A stretch of DNA of 64,000 nucleotides from an uncultured Thiodictyon sp. GTDB lineage: Bacteria > Pseudomonadota > Gammaproteobacteria > Chromatiales > Chromatiaceae. This document shows, in pieces, positions 1 to 64,000 of the stretch (positions within the stretch are counted from its first letter, which is position 1; every line of letters starts with the position of its first letter). The stretch is taken from positions 1-64,000 of the forward strand of contig NZ_CAJAXH010000311.1 of assembly GCF_903946935.1 (NCBI RefSeq). Direction: 5' to 3'. The translations under genes and the position numbers were made by a program. Below the pieces are notes generated by a model, which was given only the letters and a program-made list of their open reading frames with translations, was not told where the DNA came from and made no database searches.

Positions 1-525
1 AGCGCCGTTCTTGAGGGGGATCGTCAACCAACCGTTTCAGCATCGCCGCGCGTCGGCGAGGGGCTGCTGTGCCTACCTTTTCGCGCTGCCGCCGCGTACT
101 CGCCTTGGCCGACCACGATGCGGGGGAGCGGGAATTGCTGCTTATCGCCGGACGACCTTGCAGTTCCACGACCGCCGCCGTCAACGCAGCCACGCGCCAC
201 CAGCCCCCCCGATCAATGCACTTTTTCTCAGCGCCGCTCAGGTCCGGCAGGGATTCCATGGCCAGGAGTTATCCGCCTCCGCGCCTCGTGCTCAAGCAAA
301 ACAAACGCGGCCGGGCCGCGGGACCTGAGTAGTTACCGAACGCCAAGTAATTTACAATCAATATTACGACTTGTTTGAAAAGTTTCGCGGGGCCTGCAAG
401 ACCCTTTTCGGCGAGCATTATGCATTTGCCCCGCAACTGCGCACACTTCACGCTGAGAATTGCAAGATTATCGCGAACAAAAAACCGCAAAACCCTTATC
501 GCATAGGTCTATCGTAAATTTCGCC
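1..525. other. Unassigned region before the MBOAT gene
   Basis: Several short overlapping open frames exist here, but none has a ribosome binding site, a recognisable domain or convincing codon use, and none could be assigned. The right-hand part (about 340-525) is visibly AT-richer than the first 300 bases and probably holds the promoter of the acetyltransferase gene. The left part could be the degraded end of a gene outside the window; I see nothing that proves it. Confidence 0.4.
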
Positions 526-2115
526 ATGCTCTTCAATTCTTACAGCTTTATCTTTATATTCTTGCCGATCGCTTTTGCCGGTATGTTCTGGCTGGGACGA
601 TACAGCCATCGGCTGGCTGCGTTATGGCTGGGGTTAGCGTCGTTGGCTTTTTACGCCGTTTGGGATTCCCGCATGGTCTTGCTGCTACTCGCGTCAGTAG
701 CATTCAACTACGGCGCGGGCTACTGGATAGGAGTGAGCCGAGCCACTGGCGCTGTTGAGCACGCCAAGCATACCTTGATTGCCGCGATTACTTTAAATCT
801 AATGATGCTGGGGTATTTTAAGTACACCAACTTTTTCATCACCTCGGCCAACGCGCTTTTCGGTGGCCATATTCCTGCACTTGACATCATCCTACCCCTG
901 GGCATTTCCTTTTTCACTTTCACCCAGATCGCCTTTCTGGTCGATGCCTATCGCGGGATCGCCCGCGAATACAATTTCATTCACTACCTACTGTTCGTCA
1001 CCTATTTCCCGCATCTGATTGCCGGGCCGGTGTTACACCACAAACAGATGATGCCGCAGTTCGCCAACCCGGCCACGTATCGCATTAGTCCCGAACACAT
1101 GGCCGTAGGGATAACCATTTTTGTGCTGGGCCTAGCCAAGAAAGTGCTGATCGCCGATACGCTTGCCGACTATGCCACGCCGATTTTTGGCGCCGCGAAC
1201 GCGGGCCAACAATTGATGCTTTTCGAAGCCTGGGTCGGCGCGCTGACTTATACGCTGCAACTCTATTTTGATTTCTCCGGCTATTCGGACATGGCCATTG
1301 GGTTGTCGCTGATGTTCAATGTCCGGTTGCCGCTAAATTTCGATTCACCCTATAAGGCGCTCAACATTATAGACTTCTGGCGCCGCTGGCACATGACGTT
1401 GTCGGCCTTTCTGCGCGACTATCTCTACATCCCACTTGGCGGCAATCGTAAAGGCCCATTCCGCCGTTATCTCAACCTCATGGCCACCATGCTACTCGGC
1501 GGCCTGTGGCACGGTGCCGGCTGGACCTTTGTCATCTGGGGCGGATTGCACGGACTCTATCTGACGATCAACCACGGCTGGCGCGAAGTGAAAGCGCGGC
1601 ACGGCTGGGGCGACGGCGGACACTTAGCCAGACTCGTCGCCCGCACACTTACTTTTCTCGCAGTCGTCGTGGCCTGGGTCTTCTTCCGCGCCAACAGCCT
1701 TGCCGCGGCACAATCGGTCTTGGCCGGCATGGTGGGGATGAATGGCATTGCGTTGCCCAACGCGCTCCAAGCACGGCTCTCGACATTGCTGGAAATAGTG
1801 CCACATCAGCAGATTGCGTTCACTGGTTTACTGCCCGCAAGCAACACTGTCGGCGTCCATGCGCTGACTTTTATCGCTGTCGGTCTCGCTCTCGTCTGGC
1901 TGTTCCCCAACGTCCATCAAATTATGCGGAACTACAAACCCACTTGGGAGGATATGGCGAATATGCCCGTGTCCGCCGCCCTACCGCGCGGGTATGTCAC
2001 ACAATTGCTGACCTGGCGGCCGATAACCAGCCATGCTGTTCTGATTGGCCTGTTATTCTATGCTTGCTTGATTTCGCTGACAAAAGTCAGTGAGTTTCTG
2101 TATTTCCAGTTCTAG
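526..2115 (+). CDS. MBOAT family membrane O-acyltransferase (AlgI-like)
   Basis: A 529-residue polytopic protein of the membrane-bound O-acyltransferase family, the type that passes acetyl groups across the inner membrane to a secreted polysaccharide or another surface polymer (AlgI, PatA, DltB relatives). It has about ten hydrophobic segments, the family signature around DFSGYSDMAIG, the RRWHMTLSAFLRDYLYIPLGG block, and the GLWHGAGWTFVIWGGLHG segment carrying the conserved histidine. ATG 526 was chosen because translation there starts directly with a membrane-type N-terminus (MLFNSYSFIFIFLP); the longer frame from 460 adds an unrelated leader. It is followed after 2 bases by the gene at 2118, so the two are probably one operon. 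The substrate polymer cannot be told from sequence. Base composition is lower in GC than the nif genes downstream, which suggests a later acquisition. Confidence 0.88.
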   Translation: MLFNSYSFIFIFLPIAFAGMFWLGRYSHRLAALWLGLASLAFYAVWDSRMVLLLLASVAFNYGAGYWIGVSRATGAVEHAKHTLIAAITLNLMMLGYFKYTNFFITSANALFGGHIPALDIILPLGISFFTFTQIAFLVDAYRGIAREYNFIHYLLFVTYFPHLIAGPVLHHKQMMPQFANPATYRISPEHMAVGITIFVLGLAKKVLIADTLADYATPIFGAANAGQQLMLFEAWVGALTYTLQLYFDFSGYSDMAIGLSLMFNVRLPLNFDSPYKALNIIDFWRRWHMTLSAFLRDYLYIPLGGNRKGPFRRYLNLMATMLLGGLWHGAGWTFVIWGGLHGLYLTINHGWREVKARHGWGDGGHLARLVARTLTFLAVVVAWVFFRANSLAAAQSVLAGMVGMNGIALPNALQARLSTLLEIVPHQQIAFTGLLPASNTVGVHALTFIAVGLALVWLFPNVHQIMRNYKPTWEDMANMPVSAALPRGYVTQLLTWRPITSHAVLIGLLFYACLISLTKVSEFLYFQF

Positions 2116-2117
2116 CC

Positions 2118-3284
2118 ATGCGCCGGTATCTGATCGCTCTGCTTGTCTCGGCAATACTGCCAGCTGCCGCAGTCACCGGAATCAACTGGCTGATTGATCC
2201 ATACCGAATTTTTCACAAACCCTGGGTTCGCGATAACTATTACCTCAATACCAGCAAGATGCGGATCGAGGCCAGCGGGATCATCAACACCGAAGATTTC
2301 GACTCCATCATACTCGGCACCAGCATGGCAGCCAACTTCTCGCCCAATGAGGCAAGTCAAGTCTTCCGAAGCCATTTCGTCAACATCTCCTTGGATGGCT
2401 CCTCGATCGCAGAGCGATCTATTGTATTAGCGTATGCACTCAAGAACAGAAATCTCTCACGGGTGATTTTCTCGCTGGATGGGACATCATCGGGAAACTC
2501 CGCGATAAACGGCACGCCGATCACACCCTATATCCGGCTATATGACGATAACCCACTGAACGATATATTCCTATACGCATCCAACATCAAAATTATGCAG
2601 TATGCGTTGTGTAGAAACAGGGTGTTTTCAAGCAATCGCCTGTGCCCAAACACAAGAGACCTGGAAACCTTGGTCGAGTGGCACTCAGACTGGGACCATC
2701 GCCGGCGATTTGGCGGGCTGTCCAAATGGTTGGCGGCGACCAACAGCGGTCAAGTCCTAAATGCATTACACACAATCGCCGACAGTATCAATGCCATCAA
2801 CTCCGGAAAGATCAAGGAAATCGATTGGACCGAGGTGGCTGCGGCACAGACAAATGGCCAACGGGAATTTAAGGAGACTCTGCTAAGTTTCGCTGCCAAG
2901 TATCCGGCAACGAACTTTTATCTGTTCTTCCCGCCATGCTCGCGTTTGCAGTATGCCATCATGAAACAAAGTACTCCGCAAGCTTTCGAGAATTATCTTG
3001 AAACTGTACGATTCATGGTGCAGGAAAGTGCTCGATACTCAAACATCAAGGTCTTTGGCTTTGAAACCGAATCCTTTCTTGACGACATCGCAAATTACAA
3101 AGACACGAGCCACTACCATCAGCGTTATAATTCCAAAATGCTACGCTGGATGAAGAGCGGTGAGCATCAATTGACTCCGTCGAATCTTGACGCATACATT
3201 GCCGTCATTACTGAGCGGGCAGCCAATTATCCTCTCAAGAACATCGGCGCCCAAATCGACGCCTATTTGGCAAGAAAGCCGTAA
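2118..3284 (+). CDS. Membrane-anchored protein, probable partner of the MBOAT acyltransferase
   Basis: A 388-residue protein with an N-terminal hydrophobic segment (about residues 5-22) and a large domain expected outside the cytoplasm. Residues about 60-75 contain IILGTSMAANFSPNEA, which resembles the Gly-x-Ser nucleophile region of SGNH-like acetyltransferase partners (AlgX/AlgJ type), and HYHQRYNSKM near residue 335 could supply the histidine of such a site. MBOAT acyltransferases commonly work with a separate SGNH-like protein that completes transfer to the polymer, and the 2-base spacing to the MBOAT gene fits this. The SGNH assignment is inference: the rest of the sequence is not recognised. 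The gene is clearly AT-richer than the window average. Confidence 0.65.
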   Translation: MRRYLIALLVSAILPAAAVTGINWLIDPYRIFHKPWVRDNYYLNTSKMRIEASGIINTEDFDSIILGTSMAANFSPNEASQVFRSHFVNISLDGSSIAERSIVLAYALKNRNLSRVIFSLDGTSSGNSAINGTPITPYIRLYDDNPLNDIFLYASNIKIMQYALCRNRVFSSNRLCPNTRDLETLVEWHSDWDHRRRFGGLSKWLAATNSGQVLNALHTIADSINAINSGKIKEIDWTEVAAAQTNGQREFKETLLSFAAKYPATNFYLFFPPCSRLQYAIMKQSTPQAFENYLETVRFMVQESARYSNIKVFGFETESFLDDIANYKDTSHYHQRYNSKMLRWMKSGEHQLTPSNLDAYIAVITERAANYPLKNIGAQIDAYLARKP

Positions 3285-3368
3285 CCCGAGCGGGTCCTGC
3301 TGGCCGCCGTCTTCCATCTTGTCGCGCCCCTTCCAACGCTGACGCCTTGGGCTCGGGAAACGGAGCAT

Positions 3369-3390
3369 GCGCCGAGCTGATGCTCGGCGC
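3369..3390. terminator. Hairpin between convergent genes
   Basis: GCGCCGAGC, loop TGAT, GCTCGGCGC forms a perfect 9-bp stem between the end of the gene at 2118-3284 and the end of nifA. There is no U-tract on either side, so it is either a weak bidirectional terminator or a dispersed palindrome. Confidence 0.4.
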
Positions 3391-3403
3391 TCCAGGGGAC
3401 GAC

Positions 3404-5050
3404 TCAGAACTGCCGCACCTTGATGTTCAAGGTCTGGATCCGATAGGCGATCTGCCGCGGCGTCATGTTGAGCAGACGCGCAGCCTTGGCCTGAACCCAG
3501 CCCGCCTCCTCCAGCGCGGCAATCACCCGCTCGCGCTCGTCCAGGTCGGGATCGTCCAGGTCGACCTTCGGGACCGACTCCATCGGCGATTGGGGACCTG
3601 AATCCGCCTCGGCACCGGCGCCGACAAGAGTGCCGCTCCCCGCACTGGTCGAGCGCCCATCCCAGGCGCTGACATCCAGCCCGGTGAGCTCGATCACCGA
3701 CCGGTCAATGGTGCCATCGGCGCTCATCACGGCCGCCCGCTCCATGCAGTTCTCCAGTTCGCGCACATTGCCGGGCCAGTCGTGACGCATGAGGATGCGC
3801 AGGGCACTGTCGGTGATCGACAGATCCCGGCCCTGCATCCGCGCGACCTTGGTGATCAGGAACCGGGCCAGGTCCGGCACGTCCTCGATCCGCTCGCGCA
3901 ACGCCGGCATGCGGATAGGCATGACGTTGAGCCGGTAATAAAGGTCCTCGCGGAACTCACCGGCGCGCACCTCGGACTCCAGGTCCCGGTTGGTAGCGGC
4001 GATGATGCGCACGTCGACCTTGAGTGTCCGCCCGCCGCCGACCCGCTCGAATTCGCCCTCCTGGAGCACGCGCAGTAGCTTGGCCTGGAAGGCGGGGGTG
4101 ATCTCGCCGATCTCGTCCAGAAACAGGGTGCCACCATCGGCCTGCTCGAAGCGGCCCTTGCGCATGGCCACCGCCCCGGTAAATGAGCCTTTCTCGTGGC
4201 CGAAGAGTTCGGACTCCAACAGGTTGTCCGGTAGGGCCGCGCAGTTGAGCTTGACGAAGGGGGCGCGGGCGCGCGGCGAGTTGTAATGGATGGCGTTGGC
4301 GATCAGCTCCTTGCCCGTGCCCGACTCACCGCGGATCAGGACCGTCGTGGTCCACTTGGCGACCTGCCTGACCTGGTCGAACACGATCCGCATCGGCTGG
4401 GTGTGGCCGATGATGCTATCGAATCCGTGTACGCCCTTCACCTCGCGGCGTAGTTTATCGCGCTCCTCCCGCAGGGCCGCCTGCTCAGCCGCCACCCCGC
4501 GCGCCAGGCGGATGGCCTGGCCGATGAGGTTGGCCACCATCTCCAGGAACCGGGCGCGCTCCTCCAAAAGACCGTCCGCTACCGGTGGCTGGGCGGCGAA
4601 GACCCCAACGGCGGAACCCTCACCGATCCGGATGGGGACCCCGATAAAGGGCAGCTCCGGTCGGTAGAGGTTGAGCCGGTCCAAGAAACGGGGTTCATCC
4701 CCCACCCGGGGCAGAATCCAGGGTTGGTTCTTCTCCAGGATGCGGCCGATCACACCCTCGCCGGGTCGGTAGCGAACCGGCTCGAAGGGGTCGGCGTCCT
4801 CCTCGTTATAGAGTGCGCTGATCATCAGTTCGCCGCTCTCCTCCTCGAGCAGGCTAACCAGACCATTGCACAGCCGGCCGCGCTCGTGTAGCACCCGCAA
4901 CACCTCGCGCAGCGTCTGGCTCAGGTCCAGTGAGCGGCTCAGCACAGTGCTGACCTCATAGAGTGCGGCCAACTGGGTTTCTAAGAGCTCGAGGCGGGCC
5001 GCATCTGTGTTGACTGGGGCCAGTGGATCGCGATTCATCTGCTCACTCAT
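3404..5050 (-). CDS. nifA: Nif-specific transcriptional activator NifA
   Basis: A 548-residue sigma-54-dependent activator of nitrogen-fixation genes. Residues about 15-185 form the GAF domain, about 215-450 the AAA+ domain (Walker A GESGTGKE, Walker [12 protein letters not shown], arginine-containing second region ATNRDLE), and the C-terminus is a Fis-type helix-turn-helix ([19 protein letters not shown]). The linker between AAA+ and DNA-binding domain has no CxxxC cysteine motif, so this is the NifL-controlled class rather than the directly oxygen-sensitive class. The sigma-54 contact loop reads GSFTGA instead of the usual GAFTGA. The start codon overlaps the nifL stop (ATGAGTGA), so translation is coupled to NifL, as expected for an activator and its antagonist made in fixed ratio. 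Confidence 0.95.
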
Positions 5051-6683
5051 CCGCTGCCACGGCGTTCAGGGTGAGTAGCATGCGGCAGCCGTCCTGATAG
5101 TCCGGATCGACCTCGATACTGCCCCCGTGGGCCGTCACGATCTCCTGGGCCATCGCCAACCCCATGCCGGCGCGCCCACGGCGATTGCGCCAACCGATAT
5201 AGAAGGGCTCGAAGACCCGGTAGCGCTCTCCGCGAGGGATGCCCCGGCCGTTGTCCTGTACGGTCACCTCCACCGCGCCGTCCAACTGGCGGGTGGCGAG
5301 TAACAACTCCCGTTGTGGCCGCCCGGATTCGTTCAGCGCCTGAATAGCATTGTCGATCAAGTGCTTGAAGAGCGAGCGCAACGAATCCTGATGGCCCGAG
5401 AGCGGCGGCAACAGGGGCGCCGGGCGCCAGTCCACCACAATGCCGGCCGCCAGCAGCCGGTCCGTCTCCAGCACCAGGACCTGCCGCAGCAGGTCGTTGA
5501 CGTTGACCATCACCCCGCTCTCGCGCGGACCCTCCGGCAGGGCCGCCTTGAGGGTGTCCAGGGCACGCGCCCCGGAGCGGCTGATCTCCTCCAGCATCCC
5601 GGCCAGGGTCGCAAGGCTGGCATTGCCCCCGCGCGCCATGGCCGCGGCGGCCTGAATCACGTTCATGGGGGCCTGAATCTGATAGATGGCCGCCGCCAGC
5701 GCCTCGCGCATGCCGTGGGCCAACTGCTGCTCGGCTAGCCGCGCGCGCAAGTTCTCCACATGCGCCCGATCCACCTCGCGACGGCGGGCGGTGACCTCGT
5801 TGGCCAGCAGGAGCATCCGCCGCTCGCCCGGCTTCTGGCGACCGAAGAAACCGCGCGCGCTGGGGTCGAATTCGTCTGCCGGAGTGCCGGAGCAGGAGAA
5901 CCAGCGCGGACCGTTCGACCCCGGGACACTGATGCTGACCTCCAGGTCCTTGAATGCTCGCCCGCCCAGACACTCCGCCAGGGGGTCCAGGCCGACCTGC
6001 TCGCGTAGCGCGGAGCTTAGGACCTGAGCTGGCTCCTGCCCGTGCAGCTCACCGGAGAGCTTCTTGTGTTCCCGGTTATTGAGGATCACCCGCCCCTCGG
6101 AATCGAGCAGCACGATCACTACCGGGGCCGCGTCCAGCACCGTCTCGATACGCGCCTTCTGGCGGCGTAGCTCACCCTCCAGCTCGTGTACCTTCGTCAC
6201 GTCACGGTGCATGCCGAGAAAATATTTGAGCTCCCCATGGCAATCAAGTACTGGGGCGATCACCAGTTCAGCCAGATAGTCCCCGCCCTGCTTGGTGCGG
6301 TTGATCAGGGTCCCGGTCCAGGTCTGCTTGCGCTGGATGGTCCGCCACAGGTGCTGATAGACGTTCTGCGGGGTGGCGTGGTTGGAGAGGATCCCCTCGT
6401 TCTTGCCGATTACCTCGTCGCGGCTGTAGCCGGTCAGGACCTCGAATGCACGGTTGGCATAGAGGATGGTCGCGCCGACGTCGGTGATCGAGATGGCCGA
6501 TGGGGCCTGCTCCACGGCCTCGAAAAAGAGCCGTGGCGAGAGCGGGTCGCGGGGGTTGCCCGCCATCAGGGTGAGGGCCTCGATGACCTCCGCCGGGGTG
6601 CCAGCCGGAGGGGCGGCGAGGAACTCACCCAATGCGGTGGCGACGAGCTGTTCCGGGGACTCCGGGGATGGTCGGGCCGACAC
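5043..6683 (-). CDS. nifL: Nitrogen fixation regulatory protein NifL
   Basis: The 546-residue anti-activator that inhibits NifA under oxygen or fixed nitrogen. Domains in order: PAS1 (about residues 55-160, where A. vinelandii NifL binds the redox-sensing FAD), PAS2 (about 180-290), a helical H-like region around [13 protein letters not shown], and a GHKL ATPase domain with N-box [12 protein letters not shown]1 box DNGRGIP and [16 protein letters not shown]. The H-like region lacks the phospho-accepting histidine of true kinases, consistent with NifL acting by protein contact. The start is GTG 6683, preceded by GGAG with a 6-base spacer; the frame is open up to 6965 but the extra N-terminus is basic and without a domain. 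It overlaps nifA by 8 bases. Confidence 0.92.
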
Positions 6684-6848
6684 GGCGTTCTCCAATAGAT
6701 TGGTGTTGGGAAGGTGGAACCGAAAAAGAAAATTTGTCCGCGAATAACCGCGAAAAATGGCAGATACGGCCGGTCGCCCCGCTTGGGGCCGGCCCGTCCG
6801 GCGGCCTGTCGATATTACGACAATTCTACTGGACCGCGGCATGGGTGT

Positions 6849-6864
6849 TGTCGTGTCGTCAACA
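6849..6864 (+). promoter_or_regulatory. NifA upstream activator site TGT-N10-ACA
   Basis: TGT (6849-6851), ten bases, ACA (6862-6864) matches the NifA binding consensus exactly, and the outer bases extend the symmetry (TTGTCG... CGTCAACA). It lies between divergent nifL and rnfB, about 150 bp upstream of the sigma-54 element at 7011, a normal distance for looping activation. Confidence 0.75.
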
Positions 6865-7010
6865 GCCAAGAGGACGGATGACTCCCTCAGCGGCCGCCCG
6901 CCGGGCCGAAGCGGCACTCGCGAATAAGCCGCAACACGCTGATCTTCTAGAGTCTTTAGCTGCACTTTGACCTAAGTTGGGGTTGTCGAAGCACCGCTAC
7001 CAGAAGCACC

Positions 7011-7026
7011 TGGCACCCAGCTTGCA
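7011..7026 (+). promoter_or_regulatory. Sigma-54 (-24/-12) promoter of rnfBCH
   Basis: TGGCAC, five bases, TTGCA: the invariant GG and GC are exactly ten bases apart. It faces rnfB, whose start codon is about 190 bases downstream, leaving an unusually long leader. Together with the NifA site at 6849 it places rnfBCH under nitrogen-fixation control. Confidence 0.8.
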
Positions 7027-7140
7027 TTGTAGTCCCTAAGCAAGGTCCAACGCGCGGCTGCCACGCCGGAAAGGCCTCGGTCCTGCTGGTTGGCGCACCG
7101 CTGGCCGTGGGCCGCTCGCTGATCGGCCCAATGACATTAT

Positions 7141-7170
7141 TTTGCGTTCATTTGCGTTCATTTGCGGACC
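7141..7170 (+). repeat. Tandem decamer TTTGCGTTCA
   Basis: Two exact copies of TTTGCGTTCA followed by TTTGCGGACC, in the leader of rnfB. CGTTCATTTGCGGAC recurs just upstream of the APC permease gene (about 36468-36482), so it is part of a dispersed repeat family. Confidence 0.6.
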
Positions 7171-7217
7171 AAAATTCGTTCTGAGCCGCTGACCGCTTGC
7201 ACCAGAGGCATCGAATC

Positions 7218-7751
7218 ATGCTCGCCGCCATTGGCAGTCTCTCCGTTCTCGGTCTGATCTTGGGCGCGGTCCTCGGGCTCGCCTCCCGCTATCTGCGGGT
7301 GGAGGGTAACCCATTGACTGCACAGGCCCTGGCACTGCTGCCCGGCTCCCAGTGCGGACAGTGCGGTTTCGTTGGCTGCGGCCAGGCGGCCGAGGCACTC
7401 ACCGCGGGCACCGCCCCGCCGACGGTCTGCCCACCCGGCGGGCGGGCCGTCGCCGAGGCCCTGGCCAGCCTGCTCGGCAAGACGGTGGATCTCGCGGGCG
7501 TGGCGGAAAAGGCCCCGACCGTCGCGCACATCAACGAAAACCTGTGTGTCGGGTGTACCAAGTGCTTCAAGCGCTGCCCCACAGACGCAATCATGGGGGC
7601 GAACAACATGATCCATAGCGTCTTCGCGGACGCCTGCATCGGCTGCGAGAAGTGTTTCGAGGTGTGCCCCACCGAGTGCATCGAGATGCGGCCCATCGCG
7701 GCGACCCTGCAAACCTGGTTCTGGCCCAATCCGGCCACGGTAACCGCCTGA
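7218..7751 (+). CDS. rnfB: Electron transport complex subunit RnfB
   Basis: A 177-residue iron-sulfur subunit of the Rnf ferredoxin:NAD oxidoreductase. It has an N-terminal membrane anchor (residues 1-24), an Fe4S domain with CGQCGFVGC and a later CPPGG (about residues 45-80), and two 4Fe-4S ferredoxin motifs, CVGCTKCFKRCP and CIGCEKCFEVCP. ATG 7218 was preferred over the in-frame TTG at 7197 because it begins the typical MLAAI anchor and has AGAGG upstream. In diazotrophs Rnf supplies low-potential ferredoxin or flavodoxin electrons for nitrogenase. It is first in an rnfB-rnfC-rnfH operon; rnfA, which normally precedes it, is not present. Confidence 0.93.
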   Translation: MLAAIGSLSVLGLILGAVLGLASRYLRVEGNPLTAQALALLPGSQCGQCGFVGCGQAAEALTAGTAPPTVCPPGGRAVAEALASLLGKTVDLAGVAEKAPTVAHINENLCVGCTKCFKRCPTDAIMGANNMIHSVFADACIGCEKCFEVCPTECIEMRPIAATLQTWFWPNPATVTA

Positions 7752-7765
7752 GTCGGGAGGCCCCC

Positions 7766-9226
7766 ATGAAGCTCTTTAAGATCCGCGGCGGCGTTCACCC
7801 GGAAGACCGCAAACACCTGGCCGCCAATCAAGCGATCGAGGACCTGCCACTGGCGCCCCTGCTGCACGTCCCCTTACAGCAGCACATCGGCAACCCCGCC
7901 ACGCCGGCGGTGCGCCGTGGCCAGCGGGTCGCCAAAGGCGAGCTCATCGGAGCGGCCCAGGGGCCGATGTCCGCCCCAGTCCATGCCCCGACCTCCGGGC
8001 GCATCATGGGGATCGGCAGCTTCCCGGCCCACCACGCCTCGGGGCTGTCGGTGCGCACCATCACGCTGCAACCCGATGGGGAGGATCGTTGGCTGGAAGG
8101 CTTGGAAGGGGTGCCCGACCCCTTCGCCCTGACACCGGAAGATGTCGCCGCACGGGTTGCGGCGGCCGGCATCGTCGGCATGGGCGGGGCGACCTTTCCC
8201 TCGGCGGTCAAGCTCAACCTGCGCACCAAATACAGTCTGCACACCTTGGTGATCAATGGGGCCGAATGCGAACCCTACCTCACCTGTGACGACCGGCTGA
8301 TGCGCGAGCACGCCGCTGGGGTCCTGGACGGCGCCCGCATCATGGCCCATGCGCTGGGGGTCTCGCGGATCATCATCGGGATCGAAAACAATAAGCCGCA
8401 AGCGCAGGACGCCATGACCGGGGTCGCCGCGCCCTATCCTGAGATCCGGGTGGCCCACCTGCCCATGCGCTTCCCGATGGGTTCCGAAAAACACCTGGTA
8501 CAGACACTCACCGGCCTGGAGACCCCTGCCCGCGGGCTCACGGCCGACATCGGGATCGTCGTCCACAATCCGGCGACCGCCTTCGCGGTCCACCAGGCCC
8601 TGCGCCAGGGCCGGCCACTCGTGGCGCGCTTGGTCACGGTGAGCGGCGCGGCCATCAACCGGCCGCGCAACCTGCGGGTGCCCCTGGGTACCCCGGTGCA
8701 GCACCTGATCGACCACTGCGGCGGCTTCCGGGAGGACCCGGCCAAGCTGGTGAGCGGCGGCCCCATGATGGGCCAACCGCTGCCGAGCACCCGGGTGCCG
8801 ATCGTGAAAGGCAGCAATGGGGTCCTGGCCCTCACCGCGACCGAGATCAACGCTGGCCCGAGCTCGCCCTGTATCCGCTGCGGCAGTTGTGTGGACGCCT
8901 GCCCCTGCGGGCTGCTGCCGCTCAACATGGCCGCCCACGCCCGCGCCGGGGACCTGGAGGGGACGGTGCGCCTGGGGCTCATGGACTGCATCGGCTGCGG
9001 TTCCTGCTCATTTGTCTGCCCGTCGCACATCCCGCTGGTGCAGTTTTTCAACTATGCCAAGGGCGAGATGGCCGCCCGCGGGCGCGCCAAACAGAAGCAG
9101 ACCGAGACCAGGCGCCTGGTAGAGGGCCGCGCGGAGCGGATGGAGGCGATCCAGCGCGCCAAGCGCGAGGCCATGGCGGCGCGCAAGCGCGACACTGCCA
9201 AGCCGGCCGCGGCCGCTGAGGCTTGA
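7766..9226 (+). CDS. rnfC: Electron transport complex subunit RnfC
   Basis: A 486-residue peripheral Rnf subunit that takes electrons from or gives them to NAD(H) through bound FMN. Seen in order: N-terminal RnfC domain (GGVHPEDRK), the Rossmann-like nucleotide-binding part (GMGGATFPSAVKL, NGAECEPYLT), an SLBB region, and two 4Fe-4S motifs near the C-terminus (CIRCGSCVDACPCG and CIGCGSCSFVCPS). The start is ATG 7766 behind GGGAGG; the frame is open from 7652 but that part overlaps rnfB. The C-terminal tail after residue about 440 is short and Ala/Lys/Arg-rich, without the long repeats found in some RnfC proteins. In the same operon as rnfB and rnfH. Confidence 0.95.
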   Translation: MKLFKIRGGVHPEDRKHLAANQAIEDLPLAPLLHVPLQQHIGNPATPAVRRGQRVAKGELIGAAQGPMSAPVHAPTSGRIMGIGSFPAHHASGLSVRTITLQPDGEDRWLEGLEGVPDPFALTPEDVAARVAAAGIVGMGGATFPSAVKLNLRTKYSLHTLVINGAECEPYLTCDDRLMREHAAGVLDGARIMAHALGVSRIIIGIENNKPQAQDAMTGVAAPYPEIRVAHLPMRFPMGSEKHLVQTLTGLETPARGLTADIGIVVHNPATAFAVHQALRQGRPLVARLVTVSGAAINRPRNLRVPLGTPVQHLIDHCGGFREDPAKLVSGGPMMGQPLPSTRVPIVKGSNGVLALTATEINAGPSSPCIRCGSCVDACPCGLLPLNMAAHARAGDLEGTVRLGLMDCIGCGSCSFVCPSHIPLVQFFNYAKGEMAARGRAKQKQTETRRLVEGRAERMEAIQRAKREAMAARKRDTAKPAAAAEA

Positions 9227-9272
9227 GCAAGAGGCGGACAACCACTTTCGATTTGACCCTGGAGGTTACCCA

Positions 9273-9536
9273 ATGCACGTCGGCGTCGCCTATGCAGACA
9301 AATTCAAACAGACCTGGCTCAAGCTCGACGTGCCGGACGGCAGCTCGGCGCGCGACGCCATCCTGCGCTCCGGACTGCTGGACCAATTCCCGGAGATCGA
9401 CCTGGCGCGCAACCAGGTCGGCATCTTCGGTAAGGTCGTGCGGCTCGACACGCCGCTGAAGGCCGGCAATCGGGTGGAGATCTACCGCCCCATCATCGCC
9501 GATCCCGAGACGGTGGAGCGGCGCGATCGCGAGTGA
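9273..9536 (+). CDS. rnfH: RnfH family protein
   Basis: An 87-residue ubiquitin-fold protein of the RnfH/UPF0125 family (HVGVAYADKFKQTWLKLDV, IFGKVVRLDTPLKAGNRVEIYRP). RnfH is normally the last gene of rnfABCDGEH operons and its exact role is not established. It has a clear GGAGG ribosome site and lies 46 bases after rnfC, directly where rnfD would be expected. This shows the operon has lost, or never had, rnfD, rnfG and rnfE at this site. Confidence 0.9.
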   Translation: MHVGVAYADKFKQTWLKLDVPDGSSARDAILRSGLLDQFPEIDLARNQVGIFGKVVRLDTPLKAGNRVEIYRPIIADPETVERRDRE

Positions 9537-9629
9537 AGGTCAAGGCGCACGGCTTATCTCGAGGACATCGCTGAACTGCCCGATCTCTGGCCTTGATCAT
9601 CATTCCGGCTACCGGTATATGCAACATTC

Positions 9630-9653
9630 GTCGCGGCCAGGGGGCCGCTCCTA
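9630..9653 (-). repeat. REP-like palindrome, copy 1
   Basis: On the minus strand this reads TAGGAGCGGCCCCC followed by TGGCCGCGAC, a short imperfect palindrome. Near-identical copies lie at 18716-18740 and 20047-20070. It sits at the left edge of a dead transporter fragment. Confidence 0.6.
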
Positions 9654-9677
9654 CCGAGCGCTGGGATACCGACAACG

Positions 9678-9857
9678 ATGAATGGGAAACACGGGCTTCT
9701 GCGCCACCTGGGGACGGCCAGGAGCGGCGCCTATTTCTCCGTGGCCCCATTTTTCGGCGCCGTCCCGGCGATCCGACTGCTGGGGGAAGCGCTCAGTCTG
9801 CCATTGCTGATCGCGGGCATCTTGATGGGATATCGGACGTTACGCATCGCGGCCTAG
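9678..9857 (+). pseudogene. C-terminal remnant of an EamA-family transporter
   Basis: The frame from ATG 9678 encodes 59 residues with HLGTARSGAYFSVAPFFGAV and LLGEALSLPLLIAGILMGY, which match the last two membrane helices of drug/metabolite (EamA) permeases, proteins of about 300 residues. Everything upstream is missing: the preceding frame is closed or non-coding and begins at a REP-like palindrome. The sequence also ends early, without the usual C-terminal tail. Its stop codon and that of the convergent ald gene share the same CTAG. A non-functional relic is the best reading. Confidence 0.7.
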
Positions 9858-10975
9858 ACGTCGCCCAGCAACGACTCCGCCGGGGTCAGGTCATAGCCCA
9901 AGGCCGCGGCCACCGCCGGATGAGTGACGCGGCCCGCGCAACAATTGAGTCCGGCGCGCAGGTGGGGATCGTCGGCCAAGGCGCGGCGCCACCCCTTGGC
10001 GGCCAGGGCCAGGACCGCGGGCAGGGTGGCATGATTGAGCGCATAGGCGGAGGTGCGCGGCACCGCCCCAGGCATGTTGGCCACGCAATAATGCAAAATC
10101 CCGTCCACCACATAGGTCGGTTGCGCATGGGTGGTCGGGCGCGAGGTCTCGAAGCAGCCACCCTGGTCGATGGCCACGTCCACCAACACCGCCCCCGGGT
10201 TCATGGTCCCGAGCTGGGCGCGGGTTACCAGACGCGGTGTGGACGCCCCCGGCACCAGGACCGCACCGACCACCAGGTCCGCACCGAGAAGCTCCGCCGC
10301 CAGCTCGGCCCGGGTCGAATAGAGCACCCGCGCGCCCACCCCGAAGTGAGTCGCCAACCGCTCCAGTAAGGCGGGGTTGCGGTCCAGGATGGTCACGTGC
10401 GCCTGCAGGCCGACCGCCATCTGGGCGGCGTTGAACCCCACCACACCCCCGCCCAGGATCAGTACCCGCGCCGGAGCCACCCCCGGGACGCCGCCCAGCA
10501 GCAGGCCCCGCCCACCGTTGGCCGCCTGCAACGCCCAGGCCCCGGCCTGAATCGCCAACCGGCCGGCGACCTGACTCATCGGTTTGAGTAGCGGCAGGCC
10601 GCCCTGGTCATCGGTGACCGTCTCGTAGGCGATGCAGACGGCCCCGGACGCCAACAGGTCCCGCGCCTGGTCCGGGTCGGGGGCCAGGTGCAGGTAGGTA
10701 AAGAGCACCTGATCAGGCCGCAGCTGTACCCGCTCCCCTGGCTGGGGCTCCTTCACCTTGACGATCAGCTCGCCACGGGCAAATACAGTCGCGGCATCTG
10801 CCACAATCTCCGCCCCGGCCGCCTGGTAATGCGCATCCCCAGCCCCGATGCCGGACCCCGCCTCAGTCTCCACCAGCACCTGATGGCCCTGATAGACCAG
10901 CTCGGCCACGGACTCCGGGGTGAGCCCGACCCGCAACTCCTGCGGCTTGATCTCTCGTGGTACACCGATCAGCAT
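9854..10975 (-). CDS. ald: Alanine dehydrogenase
   Basis: A 373-residue NAD-dependent L-alanine dehydrogenase (alanine + water + NAD to pyruvate + ammonium + NADH; reversible). The N-terminal half has the family motifs VPREIKPQELRVGLTP and VKVKEPQ, the middle has the dinucleotide fold VLILGGGVVGFNAAQMA, and the C-terminal half VDVAIDQGGCFETSRPTTH and NMPGAVPRTSAYAL, which are diagnostic for Ald. ATG 10975 begins MLIGVPRE as in other members; an in-frame TTG 15 bases upstream is less likely. It may feed nitrogen into pyruvate or release it, but nothing here shows its control. Convergent with the EamA relic. Confidence 0.95.
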   Translation of the reverse strand: MLIGVPREIKPQELRVGLTPESVAELVYQGHQVLVETEAGSGIGAGDAHYQAAGAEIVADAATVFARGELIVKVKEPQPGERVQLRPDQVLFTYLHLAPDPDQARDLLASGAVCIAYETVTDDQGGLPLLKPMSQVAGRLAIQAGAWALQAANGGRGLLLGGVPGVAPARVLILGGGVVGFNAAQMAVGLQAHVTILDRNPALLERLATHFGVGARVLYSTRAELAAELLGADLVVGAVLVPGASTPRLVTRAQLGTMNPGAVLVDVAIDQGGCFETSRPTTHAQPTYVVDGILHYCVANMPGAVPRTSAYALNHATLPAVLALAAKGWRRALADDPHLRAGLNCCAGRVTHPAVAAALGYDLTPAESLLGDV

Positions 10976-10993
10976 CTTGTCGCCCCCCAAGCA

Positions 10994-11179
10994 TCAGCGA
11001 CTCGGCCCGAAGATAAACCACAGGATCAGACCGAGCACCGGCAACAACAGGATCACCACGATCCAGATGACCTTACGGCCGGTCCCGGCGCGACTCTGTA
11101 CGATCTTGACGATGGCATAGACCATCAAGACCAAATGGATCAGGCCCAGCGGGCCGAGGACTTCGATATTCATGTTCAT
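10994..11179 (-). CDS. Small PLDc_N-type membrane protein
   Basis: A 61-residue protein with two hydrophobic helices (about residues 8-26 and 38-57) separated by a basic loop, ending in LGLILWFIFGPSR. The segment GRKVIWIVVILLLPVLGLILWFIFG is the signature of the short PLDc_N domain also found at the N-terminus of cardiolipin synthases; stand-alone copies are common and of unknown role. Eighteen bases separate it from ald, so co-transcription is likely. Two possible ATG starts lie two codons apart (11179, 11173). Confidence 0.75.
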   Translation of the reverse strand: MNMNIEVLGPLGLIHLVLMVYAIVKIVQSRAGTGRKVIWIVVILLLPVLGLILWFIFGPSR

Positions 11180-11295
11180 GTCTTAGTGCTCCAAAGCGAT
11201 ATCATTCGAGTGTTAGGCTTGCATGACGGCCCAGAGGGTGCAAGATCCCTCCGACCCTGTCCAGAGTCCCCGCCGGCCGCTGGCCGCAGCAGCCC

Positions 11296-13305
11296 TCACG
11301 CCGCCAACCCCTTCCCCTGCAATTCCTTGATCTTGTCGCGCACCGCGGCCGCCTTCTCGAACTCCAGGTCTTTGGCGTGGCCGTACATCTCCTTCTCCAG
11401 TGCCTTGATCTTCTTGGCCATCTGCACCGGTGTGAGATTGGCGTATTCGACGATCTCCTCCGCCACCCGGGCATAGGCGCGGGCCGAGCGGGGGGCGCCG
11501 GGAGTGGAGCCCTCCAGGATGTCCGCGACCGATTTCTGAATCGACTGGGGGGTGATGCCGTGGGCCAGGTTGAAGGCGGTCTGTTTGGTGCGGCGCCGCT
11601 CGGTCTCGCCCATCGCCCGCTCCATGGAGCCGGTAATCCGGTCGGCGTAGAGGATGGCCTTGCCGTTGACATTGCGGGCGGCGCGGCCGATGGTCTGGAT
11701 GAGCGAACCCTCGGAGCGCAGGAAGCCCTCCTTGTCCGCGTCGAGGATGGCGACCAATGAGACCTCGGGCATATCGAGCCCTTCGCGCAGCAGGTTGATA
11801 CCCACCAGCACGTCGAATTCGCCCAGGCGCAGGTCGCGAATGATCTCGACCCGCTCCACGGTGTCGATGTCGGAATGCAGATAGCGGACCTTGACCCCGT
11901 GCTCATTGAGATACTCGGTCAGGTCCTCGGCCATGCGTTTGGTCAGTGTCGTCACCAGCACCCGCTCACCGACGGCGACGCGCAGCGTGATTTCGGACAG
12001 CAGATCATCCACCTGGGACAGGGCCGGACGCACCTCCAGTTCCGGGTCCACCAGTCCAGTGGGGCGCACCACCTGCTCCACCACGGCCCCGCCGGAGTGG
12101 GTGAGTTCATACTGACGCGGCGTGGCGGAGACATAGATGGTCTGGGGCTGGCGCGCCTGGAACTCCTCGAAGCGCATGGGGCGATTGTCGAGTGCGGAGG
12201 GTAGGCGGAAGCCGTATTCGACCAGGTTCTCCTTGCGCGAGCGGTCGCCGCGATACATACCGCCGAGCTGCGGGACCGTGACATGGCTCTCGTCGATCAC
12301 CACGATGGCGTTCGCCGGCAGGTAATCATAGAGCGTCGGCGGCGGCTCACCGGGGCCGCGACCGGAGAGATAGCGGCTATAGTTCTCGATGCCGGAACAA
12401 TAGCCTACCTCCATCATCATCTCCATGTCGAAAATGGTCCGCTGCTCCAGCCGCTGCGCCTCCAGCAGCTTGTTGTTGTCGCGTAACCAGGTGAGGCGGT
12501 CTTTCAGCTCCAGCTTGATCTGGTCGATGGCATTCAGCACGGTCTCGCGCGGCGTTGCGTAATGGGTCTTGGGGAAGACGGTATAGCGTGGCACCTTGCG
12601 CAGGACCTCGCCGGTGAGCGGATCGAAAACCGAAAGGGCCTCGATCTCGTCGTCGAATAGCTCAATGCGCACCGCCTCCTCGTCGGACTCGGCCGGGTGG
12701 ATGTCGATCACGTCGCCACGCACCCGGTAGGTGCCGCGGGCGAGCTCGATCTCATTGCGGCGGTATTGCAGGTCCGCGAGCCGCCGCAACAGCGCCCGCT
12801 GGTCGATCACATCGCCGCGGCGCAAGTGCAGCACCATCTTCAGATAGGCCTGCGGATCGCCCAATCCATAGATACTGGACACGCTTGCCACGATGATGAC
12901 GTCCGGGCGCTCCAGCAGCGCCTTGGTCGCCGACAGGCGCATCTGTTCGATATGCTCGTTGATCGAGGAGTCCTTCTCGATATAGGTATCGCTGGCCGGA
13001 ATATAGGCCTCCGGTTGATAATAGTCGTAATAAGAGACGAAGTATTCCACCGCATTGTGCGGAAAGAACTCGCGCATCTCACCATAGAGCTGGGCGGCGA
13101 GCGTCTTGTTGGGGGCGAGGATCAGGGCCGGCCGCTGGACCTGGGCGATGACATTCGCAATGGTGAAGGTCTTGCCGGAGCCGGTAACCCCAAGCAAGGT
13201 CTGGGCCGCCTCGCCGTCGCCGAGGCCCGCGACCAGGCGGCGGATGGCCTCCGGCTGGTCGCCGGCCGGGGCGAACTGGGCGGCCAGATCGAAGTGTTTC
13301 GACAT
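11296..13305 (-). CDS. uvrB: Excinuclease ABC subunit B
   Basis: The 669-residue damage-verifying helicase-like subunit of nucleotide excision repair. Visible are Walker A GVTGSGKT, the [12 protein letters not shown] beta-hairpin region used for damage probing, the DESH box, the helicase motif [23 protein letters not shown], and the C-terminal UVR motif ([24 protein letters not shown]) that contacts UvrC. ATG 13305 gives the normal [21 protein letters not shown] start; the frame is open further upstream but without homology. No LexA-type box was found upstream. Confidence 0.97.
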
Positions 13306-13557
13306 AACTGAAGCTCCGGCTATACTGAGCCACCAAGCGCACCGGCGGATCGGCAGGGTGGGCGCGAGCGGGCCCGGCCGCCCCCGCGAGCGGTCATCCG
13401 ACAGTGCCAAGGCGCCATTCAAACCCACCCAACACGGCGGCGGGCCGTTCGCCCAACGATGTCGAGAAGCCCCACGGCCGGTGCAGGCGCTCGGAGCGCC
13501 GCGGTGGTGTTCCTCACCATTATCCCTTGGTTGCTTTATTTAGGCGAGTAAAACCCC

Positions 13558-14202
13558 ATGCCTTATTTTGAAAAAAGACAGCGCCAGACACTCGAACAAA
13601 TCGCCGAGGTCAAACGGATCTTGGGGGCAACCGAACACGCCATGGGCAGCAAGATACCCACGTCGCTGTTAGTCACGAGTGCCTCGCCGGGAGAGGGGAA
13701 GAGTTTGTTTGCCGCCGTGCTCGCAACCGCCGCCGCCAATAGCGGAAAATTTCGCGTCGCCGCCATCGATCTGAATTGGCATCGTCCGGCACTGCATCAA
13801 TTTTTTGATCTTGAATTGAATCATTCCTCAACGGAACTTCTGGCCGGCGACTTGAGCACGCTCATGTGTTCGTCCGGACAGGATGCCTTGGATATTCTGA
13901 CCGCGCCGGCGGACTATTCCGACCTGAATACCCCTGCGTTTCCTGTAGCCAAGCGATTGGTCGAGCAGGCCGCCGCGGCCTATGACCTGGTCATCATCGA
14001 CAGTGCGGCGGTGTTCCCGACGAATCGCATGATGATGGACCCCGTGATGCTCTCAGGTATCGCCGATGGCGTTGTGATGCTGGTGTTAACCGCCGTCACG
14101 CCCAAGCAGCAGGTCAGAAAGGCGCAAAAGATCATGGAGACCGCCGGCGCGACGATCCTGGGTGTCATCGCTAATCAGCTAAGGATGTCGGCAGACAGCT
14201 AG
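13558..14202 (+). CDS. CpsD/CapB-type P-loop ATPase of polysaccharide export
   Basis: A 214-residue cytoplasmic ATPase of the bacterial tyrosine kinase (BY-kinase) family that works with Wzz-type chain-length regulators. It has Walker A SASPGEGKS (about residue 41), Walker A-prime VAAIDLNWHRP and Walker B YDLVIIDSAAV. The C-terminus lacks the tyrosine cluster that kinases of this family autophosphorylate, so it may be a non-kinase relative, as found in some exosortase-linked loci. The Wzz-like gene follows 120 bases downstream. No glycosyltransferase or export gene is nearby, so this looks like a small detached piece of an exopolysaccharide system. Confidence 0.8.
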   Translation: MPYFEKRQRQTLEQIAEVKRILGATEHAMGSKIPTSLLVTSASPGEGKSLFAAVLATAAANSGKFRVAAIDLNWHRPALHQFFDLELNHSSTELLAGDLSTLMCSSGQDALDILTAPADYSDLNTPAFPVAKRLVEQAAAAYDLVIIDSAAVFPTNRMMMDPVMLSGIADGVVMLVLTAVTPKQQVRKAQKIMETAGATILGVIANQLRMSADS

Positions 14203-14322
14203 AATCAAGCAGTCGCCATCACTGAACTGGGGTTGCAGGAACTTCACGGCCCCAACTGCCATGGTGATTGACTCATTATCGCCGCGACCTACCGGTGGTC
14301 GCACACACTTGAAGGAAATGAC

Positions 14323-15081
14323 ATGAGCTATTACCTCAAACGCTATAACAGGGCACTGCGGGTTAACAAGAAGTGGGCGTTGCTGGCGTTGTTGGCGCCT
14401 GGCCTGTATCTGATTTTCGCGGTGTTCAACGATGTGACATTCAAGGTCTCGCGGGACTTCGCTCCGTATTCCGGCGCCAGCCCGGTCGCGGCGCTCGACC
14501 GCCCGGCCGTCACCTTAAAGCTAGAGGACCTGGTGGCTAACCCCGAGCTCCTGTTTTTCGACCAACTCGCGTTTCCGCAATTGCACTGGAAGCTGCGGCT
14601 CTTGGAGAATACCGGCGCGCTCAAGAGCGATGCGGCACTGCGCACGCTGACCCAATCCGCCATGACGTTGGGCGATGCGGGGGACGCCCGGCTACGCCTA
14701 AGCTATAGCGGCAACGACCCGCAGATCGGCAGCGCACTGGTCGCTTTCTATAGCGACCGACTCCTCAAGAGAATCAATGATGGAATCATTCGCACTCAGC
14801 CAAGAACCGCGCCAGGACCGCTGACATTCAGAGGCGTGGACCGCATGACGGTGGGCGACATCCAGGTCGTCGAAGTGAGGTCCATCTGGCGTGCCGAGCG
14901 GCTGCGGCCCACGCTGTTGGCGCTTTTGCTATCCTCCTTGGGCGTGCTGGTACTCATTGCGGTTCTGGAACTTGCAGACCCCTCATTCAAGTCAGAGAGA
15001 CAAATGGCCCGCTATTTGGGGGTACCGGTCTTGGGTGGGCTCCCGGATGCCGGGCCGCTGGTGCGAAGGCTGCCGGAGTAG
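14323..15081 (+). CDS. Wzz/GumC-like chain-length determinant protein
   Basis: A 252-residue inner-membrane protein with one helix near the N-terminus (about residues 18-36), a periplasmic domain, and a second helix near the C-terminus (about 196-215) followed by VLELADPSFKSERQMARYLGVPVLGGLPD. The last segment is the cytoplasmic motif typical of polysaccharide co-polymerases just after the second helix (compare DP..KSE..L...LGVPVLG). The periplasmic part is short for the family, which usually has 250 or more residues there. Partner of the ATPase just upstream. Confidence 0.72.
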   Translation: MSYYLKRYNRALRVNKKWALLALLAPGLYLIFAVFNDVTFKVSRDFAPYSGASPVAALDRPAVTLKLEDLVANPELLFFDQLAFPQLHWKLRLLENTGALKSDAALRTLTQSAMTLGDAGDARLRLSYSGNDPQIGSALVAFYSDRLLKRINDGIIRTQPRTAPGPLTFRGVDRMTVGDIQVVEVRSIWRAERLRPTLLALLLSSLGVLVLIAVLELADPSFKSERQMARYLGVPVLGGLPDAGPLVRRLPE

Positions 15082-15149
15082 TGCCGCGAAGCCCAACTCG
15101 CGATACCGCTTCGAGGGTCCAGGGCAACCCTGGTACGGGGGGAATAGAG

Positions 15150-15725
15150 ATGCGTTCGCCGATGCTGATACTGGTGCTCGGCCTCTGCGCGGCCGCCGCG
15201 GCGGCTGCGCCAGACGATCCGAAGACACGCCTGGAGGACGGTGAGGTCACGGTCACGCTACGCCCGATCGCGGGCAGCAGCCTGCCGGAGGTCACGGCCC
15301 GCGGGCTGATTGAGGCGCCCGCGGAGCGGATCTGGGCGATCATTGAGGACTGCGGTCAATTCGCGAAGACGATGCAGCACATCGCGCGTTCCAGGGAATT
15401 GTCGCGGCAGGGCCAGACGGTGGTGTGCGAAGTAGAGATCAGTCTGCCGCCGCCGCTGGCGAACCTGGTCGGCGTCACGCAGGCGGTCCATGTGGTGGGT
15501 CCACCCAAGTGGTCGCGCACCTGGCGCCTGTTGCGCGGCGACTACCTGGTCAATGAAGGCAGTTGGACATTGACGCGCTACGCCGACGACCCCCGGCGCA
15601 CGCTGGCCGTGTATCGCGTCCACGCCGTCCCAAAAACCCACTTGCCGGATGCCTTGCTGCGCTATGAACAGCGGCACGCACTCCCGGAACTCTTCAGGCA
15701 TTTGCGCCAGATTACAAAGGGTTAA
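15150..15725 (+). CDS. Exported START/SRPBCC-domain protein
   Basis: A 191-residue protein with a Sec signal peptide (MRSPMLILVLGLCAAAAAAA, cleavage about residue 20) and a helix-grip START-like domain: RGLIEAPAERIWAIIEDCGQFAKTM and a C-terminal helix LPDALLRYEQRHALPELFRHLRQI. Such domains bind hydrophobic ligands; the ligand is unknown. ATG 15150 was chosen because it starts the signal peptide and has GGGGGAA upstream. It follows the chain-length gene by 68 bases and may be in the same transcript. Confidence 0.75.
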   Translation: MRSPMLILVLGLCAAAAAAAPDDPKTRLEDGEVTVTLRPIAGSSLPEVTARGLIEAPAERIWAIIEDCGQFAKTMQHIARSRELSRQGQTVVCEVEISLPPPLANLVGVTQAVHVVGPPKWSRTWRLLRGDYLVNEGSWTLTRYADDPRRTLAVYRVHAVPKTHLPDALLRYEQRHALPELFRHLRQITKG

Positions 15726-15893
15726 GAGACCCATCCGCGCGCTTTAGCGCGACCTTCGCCGGAGTGGCCGAGGCTTGCCGCGGCCCGCCCCCCTGCCCCG
15801 GCCACATTCGTGCTTGTTCGTGACCCGCCGCACGGCTACCATCGCTAATAGACCCGAGTACGGGCGGTCCGAATGTAGTCCTTATCACTTTTT

Positions 15894-16802
15894 ATGATTT
15901 CCAAATCTGGCAGGCCGATGATCACCCTTGAAGCAGAGTCTATAGAAATCATCCGCGAGGCCGTGGCGACGGCCCGCAACCCGGTCATGCTGTATTCCAT
16001 CGGAAAGGACTCGTCGGTGATGCTGCACCTGGCGCGCAAGGCCTTTTATCCGGCACCGCCGCCATTTCCGCTGCTGCATGTCGATACCGGGTGGAAGTTC
16101 AAGGAGATGTACCTTCATCGCACGCGCATGGTCGCCGAGAGCGGTATGAGGCTCATCACACACACCAATCCGGAGGGGGTCGTGGCCGGGGTCAATCCAT
16201 TTATTCACGGTAGCAACTACCACACCGATGTGATGAAGACCCAGGGGCTGAAACAGGCGCTGGATGAATTGGGGAGCGACGTGGTATTCGGCGGCGCCCG
16301 CCGCGACGAGGAAAAGAGTCGGGCCAAGGAGCGAGTCTTCTCGTTTCGTGCCCCCGGCCACCGCTGGGACCCCAAGGCCCAGCGCCCCGAGCTGTGGAAT
16401 CTGTACAATACCCACGTCAAGCCAGACGAGACCATCCGGGTATTTCCCATCAGCAACTGGACGGAACTCGACATCTGGCAATACATTCACGCCGAGCGCA
16501 TTCCGATTGTACCACTCTATCTGGCGGCGGAGCGGCCGGTGGTCAAGCGCGATGGACAGTGGATCATGGTCGACGACGAGCGCTTTCCGTTCGCCCCAGG
16601 CGAGCAGGCGGAAATGAAACGAGTGCGCTTCCGCACCCTTGGGTGCTGGCCGCTGACGGCCGCAATCGAGAGCGATGCCGATACGCTCGAGGCCGTGATC
16701 GCCGAAACCTTCAATGCTCGAAGCTCCGAGCGTCAAGGGCGGTTGATCGATTCCGATATACCGGGGTCGATGGAAAAGAAAAAGCAAGAAGGGTATTTCT
16801 AA
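15894..16802 (+). CDS. cysD: Sulfate adenylyltransferase subunit 2
   Basis: A 302-residue ATP sulfurylase catalytic subunit, which makes adenosine 5'-phosphosulfate from sulfate and ATP. It has the PP-loop [29 protein letters not shown], the [15 protein letters not shown] motif and the C-terminal [13 protein letters not shown] region. The stop codon overlaps the cysNC start (TAATG), so the two subunits are translationally coupled. ATG 15894 was kept; an in-frame ATG at 15918 is also possible. The pair serves assimilatory sulfate activation. Confidence 0.96.
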
Positions 16803-18676
16803 TGAGCATGCTGCACGCCAAAGATATTGCGTCCTTTCTGGACGGTCAGCGCGACAAGGAGACGCTGCGCTTCATCACCTGCGGTAGCGTCGATGACGGC
16901 AAGAGCACCTTGATCGGGCGCTTGCTGTTCGAGAGCAAGAGCATCTTCGACGACCAATTGCAGGCACTCGAGACCGACTCGCGCCAGTATGGCACCCAGG
17001 GTGAGAAGATAGACCTGGCGCTGTTGGTCGACGGGTTGCAGGCCGAGCGCGAGCAGGGCATCACCATCGATGTTGCCTACCGCTTCTTTGCCACTGACCG
17101 ACGCCGCTATATCGTGGCCGATACCCCGGGGCACGAACAGTACACCCGTAACATGGCCACCGGTGCGTCCACCGCGGATCTGGCAGTGATCCTGATCGAC
17201 GCGCGCAAGGGGGTGCTAACCCAGACCCGCCGTCACAGTCGGATTGTGGCGATGATGGGCATTCGTCACGTAGTCCTGGCGGTCAATAAGATGGACCTGG
17301 TGGAGTGCGATCAGTCGGTCTACGACGCCATTGTCGAGGATTACCTGGCCTTTGCCTCCGGCTTCGGCTTCACCACTGTCCAGGCCATCCCGCTGTCCGG
17401 CCTGGACGGGGACAATGTGCTGAATCACAGCGCCCGGATGCCCTGGTACAGCGGCCCCAGCCTGATGGGCTACCTCGATACAGTCGAGGTGCATGAAAGC
17501 AATGGACGCGACGCCTTCCGCTTGCCCGTACAGTGGGTGAATCGGCCGAACCTGGATTTCCGGGGCTTTTGCGGCCGTATTGCCGAGGGAACCGTGCGAC
17601 CCGGCGACACCTTGCGCGTCTTGCCCTCTGGCGTCTCGGTCGAAGTGAAGGCAATCCTGGCGGGGTTCGATGAGGTAGAAAGCGCCTGCGCCGGCGACTC
17701 GGTGACGATCACCTTGAGCGAAGAGGTGGATGTCAGTCGTGGCGATGTGCTGGTCGCGGCGGCCGCACCGGCGGAGGTGGCCGACCAATTCGAGGCGCGC
17801 TTGCTGTGGATGGTCGAGCACCCGATGTCGCCGGGCCGCCAATACCTGATGAAGCTGGCCTGCAAGGAGGTGACCGCCACGATCACCGACATCAAATATC
17901 GCGAGGACGTCAATACCGGCACCCATCTGGCGGCCAAGAACTTGGGACTCAATGAGATCGCCACGGTCAATCTGTCCACCAGCGCACCCGTGGTATTCGA
18001 GCCCTACGCGGTCAATCGGGTACTGGGCGGCTTCATACTCGTCGATAAATTGACGTTTGAGACCGTCGGCGCCGGCATGATCGATTTCGCGCTGCGGCGG
18101 GCGAGCAACATCCATTGGCAGGCGCTAGAGCTCAATCGCACCGTCAGGGCCGCGCAGAAGCACCAGTCGCCGCGCTGCATCTGGTTCACCGGGCTGTCGG
18201 GCTCCGGCAAGTCGACCATTGCCAACTTGTTGGAAAAGCGCCTGCATGCGGAGGGTAAGCACACCTACCTGCTCGATGGCGATAACGTGCGTCACGGCCT
18301 GAACCGCGACCTGGGCTTCACCGAGGCGGACCGGGTCGAGAACATCCGCCGGGTGGCCGAGGTGGCGAAACTCATGGTCGACGCGGGTTTGATCGTCCTC
18401 GTGAGCTTCATCTCGCCCTTTATCAGCGAGCGTCGCATGGCCCGCGACCTGTTTGCCCCGGGCGAGTTCATCGAGGTGTACGTCGATACGCCCATCGAGG
18501 AATGCGAGCGGCGCGATGTGAAGGGACTCTATGCCAAGGCCCGCGCCGGTGCCTTGAAGAACTTTACCGGTATCGACAGCCCCTACGAGGCACCGGAAGT
18601 GCCTGAGGTCCACCTGCACGCCGGGCAACTGAGCACGCCGGCGTGCGTCGACGTCTTGGTGGATACGCTGGGGTAG
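16802..18676 (+). CDS. cysNC: Bifunctional sulfate adenylyltransferase subunit 1 / APS kinase
   Basis: A 624-residue fusion. Residues about 20-430 are the CysN GTPase (G1 [10 protein letters not shown]3 DTPGHEQY, G4 NKMD) whose GTP hydrolysis drives ATP sulfurylase; residues about 455-624 are an APS kinase (P-loop [23 protein letters not shown], and [18 protein letters not shown]) that makes PAPS. The start overlaps the cysD stop. The frame is open far upstream inside cysD, but the [11 protein letters not shown] start fits the family. With CysD this gives the complete sulfate-to-PAPS path in two genes. Confidence 0.96.
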
Positions 18677-18689
18677 GCAGCGGCGCGGC

Positions 18690-18740
18690 GCGGCCGGGGA
18701 GGCGCTCCCGCAGCGTGGGAGCGGCCCCCGGCCGCGACGG
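18690..18740 (+). repeat. REP-like palindrome, copy 2, within a larger hairpin
   Basis: GCGGCCGGGG at 18690 pairs with CCCCGGCCGC at 18726-18735, and CGCTCCC pairs with GGGAGCG inside it. The right half, GGAGCGGCCCCCGGCCGCGAC, is the same repeat as at 9630 and 20047. It follows cysNC and could also end its transcript, though there is no U-tract. Confidence 0.6.
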
Positions 18741-18864
18741 ATCATGTACACATCCACCCACGCGCTCGAGCGTGAGCGCGGGATGTCCGCGCCCTCGCGA
18801 TCCGATATGATTGCAGGTTGCCAACCCCCGTCCAACCGCACCCGTTCACCCGAGACCCTTGCCG

Positions 18865-20049
18865 ATGACCATCAAGCTCGCCGCCCGCGTCCAGGCCGTC
18901 AAGCCCTCCGCCACCCTCGCAGTCGACGCCCGCGCCAAGGCCCTCAAGGCGGCCGGGAAGGACGTCGTCGGCCTGGGCACCGGCGAGCCCGACTTCGACA
19001 CCCCGGACCACATCAAGGCGGCCGCCATCGAGGCCATCCATCAGGGCTTCACCAAGTACACCGCGGTCGACGGCACGCCGGGCCTCAAGGCCGCCGTCAT
19101 CTCCAAGTTCAAGCGCGAGAACGCACTGGACTACACCCCGGAGCAGATCCTGGTCTCCTGCGGGGGCAAGCAAAGCTTCTTCAACCTGGCACTCGCGGTC
19201 ATCGACCCGGGCGACGAGGTGGTGATCCCGGCGCCCTACTGGGTGTCCTACCCGGACATCGTCCTGCTGGCCGGCGGGGCGCCGGTGCTGGTCCATGCCG
19301 GCGCCGATCAGCACTTTAAGATCTCCCCGGCCCAGCTCAAGGCGGCCATGAACGACAAGACCCGGCTGGTGGTCATCAACAGCCCGTCCAACCCCACCGG
19401 GATGTCCTACAGCGCCGATGAGCTGAAGGCACTGGGTGCGGTGCTGCGGGACTTCCCGCGCGCGCTCATTGCCACCGACGACATGTACGAACACATCCGC
19501 TGGGACTCGGCCCCCTTCGTCAACATCGTCAACGTGTGCCCGGATCTGGCGCCCCGCACCCTGGTGCTCAACGGCGTCTCCAAGGCCTACGCCATGACCG
19601 GCTGGCGGATCGGCTATGCCGGCGGCCCGGCAGAGATCATCAAGGCCATGGCCAAGGTTCAGTCGCAGAGCACGTCCAACCCGACCTCGATCTCTCAGGT
19701 CGCCGCTCAGGCCGCGCTGGAAGGCCCCCAGGACTGCATCGGCGTCATGGTCAAGGCCTTCAAGGAGCGGCACGACCATGTGGTGGCGGGCCTGAACGCG
19801 ATCCCCGGCATCGAGTGTCTGCCCACCGACGGGACCTTCTATGTCTTCCCCCGGGTCCAGCACGCCATTGAGCGCCTGAACGGGGTCAGCAACGACCTCG
19901 AGTTCGCCGAGTACCTGCTGGACAAGGTCGGCGTGGCCCTGGTGCCGGGCGCCGCCTTCGGGCTCACCGGGCATGTGCGCATCTCCATCGCCACCAGCCC
20001 CAGCAACCTCGACCAGGCACTCGAGCGGATCGCCGCCGCGGTTGCGTAG
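18865..20049 (+). CDS. Aspartate aminotransferase (class I, subgroup I-gamma type)
   Basis: A 394-residue PLP enzyme exchanging the amino group of aspartate and 2-oxoglutarate. It shows GLGTGEPDFDTPDHI, the YTAVDGTPGLK segment, NSPSNPTGMSYS, and the PLP lysine in SKAYAMTGWRIGY (about residue 238), all typical of the prokaryotic I-gamma enzymes (AspC/AatA). Some members also accept prephenate; this cannot be excluded. ATG 18865 begins MTIKLAARVQAVKPSATLAV as in relatives. It is monocistronic and flanked on both sides by copies of the same REP-like palindrome. Confidence 0.93.
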   Translation: MTIKLAARVQAVKPSATLAVDARAKALKAAGKDVVGLGTGEPDFDTPDHIKAAAIEAIHQGFTKYTAVDGTPGLKAAVISKFKRENALDYTPEQILVSCGGKQSFFNLALAVIDPGDEVVIPAPYWVSYPDIVLLAGGAPVLVHAGADQHFKISPAQLKAAMNDKTRLVVINSPSNPTGMSYSADELKALGAVLRDFPRALIATDDMYEHIRWDSAPFVNIVNVCPDLAPRTLVLNGVSKAYAMTGWRIGYAGGPAEIIKAMAKVQSQSTSNPTSISQVAAQAALEGPQDCIGVMVKAFKERHDHVVAGLNAIPGIECLPTDGTFYVFPRVQHAIERLNGVSNDLEFAEYLLDKVGVALVPGAAFGLTGHVRISIATSPSNLDQALERIAAAVA

Positions 20050-20070
20050 GAGCGGCCCCCAGGCCGCGAC
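20047..20070 (+). repeat. REP-like palindrome, copy 3
   Basis: TAGGAGCGGCCCCC then AGGCCGCGAC, starting on the TAG stop codon of the aminotransferase gene. It is nearly identical to the copies at 9630-9653 (opposite strand) and 18716-18740. Confidence 0.65.
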
Positions 20071-20121
20071 CGGATGCGGCAGATGCCGACCCACAAGCGG
20101 CAAATTCACCGCGACTGGCTA

Positions 20122-20149
20122 TTGACTGAGTAGGCCCGCATCGTTTAAT
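20122..20149 (+). promoter_or_regulatory. Sigma-70 promoter of tRNA-Asn
   Basis: TTGACT (20122-20127), 16 bases, TTTAAT (20144-20149); the tRNA begins 19 bases later. Confidence 0.6.
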
Positions 20150-20167
20150 ATTTCGGGCTCGCGACAT

Positions 20168-20243
20168 TCCCCGGTAGCTCAGTCGGTAGAGCGGATGACT
20201 GTTAATCATTAGGTCGGCGGTTCGAGCCCGTCCCGGGGAGCCA
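20168..20243 (+). tRNA. tRNA-Asn (GTT)
   Basis: A 76-base cloverleaf with acceptor stem TCCCCGG/CCGGGGA, D-loop TAGCTCAGTCGGTAGAGC, anticodon loop CTGTTAA (anticodon GTT), T-arm GGTTCGAGCC and an encoded CCA end. Confidence 0.97.
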
Positions 20244-20250
20244 AATGCTG

Positions 20251-20279
20251 GAAAGGGGTCAGGTGTCCTGGCCCCTTTC
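20251..20279 (+). terminator. Hairpin after tRNA-Asn
   Basis: GAAAGGGGTCAGG, loop TGT, CCTGGCCCCTTTC: a strong stem of about 12 pairs with one mismatch, 7 bases after the tRNA. It has no clear U-run, so termination is likely but not certain. Confidence 0.55.
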
Positions 20280-20382
20280 ATGTTTGAAGATGCCATCGGC
20301 GGGTGCTGTCGATGGCTCCGGTTTGTGAATATCGGCACGGCACACGGACGCTCGCCGATGATCGATAGACCTGATTTGACGC

Positions 20383-20411
20383 TTGACTGAGGGCCGCCGT
20401 CCGGCTCTAAT
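20383..20411 (+). promoter_or_regulatory. Sigma-70 promoter of tRNA-Phe
   Basis: TTGACT (20383-20388), exactly 17 bases, TCTAAT (20406-20411), followed by a GC-rich stretch. The tRNA starts 60 bases downstream. Confidence 0.7.
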
Positions 20412-20471
20412 AAGCGGCTAGATAGTCATCCGGGTTAGGTCAATCCCAACCGAGCATGGTTACTCTTTCCC

Positions 20472-20547
20472 GCCCAGGTAGCTCAGTTGGTAGAGCAGAG
20501 GATTGAAAATCCTCGTGTCGGTGGTTCGATTCCGCCCCTGGGCACCA
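20472..20547 (+). tRNA. tRNA-Phe (GAA)
   Basis: A 76-base cloverleaf with acceptor stem GCCCAGG/CCTGGGC, D-loop TAGCTCAGTTGGTAGAGC, anticodon loop TTGAAAA (anticodon GAA), T-arm GGTTCGATTCC and an encoded CCA. Confidence 0.97.
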
Positions 20548-20562
20548 TAAAAAAGCAAATAC

Positions 20563-20587
20563 GCCAGCCCACAAAGCTGGCTTTTTT
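20563..20587 (+). terminator. Rho-independent terminator after tRNA-Phe
   Basis: GCCAGC, seven-base loop, GCTGGC followed by TTTTTT, 15 bases after the tRNA. Confidence 0.85.
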
Positions 20588-20613
20588 GTTTGTGGATCCT
20601 GGAGAAACAGCCA

Positions 20614-21159
20614 ATGTCACCGAAGCATCCGATCGTCCGTTGCGCCGCGACCCTGAGCATCGCCCTGTGCAGCGCGCTCGCCGCCCAGCCCGCCCCGGTC
20701 ATCGAAGCAGGTTCTGTGGCTGGCCAGCCGGTGGCGGCCCCGGTCCTCGACGATGGAGCCACCACTGTCCCGGCGGCCGAGGACCCGGCCATGGCGACCC
20801 CGGCGACCGAGGACGCGGCAGACCCGGTACCGACCGCCGAAGAGGAGGCTGCGGCCGCCCGTGCCAGCGCGGCGTCCGCCGCGCTCCAGGCCGCCGAGGA
20901 GGAGGCCGCGGCCGCCCAGGCCTACAAGCGCAGCAAGCTCGCCGTGGTCAACGCCGCCTACGATCGGTTTCATGCCAATCGGACCCAGGCCAACATGATT
21001 GCCCGTGACCAGGCCGAGGCGGAGGCCGTTGCGGCCATCGAGGCGGCGCATGCTGCCGATGATCGTTTGAATGCGGCCAGGGCCGCCGCGGCCCGAGCCG
21101 AGGCGCCCACGGCTGGCCGGCCGCCGGCCTCACAGTCCCTTCCGACCAGGCCGCAGTGA
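20614..21159 (+). CDS. Exported Ala/Glu-rich protein of unknown function
   Basis: A 181-residue protein with a signal peptide (about residues 1-26, MSPKHPIVRCAATLSIALCS onward). A proline/alanine-rich acidic stretch follows, then a long Ala/Glu/Arg helix (about residues 75-165) that should form a coiled coil. No family was recognised. ATG 20614 has GGAG upstream; the longer frame from 20590 runs through the tRNA-Phe terminator region. Alanine-rich coding at high GC can arise by chance in wrong frames, but the signal peptide and ribosome site support a real gene. Confidence 0.55.
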   Translation: MSPKHPIVRCAATLSIALCSALAAQPAPVIEAGSVAGQPVAAPVLDDGATTVPAAEDPAMATPATEDAADPVPTAEEEAAAARASAASAALQAAEEEAAAAQAYKRSKLAVVNAAYDRFHANRTQANMIARDQAEAEAVAAIEAAHAADDRLNAARAAAARAEAPTAGRPPASQSLPTRPQ

Positions 21160-21206
21160 CCGCCCATCAGTCAGACCGGTGCGTTCACCCACTGCGCCGA
21201 TAGCGC

Positions 21207-23982
<2,776 letters not shown>

Positions 23983-24120
23983 CGGACAATCCAGGAAAAC
24001 AGTTCATGTACGGTTGACAAATGGGCGATTCTGGTCGACTCTAGCATCCGACTCATCCGCCATGTGCGGAAGGAGCATCCGGCCCCGTGCAGCGGAAACA
24101 TTGCGCGGGGCATGTCTTTT

Positions 24121-24585
24121 CTACCATGGATTTTTCCAATACTCCGCGTGCTCCCTGCGAAAATCGTCGCTGCGGAAGTGCTTTACCCAGTACGCCGTTT
24201 TCAGCAAGAAGTAATCGCTTCGTTCTTCGAGAACGACCGCGAACTGCTCCGACTCGATCCAAATCACGATCCTGACTGCCCGTCCGCGACGACTCTTCCA
24301 CCAGCGGATACCCGCGGCCTCGGCGTTGCCGATCAGCCAGGCTACCCAACGAATGCGCTCGCAGCGACGTAAATCAGGCGTTCGCTCCTCTTCTTTTGGG
24401 CCTTCTGCGATCAAGTGCCAAAAACCAAATCCCTTATTCGTGGTCGCCGGCCGATATTGGCATTTGACGGTTAGACCTCGGAACGCGACCGGATTGCGGA
24501 CCAGGGTATCCATATCGATATCATAGAGATGATCCTCATAGGTCGCGCAATCGCCACCGAAAACTTCAAGCACCGGTGCTTTCAT
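24121..24585 (-). CDS. 154-aa protein coupled to DUF3800 gene; possible toxin-like RNase
   Basis: An intact protein of unknown function. Its ATG (24585) overlaps the stop of the DUF3800 gene (TAATG), so the two are translationally coupled; the nominal longer start at 24606 lies inside that gene. Features are a basic, Trp-rich middle (GFGFWHLIAEG, RTPDLRRCERIRWVAWL, RWWKSRRGR) and a C-terminal part VVLEERSDYFLLKTAYWV. The beta-strand pattern ending in FLLKTAY and the single conserved-looking histidine recall the BECR-type RNase fold of phage and polymorphic toxins. That is a visual resemblance only and needs a profile or structure search. It lies between hsdS and hsdR, where accessory nucleases such as PrrC are known to be carried. 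Confidence 0.6.
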   Translation of the reverse strand: MKAPVLEVFGGDCATYEDHLYDIDMDTLVRNPVAFRGLTVKCQYRPATTNKGFGFWHLIAEGPKEEERTPDLRRCERIRWVAWLIGNAEAAGIRWWKSRRGRAVRIVIWIESEQFAVVLEERSDYFLLKTAYWVKHFRSDDFRREHAEYWKNPW

Positions 24586-25289
24586 TACAGGCTCCGCGCC
24601 TCCCATCGAAAGATATTGAACTTCCGCTCGGACGGCAAGGTGCTCCGCACCAAGGAATGCCTGGAAAGTTTTTGTATTTCGCCGATGAGGGCCGATTTCG
24701 CCTGACTCGTCGTCAAGCCGCAGTTCGCATAGCCGACCGCACCGATCAGTAAATCCGCCAGCTGCTGTTGCTCCACCTCGTGCGAGCGCATCTGCTGTAT
24801 TCCGCGGATCATGCGCCGATCGAAATCATAATTTGCGTTGCACAGCACCTGACGCAGTTTCTGGACCTTTTGCTGGCTACGCGTGTCCTTGATGTCGAGA
24901 TAGATCCGGTAGGTCTCATCGCCAACCAAAATCTCCCGCAGCACTAGAAAGAACATCTTGTAGTAAAAGAGATCGTGATCCTGCCCCGAAAAGGCCTCAT
25001 GTTTAAGCCGCGACTTGTCTGGCACCACGACAGCCCGAAAATGCAGTCGTTCATCACCAAAAAAGAGATGAATCAATGAACGATAAAAGTCGAGCTGTGC
25101 AGGCGAGACTTTCGACCACTTGATCTCAAAGCCGGAGGCCAGTCCGTGGCGCCGCTTAAGCTCCCGCTCATGCCGCTGTATTGACTTTCTTTGATCGGAT
25201 GGGCACCAAAGGGCACCGAGCGTCATCACCGGTATCTCGTCGTTCTCCAAATGACCGGACTCGTCGCAGTAGATACTATATTCGGCCAT
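24585..25289 (-). CDS. DUF3800 domain protein
   Basis: A 234-residue intact protein with the DUF3800 hallmark near the N-terminus (EYSIYCDESGHLEN), a second acidic strand (RIYLDIKDTRSQQK, about residue 135) and a third (QQLADLLIGAVGYA, about residue 190). Together these suggest an RNase H-like fold with an acidic metal site; the biochemical activity of the family is not established. The start codon overlaps the hsdS stop (TGATG) and its own stop overlaps the next start, so both genes are built into the hsd operon and not merely next to it. DUF3800 genes are frequent in mobile and defence regions. Confidence 0.82.
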   Translation of the reverse strand: MAEYSIYCDESGHLENDEIPVMTLGALWCPSDQRKSIQRHERELKRRHGLASGFEIKWSKVSPAQLDFYRSLIHLFFGDERLHFRAVVVPDKSRLKHEAFSGQDHDLFYYKMFFLVLREILVGDETYRIYLDIKDTRSQQKVQKLRQVLCNANYDFDRRMIRGIQQMRSHEVEQQQLADLLIGAVGYANCGLTTSQAKSALIGEIQKLSRHSLVRSTLPSERKFNIFRWEARSL

Positions 25290-26526
25290 CAGGTTAAGTC
25301 CTCAATAGTCCGCTCGGCATCCTTGACGCGAATCTCGCCGGACATCAGCTTAGGGAGGAGGAGGTCGCGGGTTTGGGCGAGGGTGCGGGATTCTTCTCCG
25401 TTTGCCCTGATGCGTTGAAACAGCGGTTCTATGATGGCGCCAAAGGCGGACCAAACATCGATAAGTGATTGGACGAATGCCGTCTTGCCATTTTCAAGGC
25501 AAGGCGTGATTCTGGCAAACAGGGTATCTCCATTGCGAAATCGCATTCCCCATGTGAATTCGCGCAAAACCGCAGGTTCGGTTATGGAGCCGCGGGTTGG
25601 TAAGGCCGACATTTCCAGATACGGCGCAGCGGTTCCTTTCTTGAGCGGTTCTGTGGGATTCACATCGACGATGTCTTCCAGTGCGCATCGTCTCCACCCC
25701 TCAGACGTCCCCTCAGCATCCAACCGCTCGGGGAACAGGGACCACAGCTCGGGCGTGAGGTACGGTTCCAAGCCTTCCTGCTTGGCGCGGGTCGGGCCGA
25801 AATCGACGAACCAGTCCTTGAACAGTGCCTGCGCCATCGCCGCCAGCGTCTCGTTCATGCGGCGATTCAGCTCATCTTGTCGTCGAGAGCGGAGAGAATC
25901 GAAGCAATCCCTTCTTGTTCGGCAGGCGGAGGTAAAACGAATGGGCAAGAAGAAAGAATTGAAGTGTTGAGATTAGCCATTGTCGCGCCATGGGCGTGAC
26001 GCACAATCCACTCTCGAACGAGGGGGTGGCCGAGATAGAAGGCTGCGTACCTGGGGTCTGGGCCTTTGTGGCCTAAGTAACGGTGCAGAAACAAGTTATA
26101 CACGATAATTCGACGCGAAACCTTGTAAAACAGTCTGTTGCGCTAAAGCAACGCGCCACTTGTTAGTGAACCGTCCCTAACCGAACGCGTAAGCAACCTG
26201 TTCCGCAAAGCCCACCGGTCTCGGGCTTGCGCATAAGCGCTCGTCTCTCGACGTCGCCTCTGCGACTGTAGACTATATCACCGGCTTGGACACAGTAAAG
26301 ACTTAATCTCTTCGCATCGACGGGGCTAATCCTAGCAATACCGTCTTCAATGATTCGGTTATCGCCGATGTTTTGCGGCATAATGGATGGAATACCGCTA
26401 GTCACATAATCTGACTTGTGAAGCTGACTTCCGAAAGGGCCGGTTTGAATACCGCCGCCACCTGATCGACATACTTCGCCAAGTGTCTGATATAACCTAT
26501 CGTCCGGCAAGTCGCCGAGCAGTGCT

Positions 26527-26537
<11 letters not shown>
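25289..26537 (-). pseudogene. hsdS: Type I restriction specificity subunit HsdS, disrupted
   Basis: The DNA-recognition subunit broken into three frames. The first part (26537-26163) has the start of TRD1 (LGEVCRSGGGGIQTGPFGSQL) and ends at a stop. After about 60 bases of unrelated AT-richer sequence, TRD1 resumes in another frame at PDPRYAAFYLGHPLVREW and runs through PPPAEQEGIASILSALDDK. At about 25875 one base is missing (AAGAT-GAG; adding one restores DKIELNRRMNE), and the third frame carries the central helix, the start of TRD2 and the C-terminal repeat (TRDLLLPKLMSGEI). In TRD2, FVQSLID is joined directly to VWSAFGAIIEPLF, so several tens of residues normally present are missing in frame. 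It overlaps hsdM by 11 bases and the DUF3800 gene by one base. Confidence 0.85.
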
Positions 26538-27540
<1,003 letters not shown>

Positions 27541-27639
27541 CGCGATGGCGATCGCTCCGGGGGCACGGACCTTAAACCGCCGGCGAAGCCAGGGTCTGCG
27601 AGTCGGCGGCCGAGCCGTTGCGGCGTCCCGGAAGGACGA

Positions 27640-28173
27640 TCAAGGCCAGCGCTGCGGCACGTGCTGGACCTGGGCGGTGTCATAGCCGACGCCTTTGAGG
27701 AAGCTTAAGATTTCATCAAGCTTGGCCGCCGGTATCTGGGGCGTGCGGGCCATGATCCAGACATAGTCGCGCTTCTCGCGGCCGATGACGGTGATGCTGT
27801 AGTCCGGCTCGAGCCAGACGATCCGGTAGTCGCCCTTGAATGGCCAGATGAATTGCATCCCCCAGCGGGCATTGCCGGTGCCCGGGACCACGAAGCCCTT
27901 GGGGTGGTATTCCTTCTGGGGGCCGTCGAAGGCGCCCTGACGGAAGGTGAAGGTGGTGGCGATGGTGCCGTCGGGGTTCAGGGCATAGGACTCCACCGCG
28001 TTGTGGGCGCCCTTCTCCAAAAAGGTCGGGATATTGGCAATGACATACCAAGGACCCATGAAGCGGGACAGGTCGACCTGGGGGACGGTTTGCATCGGTG
28101 ACTCCTGTGCCACGGCAGTGGCGGTCATGAGCAGTAGGGACAAGGTGAGTAGGCGGGTGCTGGTCGGTTTCAT
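27640..28173 (-). CDS. Lipocalin family protein (Blc-like)
   Basis: A 177-residue exported protein with a signal peptide (MKPTSTRLLTLSLLLMTATAVAQ) and a lipocalin barrel: the first motif DLSRFMGPWYVIANIPTFLEKG holds the invariant GxW, and later strands include YRIVWLEPDYSITVIGREKRDYVWIMAR. It resembles bacterial lipocalin Blc, which handles lysophospholipids at the envelope, but it has no lipobox cysteine, so it would be periplasmic and not anchored in the outer membrane. It abuts the 5'-truncated end of the hsd operon. Confidence 0.88.
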   Translation of the reverse strand: MKPTSTRLLTLSLLLMTATAVAQESPMQTVPQVDLSRFMGPWYVIANIPTFLEKGAHNAVESYALNPDGTIATTFTFRQGAFDGPQKEYHPKGFVVPGTGNARWGMQFIWPFKGDYRIVWLEPDYSITVIGREKRDYVWIMARTPQIPAAKLDEILSFLKGVGYDTAQVQHVPQRWP

Positions 28174-28297
28174 GGTTAGGTGCAGGCCTTACCGGGGTCG
28201 GGAACGCGCAAGCTGGAAGAGTTTGGGTTGCCGGGGTGGCACCACAAGCCGCGAGCGGAAATCCGGGGCGCGGGCCGCGCACCGGCTGACACATGGG

Positions 28298-28361
28298 GGT
28301 GACACCGCGGAGCGGTGTCACCAGAAGTGGCGGTGTCACCAGAGCCAGTGATGTCACCAGA
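28298..28361. repeat. GGTGTCACC repeat cluster at the recD2 stop
   Basis: A perfect inverted repeat GGTGACACCGC-GGA-GCGGTGTCACC (28298-28322) is followed by two more direct copies of the right arm (GGCGGTGTCACCAGA at 28329 and GATGTCACCAGA at 28350). The last copy overlaps the recD2 stop codon. The hairpin could terminate recD2 transcription; the extra copies point to a repeat array. Confidence 0.6.
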
Positions 28362-30567
28362 CGGGGCGATCCGCCATCGCCTCGAGCAACCGCTGCCGCA
28401 GGCGGGTCAGGCGTTGATTGGAGCCGACCCGCTTCACCGCCATCGCCAGCGCGCGCGGTTCGGCGATCAGCACCACCAAGCGCCGGCCGCGGGTCACCGC
28501 GGTATAGAGCAGATTGCGCTCGAGCAGCATATAGTGCTGCACCGCCAGCGGGATCACCACCGCCGGGTATTCGGACCCCTGGGCCTTATGGATGCTGGTG
28601 GCATAGGCGAGCGACAGCTCATCCAGCTCACCCAGGTCGTATTCCACCCGCCGACCATCGATCTCCACCTGGACCAGACCCTCCGCCTCGTCGATGGCGG
28701 CGATCCGCCCGATATCGCCATTGAAGACCTCCTTGTCATAGTTATTCACCAGTTGGATCACCTTGTCCCCCGGGGCATAGGTCCAACCGAAGCGGGTGAT
28801 CCGTGGGGTCGCGGTCGGATTGAGTCGCTGTTGCAGCGCTACATTGAGTGAGCGCGCACCCAGCCCGCCCCGGTTCATGGGGGTGAGGACCTGCACGTCC
28901 GCCACCGGGTCCAACCCGAAGCGCTGGGGGATGCGCTCGAGCACCACCCGCATCAGCCGGTCGGCAATCTCTTCCGGTGAGGTGCAGGGGATGAGATAGA
29001 AATCGCTGTCCGCCGGACCCTCGTCGGGCCGCTCCGGCATCCGCCCGGCATTGATACGGTGGGCATTGACGATGATCCGGGAGGCCGCCGCCTGGCGAAA
29101 GACCTCGGTGAGCCGGCAGGTGGGGAGCACCCCGGAACCGATCAGGTCGGCAAGCACCGCCCCCGGCCCCACCGACGGCAATTGGTCCACGTCGCCCACC
29201 AGCAGCACGGCCGCTTCGGTCGGCACCGCCCGCAGCAACTGGTTCATCAGTACCACGTCGACCATGGAGCACTCGTCCACCACCACCAGGTGCGTCGCGA
29301 GCGGCGAATATTGGTCACGCTTAAAACCCATCGCCTTGGGGTCGAACTCCAGGAGGCGATGGATGGTGCGCGCCTCCCGCCCGGTCGACTCCGCCAGACG
29401 CTTGGCCGCCCGCCCGGTCGGGGCACACAACTGCATCTCCACCCCCTTGGCCGCCAGGATGTCGAGGATGGAGCGCACCACCGTGGTCTTGCCCACCCCG
29501 GGGCCGCCGGTGATGACCGTGACCTTGCCCTGGATGGCCGCGGCCACCGCGGTGCGCTGGGAGGGCGAAAGTTCCAGGCCGGTACGCCCCTCCACCCAGG
29601 GGATGGCACGCTGCGGGTCGATGCGCCCCCACAGCGGCGGGCGCTGTTGCAGCCGCCGCACTCCCAGCGCGATGCCCTGCTCGGCGCGCTGCAAGGGGGT
29701 GAGGAAGAGTGCCGGGCGCGCGTCGATGGACTCCTCGACCAGATTCTCCTCGCGCAACTCGGCGCGGATCGCCTGCTCAATGATCGGCGCCGGGATTTCC
29801 AGCAGCGTCGCCGCCTGCTCGGCCAGCACCTCCCGGAAGGCGGCGCAGTGTCCATTGCCCGCGACCTCCTGGAGGCAGTGGCGCACCCCCGCCTGGGCGC
29901 GGATCAGCGAGTCCGGGGCGATGCCGAGGCGTTGGGCGATGGCGTCGGCGGTCTTGAAACCGATGCCGTGGATGTCGAGCGCGAGCCGATAGGGGTTCTC
30001 GGTCACGCGGGCGATGGCCTCATCCCCATAGGTCTTGTAGATGCGCACCGCCCGCGCGGTGCCGACCCCGTGCGACTGGAGGAAGACCATGATCTCCCGG
30101 ATCGCCTTCTGCTCGGCCCAGGCGCCGGTGACGCGCGCCTGGCGCTTGGGGCCGATGCCGGGGAGCGTGAGCAGCTCATCCGGGTTGTCCTCGATCACAT
30201 CGAACACCCGCTCGCCGAAGGCGCGGACCAGCTTGCGCGCAAAGTGCGGGCCGATGCCCTTGACCATGCCGGAGCCCAAATAGCGCTCGATCCCCTCGAG
30301 CGTGGAGGGCGGCACCGCGCGCAACTGTGCGGCCTTGAACTGCAAGCCGTGCTGCCGGTCGTTGATCCACTCGCCCTGGCACTCCAGATACTCACCCGGG
30401 GTGACGCAGGCGGCGGAGCCGATCACCGTCACCAGATCGCGTTGCCCGCGCACCTTGACCCGCAGGACGCAGAACCCACTCTCCTCGCTATGGAAGGTGA
30501 CGCGCTCGATGGAACCCGCGAGGTGCTCGGGCGCCTGGGCCTGGTAAGGGGGGGTGCGTTCGGTCAT
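28354..30567 (-). CDS. recD2: RecD2-type 5'-3' DNA helicase
   Basis: A 737-residue superfamily 1B helicase of the RecD2 class, which works without RecBC. It has an N-terminal OB-like domain ([21 protein letters not shown]), helix-hairpin-helix repeats ([31 protein letters not shown]), Walker [13 protein letters not shown], the DECSM box, [12 protein letters not shown], and the C-terminal motif [21 protein letters not shown] 30567 (MTERTPPYQ) was preferred over the in-frame start at 30603 because the added residues have no similarity. No recB or recC is nearby. Confidence 0.93.
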
Positions 30568-30759
30568 GCCGGGGCGGGGGTCGGTGTGCGCAAGTGAAGG
30601 CAAGTTAACGCAAATGATTGATAGATACCAGGCGGGCGGCGCGGCCGGGGCCGGTCCGGCACACCGCCCTGGGTTATACCCGATTTCCCTTGACCGGGGT
30701 TAGTCACCTAACATGACCATCACGCTAACGATCGCCAAGCGCCCGCGGAGACCAGCCCT

Positions 30760-31434
30760 ATGAGCCAGTACAACATCGCAATGGCAATCAAGCGTATAAA
30801 TGGGTTCCTGATCCGCCTGGCCGCGGTCGCGTTGGGCGCGGCCTTAACGCTGACACCGGGCTGGGCGCAGGACCCCAGCGCGGCCGTGGGGGCCGGCTCA
30901 ACCGTGCCGGTCGCAGCACCACCCGCGCCGGAGGCGCGGCCGGCCGAGACGGCGGGCGCACCAGGGGGCGCCCTGGGTGCCGGTGCTCCGTCGCCGGCCC
31001 CAAGCCCGAGCGGTGCCGGCGCACCGACGCCCGAGGCGGCCCCGGCCACCATGAAGAAGCCGCCGGCCCGGCCCGCGGGCTCGTCGCGCCGCCTGACCAT
31101 CCATCTGGGCTCCCAGCGTTTCGTCTATTCGGAAGGCGGGCGGGCGGTGCGAAGCGGCCCGGTGTCCTCGGGACGGCGTGGCTACGGGACTCCCGGTGGC
31201 TCTTACCGGGTCCTGAGCAAGCAACGCCATAAGTTCTCCAGCCTCTACGCCGGCTCCAATGGACGGCCCGCGTCCATGCCCTACGCGATCCAGTTTCGCA
31301 GCAATTATTTCATCCACCAGGGCCGCTTGCCGGGCTATCCGGCCTCCCACGGCTGCGTGCGGCTGCACGCCGGGGATGCCCAATTCCTGTTCTCGCGCCT
31401 GCGCGCGGGCGACCCGATCGTCATCACCCGCTGA
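30760..31434 (+). CDS. L,D-transpeptidase (YkuD domain)
   Basis: A 224-residue exported enzyme. A signal peptide (about residues 1-37) is followed by a long Ala/Pro/Gly linker (about 38-105) and a YkuD catalytic domain with the active-site signature HQGRLPGYPASHGCVRL (nucleophile Cys about residue 200). It forms 3-3 cross-links in peptidoglycan or attaches proteins to it. The domain is one of the compact forms without a LysM module. It ends 9 bases before the next gene, with which it is probably co-transcribed. Confidence 0.9.
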   Translation: MSQYNIAMAIKRINGFLIRLAAVALGAALTLTPGWAQDPSAAVGAGSTVPVAAPPAPEARPAETAGAPGGALGAGAPSPAPSPSGAGAPTPEAAPATMKKPPARPAGSSRRLTIHLGSQRFVYSEGGRAVRSGPVSSGRRGYGTPGGSYRVLSKQRHKFSSLYAGSNGRPASMPYAIQFRSNYFIHQGRLPGYPASHGCVRLHAGDAQFLFSRLRAGDPIVITR

Positions 31435-31443
31435 GGTTCGTGC

Positions 31444-32220
31444 ATGAAGGCACCTCACGCCAGCGTCTGGCTGCCGACCCTGGTGTTCTGCACCGCGCTC
31501 GGCGCCTGGGAGGCGACGGTGCGACTGGCCGGCATTCCACACTACATACTCCCGGCCCCGAGCCTGATCCTGACCACCTTGTGGGCCGACTTGGACTCGC
31601 TCGCCGTCTCCTGGCTCTTCACCATCAAGATCACCTTCGGCGCCCTGGCACTCGCCATCGGCAGCGGCATCCTGCTCGGCGCACTGTTCGCCCTGTCGCG
31701 CACCCTGGAGCTGGCACTCTTTCCCTTTGCCGTGGTCCTGCAGGTGACCCCCATCGTCGCCATCGCCCCCCTGATCCTGATCTATGTGGACAGCACCACC
31801 GCGGCATTGCTGATCTGCGCCTGGATCGTCGCCTTTTTTCCCATCCTGTCCAACACCCTGATCGGGCTGCGCGCCGCCGACCCCGGGCTCAAGGACCTGT
31901 TCCGACTCTACCGCGCCTCGCCCTGGCAGCGGCTGCGCTGGCTCCTGGTGCCCACGGCGCTGCCCTATTTCATCGCCGGGCTCAAGATCTCCGGCGGCCT
32001 GGCCCTGATCGGGGCGGTGGTGGCGGAGTTCGCGGCGGGTGCGGCGGGGCGCGAGACCGGGCTCGCCTCGCGCATCCTGGAGGCCAGCTTTCGCACCGAG
32101 ATCCCCAAGATGTACGCGGCCCTGCTCTTGATCGCGCTCACCGGAGTAGCGATCTTTATCTTGTTCGACGTGCTGGCGCGGCTCCTACTCGGGCGGCGCT
32201 ATACGGCGAGCGGGCACTGA
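31444..32220 (+). CDS. ABC transporter permease (SsuC/TauC type)
   Basis: A 258-residue permease with about six membrane helices and the binding-protein-dependent loop (around LRAADPGLKDLFRLYRASPWQRLRW, where EAA-type loops contact the ATPase). The family imports nitrate, sulfonates, taurine, thiamine precursors or similar small anionic or aromatic compounds. A substrate-binding protein gene follows at once, but there is no ATPase gene on either side, which is unusual for this transporter class. Confidence 0.88.
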   Translation: MKAPHASVWLPTLVFCTALGAWEATVRLAGIPHYILPAPSLILTTLWADLDSLAVSWLFTIKITFGALALAIGSGILLGALFALSRTLELALFPFAVVLQVTPIVAIAPLILIYVDSTTAALLICAWIVAFFPILSNTLIGLRAADPGLKDLFRLYRASPWQRLRWLLVPTALPYFIAGLKISGGLALIGAVVAEFAAGAAGRETGLASRILEASFRTEIPKMYAALLLIALTGVAIFILFDVLARLLLGRRYTASGH

Positions 32221-32243
32221 TCAACCCACATGCGGAGGCGACA

Positions 32244-33374
32244 ATGGCACGCGTAGAAGGTTCTGCCTTATTCGGCGGCTTCAGGCCCGGTGAAAGATTG
32301 CCCTCCCTGGTCTGGGTCCCGGCATCCTGGCCCGGACGACGCATACCCAAGATCGCCCGACTGGTGATCGGCCTGCTTGCCTTGGCGGCAACCGCGGCGC
32401 TGGCCGACCCCGAGCGCGTGGTCTTTGCCACTAACTGGAAGGCGCAGGCCGCCCAAGGCGGCTTCTATCAGGCGCTGGCGGATGGCACCTACCTCGCGCA
32501 CGGGCTCGCGGTCGAGATCCGCCAGGGCGGACCCCAGGTCAACAATCGCCCGCTGCTGCCCGCCGGACGGATTGACTTCTTGCTGACCGGCAATCTCTTA
32601 CAGTCATTCGATGCGGTGAAGAACGGCGTGCCCACCCGCGCGGTGGCGGCCCTGTTCCAGAAGGACCCGCAGGCGCTCATCGCCCATCCGGGTCAGGGCT
32701 ATGAGTCATTCGACTCGCTCAAGGACGCACCCGTCGTGCTGATCGCCAAGGACGCCCAATTCACCTGGTGGCAGTGGCTCAAGGCCGCACACGGCTTCCG
32801 CGACGAGCAGTTGCGGCCCTATAACTATGCGTTAGGGCCATTCCTCGCCAATCCACGGGCGGTCCAGCAGGGCTATTCGGTGGCCGAACCTATCTATGTG
32901 GAGCGCGAGGCCGGGTTCATTCCGGTCGTCCACCTGCTCGCCGATCACGGATTCTCCACCTATTCGACCCTGATCGAGGCGCGTGAGGAAACGGTACGGA
33001 CCCGTCCGGACCTGGTTCAGCGCTTTGTCGATGCCTCCATCATCGGCTGGGTCAACTATCTGTATGGCGACCATCGCGCGGCCGATGCGTTGATGCTCAA
33101 GGACAACCCGGAGATGACCGAGGCCGAGCTCGCGGCCTCATTGGCACTGCTCAAATCCCAGGGGATCGTCGACTCCGGTGCCGCCCTGACCCAAGGCATC
33201 GGGGCCATTAATACTGAGCGCATCCGTGACTTTTATGATGCCATGGTGGCCGCCGGTCTCTACCGTGCCAATGATGTCGACCTGAGCCAGGTCGCCGACA
33301 CTCGCTTTGTCGGCAAGGGGGTGGGGTTGGATGTGAAGGCGCGTTTGCTGCCACCCGTGGGCGCCGGACACTAA
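32244..33374 (+). CDS. ABC transporter substrate-binding protein (NMT1/SsuA-like)
   Basis: A 376-residue periplasmic binding protein. The mature part begins VVFATNWKAQAAQGGFYQALADGTYLAHGLAVEIRQGG, the typical start of NMT1/THI5-like and SsuA-like proteins. ATG 32244 has a perfect GGAGG, but it places about 33 residues in front of the hydrophobic signal core (RLVIGLLALAATAALA), longer than normal; a start nearer the core is possible but has no good ribosome site. The ligand is unknown. Downstream of the permease by 23 bases. Confidence 0.88.
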   Translation: MARVEGSALFGGFRPGERLPSLVWVPASWPGRRIPKIARLVIGLLALAATAALADPERVVFATNWKAQAAQGGFYQALADGTYLAHGLAVEIRQGGPQVNNRPLLPAGRIDFLLTGNLLQSFDAVKNGVPTRAVAALFQKDPQALIAHPGQGYESFDSLKDAPVVLIAKDAQFTWWQWLKAAHGFRDEQLRPYNYALGPFLANPRAVQQGYSVAEPIYVEREAGFIPVVHLLADHGFSTYSTLIEAREETVRTRPDLVQRFVDASIIGWVNYLYGDHRAADALMLKDNPEMTEAELAASLALLKSQGIVDSGAALTQGIGAINTERIRDFYDAMVAAGLYRANDVDLSQVADTRFVGKGVGLDVKARLLPPVGAGH

Positions 33375-33439
33375 ATTAACGCGCTAATCCGTCGCGGCCC
33401 GGGGGCGCGACGAGCGGTATCAACCAAGAAAGAGCGCTT

Positions 33440-33580
33440 CTCACGCCAAGGCGCCAAGCTCGCCAAGCTCGCCAAGGGTTTGCCATGCGTTATCGCCGCT
33501 TGGCTACTCACCCGTCGGGTGATTCGGATGCTGTCCAGATGCTCATGATTTTTCTTGGCGCCTTGGCGCCTTGGCGTGAG
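33440..33580. repeat. Long imperfect inverted repeat
   Basis: The left arm (33440-33477) begins CTCACGCCAAGGCGCCAAG and continues with GCTCGCCAA tandem copies; the right arm (33553-33580) is CTTGGCGCCTTGGCG followed by CCTTGGCGTGAG. The arms pair over about 28 bases around a 75-base loop. The short frame across it (33485-33772) is not a convincing gene. It looks like a dispersed non-coding element. Confidence 0.6.
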
Positions 33581-33647
33581 CGACTTCCGGATTTAGGATC
33601 AATGCAAGGCCGGAGATTGACAGGGCGTTGCGCGCGGCGCGGTTGGC

Positions 33648-34277
33648 CTATGCCGCTCGTCGCAGATCGGCCCGAGACCGTTGCCGTTGCCGTTGCCACA
33701 GGACATAGCCGGTCAGGATCAGACCCACGAACACCAGAACCGCGCCGGTCACCAACGGCAGGTTCTCCTTGAGCAGCCCCTCATTGCCGCCAATGAACCA
33801 GCCCATGGCGATCAAGACAGTGCTCCACAGACCGGCACCCAGACTGGTATAAAGGCTGAAGGTCAGCAGATTCATCCGGCTCAACCCGGCCGGCAGCGAG
33901 ATCAGGTGTCGGATACCGGGGATCAGGCGGCCGGTGAAGGTCGAGATGGCCCCGTGGCGGGCGAAAAAGTCGTCGGTCTTATGCAGGAGGGCCGGCCGCA
34001 CAAAGAAATAATGACCATAACGCTCGAGGAAGGGCCGCCCCACCAGGAGCGCAAAGGTGTAGTTGATAAAGGCCCCGGCGAGGCTCCCCAGGGTGGACGC
34101 GAGGAAGACCAGGTAGATGCTCATCTGCCCCTGATAGGCGAGATAGCCGGCCGGGATCACGACCAACTCGCTGGGGACGGGCAGCACGGTCGACTCCAGG
34201 GCCATCAGGATGAAGATACCCGCGTAGCCCCAGTCGTGGACGGTGAGCAGGAGCCAATCGATCAATTCGTGCAGCAT
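33648..34277 (-). CDS. DedA/VTT family membrane protein
   Basis: A 209-residue polytopic protein of the DedA family (membrane homeostasis; several members translocate undecaprenyl phosphate or phospholipids). It shows the family features ESTVLPVPSELVVIPAGYLA, the re-entrant segment GSLAGAFINYTFALLVGRPFLERYG, and FTGRLIPGIRHLISLPAGLSRMNLLTF with the conserved arginines. The C-terminus is basic. It appears monocistronic. Confidence 0.93.
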   Translation of the reverse strand: MLHELIDWLLLTVHDWGYAGIFILMALESTVLPVPSELVVIPAGYLAYQGQMSIYLVFLASTLGSLAGAFINYTFALLVGRPFLERYGHYFFVRPALLHKTDDFFARHGAISTFTGRLIPGIRHLISLPAGLSRMNLLTFSLYTSLGAGLWSTVLIAMGWFIGGNEGLLKENLPLVTGAVLVFVGLILTGYVLWQRQRQRSRADLRRAA

Positions 34278-34372
34278 AGTCTAGGGCACCTCGCCCGCCC
34301 CTTTGAATTTAGAAACAGATCATAGGGGGCGGGTTTGAAACCAGCCCCTACGCGGCGGACCGCCACGCACGC

Positions 34373-34921
34373 TCAGTCTTGCGGTTTGCCCTTGCCGGGG
34401 ATAGCGACCTCGTGGTCGCTGAAGTTGCCTTTATCGGCGTTGGGATGGCATGCCGCGCAATTGGCAAAGCTCCCGACCTTCGGATTCGCTTTAACCTCCT
34501 GCAAGGAGACCTGACGAGAATGTCTGGTGGTAAAAAAGAAGGTGTCGGTAATGCGCGGCGGATTATCGGCGGCAGTGGTCGTGACGAAAGGCGTATGGTC
34601 CTCGATATTCAACTGCCCGGCATTCGCAACGAGGTAGTCAAGCAGCTCCTTGGTCACGGCCGGGGCCAAGGAGGCATCATCCCCGAAGTGGTTCTTGAGC
34701 TTGCCGATCAGGTCCTGCCAGGCCGCGGCGGTCAGCAGCCGCGGGGGGAAGGCGAGGTGACAACTGCCGCACTCGGCGCGATAGCGTTCGTTGGTGACCG
34801 GGGCAAAGTCGCTCCCGCCGATCACGTCCTGAAAGATGTAATATAAACTGGCGGTTGCGCCACCGGCATGGCCGATGGCGATCAATCCGGCACACACGGC
34901 ACCCGCAATAGTCTTGTTCAT
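34373..34921 (-). CDS. Diheme cytochrome c (DHC type)
   Basis: A 182-residue periplasmic cytochrome with a signal peptide (about residues 1-25) and two heme c sites, CGSCH (about residue 51) and CAACH (about residue 155). The layout and the segments YRAECGSCHLAFPPRLL and FTTRHSRQVSLQEVKANPKVGSFANCAACH match the DHC family, which in phototrophs donates electrons to the oxygen-binding cytochrome SHP. No SHP or cytochrome b gene is adjacent. ATG 34921 has GGAG upstream. Confidence 0.85.
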   Translation of the reverse strand: MNKTIAGAVCAGLIAIGHAGGATASLYYIFQDVIGGSDFAPVTNERYRAECGSCHLAFPPRLLTAAAWQDLIGKLKNHFGDDASLAPAVTKELLDYLVANAGQLNIEDHTPFVTTTAADNPPRITDTFFFTTRHSRQVSLQEVKANPKVGSFANCAACHPNADKGNFSDHEVAIPGKGKPQD

Positions 34922-35057
34922 GTCTCCTCATCTCCGGCGATCGGTCTTATCGTTATGACATCGTCACTTGCAGCGCTGGTTCGCTTATAGCAACGGCGGT
35001 GGGTAAGGTCTTGCGGGTGGCTGCTCGCTCAATCGCCAGGAAACACCGGCATCGCGA

Positions 35058-36440
35058 TCAGTCACTGCCCGCCAGCGCACTGTGGCGGCGCGACCAGGTG
35101 AAATAGATCGCCAGTCCGAGTGCCAGCCAGAGACCAAAGCGCAGCCAGGTCACGAGCGGCAGACTCGCCATCAGGTAAAGACAGGAGGCGGCGCCCAGGA
35201 GAGGAACCAGCGGTGCAAAGGGGGTGCGGAAGGGGCGCGGCAGGTCCGGTTGCGTATAGCGCAGGACCACCACGCCGATACAGACGAGGAAGAAGGCGCC
35301 CAGGGTTCCGATGTTCACCAGTTCGGCCACGTCACCGATGGGGGTAAGCCCCGCAATTGCGGCCATCAGCACCCCGCTCACCGCGATCACCCGAACCGGC
35401 GTTTGGGTGCGCGGGTTGACCCGGGCAAACAGCGGTGGCAACAGGCCGTCGCGGGCGATGGCGAGGAAGACCCGGGTCAAGCCGTAGTACATGGCCAGCA
35501 TCACCGTCGTCAGGCCGGCGATGGCCCCGGCCGCCACCAGCCCGGCACCCCAGGGGTAGCCGAGCCGCAGAACCACGTCCGCCACCGGTGACCCAACATT
35601 GAGGGTGGGGTAAGGGACCACGCCGGTCAGCAGCCCGGCGACCAGGATATAGATCAGGGTGCAGACCGCGAGCGAGACCAGGATGCCGGTCGGCAGATCG
35701 CGTTGCGGGTCACGCGCCTCCTCCGCCGCGGTGGAGACCGCGTCGAAGCCGAGATAGGCAAAGATCACCAAGGCCGCCCCGCCCATCACCCCGCTCCAAC
35801 CGAAGGGCATGAAGGGGCTCCAGTTGGCCGGCTGCACGTGGGAGACGGCGATGGCGATGAAGACGCCGATGGCCAGCAGCTTGATCAGGACCATGACGGC
35901 GTTGATGCGCACGCTCTGGCGCACCCCCAGCGACAGCAATAGACCAAGAATCAGTACGATGGCGGCCGCCGGGAAATTGATCAGACCGCCCTCGAGCGGG
36001 CCTTTGAGAAGCTGCGGGGGCAGTGCAAGGCCCGCTGCCTGAAGGGCATTATTCACGTAGGCCGACCAGCCGATAGCGACCGCCGAGACCGCTACGGCGT
36101 ATTCCAGGATCAGGTCCCAGCCGATAATCCAGGCAATGAGCTCGCCCAAGCCGGCATAGCTGTAGCCATAGGCGCTACCGCATCCGCCGATGGCCGCCGC
36201 CAGTTCCGCGTAGGCCATCGCGGCAAAGGCGCAGGCGAAGCCGGCGACCACAAAGGAGAGCACGATGGCCGGCCCCGCCTTGGTCGCCGCGGCGACCCCG
36301 GTCAGTACGAAGATGCCAGCGCCGATGATGGCGCCGATACCGAGCAGGGTGAGATCCACTGGCCCGAGGACGCGCCGCAAGCCGGTGTCCGTGAGGTGAT
36401 GGTCGGCGTTGATCGCCTTGGTACGCAGCAGTCCGGTCAT
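35058..36440 (-). CDS. APC family amino acid permease
   Basis: A 460-residue transporter with about 12-13 helices of the amino acid-polyamine-organocation family, cationic amino acid transporter-like (LTLLGIGAIIGAGIFVLTGVAAATKAGPAIVLSF and FAYLGFDAVSTAAEEARDPQRDLPTGI are characteristic). ATG 36440 has GGAG at a 7-base spacing and starts MTGLLRTKAINADH, which fits relatives; a longer frame begins at 36494. The substrate is not certain. It lies just downstream of apbE on the same strand. Confidence 0.88.
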   Translation of the reverse strand: MTGLLRTKAINADHHLTDTGLRRVLGPVDLTLLGIGAIIGAGIFVLTGVAAATKAGPAIVLSFVVAGFACAFAAMAYAELAAAIGGCGSAYGYSYAGLGELIAWIIGWDLILEYAVAVSAVAIGWSAYVNNALQAAGLALPPQLLKGPLEGGLINFPAAAIVLILGLLLSLGVRQSVRINAVMVLIKLLAIGVFIAIAVSHVQPANWSPFMPFGWSGVMGGAALVIFAYLGFDAVSTAAEEARDPQRDLPTGILVSLAVCTLIYILVAGLLTGVVPYPTLNVGSPVADVVLRLGYPWGAGLVAAGAIAGLTTVMLAMYYGLTRVFLAIARDGLLPPLFARVNPRTQTPVRVIAVSGVLMAAIAGLTPIGDVAELVNIGTLGAFFLVCIGVVVLRYTQPDLPRPFRTPFAPLVPLLGAASCLYLMASLPLVTWLRFGLWLALGLAIYFTWSRRHSALAGSD

Positions 36441-36459
36441 GTGAGGTCTCCGCCGAGGA

Positions 36460-37548
36460 TCATTTTCGTTCATTTGCGGACGCAGAATGTTCAATCTGCT
36501 GGAAGACCGTGGTGGTCAATTCGCGGAATCCTTGATTCTCTCGCAGGATGAAATAGGCGGCAAGCCCCTGGGCCTCGGCCAGGGCCGGCCCCCGCGCCGC
36601 GCCCATCACCATCAGGGTCGTGGCCAGCCCGTCGGCACGCCGGGCGCTGTCCGTGCCGGCCGGCAACACGACCGTCACCGAGGCCAGGTGCTGTTCGACC
36701 GGGAGACCCGTGTGCGGGTCGATATGGTGTGAGTAGCGTTTACCGCCGGCCTTGAAAAAGTTGCGGTAGTCGCCCGAGGTCGAAACCGCGCCGTCGGTGA
36801 CCGGCAGGATGCGCTGAACCGAACGCTGTTCCGGGTCCGGTACCTCGATGGCAATGCCCCAGGGGCGGCCCGCCGCATTCTTACCCCGCACCCGCAGGGT
36901 CCCAGCCACCGCCGCCATATAGTCGGTGGCCCCAATGGACTCCAGCCAGGCGGCCATCCGATCCGCGCCCTCACCCTCACCCAGGGCCGAAAGGTCGATA
37001 TAGAGGTCCCCACGTTGCCGGCGGATGGCCGCAGGGTCGGCACGCAACTCCAGCTTGCCATACCCGACGCGCTCACGGGCGGCTCGGATCAGTTCGGGCG
37101 CAGGCACCGCGTCGGCATGCGCCCCTGGTCCAAAGCCCCAGAGGTTGACCAGCGGACCGACGGTAATGTCGAAGGCCCCGTCGGACACCGCGCCGAGTCG
37201 CTGGCCCGCGGCGAGGACCTGACGCAGTGCGTCCGAGACCGGCACCCAATCGGTGCTTGGATTACGATTCAGACGGGAAAGTTCGGAGCTTGCGTCATAG
37301 GTGGAGAGCGTGGCGATCACACCGCCCAGCACCCGCTCTATGCCGGCACGCAGGGCCTCCGGGGTGAGCCCCGCGGGGGGGCGCGCAACCTTGACCGCAT
37401 AATAGGTCCCCATGGTGGGACCAGTGACCTCAAGCTGGGGGTCCGGTGACGCCCCGCAGGCGGCAAGCAGGGCGCAGGCAATGAGTGCCAGCCACCGGAT
37501 CTGCCGGTGACTGGCGTCTGCGACCTTGGGGTACCTGGGCGGTTCCAC
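36460..37548 (-). CDS. apbE: FAD:protein FMN transferase ApbE
   Basis: A 362-residue lipoprotein (basic N-terminus, then LLAAC lipobox at about residue 31) of the ApbE family, which attaches FMN to threonine residues of exported flavoproteins such as RnfG, RnfD or NqrB/C. The motifs are TGPTMGTYYAVKV, FDITVGPLVNLWGFGP, GAVSTSGDYRNFF and SHHIDPHTGLPV; the metal-site aspartate region reads DLSALGEGEGADRMA instead of the common DLSAIAKGYAVD. The second half of the Rnf complex, its likely client, is not in this window. It ends 19 bases before the permease start. Confidence 0.92.
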   Translation of the reverse strand: MEPPRYPKVADASHRQIRWLALIACALLAACGASPDPQLEVTGPTMGTYYAVKVARPPAGLTPEALRAGIERVLGGVIATLSTYDASSELSRLNRNPSTDWVPVSDALRQVLAAGQRLGAVSDGAFDITVGPLVNLWGFGPGAHADAVPAPELIRAARERVGYGKLELRADPAAIRRQRGDLYIDLSALGEGEGADRMAAWLESIGATDYMAAVAGTLRVRGKNAAGRPWGIAIEVPDPEQRSVQRILPVTDGAVSTSGDYRNFFKAGGKRYSHHIDPHTGLPVEQHLASVTVVLPAGTDSARRADGLATTLMVMGAARGPALAEAQGLAAYFILRENQGFRELTTTVFQQIEHSASANERK

Positions 37549-37568
37549 TTAATCCGGGACGGCGCCGA

Positions 37569-38504
37569 TCACGGCCGGGCATCGACACCCGGTCCTTCCT
37601 TGGGCACCGGCATCAGGTCCGCACGGCTGATACCGAGCAATACCGCCGAACTGCTCGCCACATAGATTGAGGAGTAGGTGCCGGTGACGATACCCACGAT
37701 CAGGGCCAAGGCGAAGCCGTGGATGACCGCACCGCCCAACAAGAAGAGTGCAATCACCGCGAGCAGGGTCACGCCCGAGGTGATGATGGTCCGCGACATG
37801 GTCTCGTTGATCGCGAGATTGACCACATCGAGTACCGTCCCCTTGCGCACCTTGCGGAAGTTCTCCCGGATACGGTCGAAGATCACCACCGTGTCGTTCA
37901 GCGAATAACCGATGACGGCCAGCACTGCGGCCAGCACGGTCAGGTCGAACTCGACCCGGAACAGGGAGAAGACCGCCAAGGTCACGATCACGTCGTGGAT
38001 GGTGGCGATGACCGCGCCGAGCGCGAGGCGCCACTCGAAGCGGATCGCCACATAGATCAGGATGCCGATCAGGGTATAGAGGATCGCCAGCCCCCCCTGA
38101 TTGACGAGCTCCTGGCCCACCTGTGGCCCCACGAATTCGACCCGCTTGAGCTCCACCGGGTTGGCGCCCGCGCTGGCGCTCAGGGCGGCGATGACCCGCT
38201 CGCCCAAGGTCGCCGCGGCGGCCACGTCCGTGGGCGGCAGCCGGATCAGCACGTCGCGGGAACTGCCGAAGTGCTGAACGCCGGCCTCGAACCCGCCCGA
38301 GCGCAGTGCATCCGTGACCTGGGGCAGTTCCACCGGCTGCTGGTAGCCCACCTGGACCACGGTGCCGCCGGTGAAGTCGAGCCCGAAATTAAACCCGAGT
38401 ACGATGAAAGACCCGATAGCAATCAGGTTCACCGCGCTGGACAGCCAGATGGCCGGCCAGCGGATGCGCATGAAGTTGATATTGGTGCGCTTGAAAAGTT
38501 CCAT
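37569..38504 (-). CDS. secF: Protein translocase subunit SecF
   Basis: A 311-residue inner-membrane protein with six helices and a periplasmic domain after the first helix. It has GLDFTGGTVVQVGY and, in the C-terminal half, GYSLNDTVVIFDRIREN, the SecF signature. With SecD it uses the proton gradient to pull proteins through SecYEG. It follows secD by 14 bases. Confidence 0.96.
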   Translation of the reverse strand: MELFKRTNINFMRIRWPAIWLSSAVNLIAIGSFIVLGFNFGLDFTGGTVVQVGYQQPVELPQVTDALRSGGFEAGVQHFGSSRDVLIRLPPTDVAAAATLGERVIAALSASAGANPVELKRVEFVGPQVGQELVNQGGLAILYTLIGILIYVAIRFEWRLALGAVIATIHDVIVTLAVFSLFRVEFDLTVLAAVLAVIGYSLNDTVVIFDRIRENFRKVRKGTVLDVVNLAINETMSRTIITSGVTLLAVIALFLLGGAVIHGFALALIVGIVTGTYSSIYVASSSAVLLGISRADLMPVPKEGPGVDARP

Positions 38505-38518
38505 GGCTCAGGTCCCGG

Positions 38519-40375
38519 TTAGATGGGCAAGTGCGCGACGCGCCGGTTGCCGTACAGCAGGTTGATGATGGCGCGGCTACCGAGGATGGCGGTGAACATC
38601 GAGGTCAAGATGCCGAAGAACAGCGTCACCGCAAAGCCCTTGACCGGACCGGTACCAAAGCTGAAGAGCACCACGGCGGCAATCAGGGTGGTGACATTCG
38701 AGTCCACGATGGTCGCCATGGCCTTGTCAAAACCGGAGTAGATTGCCGCCTGGACCGAATTGCCGTTGCGCAACTCCTCACGGATGCGCTCATAAATGAG
38801 CACATTGGCGTCCACCGCCATACCGACGGTGAGCAGGATGCCGGCGATACCGGGCAGTGTCAGGGTGGCCTGGATGGCCGAGAGAATGGCGACCAAGAGC
38901 ACGACATTGACCAGCAGGACCAGATTCGCCACCAGACCGAACACCCGGTAATAGAGGCCCATGAAGAGGACCACGAGCACGAAACCGACCGCAACCGAGC
39001 GCACGCCCTTATCGATATTTTCCTGACCCAGGCTGGGGCCGACCGTGCGCTCCTCAATGATTTGGATCGGTGCGGCCAAGGCACCCGAGCGCAGCAAGAG
39101 CGCCAGGTTGTGGGCCTCATCGGCGCTGTCGAGCCCGGTGGTCTGGAAGCGCCGGCCGAACGGCTCGCGAATGGTGGCGACGCTGATCACCTCTTCCACC
39201 TTCTCGGTGCGCTTCATCGGTTTGCCGTCGACCAACTTGGTGGTCGTGCGATTCTCGATGAAGACCACGGCCATCGGCTTGCCGACGTTCTCGGTGGTCA
39301 TGTCACGCATGCGCCGACCGCCTTGGGCGTCGAGACTCACACTGACCATCGGGGTACCACTCTGCGAGTCGAAGCCAGAGGAGGCGTCCGTGATCTGGTC
39401 GCCGGTAGCGATCACCCGACGTTTGAGCAACACCGGCTTGCCCTCGCGGGTCTTGTAGAGTCGACTACCCGGCGCGGGCCGCCCGGCCTCGGCGTCGGCG
39501 GCACTGTGCTCGGTATCCACCAGCCGGTATTCCAGGGTCGCGGTTGCCCCCAGGATCTCCTTGAGGCGGCCCGGGTCCTGGGCGCCCGGCAGTTGCACCA
39601 CGATGCGTCGATCGCCCTGGCGGGCGATGCTGGGCTCGGCCACGCCCAATGCATTGACGCGGTTGCGCAGCGTCGTAATGTTCTGTTGGAGCGCCAGGTC
39701 CTGGATCTGTTTCTGTTGAGTCGGCGTCTGGCTGGCCATCACCAGGAATTCACCGCCCTCCTCCACTGGCGCAACCTTGAGGTCGCGGAACTCCTTGACG
39801 ATGACCTTTTCACCCGCATCACGGGCCGCTGCGTCGGCAAACTTGACGACGACCCGACCCTTCTCGCGGGCGACCGTGATATAGCGCACCTTGGCGTCGC
39901 GCAATTGGGTGCGGATGTCCTCCACATAGCGCTCCAGCGCCTGGTCCAGTGCCGCGTCCATGTCGACATCGATCAGCACATAGATACCGCCACGCAGATC
40001 GAGACCCAGGTTCATAGGCTTGAGACCCATGGCACGCACCCAGCGCGGCAGGTCGGCCGAGAGGGTGAGTGCGCTGCGGTAACGGTCGGACAGGGTGTTC
40101 TCGATCACCTCCTCGGCGCGCAGTTGATCGCCCGAGGCGGCAAACCGCACCAGTAACTTGCCGTCGGCCGGCGGATCGAAGCGCTTGACCGGGACCTTGG
40201 CGTTCTCCAAGACGGCCCGGACCTCCCCGACGCTGGCCGCGGTTACATGGCCGCCGCGGGCGGCCGTGATCTCAATGGAGGGGTCCTGGGAGAAAATGTT
40301 CGGCAAGGCCAGCACCAGGCCGACCAAGACGACGGCCAGGATCGAGAGGTTCTTCCACAGCGGGTAATGGTTCAT
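38519..40375 (-). CDS. secD: Protein translocase subunit SecD
   Basis: A 618-residue partner of SecF. The first helix is followed by GLDLRGGIYVLIDVD, a large periplasmic domain (P1) to about residue 420, and five C-terminal helices with GMAVDANVLIYERIREEL. The order yajC-secD-secF on one strand is the usual operon. The tgt and queA genes often found before yajC are absent; an YcaR-like gene lies there. Confidence 0.96.
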   Translation of the reverse strand: MNHYPLWKNLSILAVVLVGLVLALPNIFSQDPSIEITAARGGHVTAASVGEVRAVLENAKVPVKRFDPPADGKLLVRFAASGDQLRAEEVIENTLSDRYRSALTLSADLPRWVRAMGLKPMNLGLDLRGGIYVLIDVDMDAALDQALERYVEDIRTQLRDAKVRYITVAREKGRVVVKFADAAARDAGEKVIVKEFRDLKVAPVEEGGEFLVMASQTPTQQKQIQDLALQQNITTLRNRVNALGVAEPSIARQGDRRIVVQLPGAQDPGRLKEILGATATLEYRLVDTEHSAADAEAGRPAPGSRLYKTREGKPVLLKRRVIATGDQITDASSGFDSQSGTPMVSVSLDAQGGRRMRDMTTENVGKPMAVVFIENRTTTKLVDGKPMKRTEKVEEVISVATIREPFGRRFQTTGLDSADEAHNLALLLRSGALAAPIQIIEERTVGPSLGQENIDKGVRSVAVGFVLVVLFMGLYYRVFGLVANLVLLVNVVLLVAILSAIQATLTLPGIAGILLTVGMAVDANVLIYERIREELRNGNSVQAAIYSGFDKAMATIVDSNVTTLIAAVVLFSFGTGPVKGFAVTLFFGILTSMFTAILGSRAIINLLYGNRRVAHLPI

Positions 40376-40443
40376 CGCACTTCCAATCGCTCACGCGGCG
40401 GGGAGGGTCACGGGCTGCCGGTTACCGGCATCCCGGCCCCAAG

Positions 40444-40785
40444 TCACAGATCCTTCAAGGAGCCCTTGGGCAGGACGGCCTCAATGGCCGCGCGGCGCAC
40501 CTTGGCCTGGACGCCCTCGGCGATCTCCAGCAGTACAAAGTTGTCGCCCAGGTCCGCGACGCGGCCGGCGATGCCGCCCAGGGTGATGACCTCGTCGCCC
40601 TTGGTGAGCGCATTGATCAGCTTCTGGTGCTCCTTCTGGCGCTTGGCCTGGGGACGGATCAGCAGAAAATAGAAGACCACTGCAAACAACAGCAGCGGCA
40701 GCAGGGTCAGTAGCGATTCAGGAATGGGGCCGGCGGCGGCGGGGGCGGCGGCGGCGGCGAGTGCGTCGGAGATCAAGAAGCTCAT
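40444..40785 (-). CDS. yajC: Sec translocase accessory protein YajC
   Basis: A 113-residue single-pass membrane protein: hydrophobic helix at about residues 25-44 (LLTLLPLLLFAVVFYFLLIRP) followed by the conserved cytoplasmic domain KRQKEHQKLINALTKGDEVITLGGIAGRV. First gene of the yajC-secD-secF operon. The N-terminal 20 residues are Ala/Pro-rich. Confidence 0.93.
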   Translation of the reverse strand: MSFLISDALAAAAAPAAAGPIPESLLTLLPLLLFAVVFYFLLIRPQAKRQKEHQKLINALTKGDEVITLGGIAGRVADLGDNFVLLEIAEGVQAKVRRAAIEAVLPKGSLKDL

Positions 40786-40914
40786 GGGGGTTCCTGGTGG
40801 TTACCGATGGTCGTGGCAGGTCAGGAGCGCCGTGTCGGCGGCCCAAACCCGTACAAAAACAGCCGTGCATTATGTCACAGCACCGTTGAAGTTGCCCTCC
40901 TATCGAGCCGGTCC

Positions 40915-41130
40915 TCAGCCAAGCTGCGCGCTGCCGCCCTTGCGATAGCCCTCCGCCTCCTCTGCACTGAGGGTGCGCGCCTCCTCCTCCAACATCACCG
41001 GGATATCGTCACGGATCGGGTAGGCCAGGCGGCCGGCGACCGAGATCAACTCCGCTCGCGCCTTATCGTAGATCAGCGGCCCCTTGGTCACGGGGCACAC
41101 GAGAATCTCCAGCAAATTCTTGTCCAGCAT
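40915..41130 (-). CDS. YcaR/Trm112-like small protein
   Basis: A 71-residue protein beginning [19 protein letters not shown], with the [16 protein letters not shown] segment typical of the Trm112-like YcaR family. Only one of the zinc-binding cysteines of Trm112 is present, as in other YcaR proteins. The long frame starting at 41289 is spurious at its N-terminus; ATG 41130 fits the family. YcaR is usually next to kdsB or lpxK; here it stands alone. Confidence 0.9.
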
Positions 41131-41423
41131 CCAAAATTCTCCAGGTTGTTTGGGATTGCCATCGGGGTAGGTTCGCCGTGGCCCGGCAGGGCGCTGCGGC
41201 GCTCGCCGATGATGATCGCCGCAGAACGAGGGCGGGGTAAAGCGCTGCGTGGCCAGACGCGCGCCGACGACAACCCAAACCGCGCGCATGTCACGCTACG
41301 TTGCAACGAGACAAACTCTTTTTCACATAGTTATTTGTGCAAGCGACCCACGGCTGGGGGTCGGCGCAAAGCCTCGATATTCTATACCTTTCGTTGCGGA
41401 AGCCGTCGCGAATCGCCTTAGAC

Positions 41424-41990
41424 TCAAGGGCGCAGGACCTGGCCAGTGCAGCCGTCGCGGATGACAGAGGGCCGGTCCGCCCCACCACAGGCCCCCGCGA
41501 GGATCAGGTCCAGACCGCCGGGAAAGCGGCGGCGCACCTGATCGGCAGAACGGGCGGGCAGGCGGGCTGCCACGTTGGCGCTGGTGGAAACGATGGCGCC
41601 ACCATAGGCCCGGCACAGGGCCGCGGCCAGGGGGTGCTGGGTGACGCGCACCGCCAAGGTGTCGAAACGGCCACGCAGCCACTCCGGTACCCCCGGGCGC
41701 GCCGGCAGCAACCAGGTGTTGGGGCCTGGCCAGGAGGCGAGAATCGCCGCCATTCGCGCGGGCGCCAGGGACAAGACGAAAGGCGCCAACTGCTGCGGGT
41801 CGGCAGCGATCAGAATCAAGCCCTTGGACTGCTGGCGGCACTTGAGGACGAGCAGTCTCATCACCGCCGCCCGGTTCCAGGGATCGCAGCCCAAACCATA
41901 GACCGCCTCCGTCGGATAGGCCACCAGCCCGCCATTGGCAATGACCCGAGCGGCCAGACGCACGCGGTGACGAAGGAAGGTCGGGGTCAT
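41424..41990 (-). CDS. tsaC: Threonylcarbamoyl-AMP synthase
   Basis: A 188-residue YrdC-domain enzyme that makes threonylcarbamoyl-AMP from threonine, bicarbonate and ATP for t6A37 of tRNAs reading ANN codons. It has GGLVAYPTEAVYGLGCDPWN, the KCRQQSKGLILIAAD substrate loop, PGPNTWLLPA, and GAIVSTSANVAARLPAR near the end. The length is that of the single-domain TsaC class rather than Sua5. Confidence 0.94.
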   Translation of the reverse strand: MTPTFLRHRVRLAARVIANGGLVAYPTEAVYGLGCDPWNRAAVMRLLVLKCRQQSKGLILIAADPQQLAPFVLSLAPARMAAILASWPGPNTWLLPARPGVPEWLRGRFDTLAVRVTQHPLAAALCRAYGGAIVSTSANVAARLPARSADQVRRRFPGGLDLILAGACGGADRPSVIRDGCTGQVLRP

Positions 41991-42462
41991 CTTCTATCCG
42001 GCAATCGCCGACGCTACAAGGACCAAGCAAACGCCCGGAGGTGGCACGCACACTGGCAGACGCTGGTGGCGTCGGCCGCGGGTCTAGGTTGTCTTTAGGG
42101 TGCAATAGCGCGCCCAGCGACGTCAAGCGCACGGGCACCGATCACAACAACCCCGGCTCGCGCGAGCCGGCAACTCGTCCAGCGCCGCCACGGCCACCCG
42201 CCACGGCCACCCACGCCGTACACGCGTAGACGTGGCCACTCCGGGCGACCCAGCGCCCCCGGCGAACCCCTTGTTGCCCGCCCCCCGACCAACGCTTGCG
42301 ACGTGTATGGTTTACCGTGCCGTCGTCAACCGGTGTATCGGCGGTGCCCGTTTGGACCGGACAGATCGACACTCAGCTCGCCTAACGGGAAGTAGTTTCA
42401 ACCTAGGCGGCATAACAGATATACTGGGCACTTATCCACTCAGCCTGCCGCGGGAGTATAGC
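41991..42462. other. Intergenic region upstream of glyQ
   Basis: 472 bases between divergent tsaC and glyQ. Composition falls from GC-rich to more AT-rich along it. An open frame continues from glyQ back to 42232, but its product is low-complexity, Pro/Arg-rich and unlike GlyQ. It should hold both promoters; no convincing element, T-box or attenuator was seen. Confidence 0.5.
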
Positions 42463-43395
42463 TTGGACCTTGAGCCGGTGGACGTCACCACATTCCAGGA
42501 CATCATTTTTGCGCTTCAGCGCTTTTGGGCCAACTTAGGTTGTGTCGTGGTCCAACCTCATGACATGGAGGTGGGCGCGGGTACCTTTCATCCTTCCACT
42601 TTTTTGCGCTCGATCGGCCCGGAACCTTGGCGCTGCGCTTACGTACAACCTTCACGGCGGCCTACTGACGGCCGCTATGGAGAAAACCCAAACAGGTTAC
42701 AACACTATTATCAGTTTCAGGTGCTGTTGAAGCCAGCTCCGCTCGATATTCAGGAACTCTATCTGGAATCCCTTCGACACCTTGGGATCGATCCACTCGT
42801 CCATGATATTCGGTTTGTGGAAGATAACTGGGAGTCGCCAACCCTTGGCGCGTGGGGGCTCGGCTGGGAGGTCTGGCTCAATGGCATGGAGGTCACCCAG
42901 TTTACCTACTTTCAACAGGTCGGTGGACTCGATTGTCGGCCGGTTAGCGGGGAAATCACTTATGGACTGGAACGTATCGCAATGTACTTACAGTCAGTGG
43001 AAAGTGTTTACGACCTCGTCTGGAGCCGATCGCCTGAAGGGGTAATCACGTACGGGGACGTGTTCCATCAGAACGAGGTCGAACAGTCCACCTATAACTT
43101 TGAGAAGGCGGAGGTTACCGCACTGTTGGCAACATTCGACGCGTGCGAGCGAATGAGTCAACAGTTGATTACCGACGGACTCCCGCTGCCGGCGTATGAA
43201 CAGGTCCTCAAGGCATCGCACACTTTCAATTTGTTGGATGCACGCGGTGCCATCTCAGTGACCGAGCGCCAGCGGTTTATCCTGCGGGTTCGCGCGCTGG
43301 CGCGAACAGTCGCCCAGACTTATTTCGAGAGCCGCGAGGCTTTAGGCTTCCCCATGCTGAAACGACCACTATCGATCGAGCGCGCGCATGACTAA
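42463..43395 (+). CDS. glyQ: Glycine--tRNA ligase alpha subunit
   Basis: A 310-residue catalytic subunit of the bacterial heterotetrameric glycyl-tRNA synthetase. It starts with [35 protein letters not shown] and includes [29 protein letters not shown] and the class II motif 3 region [15 protein letters not shown]. No ATG lies near the family start; TTG 42463 is preceded by GGGAG at 6 bases and is the best choice, with GTG 42478 as alternative. It overlaps glyS by 8 bases. Confidence 0.94.
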
Positions 43396-45460
43396 GGATC
43401 TCTTGATAGAAATCGGCACTGAGGAACTGCCACCGCTGTCGTTGCAGGACTTGGCGGTCGCCTTCGCTCGAGGGGTCGCGGAGCAATTGACGGCGCAGGG
43501 GATTGGCCACGGAAGCTACTCAACCTTCTGCACCCCTCGCCGGCTTGCAATCCTCGTTTCTGGGGTAAAGGTACGCCAAGCAGAGAGGGTCATTTCGCGC
43601 CGCGGCCCGTCGGTCTCTGCCGCATTCGATGCAGCCGGCCAGCCCACGAAGGCCGTGGTCGGCTTTGCCCGCTCCTGTGGGGTCGCAGTAGAGAGCCTCG
43701 AGCGCGAGGAATCTGAAAAAGGGACCTGGATCGTCTTTCGCACCGTTGAAGCCGGTGCTCTCACCGCCCGGCTTATCCCACAGATCGTCGAGTTGGCGCT
43801 GGCTGGACTACCTATTGCAAAACGGATGCGCTGGGGCGCCGGAGATGCGGAATTTGTCCGCCCGGTGCATTGGGTTTGCCTGGTCTTTGGCGATGAGGCA
43901 ATACCTGGGACGATAATGGGCATCACCGCTGGTCGTGATACCTTTGGTCATCGGTTCCACGCCCCGGGGCCGCGCGCGGTGACTCATGCGTCACGCTACC
44001 CTGAACTGTTGAGGGACGGTGGGTTTGTCGAGCCGTCATTCGAACAGCGCCGAGCGCTCATCACCACTCAGGTCGCGCAGATTGCGGAGGAAAACGGCGT
44101 TGTAGTCGATCTGCCGAGCGATTTGCTCGATGAAGTGACCGCACTCGTCGAGTGGCCGGTCGCTTTCGTGGGATCATTTGATGAGGCATTCCTTTCGGTG
44201 CCCGCGGATGTTCTCATTGAGACGATGCAGAAAAACCAGAAATATTTTCCAGTGCGCGGCGTGGATGGCCGCCTTCGGGCAAGCTTCGTCGCCATCTGCA
44301 ATATTGAAAGCAAGAGCCCAGCCGAAGTAAGAAAGGGCAACGAGCGAGTACTGAGACCCCGCTTTGCGGATGCCAAGTTTTTTTGGGAACAAGATCGGCG
44401 TCGCCCCCTCGCAGGTTATTTTTCCGAACTTGAGTCCGTGGTATTTCAGGATAAGCTTGGCTCAGTCGCCGACCGCAGCAGGCGGGTGGCGAAGCTCGGG
44501 ACTATGATCGCCACATCAAGCGCCGTCGACCCACTATTGGTCGAGCGCGCAGCGATGCTGGCAAAGTGTGACTTAGTGACTTCTTTAGTCATTGAGTTCC
44601 CGAGCCTTCAGGGAGTTATGGGCGGGTACTACGCGGAACATGGCGGGGAGCCTGCCGTTGTCTGCTCGGCCATCGCGCAACAGTATTATCCCCGTTCCGC
44701 CGGCGGCGAATTACCAGGAACGCCAATTGGCTTGGTACTTGCTCTAGCGGACCGGTTAGATCTCTTAGTGGGGGTCTTTGGTATTGGCCACCGGCCGACG
44801 GGGGCCAAGGATCCGTACGGACTACGTCGGGCGTCGATTGCGATCATACGCATCCTCGTGGAAACGCCGCTGGATCTGGATCTCCATGTATTACTTGCCG
44901 GCGCGGTAGCGCACTTTCCGCCAGCTCGGCTGAGTCAAGATACCGCTGACGCGGTGTTTGTCTACGTGTTGGCCCGCCTAAAGGGCTACTACCAGGAACA
45001 AGGCGTTTCGCTGGATTGCGTTGAGGCGGTTATCGCTGCCGGAGGAGCGGTCATCAGCCAATTAGACCGGCGCATTAGGGCGGTACAGGCATTTCGCAAT
45101 CTGCCGGCCAGCGAGTCCTTGGCCGCGGCGAATAAGCGGATCAGCAATATTCTTGCGAAAACCGACATTTCATTTGCGCCCGACACCTCACCAGATCCCC
45201 TGCTCTTCACGGAAAGTGCTGAACGCCAACTCTGGCAGAGCGTATGCCAACTTGAGCGACGTATTGCACCATTGATTCGGAGCGAGGACTTCTCCGGCGT
45301 GTTAGTGCGACTCGCGGAATTAAGAGAAGATGTGGACGCATTTTTCGAGCAGGTGATGGTCATGTGCGAAGATGCGGCCGTTAGAGAAAATAGGCTGGTG
45401 CTGTTAATGCGGTTACAGGCACTATTTTTGAACGTCGCTGACGTATCGTTATTGCGTTAG
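43388..45460 (+). CDS. glyS: Glycine--tRNA ligase beta subunit
   Basis: A 690-residue tRNA-binding subunit of glycyl-tRNA synthetase: [19 protein letters not shown] at the start, QKNQKYFPV in the middle, an HD-like region ([26 protein letters not shown]) and a C-terminal DALR-like anticodon-binding part. ATG 43388 overlaps the glyQ stop, so the two subunits are coupled. Gene order glyQ-glyS-gmhB-plsC is the reverse complement of the Pseudomonas origin-side block. Confidence 0.96.
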
Positions 45461-45500
45461 GTGGCCTTTTACACAGGGCGATTGCCGCTGGTGTTTTGGT

Positions 45501-46061
45501 ATGCAGCTAGAGCGGTTCGTTATCCTGGATCGGGACGGCGTAGTCAACGAAGACTCGGATGACTATATTAAGTCGGCGGGAGAATGGGTGCCCATCCCAG
45601 GGAGTCTCGAGGCCATCGCCATGTTGACGCGTGCCGGCTTCCGGATCGCCATCGCATCAAATCAGTCAGGGCTCTCGCGCGGACTTTTCGATCTTGGAGC
45701 CCTGAACAGGATACACCGGAAGCTGCGGGAAACTGCCTATCTGTTCGGCGGGCGCGTTGAGATGATTTTGTTTTGCCCACATGCCCCGCAGGACCAGTGT
45801 TTCTGCCGTAAACCGCAACCAGGCCTGTTAAGCCAAATAGCCGATAGAACCGGTGTGATCCTGCGAGGATTACCCTTTGTCGGAGACTCGCTCGCGGATA
45901 TTCAAGCGGCGAGGATCGTGGGGATGGAGCCTATCCTGGTGAAGACCGGCAAGGGTACCAGGACCTTAGCGCAGGGAGGCGCGGTATTGGAGGGGGTCGC
46001 TGTGTTTGACGACCTAAAGTCGGTTTCCAAAGAATTAATTTGTCGTTGGAGTCGCTCTTGA
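45501..46061 (+). CDS. gmhB: D-glycero-beta-D-manno-heptose-1,7-bisphosphate 7-phosphatase
   Basis: A 186-residue HAD phosphatase of the lipopolysaccharide heptose pathway. The nucleophile motif is FVILDRDGVVNEDSDDYI, motif II is IASNQSG, the zinc-binding part is CPHAPQDQCFCRKPQPG, and motif IV is FVGDSLADIQAA. It overlaps the plsC start (TTGA). Position beside glyS and plsC is conserved in gammaproteobacteria. Confidence 0.95.
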   Translation: MQLERFVILDRDGVVNEDSDDYIKSAGEWVPIPGSLEAIAMLTRAGFRIAIASNQSGLSRGLFDLGALNRIHRKLRETAYLFGGRVEMILFCPHAPQDQCFCRKPQPGLLSQIADRTGVILRGLPFVGDSLADIQAARIVGMEPILVKTGKGTRTLAQGGAVLEGVAVFDDLKSVSKELICRWSRS

Positions 46062-46789
46062 TTCTACTACGCTCGCTGGCTTATCAAGCCTTTCTTATTC
46101 TTTCTGTCGTGCTTTTTGGCACGGCAATAGCAATCTCAGGTCGCTTTGTCCCATACCACAGCGTTGGCCGATTAGGCCGTGCGTGGGGAATGGCAAATTT
46201 ATTTGCACTCGAGTATCTATGTCGACTCGATTACCGTATCACCGGACTCGAGCACTTACCGACAACCACCGTGATCGTTCTCTGCAAGCACCAGTCAGCG
46301 TGGGAAACCATAGCGCTGCGTGGACTCCTTCCGATTGACCAGACCTGGGTGCTGAAACGGGAGTTACTCCGCATACCCATTCTAGGTTCTGCGCTTAAAC
46401 GGCTTTTGCCCATCGCGATCGATCGCTCTGCCGGCAGACAGGCCGTTAAGCAACTCATGAAAGAAGGAGCGCAATCCCTCAACGCCGGACGCTGGGTAAT
46501 GATATTTCCCGAGGGAACCCGCGTCGCCGCCGGCAAGCGAATACCCTACAGCATCGGGGGCGCTTTACTTGCCGAGCGGACAGGCTACCCAGTGGTGCCT
46601 ATCGCGCACAACGCGGGGGTATTCTGGGGTAGGAGACGTTTTCTCAAGTACCCAGGAACAATCGACCTTGTCATCGGCGAACTCATTGCCAGCAAGGGGA
46701 AAACCGCCAAGGAGATCAACGCGACTGTCGAGCAGTGGATTGAGCAAACAGTCGCTGCTCTTCCACAGTCGGCACAAACTCCCAATTGA
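46058..46789 (+). CDS. plsC: 1-acyl-sn-glycerol-3-phosphate acyltransferase family protein
   Basis: A 243-residue membrane acyltransferase. An N-terminal hydrophobic helix is followed by the PlsC block: CKHQSAWETIAL (motif I; the HX4D site here ends in Glu, as in the closely related origin-linked proteins of Pseudomonas), FPEGTRVAAGK (motif III) and YPVVPIAHNAG (motif IV). TTG 46058 has GGAG at a 6-base spacer and overlaps the gmhB stop; an upstream in-frame TTG (46040) is less likely. It acylates lysophosphatidate or a related lipid. Confidence 0.88.
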   Translation: MILLRSLAYQAFLILSVVLFGTAIAISGRFVPYHSVGRLGRAWGMANLFALEYLCRLDYRITGLEHLPTTTVIVLCKHQSAWETIALRGLLPIDQTWVLKRELLRIPILGSALKRLLPIAIDRSAGRQAVKQLMKEGAQSLNAGRWVMIFPEGTRVAAGKRIPYSIGGALLAERTGYPVVPIAHNAGVFWGRRRFLKYPGTIDLVIGELIASKGKTAKEINATVEQWIEQTVAALPQSAQTPN

Positions 46790-46807
46790 GGGACGTAAGC
46801 AGTACTT

Positions 46808-46861
46808 ACCCAGTTCCATCTGCAACCGCCCGATCTCGCTGTAAAGCCGATCGGGCTCGTC
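46808..46861 (-). mobile_element. Scar of an IS3-family transposase (OrfA C-terminus)
   Basis: On the minus strand the bases just beyond the dnaN stop encode DEPDRLYSEIGRLQMEL, the highly typical C-terminal leucine-zipper segment of IS3-family OrfA proteins (normally followed by DWLKKK, which is missing here). Neither the rest of OrfA nor OrfB is present. It lies in the 93-base gap between dnaN and plsC, exactly where recF and gyrB occur in related genomes. Confidence 0.6.
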
Positions 46862-46882
46862 ACCAATCAAGAACGTCACCAA

Positions 46883-47983
46883 TTACAGCCGCATAGGCAT
46901 CACAACGTAGGTTTCCCCCGCAGCGTCTAATCCCCGCCAAAGGGAGCTACTATTCCCGTCGTCAAAATGTACTTCCACCTTATCGCTATCAACCGCCCCA
47001 AGTAAATCCGATAGATAGGCAACATTAAAACCAACGATAGTTGCCGCTCCGGCGTAATCCACTTCCATTTCCTCGACCGCTTCTTCCTGCTCAGGATTAT
47101 GCGCGACAAGCCGAAGAACTCCAGGCTCAAATGTCACTCGCAAACCGCGATATTTCTCATTAGAAAGAATCGCCGTCCGTGCCAGCGCTTTCCGTAAAGA
47201 ATCCCGATCCGCAATAGCGACTTTTGTAAGTCCGGTAGGAATTACTCGACTGTACTCGGGATACCGCCCGTCGACGAGCTTTGACGACGACACCGTATCT
47301 CCTACCACAAAGCGAATGAGTCGTTCAGCAATCTCAATCTGTACCGGCGTCGTCGCGGAACTCAACTGCCGCCGCAGCTCATTAACCGTCTTAAACGGCA
47401 CGATCACCGATCGACTCTCGGTTACCCCAAGAGAACACGGATGCTCATAACACGCCAATCGATGCCCATCGGTTGCAACCGCCTTCACACAACTGCCATC
47501 GACCTCGAAGAACAGGCCATTCAAGTAATATCTAACGTCTTGCTGAGCCATCGCAAAAGCCGTCTTCTCAAGTATCCTTTTCAGCACGCCTCCTTCTAAT
47601 TCGAAAGCAACATCCGGCAATATCGATTCCATCACCGGAAAATCCCGCGCCGGCAGCGTACCCAGAACATATCGCCCGCGCCCGGCGGTCAATACACAGC
47701 GCTCGCCTCCAATCTTAAGTCTCATCTCTGAGCCTTCTGCTAGGGAGCGACAGATATCGCCTAGTTTCCTGGCGGGAACTGTCGCCTCCCCGGACTCGAT
47801 CACCTCAGCTCGGCAGCCCGCACGGATCTCAATTTCCATATCCGTACCAATGACGGTCAGGGACTCACCTTGTCCACGCAATAGTATATTTCCTAAAATA
47901 GGTAGTGTTTGTCTCCTCTCAACAACGGACACCACCCGGTTTAACACAGGAAGCATTTCTTCACGGTTGACCTTGACATCCAT
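46883..47983 (-). CDS. dnaN: DNA polymerase III sliding clamp (beta subunit)
   Basis: The 366-residue clamp, with three clamp repeats. It begins MDVKVNREEMLPVLNRVVSVVERRQTLPIL and ends TYVVMPMRL, the normal C-terminus that also contributes to the client-binding pocket. ATG 47983 has GAGG upstream with 8-base spacing; the in-frame GTG at 47992 is too close to that site. It follows dnaA on the same strand across an AT-rich gap with DnaA boxes. recF, normally next, is absent. GC content is lower than in most of the window. Confidence 0.95.
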   Translation of the reverse strand: MDVKVNREEMLPVLNRVVSVVERRQTLPILGNILLRGQGESLTVIGTDMEIEIRAGCRAEVIESGEATVPARKLGDICRSLAEGSEMRLKIGGERCVLTAGRGRYVLGTLPARDFPVMESILPDVAFELEGGVLKRILEKTAFAMAQQDVRYYLNGLFFEVDGSCVKAVATDGHRLACYEHPCSLGVTESRSVIVPFKTVNELRRQLSSATTPVQIEIAERLIRFVVGDTVSSSKLVDGRYPEYSRVIPTGLTKVAIADRDSLRKALARTAILSNEKYRGLRVTFEPGVLRLVAHNPEQEEAVEEMEVDYAGAATIVGFNVAYLSDLLGAVDSDKVEVHFDDGNSSSLWRGLDAAGETYVVMPMRL

Positions 47984-48177
47984 ACCGCTCACCTCTCTTA
48001 AACAGAAAAATATTTAATAAGTTATTAGTAATAAGGGCTGTGGATATGTGAACAAGCCTGTTTTTCTTTTTTTACCAGCGGCTTGAAACAACTTTCCGAG
48101 CATAACACGAGCCCTAAAACCTGTGGATAACTTTTTCAGAAAACAGTCATAAAATATTGCACCCAAGTTATCCACAG
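47984..48177. other. oriC-like module A between dnaA and dnaN
   Basis: 194 AT-rich bases with two perfect DnaA boxes (TGTGGATAA at 48122-48130; TTATCCACA at 48168-48176) and one with a single mismatch (TGTGGATAT at 48039-48047), next to a run of A/T (48001-48034 and 48061-48073) that could unwind. The segment AGTAATAAGGGCTGTGG (48027-48043) is repeated exactly, in inverse orientation, at 56251-56267 after mnmE. It may be the origin, part of a bipartite origin, or a DnaA-controlled promoter region. Confidence 0.65.
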
Positions 48178-49503
48178 CTAAGAGGATAGACTACGCAACA
48201 GATTGCGAAAATCCTCGTCAAGAGCAGGGTCGCTATCCCTGAGTTCTCGAATTTTTCGCGTCGCATGAAGCACCGTCGTGTGATCCCTACCGCCGAAGGC
48301 GCTACCGATTTCCGGCAAACTGTGCTTAGTGAGTTCTTTTGCCAACGTCATCGCTATCTGCCGGGGCCGGGCGATGGATCTGCTCCGTTTTGCCGACAAC
48401 AGGTCAGCCGTGCGTACTTTGAAATATTCCGCCACCGTCTTTTGGATGCTATCAATCGTTATCCGTTTATCTTGCGCCGCTAACATATCCCTCAGCGTTT
48501 CCTTGGCGAACTCCACCGTGATTGCGCGACCAGTAAATTGCGCGTTCGCAACCAGCCGCCGCAACGCACCTTCAAGCTCTCGAATATTCGAACGAATTCG
48601 GCGGCCCACGAAAAACCCAACATCCTCTGGTAGTATAACACCGAGTTGGGTCGCCTTACTCTGCAAGATGGCGACACTCGTTTCCAGGTCCGGCAGATCG
48701 ATCGAAACCGTCAATCCCCAACCAAAACGAGACTTTAGCCTCTCTTCAAGTCCTACGACCTCTCTGGGAAAACGATCGCTCGACAGGACGATTTGTTGTC
48801 GCGACTCAAAAAGCGCATTAAAAGTATGAAAAAATTCTTCTTGTGAGCGCTCCTTACCCGCAAAAAACTGAACATCGTCAATAAGTAAGGCATTGAGAGA
48901 TCGGTAGGTCTTTTTGAATTCGTCAATTCGGTTATGCTGAAGTGCGCGAATCATTTCCGCAACAAATCGCTCTGAATGCAGATAAACAACCCGTGCATTT
49001 GGGTTCGTTTCCAATATCATATTACCCACGGCGTGCATCAAGTGCGTCTTACCTAGACCCACTCCACCGTATATGAAAAGTGGGTTGTAGGCCACTCCAG
49101 GGTTTTGACTGATCTGGATAGATGCCGCACGCGCAAGCTGGTTCGATTTACCCTCAACGAAGCTGCTGAAACAAAACTCCGGGTTAAGATTGGCTTCAGC
49201 CCGACGTTCATTCAGCCCAAGCGAGTGAACTTCCGAAACAATCCGAGCGTGCGTTTCCGGCCGATCCAATCCTCCAACGTCAAAGCGTAACTGCGTAATC
49301 GTCCCTTGACTGATGTGCAGACACAATTCCAGCAACCGTTTTTCATAATGTTGTCGGGCCCAATCTTGCACAAACTTATTCGGTGCCAGCAAACGGAGAA
49401 CGTCTCCTTCCTGGCGCGCCTGTAATGGCAAAATCCAGGTGTTAAATTCAGCTGCCGTCAATTCCGCTTTGAGCCTTTGAATGCAGTCCTGCCACGGATT
49501 CAT
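48178..49503 (-). CDS. dnaA: Chromosomal replication initiator protein DnaA
   Basis: A 441-residue initiator. Domain I (about residues 1-85) binds DnaB and other partners, domain II is short, domain III is AAA+ with Walker [17 protein letters not shown] and Walker [14 protein letters not shown], and domain IV has the signature [18 protein letters not shown] that reads the DnaA box. The start ATG 49503 is preceded by an AAGGGGGA ribosome site. dnaN follows downstream. Confidence 0.97.
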
Positions 49504-49850
49504 AGCGTTCCCCCTTTAAAAAAACCAACATTTCCAACTGAAAAAAGATATCGAACTGAATCTTTACTTCCCCAGCCAGTTCCCCACTGTTGCTTCCCGC
49601 GTGTGCCAGCGAGCACAGGCTCGGCCGCTCGCCGAGCTCCAGTCTAACGCTGGAACTTTTGAGTGATCGCGACTCAGTGCTGGCCAAAGGCCCCATGGCT
49701 ATACGCTCCGAGCAATGGCGATAGCGCCCGCACCACCTCGAGAGATGAACGATGCGGACGCCTTGGCCGATTCCTCACCCAGCCCGTGCCCAGATGGAGG
49801 GCGGGAATTTGGAGCGCGCTTCCGTCGCGACTCTCAGGGTAGTGCTCCGA
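49504..49850. other. Leader region of dnaA
   Basis: 347 bases between the dnaA start and the typA stop. The first 60 bases are AT-rich, as expected for the dnaA leader; the rest is GC-rich. Short frames here are not convincing. No perfect DnaA box was seen, so dnaA autoregulation through this region is not evident. Confidence 0.5.
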
Positions 49851-51674
49851 TCACTCTCCCCTCGGCCCACGGGCATGACGTTTGCGTTCGTTTTCCGTGA
49901 GGTAACGCTTACGGATACGAATCGCCCCGGGTGTGATCTCCACCAGCTCGTCGTCTTCAATGAACTCAAGGGCTTGTTCCAAGGTGAAGCGAATGGCCGG
50001 CGTCAGGATAATATTCTCGTCCGAGCCAGAGGCCCGAATGTTGGTGAGCTGCTTGCCCTTGAGTGGATTGACAACCAGATCGTTATCACGTGCGTGAATC
50101 CCAACCACCTGGCCCTCGTAGACCTCAACGCCCGGCGCCACTAGCAAGCGGCCCCGGTCTTGCAAGTTGAAGAGCGAGTAACCAAGTACCTTGCCCTGGC
50201 CGTTGGAAATCAACGCACCGTTGCGCCGGGGCGAGATTCCGCCCTGATTCGCCGGACCATAATGATCGAAGTTATGGTACTTGAGTCCGCTACCGGACGA
50301 CAGCGTCATAAACTCAGTCTGGAAGCCGATCAGTCCGCGCGACGGGATCTCATAGTCGAGTCGAACCCGGCCCTGCCCATCGGGCGCCATATCCTTTAAT
50401 TCACCCTTGCGCTCGCCGAGGGCCTGCATGATCGCACCCTGATAGGTGTCGTCCAGGTCCACCGTGAGTTGCTCGTAGGGCTCGCATATGACACCGTCAA
50501 TCTCACGGAAAATCACCTCCGGACGCGACACCGCCAACTCATAACCCTCGCGACGCATGGTCTCTAAGAGAATGGACAGGTGCAACTCACCGCGCCCGGA
50601 GACCCGGAATTTCTCCGGGTCCGTACCTTCCTCAACGCGCAGCGCCACATTGTGAATGAGTTCCCGCTCCAGCCGCTCCTTGAGCTGGCGGGACGTCAGA
50701 TATTTACCCTCACGCCCGGCGAACGGGGAAGTGTTGACCTGGAACGTCATCGTGACCGTAGGCTCATCGACCGTCAGTTGTGGCATGGCCTCCACATGAT
50801 CGGGGTCGCATAGGGTATCGGAAACATTGGGTGCCTCGATCCCCGTCAGTGCGACGATATCCCCCGCAGAGGCCGAAGGCACCTCGTAGCGCGCCAGTCC
50901 CAGGTACCCGTAGACCAGCCCAATTTTTGCCTTATACCGGACGCCGTCCGGCTTGACCACCACCACCTGCTGGTTGGGTCGAATGCTCCCATGACGAATC
51001 CGTCCAAGCGCGATGGCGCCAACGAAGCTCGAATAGTCGAGCGTGGAGATTTGCATTTGGAACGGGGAGTCTGGATCCACCGGCGGTTGCGGACAATGCT
51101 TGATGATCGCCTCAAAGATCGCGGTCATGTCCCCGTCGTGAACGTCGTTGTTGAAGCCGGCGTAACCGTTGATCGCCGAGGCGTAAACAATAGGGAAATC
51201 GAGCTGCTCGTCGGTTGCCCCGAGCCGGTCGAAGAGATCGAAAACCTGGTCGATCACCCAGTCCGGCCGGGCGCCGGGCCGATCGATCTTGTTGATCACG
51301 ACAATCGGGCGCAGCCCGTGTTGGAACGCCTTGCTCGTGACAAAACGTGTCTGCGGCATCGGGCCTTCCTGAGCATCGACCAGGAGCAGTACTGAGTCGA
51401 CCATCGACAGCACCCGCTCCACCTCGCCACCAAAGTCGGCGTGCCCAGGGGTGTCTACGATGTTAATGCGGTAATCCTTCCAGCGCAGCGCCGTATTCTT
51501 GGACAGGATCGTGATGCCCCGCTCCTTCTCAAGGTCGTTGCTGTCCATCACCCGCTCCACCGGCCCGAACCGGTCGCCCAAGGTGCCCGATTGCTGTAGC
51601 AGTTTGTCGACTAAAGTGGTCTTGCCATGGTCCACATGGGCGATAATGGCAATATTACGAAGGTTCTCGATCAC
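49851..51674 (-). CDS. typA: Ribosome-associated GTPase TypA/BipA
   Basis: A 607-residue translational GTPase of the EF-G type that assists 50S assembly at low temperature. It has G1 [15 protein letters not shown], switch [18 protein letters not shown]4 NKIDRPGAR, and the C-terminal domain with [22 protein letters not shown] and [15 protein letters not shown]. The start is GTG 51674. It stands between dnaA and rpmH, on the dnaA strand; it is not a usual member of this origin block, which normally has rpmH directly divergent from dnaA. Confidence 0.96.
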
Positions 51675-52156
51675 GGGGGGAATGCTCCGACGGGGTGGGC
51701 GGGGAGGCGCACGGCGAGTGTTGGCGGCGCTGCCCGGGTCTGGGATGGGGGCTCATGGTTAGCCAGACAGTATAAGCGTAAGCGCAGGTCTACGTCCGTC
51801 CGACCCGCGGGGGCGGGACCAAGCTGTCCCTCCTCGCCAAACCTGGCGCGCTTTTCGCCTTCCTGGCGTAATACAATTACTTAATATGGTTGTGTACACC
51901 ACACATATATACATCTCATAAAAAAGGTTTAGCGCAGAATTAACGCGTCCGATTTCCACCTCCGAACCACTAACGGACTGTACTTGAAGTCGACCTCACC
52001 CCGATCTCCACCGAGATGGGGCAACAGACGCCACGGGGCAAACTGCTGAGGATCCCCTGCAATGTTGACAGCATGGGGAAAGTCGCTTACCGTTAATCTT
52101 TTTTTCGGGCGCCATCCGCTGCGGCGCTCTCAACACCAGAACCAGAGATATTCGTC
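51675..52156. other. Divergent intergenic region typA / rpmH
   Basis: 482 bases. The centre (about 51868-51945) is strongly AT-rich and includes an imperfect palindrome around GTGTACACCACAC. The right part carries the rpmH promoter. No gene of credible length was found, and no perfect DnaA box. Confidence 0.5.
52065..52093 (+). promoter_or_regulatory. Probable sigma-70 promoter of rpmH-rnpA operon
   Basis: TTGACA (52065-52070), 17 bases, TACCGT (52088-52093), 64 bases before the rpmH start. The -35 is perfect; the -10 is weak. Confidence 0.5.
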
Positions 52157-52291
52157 ATGAAACGTACGTTCCAACCGAGCCTTATCAAACGGGCTCGTAC
52201 CCACGGGTTTCGCGCACGCAGCGCAACCCGCAACGGCCGCAAGGTTATCAGCGCCCGCCGTTCAAAGGGTCGTGTGCGGTTAGCGCCGTAA
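52157..52291 (+). CDS. rpmH: 50S ribosomal protein L34
   Basis: A 44-residue very basic protein, [20 protein letters not shown] at the start and [10 protein letters not shown] at the end, full length for L34. The third to fifth residues and the RTHGFRAR core are invariant features. It begins the rpmH-rnpA-yidD-yidC-mnmE operon. Confidence 0.98.
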
Positions 52292-52325
52292 TACTGTCAC
52301 ATATACGTGGTTTAATCTGGACTCT

Positions 52326-52712
52326 TTGGCTACCAGCCGCAACGCTACGGACCTGACGGAACGCTTCCCACGTTCATGTCGGCTGGTGCAGGCCGATCAG
52401 TTCAAGGGCGTGTTCGAACACTCGGCGCGTTTTGACTGCAACGGTTTCCTGGTACTTGCGAGGACCAACGAACAACCGTACGCGCGCTTGGGACTGGCCA
52501 TATCCAAACGACGCTGCCCGCGTGCCGTTGATCGGAACAAACTCAAGCGAATCGTGCGCGCTAGCTTCCGTCTCAATGCCAGCGCCCTGCCTGCAGTTGA
52601 CTTGGTGGTGCTCTGCACTGCGAAGGCCAGGCTCCTCAGTAATCGCGACCTGTTCGACGGACTGGATCGGGCGTGGCGAAAGGTCATCGGTAAGACATGG
52701 GTCGAATCTTGA
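52326..52712 (+). CDS. rnpA: Ribonuclease P protein component
   Basis: A 128-residue basic protein that assists the RNase P RNA in 5' maturation of tRNAs. It shows [30 protein letters not shown], the RNR-type RNA-binding signature (here DRNKLKR). Start TTG 52326 gives a 10-residue longer N-terminus than common; another start is possible. It overlaps yidD. Confidence 0.94.
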
Positions 52713-52918
52713 TTTGGCTTGTCCGCCTCTATCAGTTGGTGATCAGCCCGATGATCGGCCCACATTGCCGCTTCCATCCGAGTTGCTCCCAATACGCTAT
52801 TGAGGCCATTGAATGCCATGGGCTGGTGAAGGGGAGCTATCTGGCCGCGCGCCGGTTGTCCCGCTGTCACCCTTGGCACCCCGGCGGGCTTGACCCGGTC
52901 CCCCCAAAGAAGCGCTAA
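52697..52918 (+). CDS. yidD: Membrane protein insertion efficiency factor YidD
   Basis: A 73-residue protein, with [30 protein letters not shown] and [13 protein letters not shown]: the three conserved cysteines and the amphipathic start are complete. Overlaps rnpA by 16 bases and precedes yidC by 5. Confidence 0.96.
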
Positions 52919-52923
52919 TACTC

Positions 52924-54597
52924 ATGGAAAATATCCGTTTAGTCCTGGTCGTCTCGCTGGCGGCTGTCTTGCTGCTTATCTATCAGGCCTGGATGCATGA
53001 TTACGGTCAGGTGCCCAAGGAAGCGGCGATGAGTCGCTCGGCGCCTACCGGCACGTCGGCGCAAGTCGGCACTCCGGAAGTTCCGGCAGTACCCACGACG
53101 CCAGCCACCCCCGAAATCGGCGGCCCCGCCGTAACTGAAACGGCGGCCCTGTCGCAAGCCCCCGTCATCACGGTTGAAACAGACGTACTGCGGGTTGAAA
53201 TCTCGACGAAGGGCGGGACGATCTCGAGTGCCTGGCTCCTCGACTATCCGATCTCTCCTGAACAACGCGATGATAAGTTTCGTCTCCTGAAACCGGATGC
53301 ACCAAACTATTTCGTGGCCCAGTCCGGTTTGATCGGTCAAACCCCGAGTGCCTTGCCCAACCATGATGCGATTTTTTCCAGCGAATCCTTGCATTACACG
53401 CTGGGCGAGGGTCAATCGACGCTCCCGGTCGAGCTCTACTGGACCGATGCTGCGGGCGTCAAGGTCAAGAAGACGCTGCGTTTCAGCCGCGGCAGCTATG
53501 TCGTCGAGACGCGTCAGGAGGTCACGAACGCAACCGCGCAGCCTTTGACAGCACGGGATTATGCCCAGTTGCAGCGCACCGAGTTGCAGGACCCCAACGC
53601 CTCCCGTTTCGTGAGTACCTATACCGGCGGCGTCTATTACAGCCCGCAAGACAAATACAAAAAAATTGCGTTCAAGGACATGCAGTCGCAAAAGCTCGAC
53701 CGTCAGGTAACCGACGGTTGGGTGGCGATGATCCAGCATTATTTCCTGGCGGCCTGGATTCCGCCCCGGGGCGCCGAAGAAACCTTCTATACCAATGTCT
53801 TGGATGGCGACCGTTTCATCATCGGCAAGTTTTCGCCGGCCGTGAGCATTCCGGCCGGTGCCAGTCACGCCTTTACCAATCAAATCTTTGTTGGACCCAA
53901 ACTCCAGGATGCACTCGCTGCCATTGCGCCTGGACTCGAGCTGACCGTGGACTACGGGTGGTTGACCGTCATCGCGCAACCGATCCACTGGCTCTTGGAC
54001 ATGATTTACAGCGTGGTTGGGAACTGGGGCTGGGCGATTATCGTGCTCACGATCATCATTAAGCTCGCCTTCTACAAGCTCTCCGAAGCCAGTTATAAAT
54101 CGATGGCTAACATGCGGCAGATGACGCCACGCATGCAGGCACTCAAGGACCGTTACGGAGATGATAAGGAACGCCTCAACCAAGCCATGATGGAGCTCTA
54201 CAAGACCGAGAAGATCAATCCGCTGGGCGGATGTCTCCCGATCGTGGTACAGATTCCGGTCTTCATCGCGCTGTATTGGGTGTTGCTGGAAAGTGTCGAG
54301 CTGCGTCAAGCCCCCTTTATCCTCTGGATAGACAATCTCTCAGCTCCCGATAGATATTACGTACTGCCATTGCTCATGGGTATCTCCATGTTCGTGCAGT
54401 CGAAGCTCAATCCCGCCCCACCGGACCCCATGCAAGCCAAGATCATGATGAGCTTGCCTATCGTATTTACAGTGTTTTTTGCGTTCTTCCCGTCCGGCTT
54501 GGTGCTCTATTGGACGGTGAACAACACCCTGTCCATTGCGCAACAATGGCACATCACGCGCAATGCCGACAAGGCCGCGGCAAGACGCAAGCGGTGA
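52924..54597 (+). CDS. yidC: Membrane protein insertase YidC
   Basis: A 557-residue Oxa1-family insertase of the gram-negative type. It has a first helix at about residues 5-22, a low-complexity Pro/Thr linker (about 35-75), the periplasmic P1 domain (about 80-340), and five C-terminal helices with the conserved core (NWGWAIIVLTIIIKLAFYKL, NPLGGCLPIVVQIPVFIALYWVL). The conserved hydrophilic-groove region is present. Operon with rpmH, rnpA, yidD and mnmE. Confidence 0.97.
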   Translation: MENIRLVLVVSLAAVLLLIYQAWMHDYGQVPKEAAMSRSAPTGTSAQVGTPEVPAVPTTPATPEIGGPAVTETAALSQAPVITVETDVLRVEISTKGGTISSAWLLDYPISPEQRDDKFRLLKPDAPNYFVAQSGLIGQTPSALPNHDAIFSSESLHYTLGEGQSTLPVELYWTDAAGVKVKKTLRFSRGSYVVETRQEVTNATAQPLTARDYAQLQRTELQDPNASRFVSTYTGGVYYSPQDKYKKIAFKDMQSQKLDRQVTDGWVAMIQHYFLAAWIPPRGAEETFYTNVLDGDRFIIGKFSPAVSIPAGASHAFTNQIFVGPKLQDALAAIAPGLELTVDYGWLTVIAQPIHWLLDMIYSVVGNWGWAIIVLTIIIKLAFYKLSEASYKSMANMRQMTPRMQALKDRYGDDKERLNQAMMELYKTEKINPLGGCLPIVVQIPVFIALYWVLLESVELRQAPFILWIDNLSAPDRYYVLPLLMGISMFVQSKLNPAPPDPMQAKIMMSLPIVFTVFFAFFPSGLVLYWTVNNTLSIAQQWHITRNADKAAARRKR

Positions 54598-54627
54598 TCC
54601 GTTGCTTAAGTTCGGCGTGCGCCGCTA

Positions 54628-55965
54628 GTGCCTACTGACACCATCGCCGCCGTTGCTACACCGCCAGGTGTCGGCGGCCTTGGTGTCGTGCGGGTCAGCG
54701 GCCCGGCGGTGGCAGACATCGCAAATGCGATACTCGCCCGCCGACCGAAACCGCGGCGGGCGTCGTTTTGCGCCTTCCGCGATGGCGCCGGCACGGCGAT
54801 CGATCAAGGGATCGCACTATTTTTCCGCGGTCCGCGCTCCTTCACCGGTGAGGATGTACTTGAGCTCCAAGGCCATGGTGGGCCGGTGGTGATGGACCTC
54901 CTATTGTCGCGTTGTCTCGAGCTCGGCGCCCGTCTGGCCCGTCCGGGTGAATTTACACAACGTGCTTACCTGAATGGCAAACTCGATTTGGTTCAGGCCG
55001 AGGCCACGGCAGATCTCATTACGAGTTCGACCGCTCTGGCGGCCCGGCTGGCAATGCGCAGCCTACAAGGGGTCTTCTCGCAGCGTATCCGCCGACTGGT
55101 GGATGAACTCATCGGTCTGCGAACCGCCCTCGAGGCCACCCTGGATTTCCCCGAAGAGGCGATTGACTCGCAGTCCAACATCCGCCTAAGGCACGCGCTC
55201 GACGCCCTGGTCGAGGGAGCGGCGCGGGTTCTGTCACAGGCCTGCCAGGGGGAGCGCGTCCGCGATGGCCTGACAGTGGTCATCGCCGGCCGCCCGAACG
55301 TAGGGAAATCGAGCCTTCTCAACGCCTTAGTTGAATACGACGCGGCCATCGTGACCCCCATCCCCGGCACCACCCGGGACGTGCTGCGTTGCGACCTGCA
55401 GATCGACGGTTTACCCGTCAAACTCATTGATACCGCCGGCCTCCGGGAGGCACTCGAGCCGGTAGAACAGGAGGGGGTACGCCGGGCCCGCGGCCAACTG
55501 GAACTCGCGGACCTGATCCTCTGGGTATACGACCAGCCCCACGGCCTCGATCGAGATGAACTCGCGGCGCTCCCCACCTCAATTCCGATCACACTGGTTC
55601 AGAATAAGATCGATCTCGGGCTACTGACGCACACGCCCCTAATGCCTGATGGGACTGTGTCGCTTCGCCTATCGGCACTGACCGGCGAGGGCCTTGAGGA
55701 ACTGCGCCGACACATCAAGTCGCGTGCGCACATCGACGGACTGGGTGAGGGCTCCTTTGTCGCTCGACGGCGGCATCTAGACGCATTGAGACGCGGCCTG
55801 TCTGCGCTGCACGCCGCCCGCTCAACCCTCGAGGTCGGTCTTGGCCCGGAGGTGGTCGCACTGGAATTGCTGGAGGCCCAACACGCCTTTGGCGAGATTA
55901 CCGGGGAGTTCACCCCAGAGGACCTGCTTGGCCGTATTTTCTCGAGCTTCTGCATCGGAAAATAG
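54628..55965 (+). CDS. mnmE: tRNA modification GTPase MnmE
   Basis: A 445-residue GTPase that with MnmG makes the cmnm5 group at U34 of several tRNAs. The N-terminal folate-binding domain starts DTIAAVATPPGVGGLGVVRVSG; the G domain has GRPNVGKSSLLN, the DTAGLRE switch and QNKIDL; the C-terminus is FCIGK with the functional cysteine. The start is GTG 54628. In most gammaproteobacteria mnmG, rsmG and parAB follow; here topA follows on the other strand. Confidence 0.96.
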   Translation: MPTDTIAAVATPPGVGGLGVVRVSGPAVADIANAILARRPKPRRASFCAFRDGAGTAIDQGIALFFRGPRSFTGEDVLELQGHGGPVVMDLLLSRCLELGARLARPGEFTQRAYLNGKLDLVQAEATADLITSSTALAARLAMRSLQGVFSQRIRRLVDELIGLRTALEATLDFPEEAIDSQSNIRLRHALDALVEGAARVLSQACQGERVRDGLTVVIAGRPNVGKSSLLNALVEYDAAIVTPIPGTTRDVLRCDLQIDGLPVKLIDTAGLREALEPVEQEGVRRARGQLELADLILWVYDQPHGLDRDELAALPTSIPITLVQNKIDLGLLTHTPLMPDGTVSLRLSALTGEGLEELRRHIKSRAHIDGLGEGSFVARRRHLDALRRGLSALHAARSTLEVGLGPEVVALELLEAQHAFGEITGEFTPEDLLGRIFSSFCIGK

Positions 55966-56281
55966 CAAGGAGATCCAGGATCGCCGCACCACTGCGACCA
56001 CGAAGGGGCAAGCGAGCGATCCCAGGATGATCAATAATTCTAGCGGGCACGATTCCGGCCCCGCCGGTCACGCTAGAAACACCGCTGCTGCCGCTTCGGA
56101 ATGCTCCGGGGTAACGGTGGATAACCTGTGCGGCGTTTGCGACGACGAAATTTTACGCATCTTATCCACAGGTTCCAAAGATGCTTATTGCTCGCTTGGC
56201 GACCGGCGTAGATACTGAAAATAAAGCAGATTATAGGTTTCCCCACATACCCACAGCCCTTATTACTATTATCTTTACTTA
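55966..56281. other. oriC-like module B downstream of mnmE
   Basis: Four GATC sites lie in the first 70 bases (55972, 55979, 56018, 56029). Then comes an inverted repeat TTCTAGCG/CGCTAGAA (56038-56078), which may end mnmE transcription. After that are DnaA-box-like sites: TTATCCACA perfect at 56162-56170, GGTGGATAA at 56116-56124 and ATACCCACA at 56247-56255. The right end (56255-56295) is an AT-rich stretch of the kind that unwinds at origins. The 17-mer CCACAGCCCTTATTACT (56251-56267) is the exact reverse complement of 48027-48043 in module A, with similar flanks. The place right after mnmE is where oriC lies in E. coli-type maps. Confidence 0.65.
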
Positions 56282-56674
56282 TTGTCTTCTAAGTTAAGAG
56301 GGGGTGTCCAATTTAGCGCTGCCTGGTTAAGACTGGTCAAAGTCGAGTTTCAGCCTGAGCGGCCGTTCCGCACGGAATCGGACCGGGCGTCGGCAGACGA
56401 CAAGTTTCGGATGTTCCTATTGGCCGCGCGCTCTAAAGCGACCGAGGCATTGAGACGCGCCCAGAACCCCCCTACGCCGCCGGTCCCCTAGCCGGTACAT
56501 GCCTCCTAGGGGACCACCGCGGCGACCTGGTGGAGCGGCTGGTGAGGTTTCCTGGCGGTCGGCGTGGTGTTCACGCCGACCGCATCCAAGTTAAGTCTTA
56601 CCTATCTACACTTGGCTGTTAGCCAATGTTCGGAAGACGGTCGAGGTCACGGACCTTTGCCGCATCGCGCGGGT
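56282..56674. other. Non-coding region between module B and topA
   Basis: 393 bases with one short open frame (56282-56491) of no recognisable family. The sequence GGGGGTGTCCAATTT near 56298 looks like the tip of some insertion sequences, but no transposase or partner end was found. mnmG, expected here, is absent. Confidence 0.4.
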
Positions 56675-58981
56675 TCAGCCTTCCGCCTCTTCCGTAGTAC
56701 CCACGTCCTCGCACGGTTCGCTGAAGGTGCAGTCTTTCTGTGGGCAGACCTTTTCGGTGCCGTTGCGCTTGGTGGTCTTGATCGTCAGCACCGGCCAGCC
56801 GCAGCGCGGGCAGGGGCCAGCAACAGGCTCATTCCACACCGCGTAATCGCACTTCGGATAGGTGGAGCAGGAGAAGAAGAACTTACCGCGGCGGGATTTT
56901 TTCTTCTGCAGGGTGCCTTTGTTGCATTGTGGGCAGGTCACGCCGGTGTCCTCTGGGCGCTCCAGGGGCTCGATGTGCTTGCACTTGGGGTAACCACTGC
57001 AACCGATGAACTTGCCGTAGCGCCCGTTCTTGACCTCCAGCACGGAGCCGCAATCGGGGCAGACCCGCCCCTCGATGACCTCCTTGGGCTCGGCCGCGGT
57101 CTTGTCGGCGTTCAGGTCCCGGGTGTAGTCGCACTCCGGGTAATGGGTACAGCCGATGAAGCGGCCATTGCGCCCGAGCCGGATGGAGAGCGGGCCGCCG
57201 CACTTTGGGCATAACTCGGCGATCGGCTCCTGGGTTACGTCGCTGCGCTTCACATGCTCCTGGGTGTAGTCGATACGCTCTTTGAAGGGCCGCCAAAACT
57301 GCTCGAGCAGCGGCACCCACTCGCCCTCGCCGCGGGAGACCGCATCCAGGTCATCCTCCAGGCGGGCGGTGAAGTCGTAGTCGACATAGGTGGCGAAGTG
57401 TTCGGTGAGGAACTTATTCACCACCCGGCCGACGTCAGTGGGCAGGAAGCGCTTCTTGTCCAGGACGACGTATTCCCGCTCCTGCAGGGTGGAGATGATG
57501 GAGGCATAGGTGGAGGGCCGGCCGATACCGAATTCCTCCAGGGCCTTGACCAGGGTTGCCTCGCTGAAGCGCGGCGCCGGCTCGGTGAAGTGCTGTTCGG
57601 CGCGGATCGCCTTCAGATCGATGAGGTCGCCCTCCTCCATCGGCGGGAGGTTGCTGTCTTCGTCGTCATCGGCGGCGGTGGCGTCGTCCCGACCCTCCAG
57701 ATAGACGCGCATGAAGCCCGCCTCCGCCACGGTGGAGCCGGTGGCACGCAAGGTATTGCCGACTCCCGCGCTCAAATTCACGGAGACCTGATTGATGAGG
57801 GCATGGGCCATCTGGCAGGCCACTGAGCGCTTCCATACCAGCTCATAGAGCTTGAACTGCTCCACGCTCAAGAAGGGCTTGACGCTCCCCGGCTCGCGCA
57901 GGACCGAGGTGGGGCGGATCGCCTCATGAGCCTCCTGGGCGTTCTTGGCCTTGGTCTTATAGAGGCGCGGCTCGGCGGGCAGGTGGTTCGCCCCATAGCG
58001 CTCGGTGACATAGGAGCGGATCTCGGCGATCGCCTCCTGGGCCAGGTTGACCGAGTCGGTACGCATATAGGAGATGAGACCGACGGCACCGCCGCCCACG
58101 TCCACACCCTCGTAGAGCTGCTGGGCGACGCGCATCGTGCGCTGGGCGGTGAAGCCGAGCTTGCGTGCGGCCTCCTGCTGGAGGGTGGAGGTGATGAAGG
58201 GCGGGGCCGGAAAGCGCTTGCGCTGCTTGCGCTCGACCTGCGCGACCCGCAGCCGGCCGTCCGCGGCGCGCTCCAGGGTCGCCTGAACCGCAGTGGCGCG
58301 TTCGCCGTCGGTGATGGTGAACTGCTCGACCTTAGCACCTTGGAACTCCACCAGCTTGGCGGCAAAGGGACGCGTCTCCCGCGCACAGTCCGCCTCGATG
58401 CTCCAGTATTCCTGGCGGACGAAGGCCTCGATCTCGGTCTCACGCTCGCAGATCAGGCGTAGCGCCGGGCTCTGCACCCGCCCGGCCGAGAGCCCGCGAC
58501 GGACCTTCTTCCACAGCAGCGGGGAGAGATTGAAGCCGACCAGATAATCCAGTGCGCGCCGCGCCTGCTGGGCGTTGACCAGGTCTTGGGCCAGCTCGCG
58601 CGGGTTGGCCACGGCCTCCTGGACCGCCCGCTTGGTGATCTCGTTGAAGACCACCCGGTAGACCGGGCGCTTGCCGATCTGCCGCCGGGCCTTCAGCAGC
58701 TCCAGCAGGTGCCAGGAGATCGCCTCGCCTTCGCGGTCCGGGTCAGTGGCCAGATAGAGCGCATCGGCGTCCTTGAGCAGCTTGGCGATGGCCTGGACGT
58801 GCTTCTCGTTGCGCTCGATGATCTGATATTTCATCTCGAACCCGTGCTCGGGGTCCACGGCCCCCTCCTTGGGGATCAGGTCGCGCACATGGCCATAGGA
58901 CGCGACGACCTCGAAGTCCGGTCCCAGGTACTTCTTGATGGTTTTGGCCTTGGCGGGGGATTCGACGACGACGAGATTCAT
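56675..58981 (-). CDS. topA: DNA topoisomerase I
   Basis: A 768-residue type IA topoisomerase that relaxes negative supercoils. It begins MNLVVVESPAKAKTIKKYLG (Toprim), has the acidic DPDREGEAISWHL motif, the active-site tyrosine in LISYMRTDS, and at the C-terminus three zinc-ribbon repeats (CPKCGGPL...CTHYPEC; CPDCGSVL...CSGYPKC; CPQCN...CSTYPKC) plus a fourth partial one. The smg and dprA genes upstream on the same strand form the usual neighbourhood. Confidence 0.96.
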   Translation of the reverse strand: MNLVVVESPAKAKTIKKYLGPDFEVVASYGHVRDLIPKEGAVDPEHGFEMKYQIIERNEKHVQAIAKLLKDADALYLATDPDREGEAISWHLLELLKARRQIGKRPVYRVVFNEITKRAVQEAVANPRELAQDLVNAQQARRALDYLVGFNLSPLLWKKVRRGLSAGRVQSPALRLICERETEIEAFVRQEYWSIEADCARETRPFAAKLVEFQGAKVEQFTITDGERATAVQATLERAADGRLRVAQVERKQRKRFPAPPFITSTLQQEAARKLGFTAQRTMRVAQQLYEGVDVGGGAVGLISYMRTDSVNLAQEAIAEIRSYVTERYGANHLPAEPRLYKTKAKNAQEAHEAIRPTSVLREPGSVKPFLSVEQFKLYELVWKRSVACQMAHALINQVSVNLSAGVGNTLRATGSTVAEAGFMRVYLEGRDDATAADDDEDSNLPPMEEGDLIDLKAIRAEQHFTEPAPRFSEATLVKALEEFGIGRPSTYASIISTLQEREYVVLDKKRFLPTDVGRVVNKFLTEHFATYVDYDFTARLEDDLDAVSRGEGEWVPLLEQFWRPFKERIDYTQEHVKRSDVTQEPIAELCPKCGGPLSIRLGRNGRFIGCTHYPECDYTRDLNADKTAAEPKEVIEGRVCPDCGSVLEVKNGRYGKFIGCSGYPKCKHIEPLERPEDTGVTCPQCNKGTLQKKKSRRGKFFFSCSTYPKCDYAVWNEPVAGPCPRCGWPVLTIKTTKRNGTEKVCPQKDCTFSEPCEDVGTTEEAEG

Positions 58982-59095
58982 GGGCGGCTGCGTCTGGTGA
59001 GGGTTCGGTGCTCGGTCGAGCGGGACACTAGGGTATACCGAAGTGGGGCGTCTTTGGCTAGTCAGGCGTCGCCTCAGCCGAGCGAGCGCCGCGGT

Positions 59096-59578
59096 TCAGT
59101 GCAGATAGACCGGGGCGTCGCTGTAGATCAGGTCTTCCATGCGTGTGAAGGCGGCCTCCAGTCCCGGGCGGTTCAACAAGACCAGGAGCACCACCCACTT
59201 GAGCTCGTCCACCCCGACCTGGGGGGCGTCGATGGCGAATGCCCGCTCGATCGCCAACTCGCGACTGCCGGGGTCGAGGATGCCGATCTGTTCCAAGAAC
59301 AGCAGAAAACCGCGCCCCTCCCGGTCCAGCTTGGCACATTCGTCGTCGGTGTAGATGCGGATGGAACCCAGCGCACGGCCATGATAACCGGGGGTTTCAG
59401 TGTCCGCACCGGCCGCTAGCACATCGAGCCAATCCAACGCCTTGGCGATCTCGCCGGCACTGAAACCGGCGTCCGTCAGTTCGTTCTCCAACGCATTCTG
59501 ATCCGCCGGGGGCGGACATTCGTCGTCCATGTAGTGCTCGAACAGGTAGATCAGGACATCGACCATGCTGTCATCCAT
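59096..59578 (-). CDS. smg: Smg family protein (DUF494)
   Basis: A 160-residue acidic protein starting MVDVLIYLFEHYMDDE after a four-residue lead, with the family features LTDAGFSAGEIAKALDWLDVL and WVVLLVLLNRPG. Its molecular role is not settled; it is nearly always found between dprA and topA, as here. ATG 59578 has AGAGG five bases upstream; ATG 59566 matches most homologues. Confidence 0.93.
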   Translation of the reverse strand: MDDSMVDVLIYLFEHYMDDECPPPADQNALENELTDAGFSAGEIAKALDWLDVLAAGADTETPGYHGRALGSIRIYTDDECAKLDREGRGFLLFLEQIGILDPGSRELAIERAFAIDAPQVGVDELKWVVLLVLLNRPGLEAAFTRMEDLIYSDAPVYLH

Positions 59579-59628
59579 CGGAACCTCTTGGGCGACGCCA
59601 GCCGGCGGGCTGACTGAAAGGGCGGCGC

Positions 59629-60732
59629 TCAGGTCCGCGCACGGCAGTAGCGGCCACCAGGACAGGATGATACATGACCGCCCAACTCCAAGACCAACAG
59701 CATGGAGGAGACCGCCGCGGCGGAGAGCCCGGTGCAGCGGGTCAGCTCGTCCGGGGCGACCGGGTCGAAGCCCAGGGCGGCGAGCAGCCGGTCATAGTCC
59801 GGGTCCGGCCAGGAGGCGGAGGTCTGCACCTCGCCCGTCGCCGCCGTGAGCGCCCCCAACTGCCCCCGCAGTTGCGGGGCCAGGGCGGCCAGCACCTCGG
59901 CGGCGTCCTCTACCAATGCCGCGCCCTCGCGGATCAGGGCATGGCAGCCACGCGCCAGCGGATTGCGGATGGAGCCGGGGACGGCAAAGACCTCGCGACC
60001 CTGCTCCCCTGCCTGGCGGGCGGTAATCAGTGAGCCGCTACGCAAGGCCGCTTCGGTGACCAGGGTGCCCAAGGACAGCCCCGCGATGAGGCGATTGCGG
60101 CGCGGGAAGTGGTGCGCCAGGGGGCCCTCCCCGGGGGCGAACTCGCTTACCAGTGCGCCCTGCCCCGCGATCCGCCGTGCCAGGTCGCGGTGGCCTGCCG
60201 GGTAGACCCGGTCGGGCCCCGTGCCGAGCACCGCGATCGTCTTGCCGGTTTCCAATGCCCCCGTATGGGCCTCACCGTCGACCCCGGTGGCCAGCCCGCT
60301 GGTGACGATGAGCCCGCAGGCCGCCAACCGCCGCGCGAACTCCCGGGTGATCTCACGCCCGGTCACGCTGGGATTGCGGCTGCCGACGATCGCGACCTGG
60401 GGGTCGGCGAGCAGGCCCGGCTCGCCGCGCACATACAGCAGGGTTGGCGGGTCGGCGAGCTGGCGAAGCAGCGGTGGATAGCGCGGGTCGTCCAGGGTCA
60501 GGACGTGGGCATCCGGCCGGGCGGCCCAGCCCAGCACGGCATCGCTCCAGGCCCGATCAGGCCGCTTGAGTGCGCTAATCGCGGCGGGTTTGAGCCCCAG
60601 CTCGCCGAGCGCCGACGGCGCGGCGTCGAGCACCCCCTGGGGGCTGCCGAAACGCTCGATCAGGCGGGCACAGGTCCGCGGCCCGATCCCGGGTGCCCCC
60701 GCGAGGGCTAGCCAGGCGTCCAGGGATGACAC
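59629..60732 (-). CDS. dprA: DNA-processing protein DprA
   Basis: A 367-residue protein that loads RecA on incoming single-stranded DNA. Seen are an N-terminal SAM-like helix-hairpin-helix (GAPGIGPRTCARLIERFG), the Rossmann core (VAIVGSRNPSVTGREITREFARRLAACGLIVTSGLATGVDGEAH, FPRRNRLIAGLSLG, RQAGEQGREVFAVPGS), and a C-terminal winged helix. GTG 60732 was chosen because the segment before it (to 60804) has no similarity and lies within the LysM gene end. Overlaps that gene by few bases. Confidence 0.94.
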   Translation of the reverse strand: MSSLDAWLALAGAPGIGPRTCARLIERFGSPQGVLDAAPSALGELGLKPAAISALKRPDRAWSDAVLGWAARPDAHVLTLDDPRYPPLLRQLADPPTLLYVRGEPGLLADPQVAIVGSRNPSVTGREITREFARRLAACGLIVTSGLATGVDGEAHTGALETGKTIAVLGTGPDRVYPAGHRDLARRIAGQGALVSEFAPGEGPLAHHFPRRNRLIAGLSLGTLVTEAALRSGSLITARQAGEQGREVFAVPGSIRNPLARGCHALIREGAALVEDAAEVLAALAPQLRGQLGALTAATGEVQTSASWPDPDYDRLLAALGFDPVAPDELTRCTGLSAAAVSSMLLVLELGGHVSSCPGGRYCRART

Positions 60733-60736
60733 GGCC

Positions 60737-61999
60737 TCAGATCGGCGGCGGGGCGATCCGGTCGTGGACGTGCATCGCCCGTTTAGCCTCCAGGACGATC
60801 GCAAAGCTTACCCGTTCGAAGACCCGGAATACCATGAGGAGACCTGATCGCTCAAAGGGCCGGATATAGGTCGAGCGGTTAGGGCGCACATCGACCGTGG
60901 GTGGCACCGCCCCGTCGTGGCGCCACCGGCGGATCTCCTGGTTGTCGCCATACCAAAACGAGGTCGAGAGCGGCGTCTCCTCTTTCCAGGAGTCCCAATC
61001 CCCTCCGCCTTGTCGGACCAGGTCGGTTTCCTTGGTCCCGCCCTGAAACACCTCAAAGACATGGCCGGACTCGACCCGCTCGCGGGTCCCGGCATTGATG
61101 ATCACCACATCGAATTGCCCGACCTGGGTGACCCCGTTGAGTACGGCCAGGATTTCCGGGCGCAATCCCCGGGGCGCCGGACGTGGGAAGAAGTTTCGCA
61201 GCGGCTCGTCCTGGGACGCTGGGATCACCCGGTCACCGACGCCGACCTCGCGCTCCATGCGCAACACCTTCATCTTGGCCGGATCGCCGGTGCGCTCCAG
61301 TGCCGCGCTGGCGACAAAGGTCGCCAGATAGCCCAGTGTCTCGTTGGTCTTGGGGTCGCGCAGGGCCTCGCCTGGCCGCAGGATCTGGAAGCGGTCCGGT
61401 TTGACCGTGTCAATGCGTCTGACATAGACACTGTCGCCGACCCCGGCGACGAGATGCTCATCGGGAAAGCCCACGACATAGGACGCGCGCTTGATCTGGT
61501 CTGACTGCGCCACGTAGGGCTGGGTCAGGAAGGGGGCGATATAGGCGATCGGAATGGTCGGAATCGCCCCCTTCAGTAGCGAGGAGCGTACCTTTGGGCC
61601 GAGCCGCACCACCCGCATCCCCCCCCGATAGCCGACCACCGTCTCGCCGCCCCGATCCACGCCGATGCGCGGCTGCCCATCGACCATGGTGAGCCGCAGG
61701 ACGTCGCCCGGATAGATCAGGTCCGGGTCGCTGACATCCGTGTTCGCTCGCCAGACCTCGCGCCAGCGCCAAGGGTCGCGCAGGAAGCGGCCCGAGATAC
61801 TCCACAGCGTATCTGCGGGGCGCACCGTGTAGGACTCCGGGGCGCCCGGTCGCAGTTCGGCCGCGCGCGCGGCCGGGCCGGCCACGAGGCAAGCGGCCAG
61901 GAAGGCACCGGTCCAGCGGATTAAGACGGACCGCCGCGCGGTGCCGGGGCGCGGGTGCGGGCTGGTCGCGGGCGCGCGACCGACTGATTGGGGATGCAT
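60737..61999 (-). CDS. LysM domain protein of the dprA locus
   Basis: A 420-residue exported protein with a signal sequence (about residues 25-46), one LysM module (YTVRPADTLWSISGRFLRDPWRW to YPGDVLRL, about residues 57-105) and a C-terminal domain of unknown function. It is the conserved LysM-containing neighbour of dprA in proteobacteria and probably binds peptidoglycan. ATG 61999 follows GGAGGA; the frame stays open for 900 bases upstream, across the def gene, but that part is not coding. Divergent from def by about 200 bases. Confidence 0.88.
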   Translation of the reverse strand: MHPQSVGRAPATSPHPRPGTARRSVLIRWTGAFLAACLVAGPAARAAELRPGAPESYTVRPADTLWSISGRFLRDPWRWREVWRANTDVSDPDLIYPGDVLRLTMVDGQPRIGVDRGGETVVGYRGGMRVVRLGPKVRSSLLKGAIPTIPIAYIAPFLTQPYVAQSDQIKRASYVVGFPDEHLVAGVGDSVYVRRIDTVKPDRFQILRPGEALRDPKTNETLGYLATFVASAALERTGDPAKMKVLRMEREVGVGDRVIPASQDEPLRNFFPRPAPRGLRPEILAVLNGVTQVGQFDVVIINAGTRERVESGHVFEVFQGGTKETDLVRQGGGDWDSWKEETPLSTSFWYGDNQEIRRWRHDGAVPPTVDVRPNRSTYIRPFERSGLLMVFRVFERVSFAIVLEAKRAMHVHDRIAPPPI

Positions 62000-62200
62000 C
62001 ACTCCTCCGTTCGGGTCGATTCCGGATTCACCCGGCCCCATTGCGGGGTGTAGTATGAGGCGGATAGTAGCGCATGGGACTGCGGTGCTGCCAGCGGGCG
62101 GGCCGGCGGCCACCGCCGACCAATCCCCGCGGCGCCCCCCCAAGGTCCACGGCGAGCCCCATTTAACCCCTTTTGAGCCGCCTGCGGCACCTTCATCGAC

Positions 62201-62734
62201 ATGGCAAAGCTTCACATACTCACCTTCCCCGATCCGCGCCTGCGCCACCTGGCGGCACCAGTGGCACGCGTCGATTCTGCGGTCCGGCGGATCGTCGCGG
62301 ACATGTTCGAGACCATGTATAGCGCCCCGGGGATCGGGCTGGCCGCGCCCCAGGTGGATCTCCATCGGCAGATCGTGGTCATCGACGTCTCTGAGCAAAA
62401 CGACCGGCCCCTGTGCCTCATCAACCCGCAGATACTTGAGTTGCGAGGGGAAAAACAAGGGGAGGAGGGCTGCCTGTCGGTACCCGGGTTCTACGAGCCG
62501 GTCACCCGTGCCGAGTCCGTGCGGGTCAGCGCCCTGGACCGCGACGGCCAACCCTTCACCCTGGACACGGACGGACTGCTGGCGGTCTGCATCCAGCATG
62601 AGATCGACCACTTGCAGGGTAAGCTGTTCGTCGACCATATTTCGTTCCTGAAGCGTCAGCGCATCCGCCACAAGCTGGAACGCGACCATCGGCAGGGCAA
62701 ACCCGCGGAAACGCCGCGGCAGCGGGCCATCTGA
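62201..62734 (+). CDS. def: Peptide deformylase
   Basis: A 177-residue metalloenzyme that removes the N-formyl group from new proteins. The three motifs are complete: GIGLAAPQ (motif I), EEGCLSVPG (motif II, with the metal Cys) and QHEIDHLQG (motif III, HEXXH). It ends directly before the fmt start codon. Confidence 0.97.
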
Positions 62735-63664
62735 ATGCGCGTTATTTTCGCCGGAACCCCCGACTTTGCCGTGCCTAGCCTGGCCGCCCTGCTGGCCGCC
62801 GATTACGAGTTGGCGGCGGTCTATACCCAACCGGATCGTCCCGCCGGGCGCGGGCGCCGACTCCAGCAGAGTCCGGTCAAGCAGTTGGCCCTGGCCCACG
62901 GGTTGCCGGTGTACCAGCCTGAATCGCTCAAACGCGACCGGGCGGCGGTCGCGTCCCTAGTCGACCTCGGGGCCGACCTGATGGTGGTGGTCGCCTACGG
63001 GCTGCTCTTGCCGCAGCGCGTACTCGCGGCGCCGCGACTGGGATGCCTCAACGTCCACGCCTCGCTCCTGCCGCGTTGGCGCGGCGCGGCGCCCATCCAA
63101 CGCGCGGTGCTGGCCGGGGACGCGCACAGCGGCGTCTGCATCATGGGGATGGAGGCGGGCCTGGACACCGGGCCGGTCTACCACCGCTTGAGCATCCCGC
63201 TCGGCCCCCAGGAGACCGGCGGTGGGCTACATGACAAGCTCGCGGCACTCGGCGCGCGGGCGTTGCTGGAGGCCCTACCGGGGATCGCGGACGGCTCCCG
63301 GGTCGCTCAACCCCAGGACCCGGCGCTGGCCACCTATGCCCATAAACTCACGAAGGAGGAGGCCGACATCGATTGGACCCAACCGGCCGCGGCCATTGCC
63401 CGTCTGGTGCGCGCCTTCGACCCCTGGCCGGTGGCGCAGACCCGATTCCAGGGCGAACCCTTGCGGATCTGGTCGGCTCAGGTCGCTGAACCAAGCAGCA
63501 CCGCCGCCCCGGGGACCGTGGTCGCGGCGGATCGCATGGGGTTGCGGGTGGCCACCGGCGCCGGCTTGCTCGCGATCACCCGTCTGCAGCCGCCCGGCAA
63601 GCGCCCCATGGACGCTGCCGACTTTCTCAACGCCCGAGCGATGACTGGAGTGTGTCTTGGCTGA
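62735..63664 (+). CDS. fmt: Methionyl-tRNA formyltransferase
   Basis: A 309-residue enzyme formylating initiator Met-tRNA from 10-formyl-THF. The formyl transfer core shows [38 protein letters not shown] (catalytic Asn, His and the SLLP loop) and [12 protein letters not shown]; the C-terminal OB-like domain binds tRNA. The ATG follows the def stop with no gap, and the rsmB start overlaps its end. Confidence 0.97.
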
Positions 63665-64000
63665 ACGCGGACCCAAAGACCCGACGGACCGCGACCGCCG
63701 CGCGACCCCATCCCCAAACCCACGGGACGCCAGCGGGCGCGAAAACCCCTGGGGCCGGGCCAAGGCGGGCGCCGCTCGCGCTGGCCCCACCGGGAACGCC
63801 CCCGCCCGGCGGGAGCGCCGCGGGGCGCCGCGGCGGGGGGATCAACCGGATACGCCACCCTCGCCATGGAGCGGCCCGGCCGACGCGGAACGCCAACCGG
63901 GCGCGGACGCCCGCGCCGCCGCCGCCTTGGCCATCCACCAGGTACGCGACCGCGGCCAATCGCTCACCCGGGTGATGAGCCAATCCGTCCTGCCCCGCCC
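63657..64000 (+). CDS. rsmB: 16S rRNA (cytosine-967-C5) methyltransferase RsmB, N-terminal part (cut by window end)
   Basis: An open frame from TTG 63657 to the window end (about 114 residues). The last 35 residues ([23 protein letters not shown]) match the start of the N-terminal NusB-like domain of RsmB, and the position after def-fmt is conserved. In front of this lies an 80-residue Pro/Arg/Gly-rich low-complexity stretch that most RsmB proteins do not have; the true start could be an internal codon. The frame overlaps fmt by 8 bases. Confidence 0.75.

Follow-up and report, generated by a model that had tools for sequence, protein, structure and literature searches.

A putatively nif-controlled partial Rnf operon, rnfBCH, is conserved in Thiodictyon, has arisen at least twice and probably serves a hybrid Rnf complex

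The Rnf complex is usually described as being assembled from one operon. According to the excerpted parts of PMC12174285, RnfB trades electrons with ferredoxin and its small FeS domain hands them to RnfA-E, RnfC is the NAD side, with a long C-terminal helix that in A. vinelandii RNF1 contacts RnfB and RnfH, and electrons move uphill from NADH to low-potential ferredoxin unless the ion-driven core powers the step. The same excerpts describe RNF1 as nif-regulated and report a second rnf cluster in that genome, as occurs here. In Azoarcus BH72, too, there are two rnf clusters, and rnf1 depends on NifA (PMC3916325, in excerpt). The genome paper of T. syntrophicum names nif genes, 'rnf' being absent from its main text (PMC5944118). 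Our search of the open-access literature returned no recognised account of a partial nif-linked rnfBCH set or of a shared Rnf core.

In this work, we have analysed a window of 64,000 bases, positions 1 to 64,000 of contig NZ_CAJAXH010000311.1 from an uncultured Thiodictyon sp. (assembly GCF_903946935.1). It carries, beside nifLA, a set of rnfB, rnfC and rnfH (hereafter BCH) without rnfA, rnfD, rnfG and rnfE (hereafter ADGE). We find that this partial operon, with its predicted nif-type promoter, is conserved in the genus and has arisen at least twice, and the comparisons suggest that its products probably take part in a hybrid complex.

The rnfBCH locus beside nifLA

In the window, the frames of rnfB, rnfC and rnfH are open, follow each other in that order and are divergent from nifL-nifA. 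The features of the locus are:

3404..5050, minus strand: nifA, nif-specific activator (TIGR01817, 710 bits against a cut-off of 529)
5043..6965, minus strand: nifL (TIGR02938, 536 bits against a cut-off of 242; matched residues 142-633 of 640)
6807..6822, plus strand: predicted distal NifA-type UAS, TGT-N10-ACA, the same site being present in the other three Thiodictyon loci
6849..6864, plus strand: predicted proximal NifA-type UAS, TGT-N10-ACA, with a matching site in the other three Thiodictyon loci
7011..7026, plus strand: predicted sigma-54 -24/-12 promoter, TGGCAC-N5-TTGCA, 207 bases before rnfB
7218..7751, plus strand: rnfB, nif-type (TIGR01944, E 7.5e-58; A. vinelandii RNF1 RnfB, 8ahx_B, E 1.5e-50)
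7766..9226, plus strand: rnfC, nif-type (TIGR01945, E 1.2e-173; 8ahx_C, E 6.3e-160)
9273..9536, plus strand: rnfH (PF03658, E 9.9e-34; 8ahx_H, E 9.5e-18)
9643..9654, plus strand: REP-like half element GGCCGCTCCTAC, found twice in the window against a mean of 0.00 in shuffles

The nifL ORF as listed is probably too long at its 5΄ end. The site at 7011-7026 is the sole exact match to TGGCAC-N5-TTGCA in the 64 kb window. RnfB has an N-terminal membrane anchor, read from its sequence, an FeS domain and a two-cluster ferredoxin domain, and RnfC has an NADH/FMN domain, an SLBB domain and two [4Fe-4S] motifs; a profile scan found the FeS, Fer4, Complex1_51K and SLBB domains all present in the BCH proteins, the cysteine motifs being read from the sequence. 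Among solved structures, RnfB and RnfC matched best chains B and C of 8ahx, and RnfH matched best 2hj1, with 8ahx_H second.

The initial annotation had described the set as lacking rnfA, rnfD, rnfG and rnfE, and our searches agree. Queried with the RnfA, D, G and E of this same genome, window positions 1-16000 gave no tblastn match (E 1e-5) on either side of the set. The nif-type A, D, G and E of relatives gave a best E of 0.87 against positions 6701-9860, with no decayed copies detected there, while in the Lamprocystis control of this search all four were matched at E 1.8e-120 or lower. The neighbours of the set are nifLA upstream and, on the downstream side, alanine dehydrogenase and uvrB. 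That ADGE might be hidden at the end of the contig or in an assembly gap, which the annotation had named as a possible source of error, is ruled out, since the contig continues to 79,439 bases with genes on both sides of BCH and the same layout is seen in a genome of three contigs (G079). A one-off deletion is also ruled out, because four genomes share the BCH layout.

The gap between rnfC and rnfH is of 46 bases in the window against 319 in L043 (9158-9476), 261 in L045 (6063-6323) and 86 in L122, and GTTGTC/GACAAC repeats lie inside this gap in L043 and L045. Past rearrangement had been proposed from a REP element and an EamA relic directly downstream of the set. The remark on the REP element is plausible, and in L043 a fuller palindrome like the GGCCGCTCCTAC element lies downstream of rnfH; the EamA relic is unconfirmed, the frame at 9678-9857 (59 aa) having no Pfam match at E 0.01. 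Further along the window, two minus-strand frames (21207-22859 and 22379-23404) that we take to be HsdR-like type I restriction frames overlap in two frames, which suggests a frameshifted gene at 21207-23404.

A second operon and the history of the loss

The window genome (G000; 5,995,245 bases, 321 contigs, completeness 99.96) bears a second rnf operon on another contig, C57, where rnfA-B-C-D-G-E-H form one run preceded by a gene matching RseC below the family cut-off. A profile search of the genome placed both of its RnfA/E-family matches and its sole RnfD match on C57, and RnfG was identified there. The genome thus encodes RnfBCH twice and a membrane core once. The initial annotation had offered a second locus as one source of the missing genes and proposed to look for rnfADGE or a complete operon elsewhere in the genome; the complete operon on C57, with the only RnfD and RnfA/E matches, supports that option. 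A third RnfC was considered and rejected, the other PF01512 matches being NuoF-family (C166) or, by eye, NuoF/HoxF-like frames (C202, C17).

We use 'nif-type', '57-type' and 'housekeeping' as labels of this analysis, assigned by RnfC identity and tree, 57-type being the second, different complete rnfABCDGEH operon, as on C57. Family searches brought in 116 genomes. Among the matches listed, 38 of 150 rnfC had no listed rnfD nearby, and the window genome and 37 other places were then examined. In 28 of these 37 stretches rnfD was present; the nine without it are the BCH loci L043, L045 and L047, the housekeeping A-B-C loci L050 and L063, and L052, L073, L075 and L078, where the contig stops at or just past rnfC.

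The arrangement nifA-nifL / rnfB-rnfC-rnfH without ADGE is found in four Thiodictyon genomes, namely the window genome, G079, G107 and the MAG of uncultured Thiodictyon sp. isolate D14_bin-1308 (L122), each of which also has a complete 57-type operon (L233 in the last); L123 is contig C368 of G107 again and was left out of later counts. RnfD was matched once in G079, and each of the five BCH genomes examined has a complete core. The three BCH genomes examined for nifH (G000, G079 and G107) all have it over the cut-off. A genome of the same genus with about 3.0 Mb (G035) has the complete 57-type operon only and no BCH: neither nifH (best 2.5e-67) nor NifL (best 1.4e-22) is over the cut-off, its one RnfH is that of the 57-type operon, and no nif-type RnfC is among the matches listed, where a sister-level score would have shown. 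Since G035, without nifH and NifL, is also without BCH, it ties BCH to nitrogen fixation, as a single event in a shrinking genome. This genome is probably that of 'Ca. Thiodictyon intracellulare', an endosymbiont of 2.9 Mbp described, in the excerpted text of PMC8195481, as having lost nifD and nifK. Its 57-type rnfD was matched in two pieces in different frames (L048:4902-6184), possibly through breakage or sequencing error.

BCH is not needed everywhere, because G057 and G114 (of the genus of Chromatium weissei) and G019 have nifH with one RnfD and one RnfH match each, no RnfC besides the 57-type among the matches listed, and no ETF-alpha match. In these three the 57-type Rnf alone appears to be enough, which counts against the hybrid complex proposed below. 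FixABCX as another electron source was looked for through ETF-alpha, with no match in G091, G057, G114, G019 or G033; ETF-alpha matches, which may be FixB or EtfA, occur in G000, G035, G079, G107 and G031.

Taking the window's RnfC as query, 80 relative loci were collected. Full rnfABCDGEH is present in 64, and 56 of these have NifL and NifA matches in the same stretch; the 16 incomplete loci are BCH-only (L122, L123 and L127), odd (L131 and L156) or on contigs ending in or near the operon (11). Lamprocystis (L124, L125) has complete nifLA-rnfABCDGEH (RnfC 85%) and also a 57-type operon (L234, L235). An IQ-TREE phylogeny of RnfC with 48 rows makes Thiodictyon BCH and the nif-linked RnfC of Lamprocystis sister groups (100/99), places the BCH of Chromatium weissei (L127, G091:C1) with the nif-linked RnfC of Thiocystis (97/91) and sets 57-type RnfC apart in a clade of its own (100/99). 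Because relatives have complete operons and the two BCH sets are placed separately in the tree, the comparison indicates that ADGE was lost, with B, C and H kept, at least twice. The initial annotation was right in this part of its rearrangement claim, ADGE having gone from an ancestral complete operon. It had also reckoned with a complete nif-type operon adjacent in relatives, which would have spoken against its reading; this is what other genera have, and in Thiodictyon BCH is the conserved state. The C. weissei BCH lies on another contig than its nifLA (G091:C9), after genes that by eye look like trpG, trpD and trpC, and has a UAS and a sigma-54-type promoter despite this distance from nifLA.

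Other irregular rnf loci were seen in the survey. A Thiocystis MAG (L131:214-2685) has, in this order, nif-type rnfC-rnfH, a 57-type rnfA and a DDE transposase, and the 213 bases upstream hold no rnfB; elsewhere the same MAG has a nif-type operon that is complete (L132) and a 57-type one truncated by its contig end (L232). A Thiotrichales MAG (L156:7456-11285) has rnfB-C-D-G, and rnfA, rnfE and rnfH were not detected in 12.5 kb; the contig is of low coverage and its rnfB frame may be broken. Genus g27 (three genomes) has housekeeping rnfA-B-C apart from D-G-E, by about 5 kb in L049:3786-13990, and no D was found within the 14 kb examined at L050:6360-9086 and L063:6117-8878. In G089 (1.6 Mb), a housekeeping-type rnfC lies near a contig end (L073:6241-7659), with rnfA and rnfB not detected in 6.2 kb upstream.

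Promoters, selection and residue comparison

Promoters were counted where a strict sigma-54 site has a UAS 60-350 bases upstream, identical sequences being counted once here and in the residue comparisons. This combination is present in all five distinct BCH loci and in 44 of 82 nif-type loci with rnfA, and in none of 10 57-type and 23 housekeeping rnf operons; the sixth rnfA-less row of the count is L156, which is not a BCH locus. When the pattern was loosened, each of the four Thiodictyon genomes with BCH showed a sigma-54-like site 785-816 bases before its 57-type rnfA (two genomes with one mismatch, two with two mismatches), which in L009 lies upstream of the RseC-like frame, and G035 showed none before its 57-type rnfA; no UAS was seen in the 1400 bases before rnfA in these four operons. 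Resampled controls of the four loci were matched with at most two mismatches in 47-75 of 200 cases and with one mismatch in 1-9 of 200, and those of the two loci with at most one mismatch in 5 and 7 of 200. The sites are a weak hint that sigma-54 may control the synthesis of the 57-type core as well. For BCH induced by NifA to be of use, the cell must also make the 57-type core, a dependence that counts against the hybrid. In C. weissei (L091) and G114 (L093), a sigma-54-like site is shared 132 bases before the 57-type rnfA, where the 57-type operon is perhaps taking over the nif role.

Thiodictyon BCH is under purifying selection. By NG86, on few pairs, its dN/dS is 0.047-0.064 for B, 0.055-0.125 for C and 0-0.111 for H, the Lamprocystis pair giving 0.053, 0.054 and 0.030, and the Thiodictyon 57-type operons 0.083-0.155, 0.131-0.208 and 0.202-0.243, respectively.

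Nif-type and 57-type RnfB are told apart by 16 columns, and 11 of these are in the ferredoxin domain, where Thiodictyon RnfB is 57-like at none and nif-like at nine. In the core-facing FeS domain, positions 52 and 56 flank the third cluster cysteine. V52 and Q56 are found in four of four Thiodictyon BCH and in 10 of 10 57-type RnfBs, while V or Q at these positions occurs in none of the 86 other distinct nif-type and none of the 26 housekeeping RnfBs; by codons, the change from P to V needs two base changes. Unchanged ferredoxin-domain sites with a changed FeS-domain pair are what would be predicted if RnfB docked on a foreign core and kept its ferredoxin partner, and the pair is a modest hint of docking on the 57-type core. 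It could also be due to drift or to a short gene conversion, and C. weissei RnfB, with P at both 52 and 56, counts against co-adaptation. The total 57-like count was rejected as evidence of co-adaptation, Thiodictyon RnfB having 2 of 16 while 8 of 86 nif-type RnfBs have at least 2; the pair beside the FeS cluster is the one unusual feature. No shift was seen in RnfC, where one of 22 sites is 57-like in a state also found in 25 of 87 nif-type RnfCs, or in RnfH (none of five sites).

The proposed hybrid complex and known systems

We propose that the locus probably encodes a nif-regulated alternative peripheral module that docks on the shared 57-type Rnf core. This is the simplest reading because the genome has only one core, and, from the subunit contacts in the excerpts of PMC12174285, the kept set is the connected cytoplasmic part and the lost set the membrane core. 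An ancestral nif-linked rnfABCDGEH would have lost A, D, G and E in a lineage also holding a 57-type operon, keeping RnfB (the ferredoxin side), RnfC (the NADH side) and RnfH together with the NifA/sigma-54 promoter. During nitrogen fixation, these RnfBCH may displace their 57-type counterparts from the sole RnfADGE core or compete with them for it, and the resulting hybrid Rnf would drive electrons from NADH to the nif ferredoxin by the ion gradient, feeding nitrogenase. On balance, we lean towards the wider statement that one core would be served by two interchangeable RnfBCH modules, one general and one NifA-switched, so that the pump is re-targeted to the nitrogenase ferredoxin, and that this evolved at least twice in purple sulfur bacteria.

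An unlikely alternative is that the nif-linked operon is being lost stepwise and that BCH are survivors of little function. The genomes can be ordered in a graded series that would fit such decay, from two complete operons in Lamprocystis, Thiobaca and Thiocystis, through BCH and one operon in Thiodictyon and C. weissei, to the 57-type only in G057, G114 and G019 (among the matches listed). However, the dN/dS of BCH is as low as, or near, that of complete operons, and no trace of ADGE was detected, although four genomes have kept B, C, H and the promoter intact. The genes could also act by dosage, extra RnfB, RnfC and RnfH of no special kind raising the amount of assembled Rnf during nitrogen fixation, as the NifA-type promoter and the shared core would allow; we hold this improbable, since the ferredoxin domain of the nif-type RnfB stays distinct (0/11 sites 57-like), which suggests a different partner. 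Least probable of all is a module in which RnfB and RnfC, with RnfH, pass NADH electrons to ferredoxin or nitrogenase without RnfADGE, close to the soluble or peripheral module in a new configuration of the initial annotation, which our analysis does not support: although the kept subunits are exactly the three facing the cytoplasm, in two lineages, and their cluster and NADH/FMN domains are present, the membrane anchor of RnfB is kept, the reaction would have to run uphill with no ion-driven core to power it (PMC12174285, in excerpt), a reading of the neighbouring ORFs by eye gave no candidate for a bifurcating partner, and all five BCH genomes examined have a complete core.

If the hybrid complex is real, the choice of the electron partner (B, C, H) and the pumping of ions (A, D, G, E) would fall to separable parts of Rnf in an organism that has just one core, and nif transfer projects could perhaps take three rnf genes, not seven, into hosts with an Rnf core. 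A cultured strain of the same layout, T. syntrophicum Cad16T, probably exists, as we infer it to be G079, and the idea is directly testable.

How does the locus compare with known systems? Set beside a nif-type Rnf complex, it has B, C and H of the nif-type clade, NifA/sigma-54 motifs and intact domains, and a membrane core is available elsewhere in the genome, A, D, G and E being absent from the operon that holds BCH. RnfB, RnfC and RnfH of A. vinelandii RNF1 (PDB 8ahx) are homologous to those of the window over nearly their full length, but RNF1 has its own membrane core, whereas the nif-linked operon of the window is without A, D, G and E. The nearest sequences are those of the nif-linked rnfABCDGEH of Chromatiaceae (Lamprocystis, Thiocapsa, Thiorhodococcus, Thiocystis and others), which in most cases neighbour nifLA and in 44 of 82 loci have the same promoter type as BCH, but hold all seven genes. 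The 57-type rnfABCDGEH, as on C57, is a full Rnf set with its own B, C and H and the probable donor of the core; in contrast to BCH, 10 of 10 such operons are without the UAS and sigma-54 promoter, having only sigma-54-like sites in some. A precedent for the exchange of an input subunit on a related core is found in Na+-NQR, where NqrF replaces RnfB (PMC12174285, in excerpt). That exchange is permanent, whereas in the hybrid Rnf proposed here two modules would share one core.
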